A stretch of DNA of 42,091 nt, from assembly GCA_002698225.1 (NCBI GenBank), contig NZWD01000005.1, positions 1 through 42,091 on the forward strand, given 5' to 3'. A model generated the notes under the pieces. It had not been told where the DNA came from, ran no database searches, and saw nothing but the letters and a program-made list of their open reading frames with translations. The stretch's first letter is position 1. Every line of letters starts with the position of its first letter. Positions 1 to 42,091 of the stretch are shown here, in pieces. This stretch comes from Methanobacteriota archaeon. Lineage in GTDB: Archaea > Thermoplasmatota > Poseidoniia > Poseidoniales > Thalassarchaeaceae. The position numbers and the translations under genes were made by a program.

Positions 1-130
1 CCAGGAGGCCCAATTCAGCAATTTGCGGATCCAAGAGATTCATGCCTCCCCCCGCAACTTATCGCAGCTTGTCACGACCTTCTTCGGCTCTCGAGCCGAG
101 CCATCCCCCAGTCGGGTTGTAGCATCTTGA
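1..130 (-). rRNA. 23S ribosomal RNA, 5' end (partial, runs off the left edge)
   Basis: Read on the minus strand, this stretch matches the conserved 5' domain of large-subunit rRNA. It has GGGGGATGGCTCGGCTC where most 23S genes have GGTGGATG..., then GAAGAAGGTCGTGACAAGC, then CTGCGATAAG, and further in a CCGCAAATTGCTGAATTGGG block equivalent to the E. coli CCGGCGATTTCCGAATGGGG. Aligning from memory of the bacterial and halobacterial 5' ends puts the mature end near position 130, give or take a few bases. Only the first ~130 nt of roughly 2.9 kb lie in the window. The upstream neighbour on this strand is a protein gene, not a 16S rRNA, so this copy is not in a classical 16S-23S operon. Confidence 0.92.
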
Positions 131-337
131 TTTTCTACAATCCCACCTTTGTGAGTCCTCTGGTGTCCAGGCATATCAATTCAGGTATCTCAGGCCACCT
201 CGTCTCCCCGCAGGGCGGGGCGGCCTCAACCACTTACCCTGATACCTGATAGTACCAAGGCGCACTAAATGCAGGTGGCCGACCTGCCTTTGGTATTTCA
301 ACTAAGCGGGGACCACACGCCCCCTACGGGGGCGGTG
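131..337 (-). other. Structured 23S rRNA leader with nested inverted repeats
   Basis: This is about 200 non-coding bases between the small zinc-ribbon gene and the mature 23S end. It holds several self-complementary stretches: a 7-bp GC stem with a 3-nt loop at 318-334; GCAGGT/ACCTGC around position 280 inside a longer TACCAA/TTGGTA pairing; a perfect 9-bp pair TCAGGTATC (181-189) with GATACCTGA (241-249); and, inside that, AGGCC/GGCCT (192-196 with 222-226) and CCCCGC/GCGGGG (206-211 with 215-220). Together these form a branched structure. Archaeal rRNA leaders usually carry processing stems and antitermination-like elements, so a precursor-rRNA leader is the simplest reading. An independent small RNA cannot be excluded. 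No tRNA fits. Confidence 0.6.
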
Positions 338-351
338 ATAATTCGAAAATC
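338..351 (-). promoter_or_regulatory. Candidate archaeal promoter for the 23S rRNA transcript
   Basis: On the minus strand the AT-rich element ATTTTCGAATTATC sits just past the stop codon of the preceding gene. It resembles a BRE/TATA pair. A start site about 25 nt downstream would fall near 312-318, at the first leader hairpin. A very similar TTCGAATA element lies upstream of the gene at 9497. The call rests on base composition and spacing only. Confidence 0.35.
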
Positions 352-680
352 TAGTCTTCTGAAATTGGAGATTCTTCAAGTCCGAATGGAATGAGAGTGG
401 TAATCTGTTCCGGAGGTGATGATTCGATACCGAACACCAAGTCACCAGACTCGTCGGACTCGGGATTTTCTTCCAAACCGAATGGGAGATCTGTAGATTC
501 TAATTCGGTTTCCGCATCTAAGCCGAATGGAAGCTCAGATTCTCGGTTCGGAGAGGGCTGTGAATCTAATGTTTCGACTCCATAATTAGTCTCCTCGTCA
601 CCGCATGCTGGACAGGGAGAATCGGTAGAAACCAAGCCGCATATGGCGCACTCGTGCATGGACTTGGTAGGGAGTCTCAT
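351..680 (-). CDS. Small zinc-ribbon protein with four repeated (L/I)xFG(L/I)(D/E) motifs
   Basis: This 109-residue protein is of unrecognised function. Residues 11-26 form a compact zinc ribbon with Cys at 11, 14, 23 and 26 (CAIC and CPAC pairs). The rest is acidic, Ser/Glu/Pro-rich and probably disordered. It carries the same short hydrophobic motif four times: LPFGLD (50-55), LPFGLE (65-70), LVFGIE (81-86) and IPFGLE (97-102), spaced 15-16 residues apart. A tethered array of identical short motifs usually serves as a multivalent docking tail. The ATG at 680 is taken as the start; an ATG seven codons later is an alternative that keeps the zinc ribbon. The gene follows the transporter gene on the same strand by 24 nt, so they are probably co-transcribed. 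The 23S transcript follows immediately. Confidence 0.8.
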   Translation of the reverse strand: MRLPTKSMHECAICGLVSTDSPCPACGDEETNYGVETLDSQPSPNRESELPFGLDAETELESTDLPFGLEENPESDESGDLVFGIESSPPEQITTLIPFGLEESPISED

Positions 681-704
681 GCTTCACGATATCGCTTGTG
701 CGAT

Positions 705-2111
705 TCAAGAGTAAAGGGCACCGTGGAAGAAGAACATGAACACAGTGGCGACACAGCAAGTGATAATCATGACAGGGAAGCCAGCCCTAACCCATTCCTT
801 GGTAGTGATGGGATAAGGGCCTCTCTCACTGATTGCGACTGTCATTACATTGGCACTAGAGCCGATCGGAGTCGCGTTGCCACCGAAGCCAGCACCCATG
901 GCGAGAGCCCAAAGTAGGGGCTCTGGGCTAAGGGCCCCTCCGCTGGCTTCTGTGATGCTGAAAATCACGGGAATCATCGCTGCAGTGAAGGGGATGTTGT
1001 CAATCAGAGCACTGGCGATTGCTGACACCCAAATGATTGCGATTGCTAACTTCACCTCGTCATCGCCAAAGTTATCGAAAATCCAATTGGCGACCTGATC
1101 GAGATAGCCGACATCACCAACCCCGCCTACAAGTAAGAAGAGTCCTGCGAAGAACAGCAAAGCCTGCCACTCGACCTTGTCGACAACATCATTGATGAAT
1201 CCCTCTCTGAGCTCTTCCTCCTTCGGTCTAGCCGCGATTAGTGCTAAGCCAGCTCCACTTAGGGCAATTCCGTCAATTTCAATCTCGAGGTCGAGTAGAG
1301 ACTTGGCGGAGAAGGCGACTACTGTGAGTCCGAGGATAATCAGAGTCGAAAACATCAGTTGCTTGTCGTTGATGGCATCCCACTCGTCTTCTTCCATCAG
1401 TAGGTCAACATGTGGTGACTTCTGTGATGCCCAATCCTTGTAGTACCACCTGAAGTACCCCAATGTTGCAACCCAGGCAAAGAGGGTTAGAAGTCCGAGT
1501 CGTAATAGGAAGCCATTGAACGAAAAGGCGTCCAAAACTGGGATTGCGTCTGATGCGGCGGCGGCGATCATCACATTAGGAGGGTCGCCGACCATCGAAG
1601 CAACGCCACCGGTATCTGACAGAATTGCCTCTGCCAGTAGTGGAGGGACGGGATTAATCTCCAGCTTGTTACAAATTCTCAATGTCACGGGAGCGATGAT
1701 GATGATTGCTGTTACATTGTCAATAACTAGAGAGAGTAGAGTAGTGAATGTGCCTAGGAGGACGATGAGTCTCCAAGGGTCTCCCCTGCTCATCTTGGAA
1801 GCCTTGATGGCGACATACTCGAAGAAGCCGCACAACTCGAGGATGGATGCAAATATCATCATCCCCAGTAACAGGCCGATAACTTCCCACTCGATCCATC
1901 CTATCATCGTGTGCTCTAGGGTGTAGGTCTTGACGAGTTCTCCAGCAGCATTGTATTGCTCATGAAGATGGAATACTCCGGTGTAATGACCGTATAGAAG
2001 CATGAGGACTGAGCCGAACCAAGCAGCTATTGTTCGATGCACAACTTCAGACAAAATCAGAGCGAAGGACATCACAAATATTGCCAATACCACTTGACTC
2101 TCAGTCACCAT
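705..2111 (-). CDS. ArsB/NhaD-type (ion transporter superfamily) permease
   Basis: This is a 468-residue polytopic inner-membrane transporter with about eleven hydrophobic segments. It has the paired signature of the ion-transporter superfamily that includes ArsB, NhaD, the P protein and SLC13. The first half has a DN pair at 131-132 and GDPPNVMI at 175-182. The second half has the matching LIDNIPFTAAM segment and GGNATPIGSSANVM. These re-entrant loops build the cation and substrate sites in the family. Sequence alone does not separate Na+/H+ antiport from arsenite or dicarboxylate transport; Na+/H+ antiport is plausible for a marine cell. The ATG at 2111 lies about 29 nt after a TATA-like element, which suggests a leaderless transcript. 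Length is normal for the family. Confidence 0.85.
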   Translation of the reverse strand: MVTESQVVLAIFVMSFALILSEVVHRTIAAWFGSVLMLLYGHYTGVFHLHEQYNAAGELVKTYTLEHTMIGWIEWEVIGLLLGMMIFASILELCGFFEYVAIKASKMSRGDPWRLIVLLGTFTTLLSLVIDNVTAIIIIAPVTLRICNKLEINPVPPLLAEAILSDTGGVASMVGDPPNVMIAAAASDAIPVLDAFSFNGFLLRLGLLTLFAWVATLGYFRWYYKDWASQKSPHVDLLMEEDEWDAINDKQLMFSTLIILGLTVVAFSAKSLLDLEIEIDGIALSGAGLALIAARPKEEELREGFINDVVDKVEWQALLFFAGLFLLVGGVGDVGYLDQVANWIFDNFGDDEVKLAIAIIWVSAIASALIDNIPFTAAMIPVIFSITEASGGALSPEPLLWALAMGAGFGGNATPIGSSANVMTVAISERGPYPITTKEWVRAGFPVMIITCCVATVFMFFFHGALYS

Positions 2112-2134
2112 GTCTTTCTGCGAACCTTAACCCC

Positions 2135-2144
2135 TCTAAATAAG
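2135..2144 (-). promoter_or_regulatory. TATA-like box for the transporter gene
   Basis: The minus strand reads CTTATTTAGA, centred about 29 nt before the transporter ATG at 2111. Archaeal TATA boxes sit about 25-27 nt before the start of transcription, so the mRNA would begin almost at the ATG and be leaderless. No Shine-Dalgarno sequence is present, in agreement. Confidence 0.5.
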
Positions 2145-2179
2145 TGAGCATTGGAGGATGTCGTGTTCCGGTGTTCAGA

Positions 2180-2506
2180 TTACTTTCTAGAGAGCCAGAA
2201 CACCGCAACATTCCCTATACTATGTGCTAGAACAGAATTTGAATTTTTAGCCAACCCTTCGAAGCAAGTGGCTCTCTCTTCTGAGTTTGACAGCAGGCCA
2301 CGATTAGCCTTCAGCTTGACTAATCCTCTCTTTCTCAGTTGCTCCCTGAGTTCGATGACAACATGCTCTGTGACTCCCCCCTTTCCTATCCTGACTGTCA
2401 CTGGCAAGGAGGCATCCTTGGCCTGTCTTAGAATTCCTCGTGGCACCTGTTTGCTAATCCGAATCACCTCTCCTAGATTCTGTGCTTCTGCGTGTGACTC
2501 TTCCAC
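2180..2506 (-). CDS. YhbY/CRM-domain RNA-binding protein
   Basis: This 108-residue protein spans a single CRM domain. VRIGKGGVTEHVVIELREQL is the family hallmark, equivalent to the LGSNGLTEGV helix region of E. coli YhbY. It is followed by the RKRGLVKLK strand and the closing GNVAVFWLSRK strand. CRM proteins bind structured RNA; YhbY associates with pre-50S ribosomal particles, so a role in ribosome or tRNA maturation is likely. The frame opens with GTG at 2506, inside the preceding RNase P gene (53-nt overlap). A second in-frame GTG at 2467, just after GGAGAG, would shorten the overlap and still keep the domain. It follows the Rpp21 gene, giving two RNA-maturation proteins side by side. Confidence 0.85.
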   Translation of the reverse strand: MEESHAEAQNLGEVIRISKQVPRGILRQAKDASLPVTVRIGKGGVTEHVVIELREQLRKRGLVKLKANRGLLSNSEERATCFEGLAKNSNSVLAHSIGNVAVFWLSRK

Positions 2507-2795
2507 AATTGCTGCAAGTCACAATCACGGTGCCCGACCGTATTCTCGTCCTAGATGTACGGCCGGGGATTAGAGCCGAGTTGCATCCGCGACAGATGAG
2601 TCTGGATGTGCTGATGTCGGGCCTAATGCCGTGCCGCTTTCCGATTCGGAGGATATCTCTTGCAGCCGAATTGACTGACTCTTCGTCATTATTCTCAGGG
2701 GATTGAAGTATCGAAGAGAGGTGATCAATTGCTTCGGAGGCCCTCGCCTTCCTCTTCGAATCGTTCCGTCTCCCTCGTCTAGGCATCCGCACCAC
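2454..2795 (-). CDS. Ribonuclease P protein component 4 (Rpp21/Rpr2 family)
   Basis: This 113-residue basic protein has an N-terminal Arg/Lys-rich helical region and a C-terminal zinc ribbon with Cys at 68, 71, 94 and 97 (ICRGC ... VTCSNCG). That is the arrangement of archaeal Rnp4/Rpp21. The protein works with Rpp29 to support substrate recognition by the catalytic RNase P RNA in tRNA 5' processing. The frame starts with GTG at 2795, but the ATG at 2786 (MPRRGRRN) is equally acceptable and reduces overlap with the end of the adenylate kinase gene from 17 to 8 nt. Its own 3' end overlaps the YhbY gene. Length fits the archaeal family. Confidence 0.85.
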   Translation of the reverse strand: MVRMPRRGRRNDSKRKARASEAIDHLSSILQSPENNDEESVNSAARDILRIGKRHGIRPDISTSRLICRGCNSALIPGRTSRTRIRSGTVIVTCSNCGRVTRRSTESRRGDSD

Positions 2796-3456
2796 TCAGT
2801 TTCAAGAGGACTGATTCTATTGAATCTCCCACATCATCTATACCTCGGTCACCATCGATTCTCAGTAGTACTCCTCTGTCGCTGTACCATTCTGCCAGAG
2901 GTGCTGTCTGCTCATGATATGCAGACAACCTACTCCTAACGGTTTCCTCATTGTCGTCCTTGCGCTGGACAACGCGATCCGCTACTTCCTTGGGAGGGGG
3001 ATTGAACTCGACATGATAGATTTGTCCAGTTTCAGAGTCCATCCTGCGTCCTACTATACGTCGCACTATCGCATCATCTGGAACCTCTATCGAAATAACT
3101 GCCACAACCAACTCAATCTTCTCGAGTGATTCTGCCTGGACTATTGTTCTGGGGTACCCATCAAGCAGCAGGCCTGACTTCGCATCTGGCTGCTGCAGCC
3201 TTTGGGAGATAAGTCCGATAATGACCTCATCGGGTACTAACAAACCTGCATCCATGTACTCTTTAGCTTCCATTCCTAAGTCTGAGTTCGTTGCGACTGC
3301 AGTCCTAAGCATGTCTCCGGTTGACACTTGGGGCTTGCCGGTCAAGGATGAGATTCTTGCGGCTTGAGTGCCCTTCCCTGCACCAGGAGGTCCGAACAGC
3401 ACTATTGAGCCAGTCACGACTCGGGCGAGGCGGTCCGGGCCATAAGGAAAGCGCAT
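2779..3456 (-). CDS. adk: Adenylate kinase (bacterial/eukaryotic-type)
   Basis: This cytoplasmic enzyme converts ATP + AMP to 2 ADP. From the ATG at 3456 it is 225 residues. Motifs are the P-loop FGPPGAGKGTQ near 21-31, the AMP-binding STGDMLR, DGYPRT, a LID domain beginning GRRMDSETGQIYHVEFNPP, and the RKDDNEETVRSRL helix. It is the ordinary nucleoside-monophosphate-kinase type, not the distinct AdkA family found in many archaea. The LID has no zinc cysteines. The reading frame is open 20 codons further upstream, but that part lies inside the protease gene. The ATG at 3456 overlaps the protease stop as TGATG, a classic translational coupling arrangement, so it is preferred. A GTG start right before the P-loop strand is also possible. 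Confidence 0.93.
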   Translation of the reverse strand: MRFPYGPDRLARVVTGSIVLFGPPGAGKGTQAARISSLTGKPQVSTGDMLRTAVATNSDLGMEAKEYMDAGLLVPDEVIIGLISQRLQQPDAKSGLLLDGYPRTIVQAESLEKIELVVAVISIEVPDDAIVRRIVGRRMDSETGQIYHVEFNPPPKEVADRVVQRKDDNEETVRSRLSAYHEQTAPLAEWYSDRGVLLRIDGDRGIDDVGDSIESVLLKLSGADA

Positions 3457-6400
3457 CAGGGCCTGTTCTGCTCCCACCACAAGTGTCCGTATGCGGCCCA
3501 TTGATCCATCGTCCATCCATCGGGTAAGCCAGACAAAGGCAAGGGAGGAGCCCCATCAGGAGAAGGGGGTGGAGCGGATGCTGCGGATTGAGCTAGAGCT
3601 GCTTGGATCTCGTCGTCAGAGACCCCTCCTGTTAGGACCTCTCCTGAGGAAGATGTTTCCAAGGCAGCATCTCTGCGCTCGGAGAGTGAGCCTGAAAGTA
3701 GAGCGGATCCTTCAGGAATAAGTTCCTCATCCGGGTTGATTAAGGCCGATGAGGACCTTCTCATCCTGACTCCATATACGACGCCCGAGGATAAGAGAGT
3801 GAGGAAGATTAGAGCAAGAGTCCAGTCAGGTAGGCCAATTGCCTCAAGGAGCCCCCCCAAGCCCCCTCTAGAAGAGTCTCTAGCCTTGCTGATTCCAAGA
3901 TCATATGAACCGTTTGTGACTGCTATTTCGCTGCCCGATACACCAGTGGAGTTAACGTAGAATATGATGTTAGTTAATCCATTAGAAGCTTCTGAGTCAG
4001 GAGTAATAGTGACGGATACGATTACTGACTCTCCGGAACTTAGTGCATATGATGTCTCATCGACAACGACAGACCAGTCATCGGGTTCCAGAATCTGCAG
4101 GTTTGCCTCACCGGGCGTATTGCCAATATTTGAGATCGTAATTTCCAGAGTCTCGCCTTCAGTACCAATACCTTCAATCGAAATAGATTCACATGTGATT
4201 TTGAGCCATATCGAAGGGACAATTTCGATTGACATATCTGCAGTGTATACAGTTGTCTCGCCACCGGGAGTCCTAGCTTCTATTATGACGGAGACTTGCG
4301 TGTCTAGAAGGCCAATAGGTAAGCTTCCAGGGAGGTCGAGCCCGACCTCAATGGTAGCCTCTTGATTCATATCCATAGGGAATTCCCTGCCAGATAGGAA
4401 TCCGCCTGACCAGCCTTCAGGCAGGGACCCCATGGTCAGGCTGATGTCGAGTTCAATATTCCCAACATTATGAGCATGGATATTGGCAGTTCCGGGAAAT
4501 CCTAGAGCCACAGACATCACTGGATTCCATGACAGATCGAGAGTTGCGATTTCTTGGACGAGTAGACGAGTTGAGTTGGTAATGGTCGGGCCGTCCTCCA
4601 GAGTAGTCCTAATAGTGACCAAGTTGGAGTCTCCCATCTCAGCGGTAAGGGGCACTATCGTAGCAATCGAGATTGTCTTGGAGACCCCCGCTGCGATTGT
4701 GAGTGCCAATTGCTCTGTCTGTATATTCGTCCCCTCAGTTAGTTGAATAGGCCAAGTATTTCGAGAAGAAAAGGCGTTGACTGTGAAATCCATAGGCACA
4801 TTTCCTTCGTTAGAAATTAGTAACTGTGTGACTACGGTATCTCCGTTAAGAACGGGCCTTGGGTCTGCCACGGCTATTGGCCCCAGGGCATCTCCTTCCG
4901 AATCGAATAACTCGGGAGAGAATTCCAGGCTCTCTAGAACCGTCACGGTGGCCTGCTCTGTAGTCTGTAACAAATGGTCAATGACTGAAGTTGTTGTGCA
5001 CTCCACTTCCTGTGTGTATCCAGCTGGGGGATTACCATCTACTGCATTCGGGACTCTGACTCTGATTGGAAGAGGGAGGAACTGCAATCTGCTCAGCGGC
5101 TCTAGCGTAATCTCGGAAGACTGGCTGTTGCCGATGCTTATCGTCCACCTGTCGGAGGACTCGCAGGATACGGTGTACTGGGTCGGCCCATTTCCAGTGT
5201 TCTTGATAGATAGAGAGAATACGGCAAGTTCACCGGGTTCTGCCCCTAGATTCTCAGTACCTGCAACAACTGTGAACAATCCCTCGACCCGCTCGACTAC
5301 GGCACTCAATCTGATGCTATGAGAGACAGTGGGGGCATTCCTATCGAACAGCGTTAGATCAGAGACAAATGTACCTGGTAGAGCATAGATTACATCGGAT
5401 TCGCTACTTAGATCAGTGTCCATATCCGACATATTCAGCGTGACCACAACCCGGTCCCCTTCCTCTCCGAATGGAGCGAGTGTCCATGGGGCTGATTCAT
5501 TGAGTAGTTTCCACCATTCATCTTGTGGCTGATAGAGTACTCCATCATCGCCTAGGAGCTGTACCGGAGAGATGCTCAGGCCAACTGATATCTCAGAGGT
5601 TCCCTCATTCCTCATCTCCAATTCAAACAGAATCCAACTTGCGTCCCTAGGATCAAGGGTCCTGACCATAGCTTGACTTAATTCGGCGGGGTTGGATGGA
5701 ACAGAGCCGTCCTCCATCAAAGGAGTCAGTCTAACTCCGATTTGCGAGACATTCACCTGAATCCTAATCCAGTTGTTGTCTACACCTGAAGTCTCGTCAT
5801 TCAGCTCAGATACATCGGAGTTCGAATCCAGTCTAAGCTCCAACTCGTGCATTCCAGTAGTGGAGAAGGAATGAGGGAAAGATACCGAGTCCAGCAGCCC
5901 CCCTGATAGGGATGGCCTAGCAGAGGTGTGGATTATAGTGCCTGCTGTAAGATCCTCGACCTCAATTGAGTAGGTTCCAGAAGCGGCTGCTGCTTGGTTC
6001 TTCCACGCCGCTTCAATGAGGAGAGTGTCGCCTTGCAATGGACTTGTAACAGAGGTCGATAGAGAGTTTTCGAAGACAGTTAGATCAGGACTTTGGGTCT
6101 CACTGGCAAGTCCAGTGACCACTATGGCGTAGTCCTGAATTGTGCCTCCAGCTTGCCCCACGATAACGGACCATGTTCCAGAGGCCGAGCCGGATGGAAT
6201 ACGGATTCGTTCGATGTTGTTCAGTCGGTCCTCCAAACCTCCAGGGGTGCTGAAGCCCGAGGCGAAGTTGTTACCTAAGTAGGAGGTTCCATCAGGCGCG
6301 ACCACTCTGAGATCGAGATCATTTACTAATCTAGAAGCGCTTTGGTCCGCAACGGCAGAACCTTCCTCGTCATTCCATACGATGGTCACATCCATTCCGT

Positions 6401-8228
6401 AGTCACCGTCCACATCGAAAGTATAGACAAAGGAGTGGCCGGGTAACAACTCTCTAGAGTAATCGTAGAACAGATTTAGACTCTGACCAGAAGAGGATGG
6501 GAATAGGCTATTCTCCAAGTCCAACTGTCCCCACCCTTCTGCCGGATTGGGTATATCGGAGTCGCCGATATCTTCTGCCCCGTTAATCAGAATAGCACGA
6601 ATCAAATCGGATCTGGGCTCGCTGATTGACTGGGACTCCCGGAGATATTGTCTCACCATGGCGGCTGCACCGGCCACCACAGGAGTGGCCATGGACGAAC
6701 CATTGAGAGTCATATAGAGTGGCGTCTGGCCATCGCTGTGAGTAGTGCTAGAGCACGAGTCTCCAGAAGCAAGTTGGGCCTCTTGGGCCCTAGCTGAACA
6801 TAGTGCAACACCTGGGGCGACGATGTCTGGTTTAATTCGGCCGTCTGCTGTCAGCCCTCTAGAAGAAAAGGTGGGGACTGAGCCCTCCTCGATACTTCCA
6901 TACGACCCTGTTGTGGATGCTCCTACCGTGAGGACATTCTTGGCAGTCCCCGGAGGTGTGATTCCGCCGCCACCCAAATCTCCAGCTGAGAATAAGACTA
7001 GAAATCTAGGGTAGTCCACAAGGAAGGAGTCTGCAGACCTAGAGTCAGAACTGTAGTCGTGAGCGAGGTTCGAGTTACCCCAACTATTGGTCTGAATCCT
7101 AGCATTGTTCTGCCATGAGTGGCTGAACATCTCATACAACGAACCCCAGCGTGCCAGTATTCCTGAGGAGTCAGCCTCCAGTTGATAGAAGTGGAAAGTG
7201 GCAGCTGGAATCATACCCATAGCATTTGAGTCACCAGAGCCATCCCCTAGCAAAGTGGCAGAAACATGTGTTCCGTGTCCGGTGTTTGAGTCAGCGTGCG
7301 AGTTATCCGGTCCGAACTGGTCGTAAATTGCACGAATTCGATTTCCGAAGTCGCCATGATCTCCATCCAATCCTGTGTCAGAGATGGCCAGGACCTCGCC
7401 GGAGCCATTCAAGGAAAGCCCTGATGTTAGTCGAGTGTCCTGTATGCCTGCAATCAGACTAGCGTTAGAGTTCTGAATGACATACTCGGATGCTATGTCA
7501 ACCCTAAGCACTCTACCGTCCATAGCAAGAATAGGAATCCAAGAGGAATCGACTAATTTAGGCTGACACAGATATGCATCACATATCGGCCGGTCTGAGA
7601 TTACTCCTGAAATTGCTCTCAAATCAGACGAGAGTGAATCGACATCCCTCTGTGACAAATCTGATGAGGGAGTGATGTCGATATCGACTTGGATGCCGAC
7701 TCTGCCGGCGAGGAACGACAATTCGGGTGAGACCCTCCATGCTATTGGTAGGCCTCCTGACCATCTGATACTCTTTTCATCCATCAGTTCGGAAAGAATG
7801 CGTGAATCGGCTACTGCATCAACTCTGACTATTACGGAGTCATCCGGGAGCATGTCAATGACAGGAAGGTCGAGCCGATGTAGGACTGCGAACATCTCAG
7901 TCAAGTCAGAAGATGATGACTGCACAATTATCAAGCCGGTCCGCTCTAAAGCCATAGGGTCATACAGATTCTCAGGACCAAGTGGAATCGGGTCAATCAG
8001 AGGGTCAAAGGGCCCGTAAGGGGAGTAAATCATCCCTGTTGACTGCCGCAGTTCGTAGTGAGATTGAGTTGGTTCTGCTACTAGCCATGATGTTTGATCG
8101 GAGTATCTGTCGGGAGTAAAATCGGATTGAGTTTGATTCGTTATCTCTGAGGCGCCAGAAATCGCCCCAGACCATGCTGCAAGCATTAGGGCCGAGAGAA
8201 TGAGAATGGTTGGGCGAGACCCATTCAT
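3456..8228 (-). CDS. Secreted, membrane-anchored subtilisin-like protease (S8) with long beta-sandwich stalk
   Basis: This is a 1590-residue surface protease. It has a signal peptide at about residues 5-26 and a propeptide-like region to about 240. The S8 catalytic domain has Asp near 283 (ISDTGLDGDHGD), His near 320 (TGHGTHVSATL) and Ser near 511 (NGSSMATPVVAGAA), with the oxyanion Asn in QTNSWGN. A beta-barrel resembling the KP-43 C-terminal domain follows (LVNDLDLRVVAPDGTSYLGN, then NNIERIRI), then several CARDB/NEW3-like Ig-fold modules. One membrane span lies near 1465-1490, followed by a ~100-residue cytoplasmic tail. That tail has a Pro-rich linker and ends DGWTMDQWAAYGHLWWEQN. Likely role: degradation of extracellular protein while tethered to the cell. 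The stop overlaps the adenylate kinase start. Confidence 0.92.
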   Translation of the reverse strand: MNGSRPTILILSALMLAAWSGAISGASEITNQTQSDFTPDRYSDQTSWLVAEPTQSHYELRQSTGMIYSPYGPFDPLIDPIPLGPENLYDPMALERTGLIIVQSSSSDLTEMFAVLHRLDLPVIDMLPDDSVIVRVDAVADSRILSELMDEKSIRWSGGLPIAWRVSPELSFLAGRVGIQVDIDITPSSDLSQRDVDSLSSDLRAISGVISDRPICDAYLCQPKLVDSSWIPILAMDGRVLRVDIASEYVIQNSNASLIAGIQDTRLTSGLSLNGSGEVLAISDTGLDGDHGDFGNRIRAIYDQFGPDNSHADSNTGHGTHVSATLLGDGSGDSNAMGMIPAATFHFYQLEADSSGILARWGSLYEMFSHSWQNNARIQTNSWGNSNLAHDYSSDSRSADSFLVDYPRFLVLFSAGDLGGGGITPPGTAKNVLTVGASTTGSYGSIEEGSVPTFSSRGLTADGRIKPDIVAPGVALCSARAQEAQLASGDSCSSTTHSDGQTPLYMTLNGSSMATPVVAGAAAMVRQYLRESQSISEPRSDLIRAILINGAEDIGDSDIPNPAEGWGQLDLENSLFPSSSGQSLNLFYDYSRELLPGHSFVYTFDVDGDYGMDVTIVWNDEEGSAVADQSASRLVNDLDLRVVAPDGTSYLGNNFASGFSTPGGLEDRLNNIERIRIPSGSASGTWSVIVGQAGGTIQDYAIVVTGLASETQSPDLTVFENSLSTSVTSPLQGDTLLIEAAWKNQAAAASGTYSIEVEDLTAGTIIHTSARPSLSGGLLDSVSFPHSFSTTGMHELELRLDSNSDVSELNDETSGVDNNWIRIQVNVSQIGVRLTPLMEDGSVPSNPAELSQAMVRTLDPRDASWILFELEMRNEGTSEISVGLSISPVQLLGDDGVLYQPQDEWWKLLNESAPWTLAPFGEEGDRVVVTLNMSDMDTDLSSESDVIYALPGTFVSDLTLFDRNAPTVSHSIRLSAVVERVEGLFTVVAGTENLGAEPGELAVFSLSIKNTGNGPTQYTVSCESSDRWTISIGNSQSSEITLEPLSRLQFLPLPIRVRVPNAVDGNPPAGYTQEVECTTTSVIDHLLQTTEQATVTVLESLEFSPELFDSEGDALGPIAVADPRPVLNGDTVVTQLLISNEGNVPMDFTVNAFSSRNTWPIQLTEGTNIQTEQLALTIAAGVSKTISIATIVPLTAEMGDSNLVTIRTTLEDGPTITNSTRLLVQEIATLDLSWNPVMSVALGFPGTANIHAHNVGNIELDISLTMGSLPEGWSGGFLSGREFPMDMNQEATIEVGLDLPGSLPIGLLDTQVSVIIEARTPGGETTVYTADMSIEIVPSIWLKITCESISIEGIGTEGETLEITISNIGNTPGEANLQILEPDDWSVVVDETSYALSSGESVIVSVTITPDSEASNGLTNIIFYVNSTGVSGSEIAVTNGSYDLGISKARDSSRGGLGGLLEAIGLPDWTLALIFLTLLSSGVVYGVRMRRSSSALINPDEELIPEGSALLSGSLSERRDAALETSSSGEVLTGGVSDDEIQAALAQSAASAPPPSPDGAPPLPLSGLPDGWTMDQWAAYGHLWWEQNRP

Positions 8229-8269
8229 GTGGCGACGAGCCTAAGGGGGCTTTTTGACCGTTGATGTTC

Positions 8270-8287
8270 AATGCATGGCCAATGCAT
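8270..8287. repeat. AATGCAT direct repeat / near-palindrome upstream of the protease gene
   Basis: Two copies of AATGCAT flank a GGCC core (8270-8276 and 8281-8287), making a nearly symmetrical site 42-59 nt ahead of the protease ATG. No clear TATA box is visible between this and the gene. The spacing suits a regulator-binding site, but no protein can be named. It could also be part of the 3' end of the GAPDH transcript. Confidence 0.3.
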
Positions 8288-8288
8288 C

Positions 8289-8311
8289 ACTATGGGATTA
8301 CATCCCATAGT
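8289..8311 (-). terminator. Perfect 10-bp hairpin across the GAPDH stop codon
   Basis: ACTATGGGAT (8289-8298) and ATCCCATAGT (8302-8311) are perfect inverted repeats around a 3-nt loop. The element covers the last codons and the TAA of GAPDH. No U-rich run follows on the minus strand, so this is not a typical intrinsic terminator. A 3'-end stabilising or processing structure is as likely. Confidence 0.45.
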
Positions 8312-9332
8312 ACCTAGAGATGGCCTCGTCCGTCCTTGAGACGGAGGCTCTCCAATCAGTCTCAGAGCCGGTCAGAGCACGTATACAATCGATGTTCTCA
8401 GGAATGACATCGCTCTCCTGATGGATGGCTTGGAAATAGTATAGCCTGTCGCCAATCAGGCTGACTCCATCTTCCCAAACAAAAACCTCGTGTAAATCGC
8501 CCCACTTTCTTCCTATGTCCCTGGCCATTTCCATTACCTCGGCTGTCGTAGTCAGCCGATCTCCAGAGCCACTCATCATCAGGACCCTAGGAGCTCCTCT
8601 CCAGAGTTCCAGAATTGACTCAGTTGTCATACCGTGGCCGCTAGGTAAATCAGCGATTATAGCGTGAACATGCATTATTGTGGTAGGAACTGCAACTGCA
8701 AGAGAATTTATCTCAATCTCAGGCTTTACAGTCATCAGATCGGGGCCATGATGGCTTGGCACCTTCAGAACCGGCTTGATTGCATTAATTGGACCCTTAC
8801 TGGAATCTCCCGGATCGGCTGCCCGTCTAATCATCGTGCATTCCACTTTCAGAGAACCGCAGGCATCAAACAATGGGACTAGAGTGCGAGAAAGTCCAGT
8901 TGTATTGCAAGACACCACTCTGGTACTATCTGCATTCAGATTGGCCTCATGATTGGCACAGGAAGTATAGGACAATCCGGTCAGGTCGTGCTTCTCTCCG
9001 CCTTGGAATATGTGCTTAATTCCAGCTGTCTTGTACTTAGAGAGGTTTTCAGCACCCCTCTTACCCGGGGCGCAATCTACCACCACATCGGCTGAGGCTA
9101 GTAGGTCGGACAGCCCCCCATGGCACTCATAGCCACCTTCTGCGAAGGCTGCGATACGGGCTGGGTCATCGTGAGTACAGAACAAAGGAAACCCCTTGCG
9201 GGCTGCCAAGTCACATCCGAAACTAGGACCAGTCTTGGTGACACCGGCCACTTCCATGTCGTCTTGTGCATCTACTGCATCGGCTACTCTCTTGCCGATA
9301 GTTCCGAACCCATTTATCGCTACTCTAATCAA
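8298..9332 (-). CDS. gap: Glyceraldehyde-3-phosphate dehydrogenase, archaeal type II
   Basis: This enzyme of central carbon metabolism oxidises glyceraldehyde 3-phosphate to 1,3-bisphosphoglycerate with NAD(P)+. The 344 residues match the archaeal class. The N-terminal Rossmann motif is INGFGTIGKRV (6-16), the catalytic Cys is at 142 in SCNTTGLSR, and a HHGPDLMTV segment follows. The bacterial SCTTNCLAP motif is absent. The coding frame begins at TTG (9332): there is no in-frame ATG or GTG that would preserve the MIRVAINGFG start. A strong TATA-like box lies about 60 nt upstream. The gene is transcribed alone, divergent from the fusion gene at 9497, and ends with a hairpin over its stop codon. 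Confidence 0.95.
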   Translation of the reverse strand: MIRVAINGFGTIGKRVADAVDAQDDMEVAGVTKTGPSFGCDLAARKGFPLFCTHDDPARIAAFAEGGYECHGGLSDLLASADVVVDCAPGKRGAENLSKYKTAGIKHIFQGGEKHDLTGLSYTSCANHEANLNADSTRVVSCNTTGLSRTLVPLFDACGSLKVECTMIRRAADPGDSSKGPINAIKPVLKVPSHHGPDLMTVKPEIEINSLAVAVPTTIMHVHAIIADLPSGHGMTTESILELWRGAPRVLMMSGSGDRLTTTAEVMEMARDIGRKWGDLHEVFVWEDGVSLIGDRLYYFQAIHQESDVIPENIDCIRALTGSETDWRASVSRTDEAISRYYGM

Positions 9333-9347
9333 AAACAGCGCCCCATA

Positions 9348-9361
9348 CGCCCCTTCGGGCG
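9348..9361 (-). promoter_or_regulatory. Small GC hairpin in the GAPDH 5' leader
   Basis: CGCCC (9348-9352) pairs with GGGCG (9357-9361) around a CTTC loop, 16 nt before the TTG start. It lies between the proposed transcription start (near 9366) and the start codon, so it would be in the mRNA leader and could affect initiation at the weak TTG. Confidence 0.3.
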
Positions 9362-9383
9362 TTTGGACTCCATTGACTGACCT

Positions 9384-9397
9384 CTATCAATATACCC
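9384..9397 (-). promoter_or_regulatory. TATA box for GAPDH
   Basis: The minus strand reads GGGTATATTGATAG, the clearest TATA-like element in the window. With the usual 25-27 nt spacing, transcription would start near 9366 and leave a leader of about 34 nt. Confidence 0.5.
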
Positions 9398-9404
9398 TTC
9401 ACTC

Positions 9405-9420
9405 CGAAAATTCGAATATG
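9405..9420 (+). promoter_or_regulatory. BRE/TATA-like element for the gene at 9497
   Basis: CGAAAATTCGAATATG combines a purine-rich BRE-like start with an AT-rich core. Transcription would begin near 9440, placing the inverted repeats at 9444-9470 at the very 5' end of the message. It lies back to back with the GAPDH TATA box, giving a compact divergent promoter region. Confidence 0.4.
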
Positions 9421-9443
9421 GCGACTAAGTTGGTGTTGCTAGG

Positions 9444-9470
9444 CGTCTTGCCCGTCAGAGTCAAGACGGG
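9444..9470 (+). promoter_or_regulatory. Two mutually exclusive leader hairpins before the ribosome-binding site
   Basis: CGTCTTG (9444-9450) can pair with CAAGACG (9462-9468). Alternatively CCCGTC (9451-9456) can pair with GACGGG (9465-9470). Both pairings use bases 9465-9468, so only one can form at a time. The block ends 16 nt before the AAGGAGGAG ribosome-binding site at 9487-9495. The layout resembles a small RNA switch, or a palindromic operator; no known riboswitch class is recognised. Confidence 0.35.
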
Positions 9471-9496
9471 TAGTACGGTGTCCCCCAAGGAGGAGC

Positions 9497-11041
9497 ATGC
9501 GAGAGGTTACGGCGAAGAGCATGAAGCTCGCACGCGATTTAGATGGTATGCTGGATGAGGCTCTCGAGAGAGATTTGCTCATCAGGATAGGTTGGGGCAG
9601 AGGTGGTGATGAGAAACCCAAGAATGGTGAGATAGGTGCAGCGAGTCATTTACCTAGAGATTCCAGAGTCCTACTGCTGGGAGATTTAGGGCAGTGTGCC
9701 GGAGCCATGAATGATGGCGGTACTTTCACCCTTCAGGGTTCGGCAGAATCTATGCTGGGTGCATTTCAGCGAAATGGCCGTATAGTGGTCGAAAAAGATG
9801 TCGCCGAGCGAGCCGCACACCGAATGTCGGGCGGAGTAATCATCGTACAGGGATCTGCAGGAGATGATGCTGGTGCCGGTATGTCCGACGGGATTCTGAT
9901 AATTCGCGGACATGTTGGCAAGGGGGTCGGTTCGAGTATGTCGGGTGGCACAATTGTGGTCCTCGGATCAGTAGGTACTGAACCGGGATTGGGAATGACG
10001 GGCGGACGCATAGTAATCGCCGGCAGTTGCCCGCCTCCCGGTGAGGGGGCTGCTATGCGCGGTATCGAAGTCGAGGAACTCTCAGAGATGGCGAATCACC
10101 TAGAGCCAATGGGGCTCTCAATTGAGGAGGATGCATTGGTACTGACACGCGCGGATGGTTCTGCATCTCTACCGATTGAGTTACCAGAGCCTTCAGTTGC
10201 CGAGGGTTTTGAGAGCATAGCACTGATTCCAGCATCCTCAGAGAGACTTCCTCTTCACACCTCACTCGACCCTCTGACTCTACTGATGCCTTTGGGGTCT
10301 GAGGAAGGGGGCCTGCTGTTCCCAGTTCCTTGGCTAGTCGAGGACGAGACTGCTGAATCCTGGCAAGGTGGGTTGTGTTCGAAGCAGCCAGCTCTCGTCA
10401 AACACTCACCTAGGGATTGTGATTTGTTGCTAATAGGTGAGGATGAGCTTGTTGGGTGTTCTAAATACCTTAGAGGATGTGCAGGGATAGTGCTAGATTT
10501 AGATGGAATCCCTCCAATGGACGACGCCGAGATTGAGGCGATTTTGGTCTCTCTGACTAGCAAGATGAGTGAGGATTCACTAGTCCTTCTGCGTGACGGG
10601 GTAGATCGGGTTGATCACCTATTCAGATTAGTTGTCGATTTAGATCTTGACGGGGCCGTTATCGATGCCGCATCCCCGGGAGGGAGTAGGGCGGCTGCAG
10701 CATTACCGCGGATTGGTCTCGCTGCTAGAGCGATGAATCTGACTGGGCAGGGTCGTCACCTCCTAATCGAGATGGATGAAGCCCCTGGGGCGGAAGATCT
10801 TCTCATCTGTGTGGCGGCTGGATGCTCAGTACTTGTCGCGCCACCACCTGAGAGTGGGCTAGAGGAGAATTTGCAATGGCTTAGTGCCACCCTTAGAGGC
10901 TGGATGGTTGGACTTGGAGTCGATGGACTAGAGAAGTTGAGTCGTCGAAATCTAAGGGCTCTGGACTACGACACGGCATCAATCAGTGGCTTGAGGCTAA
11001 TTGGCTATGATCGGGCGTTACCTATGTGGTTAGGAAACTGA
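9497..11041 (+). CDS. GXGXG beta-helix fused to a degenerate glutamate-synthase (FMN barrel)-like domain
   Basis: This 514-residue protein starts at an ATG preceded by an unusually strong Shine-Dalgarno (AAGGAGGAG). Residues about 40-195 form a right-handed beta-helix of the GltB alpha-3/FwdC type, with M(S/T)(G/D)G-x-(I/L)-hydrophobic-G turns repeated four times (MSGGVIIVQG, MSDGILIIRG, MSGGTIVVLG, MTGGRIVIAG). From about 290 the protein resembles the synthase domain of archaeal GltB, ending with the family-like LGVDGLEKLSRRNLRALD and GLRLIGYD. The three cysteines that ligate the [3Fe-4S] cluster, and the CPVGIAT region, are absent. Enzymes of the family have the GXGXG domain after the barrel, so the order here is permuted. 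It could be a regulatory or scaffold subunit for a glutamate synthase elsewhere; catalysis is doubtful. pheT follows after 7 nt. Confidence 0.75.
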   Translation: MREVTAKSMKLARDLDGMLDEALERDLLIRIGWGRGGDEKPKNGEIGAASHLPRDSRVLLLGDLGQCAGAMNDGGTFTLQGSAESMLGAFQRNGRIVVEKDVAERAAHRMSGGVIIVQGSAGDDAGAGMSDGILIIRGHVGKGVGSSMSGGTIVVLGSVGTEPGLGMTGGRIVIAGSCPPPGEGAAMRGIEVEELSEMANHLEPMGLSIEEDALVLTRADGSASLPIELPEPSVAEGFESIALIPASSERLPLHTSLDPLTLLMPLGSEEGGLLFPVPWLVEDETAESWQGGLCSKQPALVKHSPRDCDLLLIGEDELVGCSKYLRGCAGIVLDLDGIPPMDDAEIEAILVSLTSKMSEDSLVLLRDGVDRVDHLFRLVVDLDLDGAVIDAASPGGSRAAAALPRIGLAARAMNLTGQGRHLLIEMDEAPGAEDLLICVAAGCSVLVAPPPESGLEENLQWLSATLRGWMVGLGVDGLEKLSRRNLRALDYDTASISGLRLIGYDRALPMWLGN

Positions 11042-11048
11042 GGTTAGC

Positions 11049-12797
11049 ATGCCGACTCTGAATCTGCAGCACTCTCTGCTTGAATACATCCAGAATCTCA
11101 ATGACTCAGAACACTCACCCGAATCTTGGTCTGATTGGCTCCCCGCAATGGGTTGTCCTGTAGAAGGTAATGATGAGGTAGCGATAGAGGTTGAGGTCTT
11201 TCCAGATCGCCCCGATTTACTTAGTCACGAATCTCTAGCAAGGGCGGCTAGAAGTTTCTCTAATGGTCAGATTATAGATGCTGGAATGGAGATAGAGCCC
11301 AGTGGGCTCGAGATGGTTGTGGACCCATCTCTGGAGAATGTCAGGCCTGTGGTTTTGGCTGCAGTTGTTAGAGGGGTTGAAAACGGCGATAATGAGGAGG
11401 GGGTAGGGGCTTTCATTCAGTCACTTATGGATCATCAGGAGAAGCTCCATCTCACCCTTGGTAGGAAACGCGGATTGGCCTCCATAGGGGTGCACGACCT
11501 AGAAGCCGTGAAAGGTCCGTTCACAGTAATCACGGTGCCAGATACCTATTCATTCGTCCCCCTGATGATGGAGCAAAGCATGAGTATCAAGCAGATTCTA
11601 ACTGAGCACCCCAAGGGTGTAGAGTACGCACACCTCATGGATGGCCTCGAATCATTTCCTGTGATTATTGATTCGAATGACGACATCCTGTCTTTTCCTC
11701 CGATTATCAATGGAGATCACACCACGGTATCGCACACTACGAAGGACTTCTTGATTGATGTCACTGGATGGGATATGCGAGCTTGTGAGGCTTGTCTGAT
11801 GCTGGTGTGCCTATCACTGCAGGAGAGGGGAGGCAAGGTGGAGAGCGTCAAGATGACGAGTCATTCGGGAGATGAGATTCATACACCACGTGGCGACCCA
11901 GTCTCGCACCGGGTGCCTGAGAGATTGATTTCTAAGATTCTAGGAGTAGAGCTAAGCCGAGATGAGATTGGAGAATCCCTTCACAAGATGGGGGGGCGAC
12001 TAGTTGAGTCTAGGACGGTAACTGATGGCTCAAACAAGCCAGAAAAATGGGCTGACTGCGTGATTGGCGAGAAGGAACACATCGTCGAGATGCCTCGTTG
12101 GAGGAGCGATATCATGCATCCAATCGATATCGTCGAAGACATAGCCATAGGATTCGGCTATCATAACCTGCCCGAGAGACTCTCGGAAGTGCATCTGGAT
12201 GCGGTTCCTCTAGATTCTTCACATCTTCATCGGCGCATTAGGTCCAGCCTAAGATCGCTGGGAATTCAAGAGACTCAGGGGCTGACCCTGTCAAACGAAA
12301 GGGATCAGTTCGACAGGATTGAATGGGAGCCCGTGGGAGAAGTAGCTACGATATCCAATCCGATCTCAGTCGAGCATACCATCCTTAGACAGAGTATACT
12401 ACCTTCATTGCTTGTCCTTTTATCCTCAAACAGGCATCACGAGTTACCGCAGAGGGTCTACGAACTTAGTGAGGTTGTTAGAGAATCTGTGAATCGGCCG
12501 AGAGTGGCTTGGGCCTGCGCTGAGGTCGGCGGAGGGTTCTCCTCGGCTAAGGGCGTGGTTCAAGCACTTCTCAGAGACCTAGGTGCTGGAATTGATGAGG
12601 TTACTCTAGAGGATACTGTTGATGGACCATGGATTGCAGGGAGAGGTGCTAAAATAATGTTTGAAGGTGTGGAGATTGGATCATTCGGAGAGATCTCGCC
12701 CAGGGTTCTGCACGAATTCGGACTAAGGTCTCCAGTAAATGCGGGCGAGTTCGATGTTGAGTCTCTGAATCGACTAGCCCCTGATTCAATCACTTGA
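11049..12797 (+). CDS. pheT: Phenylalanyl-tRNA synthetase beta subunit
   Basis: This is the beta chain of the (alpha-beta)2 enzyme that charges tRNA-Phe, including the editing activity. At 582 residues it has the archaeal/eukaryotic length rather than the ~790 of bacteria, lacking the bacterial N-terminal tRNA-binding EMAP and C-terminal anticodon domains. Visible markers are EVFPDRPDLLSHESLARAAR near the N-terminus, the B3/B4 editing region in the middle, the B5 domain (HRVPERLISKILGVELSRDEIGESLHKMGG) with VEMPRWRSDIMHPIDIVEDI, and a class-II-like core beginning GFGYHNLPERL. No pheS is in the window. The start follows the fusion gene by 7 nt, so they form one transcript. Confidence 0.95.
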   Translation: MPTLNLQHSLLEYIQNLNDSEHSPESWSDWLPAMGCPVEGNDEVAIEVEVFPDRPDLLSHESLARAARSFSNGQIIDAGMEIEPSGLEMVVDPSLENVRPVVLAAVVRGVENGDNEEGVGAFIQSLMDHQEKLHLTLGRKRGLASIGVHDLEAVKGPFTVITVPDTYSFVPLMMEQSMSIKQILTEHPKGVEYAHLMDGLESFPVIIDSNDDILSFPPIINGDHTTVSHTTKDFLIDVTGWDMRACEACLMLVCLSLQERGGKVESVKMTSHSGDEIHTPRGDPVSHRVPERLISKILGVELSRDEIGESLHKMGGRLVESRTVTDGSNKPEKWADCVIGEKEHIVEMPRWRSDIMHPIDIVEDIAIGFGYHNLPERLSEVHLDAVPLDSSHLHRRIRSSLRSLGIQETQGLTLSNERDQFDRIEWEPVGEVATISNPISVEHTILRQSILPSLLVLLSSNRHHELPQRVYELSEVVRESVNRPRVAWACAEVGGGFSSAKGVVQALLRDLGAGIDEVTLEDTVDGPWIAGRGAKIMFEGVEIGSFGEISPRVLHEFGLRSPVNAGEFDVESLNRLAPDSIT

Positions 12798-12980
12798 GTC
12801 CTTGCCGAGCAAATCCATTGCTTCCTTGAATGAATCATTCTCCAGGTGACTGCGGTCGGCTAACTTCTCCCTAGATTTCTCATCCGGCTTGCGTTCGTAT
12901 TCGACTATTTTCCTCTTGTCAGTCTTGCCAGTCTGCGGTGGCTCGGCCGGTTTCTTTGCGAAGGGCCACTTCGATGCCAT
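12786..12980 (-). CDS. Small charged hypothetical protein
   Basis: This 64-residue reading frame starts at the ATG at 12980, and its stop region overlaps the end of pheT by 12 nt on the opposite strand. The product is very rich in Lys, Glu and Asp, with a Pro-rich N-terminal third (FAKKPAEPPQTGKTDKRK) and a predicted helical C-terminus (SFKEAMDLLGKD). It has no cysteines and no membrane segment. No family is recognised. The amino-acid make-up is protein-like and the frame fills an otherwise empty gap, which argues that it is real. It shares a 91-bp divergent promoter region with the SGNH gene. Confidence 0.55.
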   Translation of the reverse strand: MASKWPFAKKPAEPPQTGKTDKRKIVEYERKPDEKSREKLADRSHLENDSFKEAMDLLGKDSSD

Positions 12981-13071
12981 GAATGTCCAACTATGCCTCA
13001 GACCATCAATACTTCGTAGAAACTATACGAGATAGGGTAGAAATGATATCATTCTCGGATTTCGAAGTAAC

Positions 13072-15921
13072 ATGGGTAGTAGAATCGTAGTAGTGATTCT
13101 CATGGCGACATTGTTACTACCTCTGCATTCTACAAGTGTTTCATTGCCCCTGACAGGAGAGGGTGGCGTCAGTGCAAAGGATAGCACACTTGACATTCTG
13201 ATGATGGGCAATTCATACACATCGAGCAATTCGTTATCTGTCAGGCTAGACAGTATGCTGATAGATTCTGGCGAGGACGCGCAGGTCACATCAATGACCA
13301 GTGGCGGGTTGAAGCTGAGTCAACATGCTGAGAGGGCAAATACTGCAGGGCACTCTTGGAACATCAGTCTGCAGCAACAGTATGACTATGTGATTCTGCA
13401 AGATCAATCCCAAGTCCCCGGACTGTCCATCGACACCGAATACTGGCAGGATAGTCTCGAGGGTTTGATTTATCTCAATCAGCGAATAGAATCCGAAGGC
13501 GGAGATACCATTCTCTTCATGACCTGGGGGAGGATGGAGGGTGATTGGTTGCATCCCGATTACACAAGTATGCAAGAGAGCGTCTCGCGTGGCTATGAGA
13601 TGTACAATGAGAACATTACCACGACGAATCGGCCCACATACATCGCCCCCGTGGGGCTCGCATTCATGTACATCCACAATGTAGTTGAGGAATCGGGCCA
13701 GAATGCCACCGATGTATCGACCTCATTCTCCGCACTGTACTCGAGCGACGGTTCCCATCCATCAATTGACGGTACATACCTTGCAGCTTGCGTGATGTAC
13801 TCTACCATAACAGGTGAATCTTCAGTGGGCAGAGAGGGACCAAGTCAGATATCTCCTCAGAGAACATTGGAGCTCCAGCAGGCTGCAGCGGCAACGGTGT
13901 TCAATGAGACTCCTAACTACACCTACCCCTGGCAGGTCGATAGGTCAGAGGTCAGATTCGGCCCAGAATCAGGCTCAATTTTTGACATAGAACCAGATTC
14001 AATGATTGGCCTAAACTTCAATTTCACCAATCATGCTGAAGTTGATGACTCTGCACTGGTATCCATCTCTGGCCCGGAGGACTGGGAGATTGGGTGGGGC
14101 TATGCGGAGGATGTTTCTGAGGGGCACTTTTTCGTAGCTCCTTCTGACTCGCCCCAGTGGGTGCAGTTCTCAGTTAACTCGCCTGTAGTTGAAGCAGGTT
14201 TGCCCTTGGCCAACTCTCTACATCAGTTCAGCATGCAATTAATCACACAAGACGGTTCTAAGGACTGGTATAACTTCTCGCTACGCTATGGATTCCACTA
14301 TGAAGCAGGAATTGTATCAGGAGGCGGGAACGCATCGATATCTCCTGGAGAGGTTATTGGCCTATCAGTGGATGTCAGGAATTTAGGGAACTCAGTGCGA
14401 GAGCTCTTAATCGAGATTGTAGCTACAGATGAAAACGGATCGCGGATTAGTGACTCTGGACTCTCAATCTCATATGACGGATGGGCGGCGATAGTGCTCA
14501 GCAAGTCCGAGTTGGGTTCAATTACTCCTGGTGGCATTGCTACTGCGCAAATTCAAGTCCAGGCTCCGGAACGCTATCCGGGAAGTCTATTGTTCGATAT
14601 CATTGTGTGGGATATCGCCGCTCCCGGAGAGTTACAAGAGGTTAGCCAGAGAGTGAGTATTGTTCCTCGTACCGGAGGAATTTTAACACTAAATGAAGAT
14701 GATTGTCTGGAAGAAACGAAGCCTGGAGAAACATGTCATGGCTATCTCCGAATTGAGAACACTGGGGATGTGTCTTCTACTTTTGAGTTGATTTCGGCGA
14801 ATGTTCCTGAATGGCTCTCAGTAGAGATTAGCCTGAGTATTGTTACTCTTGGACCGGGACAGTCAATGAGTGGGATTCATTTTTCTTGTACTGTATCTGA
14901 GGCAACCAATGCTGACTTAACTGCTGAATTCTATATCCAATTATGGATGGGGGCTTGGATACCAGATGAACTGCCTCTAGAGATGACAGTTGGTGAGATT
15001 TACTCATGGGAAGCGGAGATTGTTTCATCAGAGTTGTCTACCGACAATAATCTGACTTCTACTTGGCTATTGACAAACATGGGCAATGAGGACGATGGGT
15101 TAATCGTGAGTACGGATTCCAATCTAGTTACTGAGTTCGGCTTAATCGTCCCTGAAGGTGCTTCGACGGATTCCGGAACGGGCAATCCCCGTTCATTCGA
15201 AATGATGGATGTACCCCCAGGAGGGACAGTCGAATTCGTGGCTTGGATTACTGTTCCGACTGAATCTCCTGTTGACTCTGAATTAATTCTCACAGTTGAG
15301 GTCAGATCAATCAGGGATCCATCCATAGTGTTCAGTGGTACGGACTCAGTTCTTCTGCAGGGGCCAGAGGTAGAACCTCCTATTTGTTGCCAAACCTCGT
15401 TCCTACAATCTGTGATTGACTGGTTGGAAATTTGGCACGAGTTAGTGTTGATTCTGGTAGTCGTGGTCACCGGTAGTATTGGCGTAGTTATCGCCATTAG
15501 AAGGAAGAACGAAGCCGTCCGAGCGAATACAAAGATAGGGGGCACACCAATCGAGAGCGCGGAAGAGTGGATGTCTAAATTTACCGAGGGCGGAGGAGAG
15601 GCTCCAGCCATGATTGACAGCCCCAAGATCTCCTCAAGGGAATTCGCAGCAGAATTTCTCGAAAAGTCAGGAGGTTTGTCGGAGAAGCCTAGGCAGGGGC
15701 CGAGTGGAGAGGTCGTAGGAAAAGCGAGCCAGGCCCTAGATAAGTTCCAAACTGATGAGGCGCTTGACTCTGCCATTGAGATGGCTGACCAAATGAATGA
15801 GGGAGAATTACCTCACCCAAGCAATGTCATGCTGGATCCAGCTGAGATGGAGGCTCGGAAGGTTGTGCCCAAGAAACGCAGAGATGATGATAGCCCGGCC
15901 GACTTCGACCTAGAGATATGA
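13072..15921 (+). CDS. Secreted SGNH/DUF4886-like hydrolase with Ig-like modules and a membrane anchor
   Basis: This 949-residue protein has a signal peptide at about 1-24. Residues about 40-290 resemble an SGNH-fold hydrolase of the DUF4886 kind. Block I is ILMMGNSYTSSN, where Ser48 of GNSYT is the expected nucleophile. It is followed by YDYVILQDQS and the late catalytic pair in SSDGSHPSIDGTYLA, near 226-230. CARDB/NEW3-like beta-sandwich repeats follow (for example RNLGNSVRELLIEI and IENTGDVSSTFEL), then a membrane span near 790-810 and a ~135-residue cytoplasmic tail. SGNH enzymes are esterases or deacetylases acting on lipids, glycans or acetylated sugars; the substrate cannot be read from sequence. 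The stop codon overlaps the rnhB start by ATGA, tying a surface protein to a housekeeping gene. Confidence 0.8.
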   Translation: MGSRIVVVILMATLLLPLHSTSVSLPLTGEGGVSAKDSTLDILMMGNSYTSSNSLSVRLDSMLIDSGEDAQVTSMTSGGLKLSQHAERANTAGHSWNISLQQQYDYVILQDQSQVPGLSIDTEYWQDSLEGLIYLNQRIESEGGDTILFMTWGRMEGDWLHPDYTSMQESVSRGYEMYNENITTTNRPTYIAPVGLAFMYIHNVVEESGQNATDVSTSFSALYSSDGSHPSIDGTYLAACVMYSTITGESSVGREGPSQISPQRTLELQQAAAATVFNETPNYTYPWQVDRSEVRFGPESGSIFDIEPDSMIGLNFNFTNHAEVDDSALVSISGPEDWEIGWGYAEDVSEGHFFVAPSDSPQWVQFSVNSPVVEAGLPLANSLHQFSMQLITQDGSKDWYNFSLRYGFHYEAGIVSGGGNASISPGEVIGLSVDVRNLGNSVRELLIEIVATDENGSRISDSGLSISYDGWAAIVLSKSELGSITPGGIATAQIQVQAPERYPGSLLFDIIVWDIAAPGELQEVSQRVSIVPRTGGILTLNEDDCLEETKPGETCHGYLRIENTGDVSSTFELISANVPEWLSVEISLSIVTLGPGQSMSGIHFSCTVSEATNADLTAEFYIQLWMGAWIPDELPLEMTVGEIYSWEAEIVSSELSTDNNLTSTWLLTNMGNEDDGLIVSTDSNLVTEFGLIVPEGASTDSGTGNPRSFEMMDVPPGGTVEFVAWITVPTESPVDSELILTVEVRSIRDPSIVFSGTDSVLLQGPEVEPPICCQTSFLQSVIDWLEIWHELVLILVVVVTGSIGVVIAIRRKNEAVRANTKIGGTPIESAEEWMSKFTEGGGEAPAMIDSPKISSREFAAEFLEKSGGLSEKPRQGPSGEVVGKASQALDKFQTDEALDSAIEMADQMNEGELPHPSNVMLDPAEMEARKVVPKKRRDDDSPADFDLEI

Positions 15922-16652
15922 ATCGTCCAGTGATAGGTGTTGATGAGGCAGGTAGAGGGCCAGTGATAGGTCCTCTAGTGGTATGCGCCCTAAGGGTGTC
16001 AGAATCTGACCGTAGCGTTTTGCGCGATTTTGGGGCTAGGGATTCCAAGAAGCTGTCCCCTAAACGCAGGGAAGAAATAGCAGCTAGGATTCGCGGCGAG
16101 GCCAAATCCAGAGGTTGGGGGATCGGGATTGTGGTATGTGAGCCCTCAAGGATTGATTCCAACAGTCTGCACTCAGACTTGAATCGACTTGAGGTAGATT
16201 TGTTCTCAGAGGCCATTGAGAAATCGTCTGAGAGTACTATCGATGGCACGATTATGGTAGACTCCTGCGATGTGGATGAGTCTAGATTCGCAAGAAGAAT
16301 AGCGACCAGATTGGGGCAAGGTTGGACAAATTGGGAGATTGATTCTAGGCACGCCATGGACTCGATAGACCCAATCACGGGGGCTGCAAGTATTTTGGCC
16401 AAAGTCATGAGGGATGCCGAGATTAAGCGAATCGCAGAAGATGTGGGATTCGCGGTTGGTTCTGGTTACCCCTCTGATGGCATCACTAGGGAGGCGGTTA
16501 GAGTACTGGTTTCAGGAGATTTTCCTCACAAGGATTTGAGATGGAGTTGGTCAACAGTGTCCGACTTCTGGTTACAGGTTCACGGTAATCCAGTCCCCAC
16601 TAGGTCCGAGGATGATGTAGCCGTCCGACAAACGATACTTGACGACTGGTAG
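15918..16652 (+). CDS. rnhB: Ribonuclease HII
   Basis: This enzyme removes RNA from RNA-DNA hybrids and single ribonucleotides from DNA. The 244-residue protein opens with the family signature GVDEAGRGPVIGPLVV, with metal-binding Asp9 and Glu10. It continues with the SKKLSP loop, a third acidic site in MVDSCDVDE, and MDSIDPITGAASILAKVMRD, the fourth catalytic Asp region. Only the C-terminal ~25 residues (after DFWLQ) go beyond the core. The ATG at 15918 overlaps the upstream stop (ATGA), so translation is probably coupled. gltX follows after 46 nt on the same strand. Confidence 0.95.
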   Translation: MNRPVIGVDEAGRGPVIGPLVVCALRVSESDRSVLRDFGARDSKKLSPKRREEIAARIRGEAKSRGWGIGIVVCEPSRIDSNSLHSDLNRLEVDLFSEAIEKSSESTIDGTIMVDSCDVDESRFARRIATRLGQGWTNWEIDSRHAMDSIDPITGAASILAKVMRDAEIKRIAEDVGFAVGSGYPSDGITREAVRVLVSGDFPHKDLRWSWSTVSDFWLQVHGNPVPTRSEDDVAVRQTILDDW

Positions 16653-16698
16653 CGAGCGAAGCGTGAAATGCTGAACATACTCGGTCGGGTTTGTTATC

Positions 16699-18408
16699 AT
16701 GGTCGATAGTGATGGCTGGAGTGCCGAAGTGGTCGCTGCAGTAAGGAAATTCTCTTTGCAGAACGCGCTGGAATACGATGGTGCGGGCCAGGCCGGGAGC
16801 GTTCTTGGCAGGCTGTTGTCTGAAAAACCGGAACTCAGAACAGAAGCTAAGCGATTGATGGGGATTGTATCCGAGGAGGTCGCGGCCGCTAACACACTGG
16901 CCCTCGAAGAGGGAATCGATGCGGTTAGGGCGGAGCTCGAAAGATCTGCTCCGGAGGCGCTGGAAAGAGAGAAGCATAGCAAGGTCGAGGGGTTGAAGGC
17001 ATTGCCCGGTGATACTTCATCAGTAGTGCTGAGATTCGCCCCCAACCCGAACGGTCCGCTCACATTGGGTCACTCAAGAGGAGTGGTCATCAACTCGGAA
17101 TATGCGAAATTGTATGATGGTAAGGTAGTATTGCGTTTCGACGATACTGACACTAAGGTCAAACCTCCGCTGTCCGATGCTTATCAATGGATAGAAGAAG
17201 AGTACGGATGGCTCGCAGGTAGGCCCGCTGACATAGTAGTCAGGGCGAGCGATAGGATGCCAATCTACCTAGAGTATGCAGCCAGTATGCTAGCAGATGG
17301 TCATTGCTATGTCTGTAGGTGCCCTGCAGCTGAATTCAGGAGTTTCAGGGAGTCTAAGGAGGATTGTCCCTGCCGTTCAAAGGACGCATCTGAGAACCTG
17401 TCTGATTGGAAGTCGATGAACGATGGAGTCCTCGTAGAGGGAGAAGCCGTAGTAAGAGTGAGGACTGATATGACACTACCGAATCCTGCATTGAGGGACT
17501 GGCCCGCACTAAGGATACAGCACACACCCCATCCGATGGTCGGTGAGCAATACCGGGTCTGGCCTCTGCTGGACTTCCAGAGTGCAATTGAGGACTATGC
17601 GCAAGGAGTTACACATATCGTGCGAGGTAAGGATCTGATGGACAGTACTAGGAAGCAGACCCTGATGTATGAGAAACTAGGATGGGAGTATCCCGAGACT
17701 CTGTATTGGGGGAGAGTGAAGGTTCACGAGTTCGGGGGCTTCTCCACTTCCTCTATGCGAGCTTCGATTGAAGACGGAGATAGAGACGGATGGGAGGATC
17801 TGCGACTGCCCACCATACAATCGCTAAGACGTAGGGGCTTCGATGCACGGGCTCTGAGAGACTTCTGGGTTGAACTGGGAATCACACAGAAGGATATCTC
17901 GGTGTCAATGCAGACTATTGAGTCATTGAATTCTCGTGCGATAGATGCGGTTGCAGAGCGACGCAGTTTCGTCGCATCTCCAGTGAGATTGAGTATTGAG
18001 GGGTACGAGAGCGTTGCTGTCGATTCACCTAGGCACCCAGATGGAGAGATACCAGGGTCCAGGGGCTGGGTTTTAGGAGGTGCAATCTACATTCAGAAGT
18101 CGGATTCGGTAAGTAGCAGCCTGAGGTTGAAGGAGTTCGCTGACATCAGTATCTCCGATTCTAAGGCTGATGTGGAGTCACTAGACAGGTCGGATAATCG
18201 GCCCATCGTCCAGTGGCTACCAGAGGGCATGGCACGCGAGGCTGTACTGTTTATGCCTCAAGGAGAGGAGATAGCGGAAGTTGAGGGGTTCCTAGAGGAC
18301 TTTGAATTGCAAGTAGGCCAGGTATATCAGTTAGAGAGAGTCGGGTTCGCTAGACTAGAGCGGTTGGCACAAGGAGGGGGTGCCGAACTTGTATGGTTGC
18401 ATTCCTAG
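16699..18408 (+). CDS. gltX: Glutamyl-tRNA synthetase (archaeal type)
   Basis: This class I synthetase charges tRNA-Glu. The 569 residues follow the archaeal/eukaryotic layout: an N-terminal helical extension of about 100 residues, the catalytic Rossmann fold with a HIGH-type motif in PNGPLTLGHSRG (about 117-129) and LRFDDTDTK, the KMSKS loop replaced by STSSMR near 349-354, and an all-beta anticodon domain at the C-terminus in place of the helical bacterial one. Archaea generally use a non-discriminating GluRS with GatDE to make Gln-tRNA; the amidotransferase genes are not in the window. A CxC...CPC cluster (CRCPAAEF ... CPCRS) is present in the insertion before the KMSKS loop. Confidence 0.95.
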   Translation: MVDSDGWSAEVVAAVRKFSLQNALEYDGAGQAGSVLGRLLSEKPELRTEAKRLMGIVSEEVAAANTLALEEGIDAVRAELERSAPEALEREKHSKVEGLKALPGDTSSVVLRFAPNPNGPLTLGHSRGVVINSEYAKLYDGKVVLRFDDTDTKVKPPLSDAYQWIEEEYGWLAGRPADIVVRASDRMPIYLEYAASMLADGHCYVCRCPAAEFRSFRESKEDCPCRSKDASENLSDWKSMNDGVLVEGEAVVRVRTDMTLPNPALRDWPALRIQHTPHPMVGEQYRVWPLLDFQSAIEDYAQGVTHIVRGKDLMDSTRKQTLMYEKLGWEYPETLYWGRVKVHEFGGFSTSSMRASIEDGDRDGWEDLRLPTIQSLRRRGFDARALRDFWVELGITQKDISVSMQTIESLNSRAIDAVAERRSFVASPVRLSIEGYESVAVDSPRHPDGEIPGSRGWVLGGAIYIQKSDSVSSSLRLKEFADISISDSKADVESLDRSDNRPIVQWLPEGMAREAVLFMPQGEEIAEVEGFLEDFELQVGQVYQLERVGFARLERLAQGGGAELVWLHS

Positions 18409-18495
18409 TGGATTCCCTGCAGTCATACGAATATTGCAGAACATGACTCCATGTAGGCGTCGCATTGAAGGGATGCAGACTAGCCACGCAGTCTA

Positions 18496-20514
18496 ATGGA
18501 TGGACCGCGGTTACGTGCTCTGATGCTGGTTTCAGTGCTATTGGTGATGAGTGGGGCCCCGTTAGTTGCCTCTGCTCAAGACGGTGTAACCTGTTGCAAT
18601 TCGACCGACTTTCGACTATACCTGATGGGAGAGTCCGATGATGGTACTCTTACCCCCTTCCAAGAAGATCTAGAGGGTGATTCATCTGATTCTGAATCGA
18701 CTTTGGTCACTCCCTCGATTCTGAGCGAGATAAAAATCGGCACATGGGAGGTGACTTGGGGCACTGAGGGCTCCTATGAGGAATCAACATGGGATTTTTC
18801 CATTCCATATGAAGTCGAGGGCGCTGCTGGATTGACCATTAACTCAACACTGGAGGTCAGAATCGGAGGCTCTTTCTACGAAGGTGATGGTGGCCTGAAT
18901 CCATTCTTATCTGGTTCTGGATTCCTACAAGTCAGCGTCGATATCGGTTCCGGCCAGGTCAATGACGGAGACAGGGTTCAGATTTCCCTGACCGTTAGGA
19001 ATCTGATGTTCTCGCAACCCGGAGATGATGCAGGAGTGAGGTTTCTGTGGGGATCCGAAGCCCACGACGCCCATATCTCAATGCGCTTCCCGCTAGTTGA
19101 CATTGAGATGAAAGATGCCAGTGTGCTGGGGAATCTCGTTTATCTCCCAATAGTGCTGAAATCTGGCTTCGACGGCAGGATGTGGTCCGGCTCGACCGGT
19201 GGCATTTCAGTGCAAGGTTCCCAAGTCAGCCAGATGCCGATAGCGACAGGAGTGGATGGTGGGGTAGAGGTTACTTTCTTCTGGGAGGCCCCTGACGATT
19301 TCCAGTCTGGATCGATTAATGTCGATTTTTACTTGAGTCCTCAAGACGGACTACAGATTACACAGTCCAAGAGTCATGAGATAGTCATAGGCGAGGACGA
19401 TGATGCTCCCGGGGGGTGGTATCCTGCCAATGAGCCTTTGAGGGCAGGAGGGTCTACCTTGGATCTGGAGATAAATGCAGAATGGGATGGTTATGAGGTA
19501 CAGCGTGAGGCCATCCTGAGATTCGATGGTTCAATGTCGCAGTGGATGCGATGGGGTCTGGACAACATCGGGAATCAGAGTCTAGGATCAAACAGCTGGT
19601 GGCGTAACCTCAACTCCTATTCGGACTCGGTCCCATCTGATGACAGGCACAACGGAAGAGTGGATGACTCGGAGTTACTAGCCTTGCAAGGTCACTTGAC
19701 TGGTTCCGCGTCGAACCTACGATCATTTATGTCGAATGGTCTTTACCTCGAGGTGGAGGCCATCCTAGGGGTCAATCCGATAGAACTCGGACCGAGTGAA
19801 ATCACAGTTGATATGGGCGCTACTAGGGCCTTCAGTGCCGATGCGATTACCATCACCATCGACACCTCGTACCTCTACGACTCATCAGAAGCTTCGAGGC
19901 AGATTCTCGTGGAGACTTTCGTCAGAGCCTCTCAGGATGATTACTGGACCGAGATAGGATTGACTGCAGAGTTGAAGTCGACTCTGTTCGAGGACCTCGG
20001 GGCCGTGGCCTCTGACGAAATCCAATACAAGCACAGGAGATGGATATTGCTTGAGGTGATTACCATCGAGGAGAATGATTTAGATCCTGACTTGGACTTC
20101 AGAGTAGAGTATCAGCCGTCCGGCTTCGCATTGTACAGTGCGCTGTTCGGTGCAATGATGTCGGTGCTGTTCCTCTCGGTGGGAATCGGAATTTCGATGG
20201 CGGCGACCAAGAGTAGGACGAGTCTTCCTGCTTTGGTGACCGTAGTCACTCTCGGCTGTCTGGCTCTAGTGATTTATGTCCTAGGAATGCCTATGCCAAT
20301 CGTGTTCGGGGTATCGCTGGCTTCGGTGTTGTTGGTTATGCCAGTCGCCTTGGTATCGCCTAGAACTGAGACGGTTCAGAAGATGACTATGAAAGCCAGG
20401 GGTCCGAGTATCCAGTGTCCGGTCTGTTCTACAAAAGTTACTGTAGAATCAGATGTGAGGCCTCTGAGGATGGAATGTCCAAGTTGCGAGAACATGCTCA
20501 GGATAGAGGAATAA
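18496..20514 (+). CDS. Exported beta-rich protein with three membrane spans and a C-terminal zinc ribbon
   Basis: This 672-residue protein belongs to no recognised family. A signal peptide (about 1-27, ending ASAQ) is followed by about 510 residues of extracellular beta-rich sequence with many Gly/Asp/Ser. Three hydrophobic segments lie between about 543 and 622. The last ~50 residues return to a basic linker and a zinc ribbon with CPVC and CPSC pairs (IQCPVCSTKVTV ... MECPSCENMLRI). With a cleaved signal peptide and three spans, the zinc ribbon should be cytoplasmic. This domain order fits a surface sensor or assembly factor, but that is inference. The gene ends convergently, overlapping the RecJ-like gene by 17 nt. 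Confidence 0.8.
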   Translation: MDGPRLRALMLVSVLLVMSGAPLVASAQDGVTCCNSTDFRLYLMGESDDGTLTPFQEDLEGDSSDSESTLVTPSILSEIKIGTWEVTWGTEGSYEESTWDFSIPYEVEGAAGLTINSTLEVRIGGSFYEGDGGLNPFLSGSGFLQVSVDIGSGQVNDGDRVQISLTVRNLMFSQPGDDAGVRFLWGSEAHDAHISMRFPLVDIEMKDASVLGNLVYLPIVLKSGFDGRMWSGSTGGISVQGSQVSQMPIATGVDGGVEVTFFWEAPDDFQSGSINVDFYLSPQDGLQITQSKSHEIVIGEDDDAPGGWYPANEPLRAGGSTLDLEINAEWDGYEVQREAILRFDGSMSQWMRWGLDNIGNQSLGSNSWWRNLNSYSDSVPSDDRHNGRVDDSELLALQGHLTGSASNLRSFMSNGLYLEVEAILGVNPIELGPSEITVDMGATRAFSADAITITIDTSYLYDSSEASRQILVETFVRASQDDYWTEIGLTAELKSTLFEDLGAVASDEIQYKHRRWILLEVITIEENDLDPDLDFRVEYQPSGFALYSALFGAMMSVLFLSVGIGISMAATKSRTSLPALVTVVTLGCLALVIYVLGMPMPIVFGVSLASVLLVMPVALVSPRTETVQKMTMKARGPSIQCPVCSTKVTVESDVRPLRMECPSCENMLRIEE

Positions 20515-21409
20515 CTCCTCCCCTGAGTAGCAAGTCCGTAACCTTGGCCGCTGCAACTGCCGCAATATCACTCTTCCAGAACGCCGCAGCTGCCGCTATT
20601 TGTCCTGCCAGATCAGTCGACCACCCAGGCCCCATCACACAGTGCCATCCTATCTCTTCCATTCTTGCAGTCGAGGGGATGCTGCGAGATAGGCCGGGGC
20701 GCATCAGATGAGAAAGGGCCCTGGCTCTCCCTTCCATGTCTAAATCGCTCCATCTGGACGATACTGCAGCCAATGCTTCGGAATCTATCCAATCGTTGTG
20801 CGAGACATTTGGAAGCGGTACCTCCGGCAGAGGAATCACCCTGATAGATCCGTCTTCGACCAATGCGTCTCTGAGAGCAGTGAATACTGGGTCGTAAGTT
20901 GTGTCTAGAGCGGAATGTAGCCAGTTACCAGAGATTGCCCAAGGTCTGAGGCGACGAGTCCTGGGTCCCTGTGGTGAGATTGCCTCGGCTAGGGCATGAG
21001 CTTGTGCAACAGCAGTCAGCGGCCCCTTCCTTAGATCGCCCTGATGCCCCGAAAGGCCATCAACCACAGTTCCAGAAATCGAGAGTTTGAATGGGTCACT
21101 CGACAATTTTGGACCACTGTAGTCTCCGGGACCTAGGATGTGGATGCAAGGAGAATCTGAAGGAGATTCAAGCCTGAATCTCCTCCTGTAGGGTAAACCG
21201 GAGTCCAGTAAGGCTGCTTCGATTGGCGCCACTGCCAGAGCTCCTTGTAGTGAAGGTGCTGCTAACAGCAGAATGGGGGACGAGTCTCTTCGAATCGAAT
21301 CAGCAGCAGCAGAAAGTTGGTCTGCGATGCCCGATAGCGGTTCTGCTCCCAGAAGCGTGTGCACGACACCGCTACGCACTGGAAGTACAAATCCTCTGCG
21401 CCGAATCAC
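20498..21409 (-). CDS. RecJ/Cdc45-like protein lacking the DHH catalytic residues (inferred)
   Basis: This 303-residue protein is tentatively assigned. Residues about 27-80 (ADQLSAAADSIRRDSSPILLLAAPSLQGA and onward to GLPYRRRFRL) line up with the start of archaeal RecJ/GAN proteins, where a helix leads into a strand ending in xHxDxDG. Here the acidic/His motif is replaced by APSLQGA, and no DHH follows. In many archaea the rpsO-type uS15 gene is followed by recJ/GAN, which is the arrangement here: the ATG overlaps the uS15 stop by 4 nt. Archaeal RecJ proteins are Cdc45 orthologues that join MCM and GINS in the replicative helicase; some lineages have inactivated copies. At 303 residues it is shorter than usual (about 450), so the DHHA1 part is probably reduced. 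Confidence 0.5.
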   Translation of the reverse strand: MIRRRGFVLPVRSGVVHTLLGAEPLSGIADQLSAAADSIRRDSSPILLLAAPSLQGALAVAPIEAALLDSGLPYRRRFRLESPSDSPCIHILGPGDYSGPKLSSDPFKLSISGTVVDGLSGHQGDLRKGPLTAVAQAHALAEAISPQGPRTRRLRPWAISGNWLHSALDTTYDPVFTALRDALVEDGSIRVIPLPEVPLPNVSHNDWIDSEALAAVSSRWSDLDMEGRARALSHLMRPGLSRSIPSTARMEEIGWHCVMGPGWSTDLAGQIAAAAAFWKSDIAAVAAAKVTDLLLRGGVIPLS

Positions 21410-21861
21410 TCGACCATCAGACGGAGCTGGTCCTGCTTGTATATCCAGTCCTGAGATAGTCGGCCGGTGCCGATGTAATATCTAGAGAGTCTCCTAATCT
21501 TGGATTCGCAAAGGGCTAGTTGTCTGCGGTTGTGTAGGTCCTTGGGGTTGGATGAAAGGTGGTCCATCAGATTCAGTGCCTTCCTCATTAAATTCATCAA
21601 ATCCTCAGGGTACCTTCCAGAGATTCCATTCCTGGCTAGCGTCTCAGAAACTCTCTCCCCGGTCACTAAGCGTACATTCGGGACCGCGTGGCGGTCGCGT
21701 AGAATGGTCCCAATCATTGCCGTAGAATGTCCCTCATTGGCTAGATTGACTATCAATTCCTCAATCTCTGCCTTGTCGCCAGTTGACCATGCGGGAGCTT
21801 CGGAAGAATGCGGCCTACTAGAGCCGCTCTTCCCCTTACCTCCACTATGCATACGTGACAT
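21406..21861 (-). CDS. rps15: 30S ribosomal protein uS15
   Basis: This small-subunit protein binds 16S rRNA at the three-way junction and bridges to 23S. The 151 residues have the archaeal/eukaryotic form: an extended N-terminus starting MSRMHSGGKGKSGS, a DKAEIEELIVNLANEGHSTAMIG helix, the LRDRHAVPNVRLVTG loop, and the conserved S15 core LMRKALNLMDHLSSNPKDLHNRRQL ending SRYYIGTGRL. The first ATG (21861) is used because the archaeal N-terminal MxRMH pattern is present. It is followed with 4-nt overlap by the RecJ-like gene and preceded by arcS, all on the minus strand. Confidence 0.97.
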   Translation of the reverse strand: MSRMHSGGKGKSGSSRPHSSEAPAWSTGDKAEIEELIVNLANEGHSTAMIGTILRDRHAVPNVRLVTGERVSETLARNGISGRYPEDLMNLMRKALNLMDHLSSNPKDLHNRRQLALCESKIRRLSRYYIGTGRLSQDWIYKQDQLRLMVE

Positions 21862-21929
21862 TTCGTAGACCTCGGCGGCTGGGCGACCTGCTCTCCCTCT
21901 TTAATCGCTACGCAGAACTGGTGGACTGC

Positions 21930-23714
21930 TCAGAGCCTGTGTTGGCTCTTAGCAAGTCTCCCAGCCCCTTCAGGCCATTCCCACCCCGCTGCAATGGCTC
22001 TCGCCGAACCAATGAGTGAACCATCCTGCATAACTAGGACCTCGTCGCCGACTCGGATGCTGGAATCAGCCGAGATTACATTGCTAGAAAATAGGTCGCC
22101 CTTCCAATCAAGTCCGGAGACTAGCTCTACCTTTGGCAGGGCTTCGGCTTGATGAAGTAGCGGTAAACAGGCCTTGGTGAAGGCGAAACGGCCGGATCGG
22201 GGATTCCACATTGCAATCTGCTCGACTCCATTCAGTATAGTGAAGATTGGTGGTCGCCCCCTTACTGAGGCCCCCTCGAGCCAGGAATCAGTACCGTGCT
22301 GGAATCGAGAGAGGGCCCGTAACTGCGAAAGTCTGTTCTGAGATTTCTTCAGGCCGCGTAACCTTAGATCTGCATCGGCCTCCTCGACGGCTTGATGTAG
22401 TCGCGCAAGCGACTCTGTTGAGCCTGCTGACTCACCCTCTCTAGTGTCAATTACTTCAATACCCTGGACACTGAGTTCAATACCTGAGTGATTAATGATT
22501 CTAGAATATCCTACTCTAGAGCACAGGGAATCGAGCATTTCGCGGATGACGATTAATTCATCCCTATCCCATTCCCCGGTAACCGGGATATCGTAATTGG
22601 CGGCAGGCCAGACTTCCTCCAGTTCCCTAGGAACTAAGCCCAGTGGGGCAGTGACCATGACTTGATGGGCTGCATTTGTAGGAATCGAGCGGATGAATCT
22701 ACGGTGACTCTGAGATGTTCTGTAAGGCTTCACAGCAGAGCATGGCAATAGTACTAGCAAATCCCTCTGATGCTCAGGCGGCATATGTGATTCTGCGACT
22801 CTCTTTCTCCAGTCGTGAATCAATGGGTCATCTCGACTCTGAAAGGTGTGACATCTCAGTTTACGCTCATGCCCGACTACTCTCTCAAGGCCGGATTGGC
22901 CTCCTCCGAATGATCTCATCATCACATCATGCCTGCGGAGCCTCTCCACCGAACGAGGGCTGGAGGTGCTCTGGCGCTCGGCTAACTCTCGCAGTGAGCC
23001 GTCTCTGATTGCGGCCCTAGTAGCGGCAATGGATCGTTCCCATGCTTCGATTTGGACACCCATACTAGCTGATTCGGACAAAGTCTCCTCAGGATACCTA
23101 GGGCCGTCCTCGGTAAGTATCACTCCTAGTGAAGCCGCTCTGCGTGAACGCGCTAGGTCGAACAGATCCACACCCATCCATGATAGTAAAGCACAATTGT
23201 CTGGACCTCCAATTCCCGGAGTCCAGAGCAATGAATTCGGGAAACTCGTCCTCAAGGTGTACAATGCCGTGATAAGTGCCCCTGGACGATGGGAGAGTTG
23301 TATCGAGTCCACTAGGCAGACCACAGAAGGTTCGAGTTTCGTATCATTCAGCATCTCGTCATGGTGCATAGACTGCCAGGATACGGCTAGCAATTGGTCG
23401 CCTTTGCTGAACTCACCAGAGTCTGATTCAGAGAGGCTTGGAGGGAGTACTAGACCCTCTGTGGAAATCCAAGAATCCTCAGCATCGAATGGGACGCATA
23501 GATTTCCTCTTGTGGCCAAGGTAACTGAGGCGGGTAGATTTTCCGAATCCCTAGTGGACATGAAGGGGGAGAGTGCAAGGGGTAATTCGGAATCTTTCGA
23601 GTCCGTCACAAGTCCAGGAGTCCAAGATGAAGGTTGGTTCCGATCTCCAAGTTGCATTACCCGTGCGAGACGCTGTCTTGCGACCGTTGCACGGGCTAAT
23701 GGACGCTCCGTCAT
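21930..23714 (-). CDS. arcS: Archaeosine synthase alpha subunit (ArcS/TgtA2)
   Basis: This enzyme modifies preQ0 at position 15 of archaeal tRNA on the way to archaeosine. In characterised species ArcS adds lysine to the nitrile, and a radical-SAM partner (RaSEA) then makes the amidine. The protein is about 594 residues. It has a TGT-like N-terminal domain that lacks obvious TGT catalytic signatures, the diagnostic LLPCSAVKPYRTSQSH motif in the middle, and a C-terminal PUA RNA-binding domain (VGDEVLVMQDGSLIGSARAIA). The frame is open 23 codons further upstream to 23783, which would run into the divergent gene. The ATG at 23714 (MTERPLARATVARQRL) is preferred. rps15 lies 68 nt downstream. No RaSEA gene is visible here. 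Confidence 0.88.
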   Translation of the reverse strand: MTERPLARATVARQRLARVMQLGDRNQPSSWTPGLVTDSKDSELPLALSPFMSTRDSENLPASVTLATRGNLCVPFDAEDSWISTEGLVLPPSLSESDSGEFSKGDQLLAVSWQSMHHDEMLNDTKLEPSVVCLVDSIQLSHRPGALITALYTLRTSFPNSLLWTPGIGGPDNCALLSWMGVDLFDLARSRRAASLGVILTEDGPRYPEETLSESASMGVQIEAWERSIAATRAAIRDGSLRELAERQSTSSPRSVERLRRHDVMMRSFGGGQSGLERVVGHERKLRCHTFQSRDDPLIHDWRKRVAESHMPPEHQRDLLVLLPCSAVKPYRTSQSHRRFIRSIPTNAAHQVMVTAPLGLVPRELEEVWPAANYDIPVTGEWDRDELIVIREMLDSLCSRVGYSRIINHSGIELSVQGIEVIDTREGESAGSTESLARLHQAVEEADADLRLRGLKKSQNRLSQLRALSRFQHGTDSWLEGASVRGRPPIFTILNGVEQIAMWNPRSGRFAFTKACLPLLHQAEALPKVELVSGLDWKGDLFSSNVISADSSIRVGDEVLVMQDGSLIGSARAIAAGWEWPEGAGRLAKSQHRL

Positions 23715-23774
23715 ACGCGTCGCACTGACGCGGTTCGCTTGAAGGATTCTAAGGGAGGCGCGCCTCGGCCGGAC

Positions 23775-25925
23775 ATGGTGCACGCACGGGCAGGACTGTT
23801 TTTGCTCTTGGTAATCGTGTCGGTTGGCACACCTGAGGCATTTGCCGAAGACGAGAACAGAGTGGTTGTGCTATCTGATGAATTCGAAACCGATGGGCCT
23901 GTATGGATATCTGTATCATGCTTGCAAATTAGTTGCCCAGGTATGGAGCTGGTAGTGTGGTACGACGGCTCTGAACACAGGCACCAGGACCCGCATCTTG
24001 TAGAGTGGTCTGGTTGGGTCCAAGGGATTTTTTCATGGGAGGTAGTTGCCGAAGACGATATTGGAGGGGGCGACCTACTTTTTGATTCAATACTCAGCCA
24101 TATGGAAGAGTGGACTGAACACGAAGATCTTCCTGATATCGTCCCTCCTCCCGGTAGTCAAGATGAGTATGTGAGTATCAATACCTCATCTCCGTGCCGA
24201 TTGCACTACTGTGGTGCATTGGATATCATATCAGAGGGAGTGTTGTTTGTCGGTTCTCTCGAGAATCAGAGCGACAAGGATGCTGTGATGATTGTAGGCG
24301 ATCTAGGAGATGTTCTTCTGCTAAACTCACATAGAGGTCCGAATGCTACCACAATAGAAATCTGGCACAGGTCAGATGAGTCGAAATCTCTAGTGGATTC
24401 AATTGAGGTTGCACATATGCCTCACTACTTCGAGTACCCGGCTCAAGGAGAATTATGGATTCGTGTAGTCCATTCTACAGAGTCAGGTTACTCACCCTAT
24501 GAGTTTGAAATTATTCGGTATGATGACGACATAGAGGCTCCCGGAGGAGGTGAATTGAGCAATCCTTGGACTCATGGCGAGCCAATGCCGTTCCAAGGCG
24601 AATCATCACTAATCTACCATGGTCATCTGGCAGCGTCGGATTCACTAGGGGACTCGTTGCTCATCGAATCTGGACCCAAGATGCAATTGGAGCCGTTTTG
24701 TACCTTCACCAGTCCTGTCAATGTGAGTATCACTCTTCACCAGATTGATGGGACGAGTTATACAGTCGAGAGTGGTTGCGAGAATGTCTTTGAGACTTCA
24801 ATACAGACTATTTCGGTTGAGTTTGGATTGACGACACAGGGCACCAACGCAGCTTGGGCAGTCATGCTGAGGTCACTGAGCCCAGGAGATGGAAGTCTGA
24901 TTGGAGACGCTCCCAATATGATTTGGGAGCACGGCAGTATGGATACGAGATGGCAGGTTCTGAACCTAGAGGCAACGGTAATCACAGGAACTCTGGATGT
25001 TTCTGACACCACCGATTTCTACGCATTCTCAGTGACAGAAGAGAATGGATCCTATGTCAGGGTTCAGAGAATAGGCAATTCTCCCGGTTTATTCACCCTG
25101 ATGACTCTGGATCAGGAGACCGGAGAGGTGGTGAATTTCACAGACGGCTCGATGATGATTTTACCCTCTGGTGTCCATGCGTTGAGAATTGACTGGGAAC
25201 AGGGTATGGGACAGGGAGAGGATGATCCGGGCGAGTACCAGTTTTCTCTACCATACAACGGACCATATGTGCCCGAAGAGGTTGAGTTTGTCGACCTCTC
25301 TCACAAAGCTCGTGGTTTCTACATGCTAGCGGGCCTACTGCTGCTCACTCCGCTCGCAATGGTAATCTGGTGGAATCGGGATGCAATATTCAGAGGGGCG
25401 CCTCTAGCAGCAGACATTCAGGAGCATGAGAGGCGCAGACTCAGGAACCTGAGACAGAGAGTATCTCAGGCACTAATCTCGAGAGATGTTGATCAAGCGG
25501 AAATTGAGTATTCACTCAGACAACTGGGGGATAGCCCATGGTCGGCTGTAGTAGATGACTGGGGTGAGCCAATCATCATGCACTTGACAGAGAAAGTTGA
25601 GATTTGCGTGTGGAGAGTGGCTGAGTCTGCATCTAGTCTACTAATCGGAATCAGGATTGAGAGTATGCCTTGGGAACTGGCAGCCATCAGAGTCCACGCG
25701 CCCGAAGGTTCGGGCGTGGGAATCTCCTCTGTCTCTCCCAACAGGATGTATCAAGATGACGAGGTTTTCCTAGATACTCTACCTGCAGGCAGTAAGACAT
25801 TCGTTGGTATCGAGCTGGAAGGCTCCCCTACTACGATTGGATTCCATCTGTCTGGCTTAGTTGGAGGGGAACCCTTGGCTGCAGTCCCCAACAAAGCGCT
25901 GGACTGGGGCACAGGAGATGATTAG
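23775..25925 (+). CDS. Surface protein with one membrane span and a large cytoplasmic domain
   Basis: This ~716-residue protein is unrecognised. The ATG at 23775 gives a clean signal peptide ([20 protein letters not shown], ending at EAFA). A TTG 12 codons earlier (23739) is an alternative, but it puts charged residues before the signal. The ectodomain of about 490 residues is acidic and beta-rich with scattered cysteines ([18 protein letters not shown]). It contains two pre-peptidase-type beta-sandwich-like stretches ([14 protein letters not shown]). A single span near 512-532 leads to a ~180-residue cytoplasmic part: a basic helix ([21 protein letters not shown]), then a beta-rich domain. 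This domain size is more than an anchor needs. It is divergent from arcS and ends convergently with dnaJ (4-nt overlap). Confidence 0.8.
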
Positions 25926-27061
25926 CCCCTACGCCTTCTTTTTGCCTCGTCCCTAATCGAGTCCTCTAGTGAATCGAAGTCTGTTCCAATCTCCTCTCTG
26001 AGTGAGTCGAGTGACTTCTTTAGTGATCTGGAGACTTTCTTTGGCATATCCAGTTTCAACAGCACGGTGACGGAGCCTTTTCCCCTTCTTCCGCCCGATA
26101 TGCCACGCCCTGGTAGATTAATCGTGTCTCCAGGATTGGAACCAGCTGGAACCTTGATTCTGAGATCTGAACCGTCGGGATGTGGCAGAATCACCTGAGT
26201 TCCCAGAGCTAGTTCCACGAAGCCCAAGGGTAGTGCCATCAGGAGATCTGCCCCATCCCTTTCGAACCAAGGATGTTCAATAACCTCAATCTGGATGTAC
26301 AAATCTCCGTTTTCTCCTCTAGCTCCCCGAGCGGCCTCGCCGTGGCCTCTCATTCTCAGTCTTGTCCCGGAGGAGATTCCCGGAGGAACCGTGAATGTGA
26401 CTTCTCTAGTTCTCCTAGATCTTCCCTCTCCACTACATGTTCCGCACGGGTCACTAACTATGCGCCCTTCTCCTCTACAAGTGGTACATTCAGATACTAC
26501 TTGCTTGGTAAAGAAACCGGCTTTCTCTATTCTCTGTATTCTCCCTCTGCCGTCACAGGTAGGACATTCCCTAGCACCTTCGGGGGATGGAGAGCCTGTC
26601 CCTTCGCAATCTTCACATGACTTCAGTACATCGATTTCTATAGATTCATCGGACCCATCGAAAACAACTTGAAACGAAACCTCGTGATTAACCAGTAAGT
26701 CTGTTCCACGCCTCTTCCTACGAACTCCGCCTCCACTGAATATCTGGCTGAAAATGCTCTCTATTCCTCCTCCGAATAGATCATCAATGGTGATATTGAC
26801 TCCTTGAAAGCCTCCGGGCCCAAATGGAGAGCCACCAGGCTGTTCGTGTCCGAATGTGTCGTACTTCCTCCTCTGATCTGGGTTAGAAAGTACTGCATAT
26901 GCCTCTTGGACCTCCTTGAATTTTGTCTCGGCATCGGTGTCGTCTGGGTTCTTGTCAGGATGATGTCTGCGAGCCAGAGTTCTGAAGGCCCGCTTAATCT
27001 CCGATTCCGTAGCATCCCTAGAGACACCTAGAACCTTGTAGTAGTCCCTCTTTCCGGACAT
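25922..27061 (-). CDS. dnaJ: Chaperone DnaJ (Hsp40)
   Basis: This co-chaperone stimulates the ATPase of DnaK and delivers unfolded substrates. It is 379 residues from the ATG at 27061. The J domain begins [20 protein letters not shown] with the HPD triad in [11 protein letters not shown]. It is followed by a Gly/Phe-rich linker and four CxxCxGxG zinc motifs ([32 protein letters not shown]). The two substrate-binding beta domains are complete. The frame is open 14 codons further upstream, but the J domain begins right after MSGK, so the internal ATG is the natural start. grpE and dnaK are not in the window. A membrane zinc-ribbon gene lies 42 nt upstream on the same strand. Confidence 0.95.
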
Positions 27062-27103
27062 GGTCAACGACAGGGGCTCCTGCTCGACTGTTTTCAACCC
27101 CAC

Positions 27104-27859
27104 CTATGACAGGAGGTTTCCACATGATGAGCAGTATGCTGTTCCCGCGTTGTTCAATGCACCACAAGACGCGCAAGAGGAGACAGAGCGAGTTAGGCTG
27201 GAGTCTGCCGGGCTAGACCACATATCTGAGGAGTTGGATGGCTTTGGCTTGGCTGACTTAATCGACTTTCTCTCAATTCTCTTCTTCGCTGATTCATCCA
27301 GACTACGGCTGATCCAAGAGGAGAGTCTGCTGATTGGCCCCGGTCCTTTTGGATTGGTGATCGCCTGTTCGTCGACGATGGTACTGATTCCCTGAATTTG
27401 AGGCTCCACTTCTCCTTCATCGAGAATCTCCTCTTCCTTCATCTCCTGATTCAATGAACCGATGCTTCCTTTCTTCAATGCCATCTCTCGAATAGCGGAA
27501 CGACCTTTCTTGGGCGACTTTGCCTTCGATTCCAGACTCTCGATGGCAGAGTCTCCCTTCTCCCAAAGTCCTCTGTCCTCTCTAGAATAAGTCCGAGACA
27601 GTTTACGAATCGCCTTGGACCGGTGATACTCGTGGTCCTCCACCTTTCGATATCTAAGAAACATAATCAAACCGGCAATTAGAGTTGCTCCGTGTAGTGA
27701 GTACATGAGTACTGTATCCTCAGAGATTACCTCTTCGAGGGCTGTCGAAGCGAATCTGAGGGCGACTAGGCATAGGGTGGGGGCGAGTAGCAGAGCGGCC
27801 CCTAGCAGAGGAGAGCGTTCAGACACGACTCTTTGTCTCACCTCGCGTCTTTGAATCAT
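27104..27859 (-). CDS. Two-span membrane protein with a C-terminal zinc ribbon
   Basis: This 251-residue protein has no recognised family. After a basic start there are two hydrophobic segments (about 18-40 and 50-69) in a hairpin. A long Lys/Glu/Ser-rich, largely disordered linker of about 140 residues follows, then a C-terminal zinc ribbon with two CxxC pairs (SCASCGALNN ... YCSSCGNLL). Both ends should be cytoplasmic. Treble-clef or ribbon tails on short membrane hairpins are common in archaea and usually mediate protein or RNA contacts. It precedes dnaJ on the same strand by 42 nt, so a link to membrane-associated protein folding is possible but unproven. Confidence 0.75.
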   Translation of the reverse strand: MIQRREVRQRVVSERSPLLGAALLLAPTLCLVALRFASTALEEVISEDTVLMYSLHGATLIAGLIMFLRYRKVEDHEYHRSKAIRKLSRTYSREDRGLWEKGDSAIESLESKAKSPKKGRSAIREMALKKGSIGSLNQEMKEEEILDEGEVEPQIQGISTIVDEQAITNPKGPGPISRLSSWISRSLDESAKKRIERKSIKSAKPKPSNSSDMWSSPADSSLTRSVSSCASCGALNNAGTAYCSSCGNLLS

Positions 27860-27917
27860 TCGTGCCCTTGGGAGGTTTATCCGTAGCGCTCATGAGCCTC
27901 AGACGGTTGGCAGTCAC

Positions 27918-28427
27918 ATGGCGGACATAGAAATCTCAACTGTACTGTACCCTCACGAGGACCCAGCTAGGGTTGTCGAATCGGTAAGGGAGTTATTTCC
28001 GGACTGGATGCCCAATGCTGAGCCTGAAAACTCTGCGTTTCCGCAGAGGAGGCTTGCAGTCGTCTTAGAGGGCGTATCAGATTCTATAGAAACTCTACTT
28101 GAATCGGCTCGCGATCAGAGAATCCTAGACACTGCATTAGATGCCATGTCAATGCGGCTTGAGGGAGATTACACCGAATTCTCAATCTCACGGCAGGCCT
28201 CAATGGCAGGAAAGTTGTCCTTCGTTCTTGAAGAAAGGACATTGGGGGGCGAAATCACAGTGAGCATTCAGATGGCAGAACTAGCTGACTGGTTGCAAAG
28301 GATGACTTGGCATCCGGGAAGAGACTCAATCCCTAGGAGCATTGGTGATGGTTTGAGCATGTCAGAGCAGGGAGAGCCGGTCGAATGGTTCGACAAGAGA
28401 GGCAACCGAACTCTGGGTGAAGACTAG
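27918..28427 (+). CDS. UPF0201-family protein (archaeal RNA-binding-like domain)
   Basis: This 169-residue protein matches the archaeal UPF0201 pattern as known from memory: IEISTVLYPHEDPARVVESV at the N-terminus, a predicted RL5-like alpha/beta fold, RDQRILDTALDAM where the family has RQRILDTAR, FSISRQASMAGKLSFVLEE, and a closing LADWLQRMTW helix. The function is not established; the fold resembles ribosomal protein L5 and suggests RNA binding. The last ~35 residues are an extra hydrophilic tail. The gene is divergent from the zinc-ribbon gene across 58 bp and overlaps the next gene's stop by 4 nt on the opposite strand. Confidence 0.8.
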   Translation: MADIEISTVLYPHEDPARVVESVRELFPDWMPNAEPENSAFPQRRLAVVLEGVSDSIETLLESARDQRILDTALDAMSMRLEGDYTEFSISRQASMAGKLSFVLEERTLGGEITVSIQMAELADWLQRMTWHPGRDSIPRSIGDGLSMSEQGEPVEWFDKRGNRTLGED

Positions 28428-29410
28428 TTCGGAATTCCTTCTACCAACCATCTAGAAATAATTGGAAGGTCGGCCGGCAGCCACTTCACTTCCATCAGTT
28501 CCTCCTTTGTGAGCCACCTTGATTCGTCATGCTCGTTTAGACTGATTTGATTTGGATCGATCGTTCCACAGTTCCAAATCTGTAGCCGTACTGTACGATC
28601 GTCGTAATCAAATATTGACGATTCTACTAAGTGATACGGGCTGATAGAAACTCCAATCTCCTCTTCGAGTTCTCTCGAAAGAGCTTGCGAGGGAGACTCT
28701 CCCTCATCCACTTTACCTCCGGGAAACTCCCACCATCCTGCCCATGCGTCTTGACTAGGCCTCTTGCATGCTAGAATCCTACCTTGCTCATCGAATAGCA
28801 GAGCAGCAACAACATCGTATGTCGGCCTCAATATCATAGCGGATGCAATTAGCATAACTTTCTCCACTTGTTTTTCAACAGAGATTTCTTCCCCAGGTGG
28901 GAGGTGAACGAAGAGAGTGGGGATGTCGGAGATGTTGGCCTCATCGAGCGCATGCAGTGTCCTGTAGAATGTCTCATTACAGACATAGCCACCCGCATCT
29001 GAACTCCAGACAACCAACTCGTCGTGCTCAAACTCCTCGTCTAGGATATGTATCGGAGCTGTGGTCCCGAGGTTTTGCGGGGCATCGGAAACGACCTTGT
29101 CCGAATTCAAGAAACGCCCAGAGTTATCTGGCTCTGTCATGGAAATCATATTCCTAGCCACTCTTTCCAGACTAATCTCCTTCCTATTGGCGGCTAGGCC
29201 GAGATGGATGATTCCCCTGAAAACTTCGCCATCTCGAATCCTGTCAGCGACCACATGCGAGCCCTTCTCATCGACGCTTAGCAATTGGGTCTCCACCCTT
29301 ATGCCGCCTACCTCCTGTCTCCCTATCTCATCCAGGACCTCTTGAGAGATGTTTTTGGAATGATTAGAGAATGGAGGGAATGCGGTAATCAGTAGTCTAC
29401 CCTCAGACAC
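28424..29410 (-). CDS. Pyroglutamyl-peptidase I (C15) fused to a MutT-type Nudix hydrolase
   Basis: This 328-residue protein carries two enzymes in one chain. Residues 1-~192 are a pyrrolidone-carboxylate peptidase with the full triad: Glu82 in ISLERVARN, Cys144 in GGYVCNETFY and His169 in LFVHLPP. Residues ~196-328 are a Nudix domain with a perfect Nudix box (G232, E238, then R246-E-L-E-E-E-I-G-V254) preceded by WWEFPGGK, typical of MutT-like 8-oxo-dGTP or CTP pyrophosphatases. The first removes N-terminal pyroglutamate from peptides; the second hydrolyses oxidised or unwanted nucleotides. Both active sites look intact. The frame begins with GTG at 29410 and a TATA-like TATAGAAAA lies upstream near 29447. 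No separate stop or start lies between the domains. Confidence 0.9.
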   Translation of the reverse strand: MSEGRLLITAFPPFSNHSKNISQEVLDEIGRQEVGGIRVETQLLSVDEKGSHVVADRIRDGEVFRGIIHLGLAANRKEISLERVARNMISMTEPDNSGRFLNSDKVVSDAPQNLGTTAPIHILDEEFEHDELVVWSSDAGGYVCNETFYRTLHALDEANISDIPTLFVHLPPGEEISVEKQVEKVMLIASAMILRPTYDVVAALLFDEQGRILACKRPSQDAWAGWWEFPGGKVDEGESPSQALSRELEEEIGVSISPYHLVESSIFDYDDRTVRLQIWNCGTIDPNQISLNEHDESRWLTKEELMEVKWLPADLPIISRWLVEGIPN

Positions 29411-29496
29411 GGGACTGCGAGCGAGACTGTGTTGTTCGGCTTTTCTATACTCGGAGTGGCGTCAGGTTGATGCGTCCGTGACCTAAGGAGTGTGTG

Positions 29497-29829
29497 ATGG
29501 CAGACGAGTATGTCGTCAGTATAGCCTCGGACGAGGAGCCAGATTCAGGTAGCACATTGGGTGCGATGGGCGTGATTTGGTACGAACTCAGTGGAGGTAT
29601 AGGGCCATGGGGTGCACTGCGCCCACTGGTGGCAGTTGTTCTCGCACTGGTTCCATTCCTATTCTTAGGCCAACATTTCAACCGACAGCACCGCAAGGCC
29701 CTAGGATCATTTCTGATTCAACTCCCTCTGATACTATCTGTAGTGATGTGGCCTGTGCTGTTCATTTGGTCTATAGCCGATGCTTGGTGGGTGTCGAGTC
29801 GGATTGTGGCTAAGTCTGAGAGTGGTTAG
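29497..29829 (+). CDS. Small two-span membrane protein
   Basis: This is a 110-residue protein of unrecognised family. An acidic N-terminus of ~20 residues is followed by two hydrophobic segments (about 42-60 and 72-97), separated by a short basic loop (FNRQHRKALG). The second contains WSIADAWWVS, reminiscent of the end of TM2-like small membrane proteins. The ATG at 29497 is chosen because AAGGAG lies 6 nt ahead. A GTG directly before it (29494) would add one residue. The gene is convergent with the acidic protein gene, whose stop lies immediately beyond. Confidence 0.7.
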   Translation: MADEYVVSIASDEEPDSGSTLGAMGVIWYELSGGIGPWGALRPLVAVVLALVPFLFLGQHFNRQHRKALGSFLIQLPLILSVVMWPVLFIWSIADAWWVSSRIVAKSESG

Positions 29830-30321
29830 TCAGAAACTCTCAGGGAATTCCATTGGGCTGAATAGATGCCCGGGCGAACCTGCTTGGGAGAGTTGAGTTC
29901 TAGCCAAACTCTCCCACTCTCTGAGCAAGGTGAGCGTGGGTACGAAGGGTAGCTGGCTCTCATTGAGAATGCTCCTGATTAGGGTATCAAGAATGTCCAT
30001 CCTATCCTCATCTAGGCTACCAAGCAGCCTATCAAGAGGATATGATTCGATGGTTGGTGCGTCGGGATTGGAATCGATTGGCCATGCTTCGACTAGATTT
30101 TGCGGTAATGACTCGTCCTCGGTTTCAGCTGCCTCAAGTAGTGAATCTAGAATTATACGGATGTACTTCGACAGAACCAGTGAGACTTCGATTACAGGCA
30201 TGCTGAATTGGTTTACGAAGCTCACCATGTTCTCCTGAAGGAAAAGAAGTCTCTCCTCAACTGGCTCTTCCGGGGAAGGCACCCTATCTCCCTCCATGGG
30301 TGAGCGTGGGAGTCGTGGCAC
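29830..30321 (-). CDS. Acidic, mostly helical hypothetical protein
   Basis: This 163-residue product from GTG 30321 (155 from the ATG at 30297, which may be the true start) has no recognised family. It is acidic, lacks cysteines and membrane segments, and is predicted to be mainly alpha-helical, with Leu/Ile-rich amphipathic stretches (LSKYIRIILDSLLEAAE, LDTLIRSILNE). The gene begins 6 nt after the stop of the giant calcium-repeat protein and is on the same strand, so the two are probably one transcript. It might be a cytoplasmic partner, but nothing in the sequence shows it. Confidence 0.6.
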   Translation of the reverse strand: MPRLPRSPMEGDRVPSPEEPVEERLLFLQENMVSFVNQFSMPVIEVSLVLSKYIRIILDSLLEAAETEDESLPQNLVEAWPIDSNPDAPTIESYPLDRLLGSLDEDRMDILDTLIRSILNESQLPFVPTLTLLREWESLARTQLSQAGSPGHLFSPMEFPESF

Positions 30322-30327
30322 AAGAAC

Positions 30328-33300
30328 TCAACTAGTGGTCCGGTCGTCATATCTGATTGGCGAACCGCTATTGCCCCTTACACCATCCAGCATATCATCC
30401 TCAATCTCGAAGAAATCGTTGAGCCAATCGCCATCAGTATCCCAGTTCGTCGGATCAGTTCCATCAGCCACCTGATCTCCGTCAATATCAATCAACCACC
30501 ATCCGTAGACATATTCTCCAAGTCCAGTGTTTGGCAGGTGGTACTGGTCGCCTGCGAATCTCTGATACTCATCCGTCCATGCCCCATTGACTAAGACGAC
30601 ATCGTTACTGGAATCCACATCCTCATAGTCAATGTCGTTGTCATCGATGATGAGCGCGTAGAGCATGTCTGCATCGTTAAACCTGTACATCCGGAAGTAG
30701 TTCGTACTCAGGGCTGCACTTCCCGAGCATGTCCCTAGGAGAGATTCTCGCAACTGCCACCATTCCTGTACTATGTCTCCCGAGCAATCGAACAATCCTG
30801 CCCCGCGAACGAGTGAAGGGGAAGCGAGTGATGCATTGACGAGACCATAGTACTCCTGGAAGTTGTTGTATGGGACATATACGCAACTACCGCTGGAACA
30901 ATCCCACGATCCGTCGTTATCGGCGTCCTGTCCGGAGTCTGAGGAGTCGGTCGCGTCGTGTGTGAACCAAGTCCAAGTCAACTCCGGCCTAGCGATGTTG
31001 CTGCCAGTGATGTTTACTGGCTTCCAGTTCGTAGCCGAAATCTGCTGCCAAATTACTTCGATTTTTAGATAGGATGACCAGTTGTCATTAGCTTCGTTCC
31101 AGCCTCTGTAGTACTCATAAAAGTCTGGCATCATATCGCCATCGGTATCATTGTCAAGTGGGTTGGTTCCATACTTGAATACCTCTCTGCCATCAGACAG
31201 ATTAGTATCTTGTACATAGTCGATGACGATACCGCTCTGCATGATTGGCTTCATCACCATGGAGTCATCATCAGAGTCTGAGTCTAGAGGGTGGGTCCCG
31301 TTCTCGAACTCCATCAGGTTGCTGAAGTACAGGTCTTGGAAGCCCTGGCCTATCTGCTGTTCAACCGGTGCTGGAGAGAATTCTCTCCCTTCCCAAGTGC
31401 CCTGATCTGCTGGGATATCTTCCCATGACCTGTCATACCAACCATCTGCATCGGGATCGTATTCGGTGTCCAATGGGTTGATTGGATTCATCGACCAACG
31501 ATAGGAGTTGACAGGAAGGAACTCGCCGTAGATAGAATAACAGAACTCCCAGCCGTCAGGCATTCCGTCTCTGTCTGAGTCCTCATCGGTCGGATCGCTG
31601 ACTCCGGCGATGCTGTAGTTGAATGTATCCGGATCAATCTCGTTGATGAGTCCAGCGCGCTCGGCGGAGACTAGGCTCTTGGTAGAGAACAGAACATACA
31701 ACTGTGCGAATGCGGCCTCATACGCTAGGCCATTCTCCTCTATCTGCGCCGTTACAGCATCGGCACCATATGAGACCAGTCCCGTACCGTTCGGAATAGT
31801 ATCGACTGCTGAGCGTTTTCCATATACTCTGGCATCGTACTCGGCCAGATTGTCGAAAGACTCGGAGTCTGAGATGTAACCGTCGCCGTTACAGTCGAAC
31901 GAGTCGCCATCGGAGTCAGCGTGAATGTCACTGTCAGTAAGCGGATTCATCTCCCAACTGTTCTCCTCAAGGTTCCATTCGGTGAACCAGTACTCGTAAC
32001 CGTCGCTCATCCCGTCGCGGTCCGTGTCCTCAGCATTGGGGTCAGAAGCACCCAGCAGCGCCGAAACTACTGGTTGGGCGGTTCCACCATCCTGCCAGTC
32101 CTCAAACTGTGCTATCGCCAACTCGGCTCTGCCTTCCTTGTTGAATAAAATTCTGAATACCCTATTCACGGCCTCATCAGGATCAATCTGCTCTGCTTCC
32201 TCCCACATTCTAGGGGCATCTGGAGGAGAGAGTCCGCCGTTGGCCGGGTTGTTGAAGGTCAGATTAAGCTCAACTAAGTCAGTCAGTCCGTCTCGATCAG
32301 AGTCATAGTTGCCATCTCCAGCCACCAACGGGTTCAGTGTCCAGACTTCATCGGTCGCGTTCCATCTGGTGAATATCAATTCAATTCCGTCCAAGAGGCC
32401 GTCGTTGTCAGTATCTGGGTTGTTGGGATCAGCAGTTCTACCAGTCTTATTCACTTGCTCATCGGTTAGGAAAGTACCGAATGAGGCTGATGACTGAGCG
32501 GAAAGCCAAGGTGATGCTAGGAGTTCCCCTCCTACACTCAAGAGATAGAACTGAGGAACGGTAATCAAATCATCAGTCTCACTCAGATTGGAATCGATGA
32601 CATTGTACTCCTCCCAATTGTTCATCCCGTCTCTATCGGGGTCTCCTGTCCTGTCCGTCTCGTCGACTGGATTGAGAGTCCATCCGCCATCGAACAGACT
32701 CCATCTGGCGAAGTAGAATTCCCAACCATCAGGCATACCATCTCTGTCTGAATCAGCAGAAAGAGGGTTTGCTGAACCAACATCTTGGGATGTGGTTCCA
32801 TTGACAAGGCTGCTGTAGGCGAGGCTGGTTCTGTCTCCGAATGAGTCTTCTGCGGAATCCATCCAAGTGTCATTCCACAGTAAAGTAGTGAAGTTCTCGG
32901 GATATAACTCACCAGCAGCGGTCTGATCACCATACAGAATACTCGACTTCAGGTGATACTCCAACCAATTCACTAGACTCTCCTCAAGGGAGAGGTTGCC
33001 GTCCCGATCGATGTCGTAGCCATCTCCGTCCGGGTTGTTCAGGTAGTCTGAGCCGTTTAGCGGGTTGATTCCTGAGTTGTCCTTGTTCCAAGAACAGGCA
33101 TAGCGAGCCTCCCAGCCGTCGGGCAAAGAGTCACCATCGGAATCGATGTTGTTGGGATCTGTAGCAGACCAGTTGGCGGCTGCCTCAGAGGTCTCTCCAT
33201 GAGTAGGAAGGCCCTCTCTGAGCACAGTCTCCAGCAGATTCGACCAAGAGTACTCGCATAGATTACTGAGTCCATCGCCATCTGCGTCTTCGTCCTTGTC

Positions 33301-36039
33301 TGATGGGTCGCGAGGGTCGAGAGTCCAGAGATTGCCTCCATTGTAGACATCTCCAATCCACCTGCGATGCTCCATCTCCCACCCGTCTGGCATACCATCA
33401 CCATCGGTATCTGGATTGGTGGGGTCGGTAGGCCCATCTGTCCCGCCACCTGCTCCTGAACCCAACCAGCCCTCAAGATGGACCTGTTCGGCCAAATCTC
33501 CGGTATCTTCGTCACATAGATAATCATCATTGAGGTAATGGCAATCGAAGTTCGTCGACTCGGCGAACCATCCCCAATACTCCTCTCCATCCGTCAGCCC
33601 ATCGCCGTCGGTATCCGTGTCCCTAGGGTCGCTTCCGTTGAAGCCGCCCTCAGTAGAAGAGACGAATCTGTACTCATCTAGGTTGGTCCAATCTCGGTTG
33701 AGAGTGAATCCATCAGCTGAAGAGAAATACACCCCATCAGCATCAGCGTCACGGTCCCTGTCATAGGGATCTGTGGGGTCCAATCCATAGACAAACTCCC
33801 AACCATCGGGCATCCCATCTAGGTCCGAGTCAACCGAAGTAGGGTCGATTGGCATGATGTTCATGTATCGCCCGGGTGAGATTCCCGCGAATACCCAGAT
33901 GTTAGACCCTTGATTTAGAGTGGTCAAAGAGGTAACTAGGCCTGGAATTCGTGTCTGATTGAGGCCCAGATCAAGGATTCCTGCATATCCTCCCTCCAAG
34001 CACCAAGTACCGTCCCTAGAGCCTAGGTAGATCATGCCATCCATTGGAAGAATGGAGTGGATGTCATTAGCTCCGTTCTGCCAGCGTTCTATGTTGTACA
34101 TGCGCTCGGTGTCGAAAGCGGTTCGTGGCATTTGAATCAGTAATTGCAAATCTAAGAGGTGTAAACCTCCTGCAGTTCCCACCCAGACTCCGGCGACTTC
34201 CTCTACTTGCCCCGTGGCATCAAGTGGGCCTGCCTTGACGAGCGCATTGACTATCGCAGACTTGGAGATGTTCAGAAGGTCGGCCCGTTGTACGAACTCC
34301 TCGGCATTCTCACGGTCGAATACCCACCAGGGGTTTCCTATCGAAGTCGAGCCATCGGTGGTATTCCATGCAATCAGGCCCGCATCAGTGCCTATGAGTA
34401 GAAGTGGCCCTCGACCGAACATAGGGACATGGGTGACATCCCTAGCATTGGCATCGGCATTGGTGAGAATCTCCCTCATTGCCTCATTAAGGACAGGTGT
34501 AGATAGTTCGGCTGAGTCTTCACTGAGGCTCAGGGTCGCGGTCCAAGCCGAGGAGTTGCCGAACACAATCAAGTCGAGGTCTCCGCTTCCTGTGTCAAGT
34601 TGGGCAATCTCCTCGATTGGCCCTAATTCAGATTGTGAGAATGTTTCCATCACAGGGAGACCGTTCTCTAGAGATACAAAGTGGAGTCCTACATTGCTGC
34701 CGATGAGTAGGTAATCTGAATCTCCCGAAGACCATCTGAGCATGGTGTTCATCTCAAGGCCTGAAGGCAGAGTGTGCAGTACTGCAGTGCCGCCAAACGG
34801 GTCGATGGCGGTGATTCCGTATTTCGAGCCAACTAGGAGCCTATCTCTAGATTGGTCGGGAATCACAGTATGCACGGCACCGTCAACCAAGCCCGGAGTT
34901 GTGGACTGGTCGAATGAAACGAAAGATTCGTCTTCCGAGGTAATCTGGTTGCCCCTCAGTCCCGGAGTCACCCAAGCCCCCTGATCGTGATGAATCATAT
35001 ATTCCTCGTAATTGCTGAATGCTTCGCCCCAATGTACCGTGGCAGTAGAAATGTCCGGGACGATGAAACCATCTCGGTCTAGGTCCCATCCGTCTAAATC
35101 AGTGTCCTCAATCGCGTCACTGGAGTTCCTCGGGTCGAGACCATAGTGCACCTCCCAACCATCCGGAATACCATCACCGGGGACTGCTAGGCCAACGGCG
35201 AGAACCTCCGACCAAGTGTAGTAATCGGAATCTGGTTCGGTAGGGTCGCTTCCGAGCCAACCATCGTCGCCGGTGGCCCTCTCCACAGTCTTCTGACATG
35301 AGTCTCTGGTGAGTCCGGGAATCTCGCCAGCGCACCATAGCCCATCTCTCTCAGTAATCCAGTCATCGGGAGTCCCATACAGGTACTCCTCCGAATTGGT
35401 ATATCTCTCTCCCAAGTCGATGATTCCGTCTCTGTTGACATCGAAGCCATCGCCACACCCAAAGGTGAAATCCTCGCAACTGTCGATATCCTCGGAAGAA
35501 TCAGAGGGATCTAATGGGTCGAACCATAGACATTGCCAAGCGTTCGTGGCGTTTTGGTATCCCAAGCCGCCCTCTGTGCACATGTGAATCTCATATCCGT
35601 CAGGTAGTCCATCTCCATCTGTGTCAGCGACTCTGGGGTCGAGATACTCTCTTAATCCAGAATCGGTGAGATGAGGGGGTTTTCCTGTCAGTGATAAGCG
35701 GTCGAAGCATGTATCCAGTGTGTAGGGCCAGCAGAACTCCAGCAGAGCACTGGCTCCATCACTATCGTGATCCGACATGTTGTCAGTCGAGTTCATTGGA
35801 TCGAGGCCATGGACTGAGATTACTCCCGTGCTACTCTCAACTAGCCTAGTGCTTCCGAATATTGACTCGTGGAGATCCGGTATTTGATCACCATCCTCGT
35901 CTGTTACAGGAGGCCCTCCTCTGTCTGCAGTAATTGGATCGGTGGACGAAACAGACGATTGCGGCCGGGTCTGGGAGATGAAGGTCATACTACCTAGGAT
36001 GAGCAGTGTCAGGAGCAAGGCTGTCTGCTTGCGGCGCAT
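30328..36039 (-). CDS. Giant secreted protein with Asp-rich calcium-type repeats and an internal beta-propeller-like region
   Basis: It is about 1903 residues from the ATG at 36039, which follows AGGTGA by 5 nt and begins a clean signal peptide (MRRKQTALLLTLLILGSM). In-frame starts at 36108 (ATG) and 36114 (GTG) would add 23-25 residues. About fourteen motifs of the type D(S/T)D-x-DGMPDGWE are spread along the chain, each usually followed ~20-30 residues later by a NPxDxxD...DxDGDG unit. These resemble thrombospondin type-3 and dockerin calcium loops. A segment near 380-730 lacks them and shows WD/PQQ-like strands (DRLLVGSKYGITAIDPFGG, LLLIGTDAGLIAWNTTDG), suggesting a beta-propeller. No C-terminal membrane span is seen, so the protein is probably released or held by partners. 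A role in adhesion or polymer capture is inferred. Confidence 0.88.
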   Translation of the reverse strand: MRRKQTALLLTLLILGSMTFISQTRPQSSVSSTDPITADRGGPPVTDEDGDQIPDLHESIFGSTRLVESSTGVISVHGLDPMNSTDNMSDHDSDGASALLEFCWPYTLDTCFDRLSLTGKPPHLTDSGLREYLDPRVADTDGDGLPDGYEIHMCTEGGLGYQNATNAWQCLWFDPLDPSDSSEDIDSCEDFTFGCGDGFDVNRDGIIDLGERYTNSEEYLYGTPDDWITERDGLWCAGEIPGLTRDSCQKTVERATGDDGWLGSDPTEPDSDYYTWSEVLAVGLAVPGDGIPDGWEVHYGLDPRNSSDAIEDTDLDGWDLDRDGFIVPDISTATVHWGEAFSNYEEYMIHHDQGAWVTPGLRGNQITSEDESFVSFDQSTTPGLVDGAVHTVIPDQSRDRLLVGSKYGITAIDPFGGTAVLHTLPSGLEMNTMLRWSSGDSDYLLIGSNVGLHFVSLENGLPVMETFSQSELGPIEEIAQLDTGSGDLDLIVFGNSSAWTATLSLSEDSAELSTPVLNEAMREILTNADANARDVTHVPMFGRGPLLLIGTDAGLIAWNTTDGSTSIGNPWWVFDRENAEEFVQRADLLNISKSAIVNALVKAGPLDATGQVEEVAGVWVGTAGGLHLLDLQLLIQMPRTAFDTERMYNIERWQNGANDIHSILPMDGMIYLGSRDGTWCLEGGYAGILDLGLNQTRIPGLVTSLTTLNQGSNIWVFAGISPGRYMNIMPIDPTSVDSDLDGMPDGWEFVYGLDPTDPYDRDRDADADGVYFSSADGFTLNRDWTNLDEYRFVSSTEGGFNGSDPRDTDTDGDGLTDGEEYWGWFAESTNFDCHYLNDDYLCDEDTGDLAEQVHLEGWLGSGAGGGTDGPTDPTNPDTDGDGMPDGWEMEHRRWIGDVYNGGNLWTLDPRDPSDKDEDADGDGLSNLCEYSWSNLLETVLREGLPTHGETSEAAANWSATDPNNIDSDGDSLPDGWEARYACSWNKDNSGINPLNGSDYLNNPDGDGYDIDRDGNLSLEESLVNWLEYHLKSSILYGDQTAAGELYPENFTTLLWNDTWMDSAEDSFGDRTSLAYSSLVNGTTSQDVGSANPLSADSDRDGMPDGWEFYFARWSLFDGGWTLNPVDETDRTGDPDRDGMNNWEEYNVIDSNLSETDDLITVPQFYLLSVGGELLASPWLSAQSSASFGTFLTDEQVNKTGRTADPNNPDTDNDGLLDGIELIFTRWNATDEVWTLNPLVAGDGNYDSDRDGLTDLVELNLTFNNPANGGLSPPDAPRMWEEAEQIDPDEAVNRVFRILFNKEGRAELAIAQFEDWQDGGTAQPVVSALLGASDPNAEDTDRDGMSDGYEYWFTEWNLEENSWEMNPLTDSDIHADSDGDSFDCNGDGYISDSESFDNLAEYDARVYGKRSAVDTIPNGTGLVSYGADAVTAQIEENGLAYEAAFAQLYVLFSTKSLVSAERAGLINEIDPDTFNYSIAGVSDPTDEDSDRDGMPDGWEFCYSIYGEFLPVNSYRWSMNPINPLDTEYDPDADGWYDRSWEDIPADQGTWEGREFSPAPVEQQIGQGFQDLYFSNLMEFENGTHPLDSDSDDDSMVMKPIMQSGIVIDYVQDTNLSDGREVFKYGTNPLDNDTDGDMMPDFYEYYRGWNEANDNWSSYLKIEVIWQQISATNWKPVNITGSNIARPELTWTWFTHDATDSSDSGQDADNDGSWDCSSGSCVYVPYNNFQEYYGLVNASLASPSLVRGAGLFDCSGDIVQEWWQLRESLLGTCSGSAALSTNYFRMYRFNDADMLYALIIDDNDIDYEDVDSSNDVVLVNGAWTDEYQRFAGDQYHLPNTGLGEYVYGWWLIDIDGDQVADGTDPTNWDTDGDWLNDFFEIEDDMLDGVRGNSGSPIRYDDRTTS

Positions 36040-36215
36040 GGCTTCACCTACTGTTGTACTCAGCGCCGTTGGATGACTTATCATGCTGATGGAGCGCCGT
36101 TCGGACATGTTCACAGGTGCTTATGCCGACGGTGATGCCGTCGTGAGTCGAAAACACGCTTGATTGTGTCATTCTCATGGATTGGTTCAAGGAGGTTCAG
36201 TGTCGTCTCTATCAT

Positions 36216-37025
36216 ATGGGTATGGAGATTACTCATCTAGGCTCAGGGAGTGCTGGGAACTCGACCTTGCTGAGGTCGGATGAGACGAATGTTCTGATTG
36301 ACTGTGGCTTCTCTCTCAAACGGATGGAAGCAAGGCTGAGGATGGTCGATTTAGAACCGTCGTCAATCGATGCTATACTAGTTACGCATCATCACTCTGA
36401 CCATTCGAGGACAGCCCTGAGGGCCTCGAAGAATTGGGGCGCAATCTTGCACTCTAATCTCGAAACTGCAACTAGAATGGGTTGGGAACCAATGGCCGAA
36501 TGCAGGACATTTGGGGCCTTGGAGAGGATAGTCGTGTCAGATGACATTAGTCTGCTTCCAATCCCAGTTCCTCACGATGATGCAGACAATGTCGCTGTGA
36601 TAGCAAGTAATGGCGGTGGTCGCAGGGCAGCCGTAGTGACTGACTTGGGCGAGCTTACTGTTGATTTGATGCGTCACCTTTCAGGCTGTAGCCATATCTC
36701 AATTGAGGCTAATTACGACCATTCTAGGCTGATGAGTGGCCCCTATCCGGAGTCCCTCAAACGCAGGATTTCAGGTAGGGGAGGTCACCTCTCCAATGTA
36801 CAAACAGGGGATGCTTTGTCCGAGATCGTAAGTGAACGACTGGAGAGTATTGTGTTGTGTCATCTGTCAGAGAGTAATAACGCCCCCCATCTTGCAGAGA
36901 GTGAGGTCTTGATGGCAATGGGAGACAGGTTCTCAGGGAGGATTGGTATTTCCATGCAGAGCGGTCCCGAGTTCAGCAACTGGCTGGGTCAGTCTGAGCC
37001 TGAGCGAATTAGCAGTAGAATCTAG
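36216..37025 (+). CDS. Metallo-beta-lactamase-fold hydrolase (YycJ/WalJ-like)
   Basis: This is a 269-residue hydrolase from the ATG at 36216. An ATG at 36177 would add 13 residues not seen in the family. The N-terminus is the YycJ/WalJ pattern MEITHLGSGSAGNSTLLRSDETNVLIDCGFSLK... The zinc site is ILVTHHHSDH, with further ligands likely in PVPHDDADN, VTDLGE and LCHLSESNNAP. Relatives include DNA exonucleases linked to repair and ribonucleases of the MBL group; which nucleic acid it acts on is not evident. No beta-CASP insert is present. The gene is divergent from the giant protein gene and ends convergently with the STAND ATPase, overlapping by 4 nt. Confidence 0.85.
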   Translation: MGMEITHLGSGSAGNSTLLRSDETNVLIDCGFSLKRMEARLRMVDLEPSSIDAILVTHHHSDHSRTALRASKNWGAILHSNLETATRMGWEPMAECRTFGALERIVVSDDISLLPIPVPHDDADNVAVIASNGGGRRAAVVTDLGELTVDLMRHLSGCSHISIEANYDHSRLMSGPYPESLKRRISGRGGHLSNVQTGDALSEIVSERLESIVLCHLSESNNAPHLAESEVLMAMGDRFSGRIGISMQSGPEFSNWLGQSEPERISSRI

Positions 37026-39550
37026 TTGCCCATCACAGCCCTATGCACAGAGTTCTGGACCTCTCTCATCCTGTCGACAGCCCCTAATTCCCTGAATACC
37101 GATAGGGAGCGTTGCAGGTAATCCATCTTCTGCGAACGGTCGCTCTCGACCTCTCCTAATCGTGCAAGAACCTCGCCCTGTAGCATCCTGAAATCGTTAG
37201 CCTCTGCGAGAACAAGAGCATCGATGTACTGCTCTGATGCCTCTTCTTTACGGCCTGCATCGTTCAACACCTGTCCGAGAAGCATCGAGACTTCGACCGC
37301 GCTGTGCGGGTCAGTCTGATCTGAGAGAATATCTAGAGCGGCTGAGTAATACTGCATTGCCAACTCGTTCTCCTTGACGCGTGCGTAGTACCTGCCGAGA
37401 ACAGCCATCGCCCTAGCATGAGAGATGTCTGTCTCTCTATTCTCTGTGTCCTCGAATGCCCTTAGTGCGTGCTCTCTGGCTCGGTCTAACTCTCCCATCT
37501 CGAGATAAGCTGCAGCCATCCTGATACGCGCCTCACACAACTCTGGATGGTCTTCTGATTCAAGCAACTTCTCGACATTTGAGTAGACTTCGAGGGCGTG
37601 CCTGAGGTCCCTCCTTCGCCTGAAGATGTAGCCCATGTTGTTGTACGAGCGAGCAGCCCCAACCGAGTCCCTGAGTTTAATTTGAATCTCTAGGGCCTTG
37701 CGATGCATCTCTAATGCATCATCCATTGCTCCGCGTTTGACTGCGATGTCTGCTCTGGCAGAAAGTAGACGTGATAGCTCTTCAGCCATACTATTCTTGC
37801 GAGCGATTGGGATAGCGGCATCATACTCGCTCTCGGCCTCGTCCCAGCGCCCTTGAATAGAGAGGATATCTCCTCTCAATTCGTGGATGATACACCAGCT
37901 TCGGGAGTCGAAGCCCTCTCTCTCGAGAGATCTAAGGATGCCTAGAAGTTCGGTATGTCCGGCCTTCACCAGTTTGTGTCCCTCCGAGGATAGTACCTCA
38001 GCTAGGTCCTCCGTTCCGCCGGACTCGTTCAGGTGATGGATATACTCGATCCTGTCGGCTGCCGCCTCCAATCGGTTCCTGTACCATTCCTTGGCATTGC
38101 TGTGCAACTCCTGTCGCAGAGACTCCTCCATTGAGCGAGTGAGAAACTCTCTCACTAAGTCATGGACATCATAGTGATCGCTGTCAGCCTGTCTAGCCAG
38201 ACCTTTCTCCACTAGGCTGTCTAGGAGTTCCGTCTCTGTGTCTAAAGCGCTAATTGACTCCAAAGGCATCGGCTCTCTGAAAACGGCAATGGCACCTAGC
38301 AACCTCTTCTCGGGCCCGGAGAGTCTACTGAATATCTCCTGCTCGACGAAGGCCTCTAGAGTGGCGTGGAAGGTCTCGCCTACATTGCCTCTGTTAATCA
38401 ACTCCAAAACCAGCGGATGGCCTCTAGAAAGGGTGTAGATGTGAAGGAATTGAGTTGTATCGATATTTGGCATGGCTGTGAGAATCTGCCTGCTAGAATC
38501 CTGATCTAATCCTTCCAATGGCATCACTAGTGTGACAATTCGGCCAGAAGAGTCGGACTCAGGAACGACCATTCTGAAGGAGCGTGAGAACAGCACCAAA
38601 CCGACATCTTGCAGTTCCGATATTTTCAGAGTCATCGACCTGAGTGCAGAAATTAGAGTCTCATCACCTACTTTGTGAAGGTCATCGACGACAATCAGAG
38701 CTGGCGTGTCCTGTAGGCCTTCTACAATCAGGTCAACAGCTAGATTCGCCTGAGGGACAGGGGTTGCAGCTAGGTAGTCAGACAGGTCGTTGTGGCCTAA
38801 AGCAGACAACCACTCAGATGTCACTTCGAAGAATGCCCTCGAGCCTTCCCAATCCTGACATCTGTGATATAGTAGATTTCTGCGATGTGTGAAGTGCTCT
38901 AGCAGTTTTCCGGCCAGAGAGGTTTTTCCTATTCCGGCTATTCCAGGGACAAGAATTGAGCTTGAGTGATCCTCTAGCAGGGCTACCATGCTAGCCAGTT
39001 CACCTTCTCTTCCGAAGAATCTCCTAGAACGCGGGAGGTCGTTCAGCGAGGATACTAGTTGCTTCTCTATATGCTTAGAGAGATCCCTCTCGATTAGTTC
39101 CGGTGAGAGTATGGAAAGGTCTACTGTTCCAGTATCATCGATGTATCGTAGGAAATCCACATGTCTGAGTGGAAGGTCAGTTGAATCTAGAGCATGTCCC
39201 AGTTCCATAGACTCTGATCGGCCGTCAGGATGAACTAATCTGACGGCCTGGGTGCTGACCTTAGCCCAGATATCATCGGCTATGCTGGCTCCTTCCTCAG
39301 TCAAAAAGTACGCCTTGCGCTTTCGAGAAACTCCTGAGACATGAGCCTGTCTCTCAATCAGGTGCCCTTGCTCGCGCATACCGGCTATTGCACGGGGCAC
39401 ATTAGACCGGGCTATGGCAACAGCATTAGCAATCCCCATCTGAGATAGGGCGAAAGGGACCTCGACCTTGTCAGCGTGATCTACATAATCCCTCAGATGC
39501 AGCAAAATGCGCTCCTGAACCCCGGGCCTGGGAACGGCCATGGTTGTCAT
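37022..39550 (-). CDS. STAND-family ATPase: winged helix, NB-ARC/NACHT-like ATPase, TPR repeats
   Basis: This is an 842-residue signalling ATPase of the STAND class. Residues about 10-100 are a winged-helix DNA-binding-like domain (NAVAIARSNVPRAIAGMREQGHLIER, then RKRKAYFLTEEG). An ATPase module follows: GREGELASM, Walker A GIAGIGKTSLAG near 205, Walker B ALIVVDDLH near 285, and a sensor-like VLFSRSFR. A helical/winged section follows (HPLVLELINRG; DVHDLVREFL). About 270 residues of TPR units complete the protein (SYNNMGYIFRRRRDLRHALEVY, AMAVLGRYYARVKENELAMQYY). STAND proteins oligomerise when the repeat domain senses a ligand. Domain order suits a transcription regulator like MalT/AfsR; an immune-type sensor is possible, but no effector nuclease or defence neighbour is present. 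The ATG at 39550 is the start. Confidence 0.88.
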   Translation of the reverse strand: MTTMAVPRPGVQERILLHLRDYVDHADKVEVPFALSQMGIANAVAIARSNVPRAIAGMREQGHLIERQAHVSGVSRKRKAYFLTEEGASIADDIWAKVSTQAVRLVHPDGRSESMELGHALDSTDLPLRHVDFLRYIDDTGTVDLSILSPELIERDLSKHIEKQLVSSLNDLPRSRRFFGREGELASMVALLEDHSSSILVPGIAGIGKTSLAGKLLEHFTHRRNLLYHRCQDWEGSRAFFEVTSEWLSALGHNDLSDYLAATPVPQANLAVDLIVEGLQDTPALIVVDDLHKVGDETLISALRSMTLKISELQDVGLVLFSRSFRMVVPESDSSGRIVTLVMPLEGLDQDSSRQILTAMPNIDTTQFLHIYTLSRGHPLVLELINRGNVGETFHATLEAFVEQEIFSRLSGPEKRLLGAIAVFREPMPLESISALDTETELLDSLVEKGLARQADSDHYDVHDLVREFLTRSMEESLRQELHSNAKEWYRNRLEAAADRIEYIHHLNESGGTEDLAEVLSSEGHKLVKAGHTELLGILRSLEREGFDSRSWCIIHELRGDILSIQGRWDEAESEYDAAIPIARKNSMAEELSRLLSARADIAVKRGAMDDALEMHRKALEIQIKLRDSVGAARSYNNMGYIFRRRRDLRHALEVYSNVEKLLESEDHPELCEARIRMAAAYLEMGELDRAREHALRAFEDTENRETDISHARAMAVLGRYYARVKENELAMQYYSAALDILSDQTDPHSAVEVSMLLGQVLNDAGRKEEASEQYIDALVLAEANDFRMLQGEVLARLGEVESDRSQKMDYLQRSLSVFRELGAVDRMREVQNSVHRAVMGN

Positions 39551-39608
39551 ATTGGTTGAGCGTAATCATCCACTCAAGAAGTTTCGTGAGAAGCGAGCCT
39601 AAAGTGAT

Positions 39609-42091
39609 TCACGATTGGGGATGATCGGGGTCTGGTACCCACTCTTGATTATCAGGATCCCAAAGCCAGCCGGGGTGGTCGTCATGCTTCTGTAACCTAG
39701 ATTCAGATTGTATCTCCGTATCATCTCCGGTAATCTCAGCTTCTTTCGCCCAAGCATAGGGGTCTTCTTCGGACTCATCAGCATCTTCGTGGGCCTCTGC
39801 GGTTCCCTCCAGCATCTCGTCCTCATCTACTTCGAATTCGACGAAGAAGTACACCAACCCTCCTAGCACTGTTAGCGCTACTATAGCAATCATGATAATC
39901 GATCCGAACCCCATTCCACTGTCTCCGAATCCGGAGACGGTTATCTTGGAGCCTTCGAACTGATCTCCTCCATACTTGAATACAGGCGTGGCACTACCCT
40001 CAATCCTAGACGCAGGTACGCCTAGAGACCAGGTGGAGTCGGAATTGACCACTGTGTTGTTCACGGTGTTGCCACCAATTGTGACAGTGACCGTCTTGCC
40101 AGGTAGGCCTATTCCCGTAAAGACTGCGATTCCATCCTCGGATACGGTGGAATCCTCAGGTGGAGATATAGTGAATAGGATTCCTTCCACGGTCATGGTC
40201 ACGGGGTTGGAGTTAATCTTGGAACCGAAAGTGTCGGTAGCCACGAAGACAACATCCTCCAGAGTCCATGTTGACATGTCTGTGTCGTAGAAGAACATCG
40301 TCACGGGATTGTAAACAGCCATACCTTCCGATCCAACATTAACTACTATGCTGTGGTGGTCGTCGGTGTCTGAGTTCTCGTTGTCATAGACGGATAGGAT
40401 TAGTTCCTGGCCTGGATCGACATCATCGAAGAACTGTAGTAGGTCAATCTCGGCTTTGGTGCACCTATCTTGGGACTGGGAGTTTATCTCGCAGTAGAGG
40501 ATGATTTCGTCATCCCAGTCTGAGGAGTCGAATGTCGGCTGAGAGTTGCCCGCATCAGGAGGGTTGTCAGCCACTATCGTGACCTCGGTCCAGTCACTGT
40601 AATCGTAGCCGTCATACGACCTGAATCTGACTAGGTACTGCCTGTCATGAATTAGAATTGTGGAGTCCCATACTAGGTCCCAAGCCCCATTTGGGGCGAT
40701 GTCGGATATCGAACCGGACTTGACTAGTAGGAAATTGTTGAACACATCCTTGATTTCGAAATCGACTCTGGATACTGTGCCGTCATTATCCCTTGCTACT
40801 CCTTCAAATGTAGTCTCGGTGGAGACTGAAACTCTCTCTCCATCGTAGGGAGAAATCAGACTGATGAAGGGCTCGCTGTTTGAGTTGTCAATTGTCAGAG
40901 TCAATTCTGCAGGTGTGCACTCGTCAATGAAGCCCTTGCAGAAGTCGCTATCGGAGGCCCAGATAGTGAATGAGTAGGTGGCAATCTCTCTTGGCAGACC
41001 ACTAAAGTCCCAAGTCCACGACCAATCGGCTCCTCCCTCAGCAGGAGTAGTCACATCGAAGTTAGGCCCCTGGATGTGGAAGTAGATATCTTCGAGGTCC
41101 TTGCTGCAGTCAACTGGGCATCCGTAGTGGTCGAATGCGGTACCCTCGAAGGTGACGCTTCCCTCGGAATGGGTCGAGAATGAGCTTGGAGAAGTCACGG
41201 ATATAGTAGGGGCTTGGACATTGAGCTTGGCTGACCTGTAGATGATTGGACTGTAGTCGATACCGTCGAATGCTCTAATCTCAAAGACATAATCCCCTTC
41301 CTCTCTGTTGCTCATGTCTATCTCGTAGTACCAAGAACTGAATGGCCGGTTGGTCTTGGTCACCTGCCCCTCGGACATACCACTGGTGTCGACTGCAAGG
41401 CCTGCACTCGACCATTGGTTGGTGAATGGGTCCTTGACTTGGACCTCATGGACATATCCTCCTTGATCCCACTGAGCCAACTCATCTGATCCGTAGACTC
41501 CTGCTAGATTCCCATCATGAGCGCTACCTGTCAGATTGACACGCTTTCGGAATGAATGGCCATCCAATTGGGTTACAAATACTGTAGGTGCTTGATTGAC
41601 CAGATTGATGGTGTCCTGTAAGGTCGTGTCGGTCAGGGTGAAGTTGCCTCTATCATAACCGAAACCGAAACGATATGCAGTGTAGTAATAGCGAGATAGT
41701 TCTCTGGTTCCTGCTAGGTAATCGCAATCCTCGTCATCAGTATCTATTGTGAGATCGCCGTCATTGTCAATCCCGTCGTTACATGAATCCTCATATGGGT
41801 CATCAGCGAAACCGTCGGGGTTGTCTCCTCCTCCTAACCCTCTGATATCTAGATGAAAGTCGGAAGGAAGTGCGAACCAAGGAGTATAACCGTCAGACTG
41901 AGTGTAAAGGGAATACAGGTCGTTGCCCAATGCGTCCTCGATAAGCACATTCGTGTTTTCGACTCTTTCTCCGTTGACTAGAGTCTGGAAACGGACCATC
42001 TCTGCCCTTCTCACTTGGACCGCGTAAGGAGTGGGTTGTGTCTCGATGTGAATTTTGGTGCGGTCTAGGTTTGAGAGATTGGCAAATGTGA
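39609..42091 (-). CDS. Ig-like surface protein with membrane anchor and aromatic cytoplasmic tail (5' part outside the window)
   Basis: The frame is open from the right edge (at least 826 codons visible); the start lies outside the window. The GTG at 42014 is internal, since in-frame sequence continues past it without a stop to 42091. The visible part begins with beta-sandwich sequence, then a C-DGIDNDGD-x-DxDDxDC metal-binding loop of the MopE type. About five Ig-like modules follow (ISVTSPSSFSTHSEGSVTFEG, SLISPYDGERVSVSTETTFEG). A membrane span (SIIMIAIVALTVLGGLVYFF) leads to a highly acidic cytoplasmic tail ending HPGWLWDPDNQEWVPDPD. This fits an anchored cell-surface adhesin or binding protein. 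Its function is otherwise unknown. The tail's aromatic module resembles in style the tail of the protease at 3456-8228. Confidence 0.85.
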   Translation of the reverse strand, partial: TFANLSNLDRTKIHIETQPTPYAVQVRRAEMVRFQTLVNGERVENTNVLIEDALGNDLYSLYTQSDGYTPWFALPSDFHLDIRGLGGGDNPDGFADDPYEDSCNDGIDNDGDLTIDTDDEDCDYLAGTRELSRYYYTAYRFGFGYDRGNFTLTDTTLQDTINLVNQAPTVFVTQLDGHSFRKRVNLTGSAHDGNLAGVYGSDELAQWDQGGYVHEVQVKDPFTNQWSSAGLAVDTSGMSEGQVTKTNRPFSSWYYEIDMSNREEGDYVFEIRAFDGIDYSPIIYRSAKLNVQAPTISVTSPSSFSTHSEGSVTFEGTAFDHYGCPVDCSKDLEDIYFHIQGPNFDVTTPAEGGADWSWTWDFSGLPREIATYSFTIWASDSDFCKGFIDECTPAELTLTIDNSNSEPFISLISPYDGERVSVSTETTFEGVARDNDGTVSRVDFEIKDVFNNFLLVKSGSISDIAPNGAWDLVWDSTILIHDRQYLVRFRSYDGYDYSDWTEVTIVADNPPDAGNSQPTFDSSDWDDEIILYCEINSQSQDRCTKAEIDLLQFFDDVDPGQELILSVYDNENSDTDDHHSIVVNVGSEGMAVYNPVTMFFYDTDMSTWTLEDVVFVATDTFGSKINSNPVTMTVEGILFTISPPEDSTVSEDGIAVFTGIGLPGKTVTVTIGGNTVNNTVVNSDSTWSLGVPASRIEGSATPVFKYGGDQFEGSKITVSGFGDSGMGFGSIIMIAIVALTVLGGLVYFFVEFEVDEDEMLEGTAEAHEDADESEEDPYAWAKEAEITGDDTEIQSESRLQKHDDHPGWLWDPDNQEWVPDPDHPQS

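Follow-up and report, generated by a model that had tools for sequence, protein, structure and literature searches.

A pyroglutamyl peptidase fused to a Nudix hydrolase in the Marine Group II archaeal order Ca. Poseidoniales

We identified a gene that joins a pyroglutamyl peptidase (MEROPS family C15) to a Nudix hydrolase in a 42,091-nucleotide stretch of DNA from an archaeon of the Ca. Thalassarchaeaceae (hereafter the window). Fused genes of this kind are carried by the Ca. Thalassarchaeaceae and the Ca. Poseidoniaceae, i.e., by the order Ca. Poseidoniales (Marine Group II archaea). The join is genuine, and neither half is unusual within the known family to which it belongs. Marine Group II comprises the most abundant planktonic archaea of the surface ocean and has no cultured representative (PMC6461757); as the fusion occurs at a fixed locus in almost the whole order, it offers a stable, testable trait of the peptide and nucleotide economy of these organisms.

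This order-wide combination of two well-known enzymes is apparently undescribed. The preliminary description of the window did not know it as a described enzyme, and we likewise found no description of a C15-Nudix fusion in the open-access literature, where the terms for the two families occurred together only in a proteomic study of Erysipelothrix, and where three genome papers on Marine Group II leave the gene unmentioned in their main text. The nearest precedent in kind appears to be Arabidopsis NUDX3, which, according to the papers citing the original work, carries Nudix hydrolase and dipeptidyl peptidase III activities in one polypeptide (Karacic et al. 2017, cited in PMC5389931 and PMC12516527). 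However, the peptidase of this plant protein, as described there, is a metallopeptidase of family M49, whereas that of the archaeal fusion is a cysteine peptidase of family C15. We therefore rejected a NUDX3-type assignment, and, going by that account, we read the two fusions as being of unrelated origin.

The gene, its two domains and its locus

The gene lies at positions 28424..29410 and encodes 328 residues, from a GTG start at 29410 to a stop ending at 28424; these coordinates and this chain length had been given before and hold, with the strand being the minus one. The GTG start is supported because several relatives have an ATG at the equivalent residue. The C15 domain is N-terminal and the Nudix domain C-terminal, with no linker domain between them, and Pfam finds both families far above their cut-offs, in agreement with the two-domain chain that had been proposed.

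The Peptidase_C15 (pyroglutamyl peptidase I) domain (28868..29398, minus strand, residues 5-181) matches PF01470 with an E-value of 1.8e-19 and 71 bits (cut-off 22.7), and its assignment also draws on an own-genome match, conservation and fold. Glu82, Cys144 and His169 stand at the residues predicted for them and align with those of known C15 enzymes; the S-x-D-x-G-x-Y-x-C-N motif is kept as well, as is the aromatic pair F11/F14, which in known C15 enzymes forms the ring pocket. The solved pyroglutamyl peptidases I (Thermus 2ebj, Deinococcus 5z48 and Pyrococcus furiosus 1iof) share with it the fold (TMt about 0.8), the Glu-Cys-His set, the ring-pocket aromatics and the DN-x-G motif at about 25-31% identity. 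However, these enzymes are stand-alone, whereas the chain of the fusion runs from the last C15 helix into the Nudix domain, and the CNET and DN-x-GR motifs are lineage-specific. The C15 half scores 26-90 bits on the NCBIfam C15 equivalog and subfamily models, well under their cut-offs (81 bits against 202 for TIGR00504; 90 against 199 for PRK13197), and by these scores it is a divergent superfamily member outside the curated equivalogs.

The Nudix domain (28460..28813, minus strand, residues 200-316) matches PF00293 with an E-value of 2.8e-21 and 76 bits (cut-off 21.1), with further backing from an own-genome match and from the fold. Its Nudix box (232-251) is intact, and perfect as had been stated, starting at G232 and reading G-x5-E238-x7-R246-E247-x2-E250-E251. 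It shares the box, WEF-x-GGK, the Asp at the position of NudG Asp118 (here Asp314) and a C-terminal PAD-x-P with NudG/Orf135 and MutT-type (d)NTP pyrophosphohydrolases (2rrk, 5x1x, 3r03). Those enzymes are stand-alone or joined to other domains (e.g., in the PRK08999 family), whereas the Nudix domain of the fusion is C-terminal to a peptidase and, unlike them, scores under the curated equivalog cut-offs, namely those for MutT (PRK10776, 80.3 against 148 bits; TIGR00586, 77.9 against 97.9) and for NudG (PRK10546, 89.9 against 156 bits). We take Asn119 of E. coli MutT and Asp118 of NudG to be base-recognition positions; Asp314 corresponds to an Asp in NudG and to an Asn in the MutT of 4v14. However, Asp is found at this position in 66 of 73 stand-alone homologues as well as in 64 of 65 fused proteins, and being so common it is not diagnostic; we thus rejected the idea of reading substrate specificity from it. 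The residues seen in the Nudix half recur in many enzymes of MutT type and do not single out one substrate. The earlier suggestion, by which this half as a MutT would clean oxidised nucleotides, claims too specific a role, given the scores under the MutT cut-offs, the Asp rather than Asn at residue 314, and E. coli NudG/Orf135 as the nearest solved relative by sequence. NudG/Orf135 hydrolyses CTP, dCTP, 5-methyl-dCTP and 2-OH-dATP (PMC5158307, PMC5389931), with 5-methyl-dCTP and 2-OH-dATP among its best substrates (PMC5158307).

An AlphaFold2 model built with ten aligned relatives had a mean pLDDT of 90.3 and a pTM of 0.77. Foldseek matched it to the solved C15 enzymes 5z48 and 2ebj (TMt 0.82-0.83 over about 200 columns), and to the solved MutT/Nudix proteins 3grn, 3r03, 3ees and 2rrk over about 130 columns. 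In the model, residues 178-193 form the final helix of the C15 half and pass to the opening strand of the Nudix half (197-206) with almost no linker.

Except where contigs end early, the gene order is identical in 36 of 36 loci, namely, DnaJ (minus), a zinc-ribbon protein (minus), a PF01877 RNA-binding protein (plus), the fusion (minus), a small membrane protein (plus) and a hypothetical protein (minus). In the window the PF01877/PRK00447-like RNA-binding protein (27918..28427, plus strand) is convergent with the fusion gene, whose stop shares a 4-base overlap with it, and the small predicted membrane protein (29494..29829, plus strand) is divergent; both are conserved neighbours and not part of the enzyme, nor is the conserved hypothetical protein (29830..30321, minus strand). 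Since both flanking genes are on the opposite strand, the fusion gene is probably transcribed alone, and we rejected an operon partner on the same ground. The neighbours, being RNA-binding, DnaJ, zinc-ribbon, membrane and unfamiliar proteins, suggest no pathway. The products of 29494-29829 and 29830-30321 match no family above cut-off, and in several relatives they are more conserved than the fusion (50-67% identity). Within the window's family this syntenic block also takes in a 1928-residue protein with many D-x-D-x-DG-rich, calcium-binding-like repeats (30328-36114, minus strand). Elsewhere in the window, 21930-23783 (minus strand) encodes an archaeosine synthase alpha (ArcS)-like protein that scores under the equivalog cut-off.

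Distribution, conservation and origin of the fusion

In a first set of 60 relatives every genome gave some match, mostly full-length. We then turned to 390 genomes sampled from the phylum, 128 of which belong to the two families of Ca. Poseidoniales. A strong match was present in 120 of these 128, and it spanned both domains apart from seven genes with C15 alone and a few copies that are broken or lie at a contig edge, so that the search for the same domain order in other genomes, which the preliminary description had proposed, returned one open frame with both domains in most genomes of the order. The 65 distinct full-length fused proteins come from both families, with identity down to about 30%, and 64 of them match every active-site motif tested; the active sites, described earlier as intact, are thus conserved as well. 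Among the 46 members aligned first, E82, D95, N96, G98, R99, N145, E146 and H169 are invariant, as are E238, R246, E247, E250 and E251 of the Nudix box, and C144 is present in 45, the remaining sequence having an ambiguous base there. Conservation of the active-site residues suggests that both halves are under purifying selection as enzymes.

A mis-assembly, a frameshift or a lost stop might in principle have joined two separate genes, and a few broken copies do exist: an in-frame TAA inside the Nudix half at 1501-2481 of locus L009 (genome G004), a gene split in two frames in L088 (G363), and a frameshift in L108. These copies may reflect true decay or sequencing error. However, a single open frame is found in most of the 128 genomes, which were assembled separately, at identities as low as 30%, and the gene order around it is fixed in all 36 loci compared, which refutes an artefact and leaves it a negligible probability. 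A stop between the halves, by which relatives might have betrayed two separate genes, is mostly absent; the exceptions are the C15-only genes of two genera and the broken or contig-edge copies. All of these exceptions fall within the fused clade and are derived.

Outside the order, seven sampled genomes of the same class gave no match, and other Thermoplasmatota have C15 and Nudix as separate proteins only. Two long frames (G065 and G066) considered as an independent fusion elsewhere in the phylum were rejected, as they contain an open frame upstream of C15 and not a Nudix domain. In bacteria, we found the fusion in 0 of 399 and 0 of 397 genomes of two phyla (796 in all) at an E-value of 1e-27, at which a divergent fusion could be missed. 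Among the best 80 loci reported for a collection spanning 84,980 species, no fusion fell outside Marine Group II, a result that may miss rare or divergent ones; no place in phage and plasmid records covered 80% of the fusion query; and the matches listed in viral contigs were to the Nudix half, with no C15 in their loci. One locus of Arthrobacter sp. SO3 (L168) carries a gene of MutT type at about 6001-6354 and, some 4 kb away, a C15 gene standing alone at about 10615-11262. As this is one locus in about 145, we took it as chance and rejected the proximity of the two kinds of gene in bacterial genomes as a functional link.

In the C15 tree all sequences from Poseidoniales group with one another and are separated from those of other Thermoplasmatota (support 97/98). 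In the Nudix tree the fused domains make up a single group, which lies among stand-alone MutT-type proteins from bacteria (support 90/95); NudG falls with other bacteria in this tree and is not sister to the fused group. On the C15 tree the fused label has to change four times, three of these changes being forced by well-supported branches. One fusion event in the ancestor of Ca. Poseidoniales, with later losses, fits these trees best, and the single origin is well supported by them.

Loss of the Nudix half or of the whole gene

The C15 half occurs alone at the same locus in genus g7 (G028, G212, G334 and G367) and in part of genus g3 (G014, G034 and G316). These stand-alone proteins of about 200-223 residues keep the Glu, Cys and His residues and the DN-x-GR and CNET motifs intact. 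In two other genomes of g7 (G018 and G390) and two of genus g6 (G017 and G027), the whole gene is cleanly missing, and the RNA-binding and membrane-protein genes are adjacent and intact (loci L255-L258). We saw no unbroken gene at this locus with the Nudix half alone; single-domain relatives, which had been suggested as a check, were thus found here for the N-terminal half and not for the C-terminal one.

Since the Nudix half has been lost in situ while the C15 active site is complete, the two activities are separable, and the peptidase looks like the core of the enzyme with the Nudix half as an optional partner. Such a loss of one half is a natural experiment on the mutual need of the two activities, and the loss pattern is the strongest evidence here on mechanism. 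The separability argues against both an obligatory two-step reaction and obligatory nucleotide control, although genera that keep both halves may still couple them. It likewise makes less likely the single linked pathway, of damage repair or of peptide and nucleotide metabolism, that the preliminary description had put forward, as two genera keep C15 after losing Nudix in situ.

We regard as rather unlikely a coupled enzyme peculiar to Marine Group II, in which the nucleotide chemistry of the Nudix half gates C15 cleavage or acts in sequence with it, through a nucleotide signal or on a nucleotide-linked peptide. The Nudix half might control the peptidase, with binding or hydrolysis of a nucleotide (e.g., a stress or starvation signal) switching C15 so that peptide salvage tracks the nucleotide state. 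The predicted passage of helix 178-193 into the strand at 197 with almost no linker would suit such control, as would the retention of the joined form throughout the order. However, the C15 proteins that lack Nudix in two genera retain all their active-site residues, and the Nudix half has kept its catalytic glutamates without variation, although a domain that only senses would have no need of hydrolysis; we thus give control by the Nudix half a low probability. Alternatively, a single compound, either a peptide linked to a nucleotide or a pyroglutamyl conjugate, might be processed at both sites in succession, as the conservation of two active sites in one chain across the order could suggest. 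This we consider very improbable, since the Nudix half has been lost in situ in two genera with C15 complete, and no recognisable biosynthetic or nucleotidyl-transfer gene is found in the neighbourhood of the fusion. We know of no substrate of this kind.

Possible functions of the two halves

The reading that we hold to be reasonably probable is that of a two-headed salvage and housecleaning enzyme, whose sites act independently and whose fusion serves joint expression. The C15 half, with Cys144 as the nucleophile, His169 as the base and Glu82, would cut N-terminal pyroglutamate from peptides in the cytosol; peptides with a cyclised N-terminal glutamine would thereby be unblocked, and the aminopeptidases of a peptide-eating archaeon would finish them. 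The Nudix half would be a NudG/MutT-type metal-dependent pyrophosphohydrolase that converts a (deoxy)nucleoside triphosphate to the monophosphate and pyrophosphate. Its substrate may be a damaged or a pyrimidine nucleotide rather than strictly 8-oxo-dGTP, which, judging from the sequence, is possible and not favoured. The single ancestral fusion would then provide joint expression of the two sites, not channelling. The salvage reading draws on the clear matches of both halves to their families in sequence and fold, on the conserved active sites, on the separability of the halves, on NudG/Orf135 as the closest solved Nudix relative, and on the lifestyle of the order, which is described as proteolytic and as relying on amino acids from outside (PMC6461757, PMC6336850). 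On the other hand, the order-wide retention of the fusion suggests a benefit of joining beyond that expected of independent sites.

The salvage reading is also in keeping with a check of 14 genomes, of which 13 have exactly one C15 domain and the other has none; in those 13 the fusion is thus the sole pyroglutamyl peptidase. Neither PxpC (PF02626) nor Hydantoinase_B (PF02538) was found in 14 genomes of the order, including G000 and G037, while both searches gave matches in control genomes. This counts against the salvage reading, as the released pyroglutamate would have no known route that we could see, and a nearly universal pyroglutamyl peptidase without either 5-oxoprolinase subunit family tested raises the question of the fate of pyroglutamate. 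The same result, together with the scores well under the cut-offs of the curated C15 models, speaks for an alternative in which the C15 half is no pyroglutamyl peptidase in vivo and acts instead on another lactam or on a gamma-glutamyl substrate. However, the triad, F11/F14 and the S-x-D-x-G-x-Y-x-C-N motif are all kept, and the top matches of the C15 half are the Thermus and Deinococcus enzymes, one of which was solved with pyroglutamate bound; we therefore think another substrate improbable and retain pyroglutamyl peptides as the putative substrates of the salvage enzyme.

As to oxidised guanine more generally, a MutY-like glycosylase with an open frame of about 330-350 residues was not found in 10 of the genomes and is present in G031, G037, G038 and G047, and the 8-oxoguanine system may be patchy in the order.
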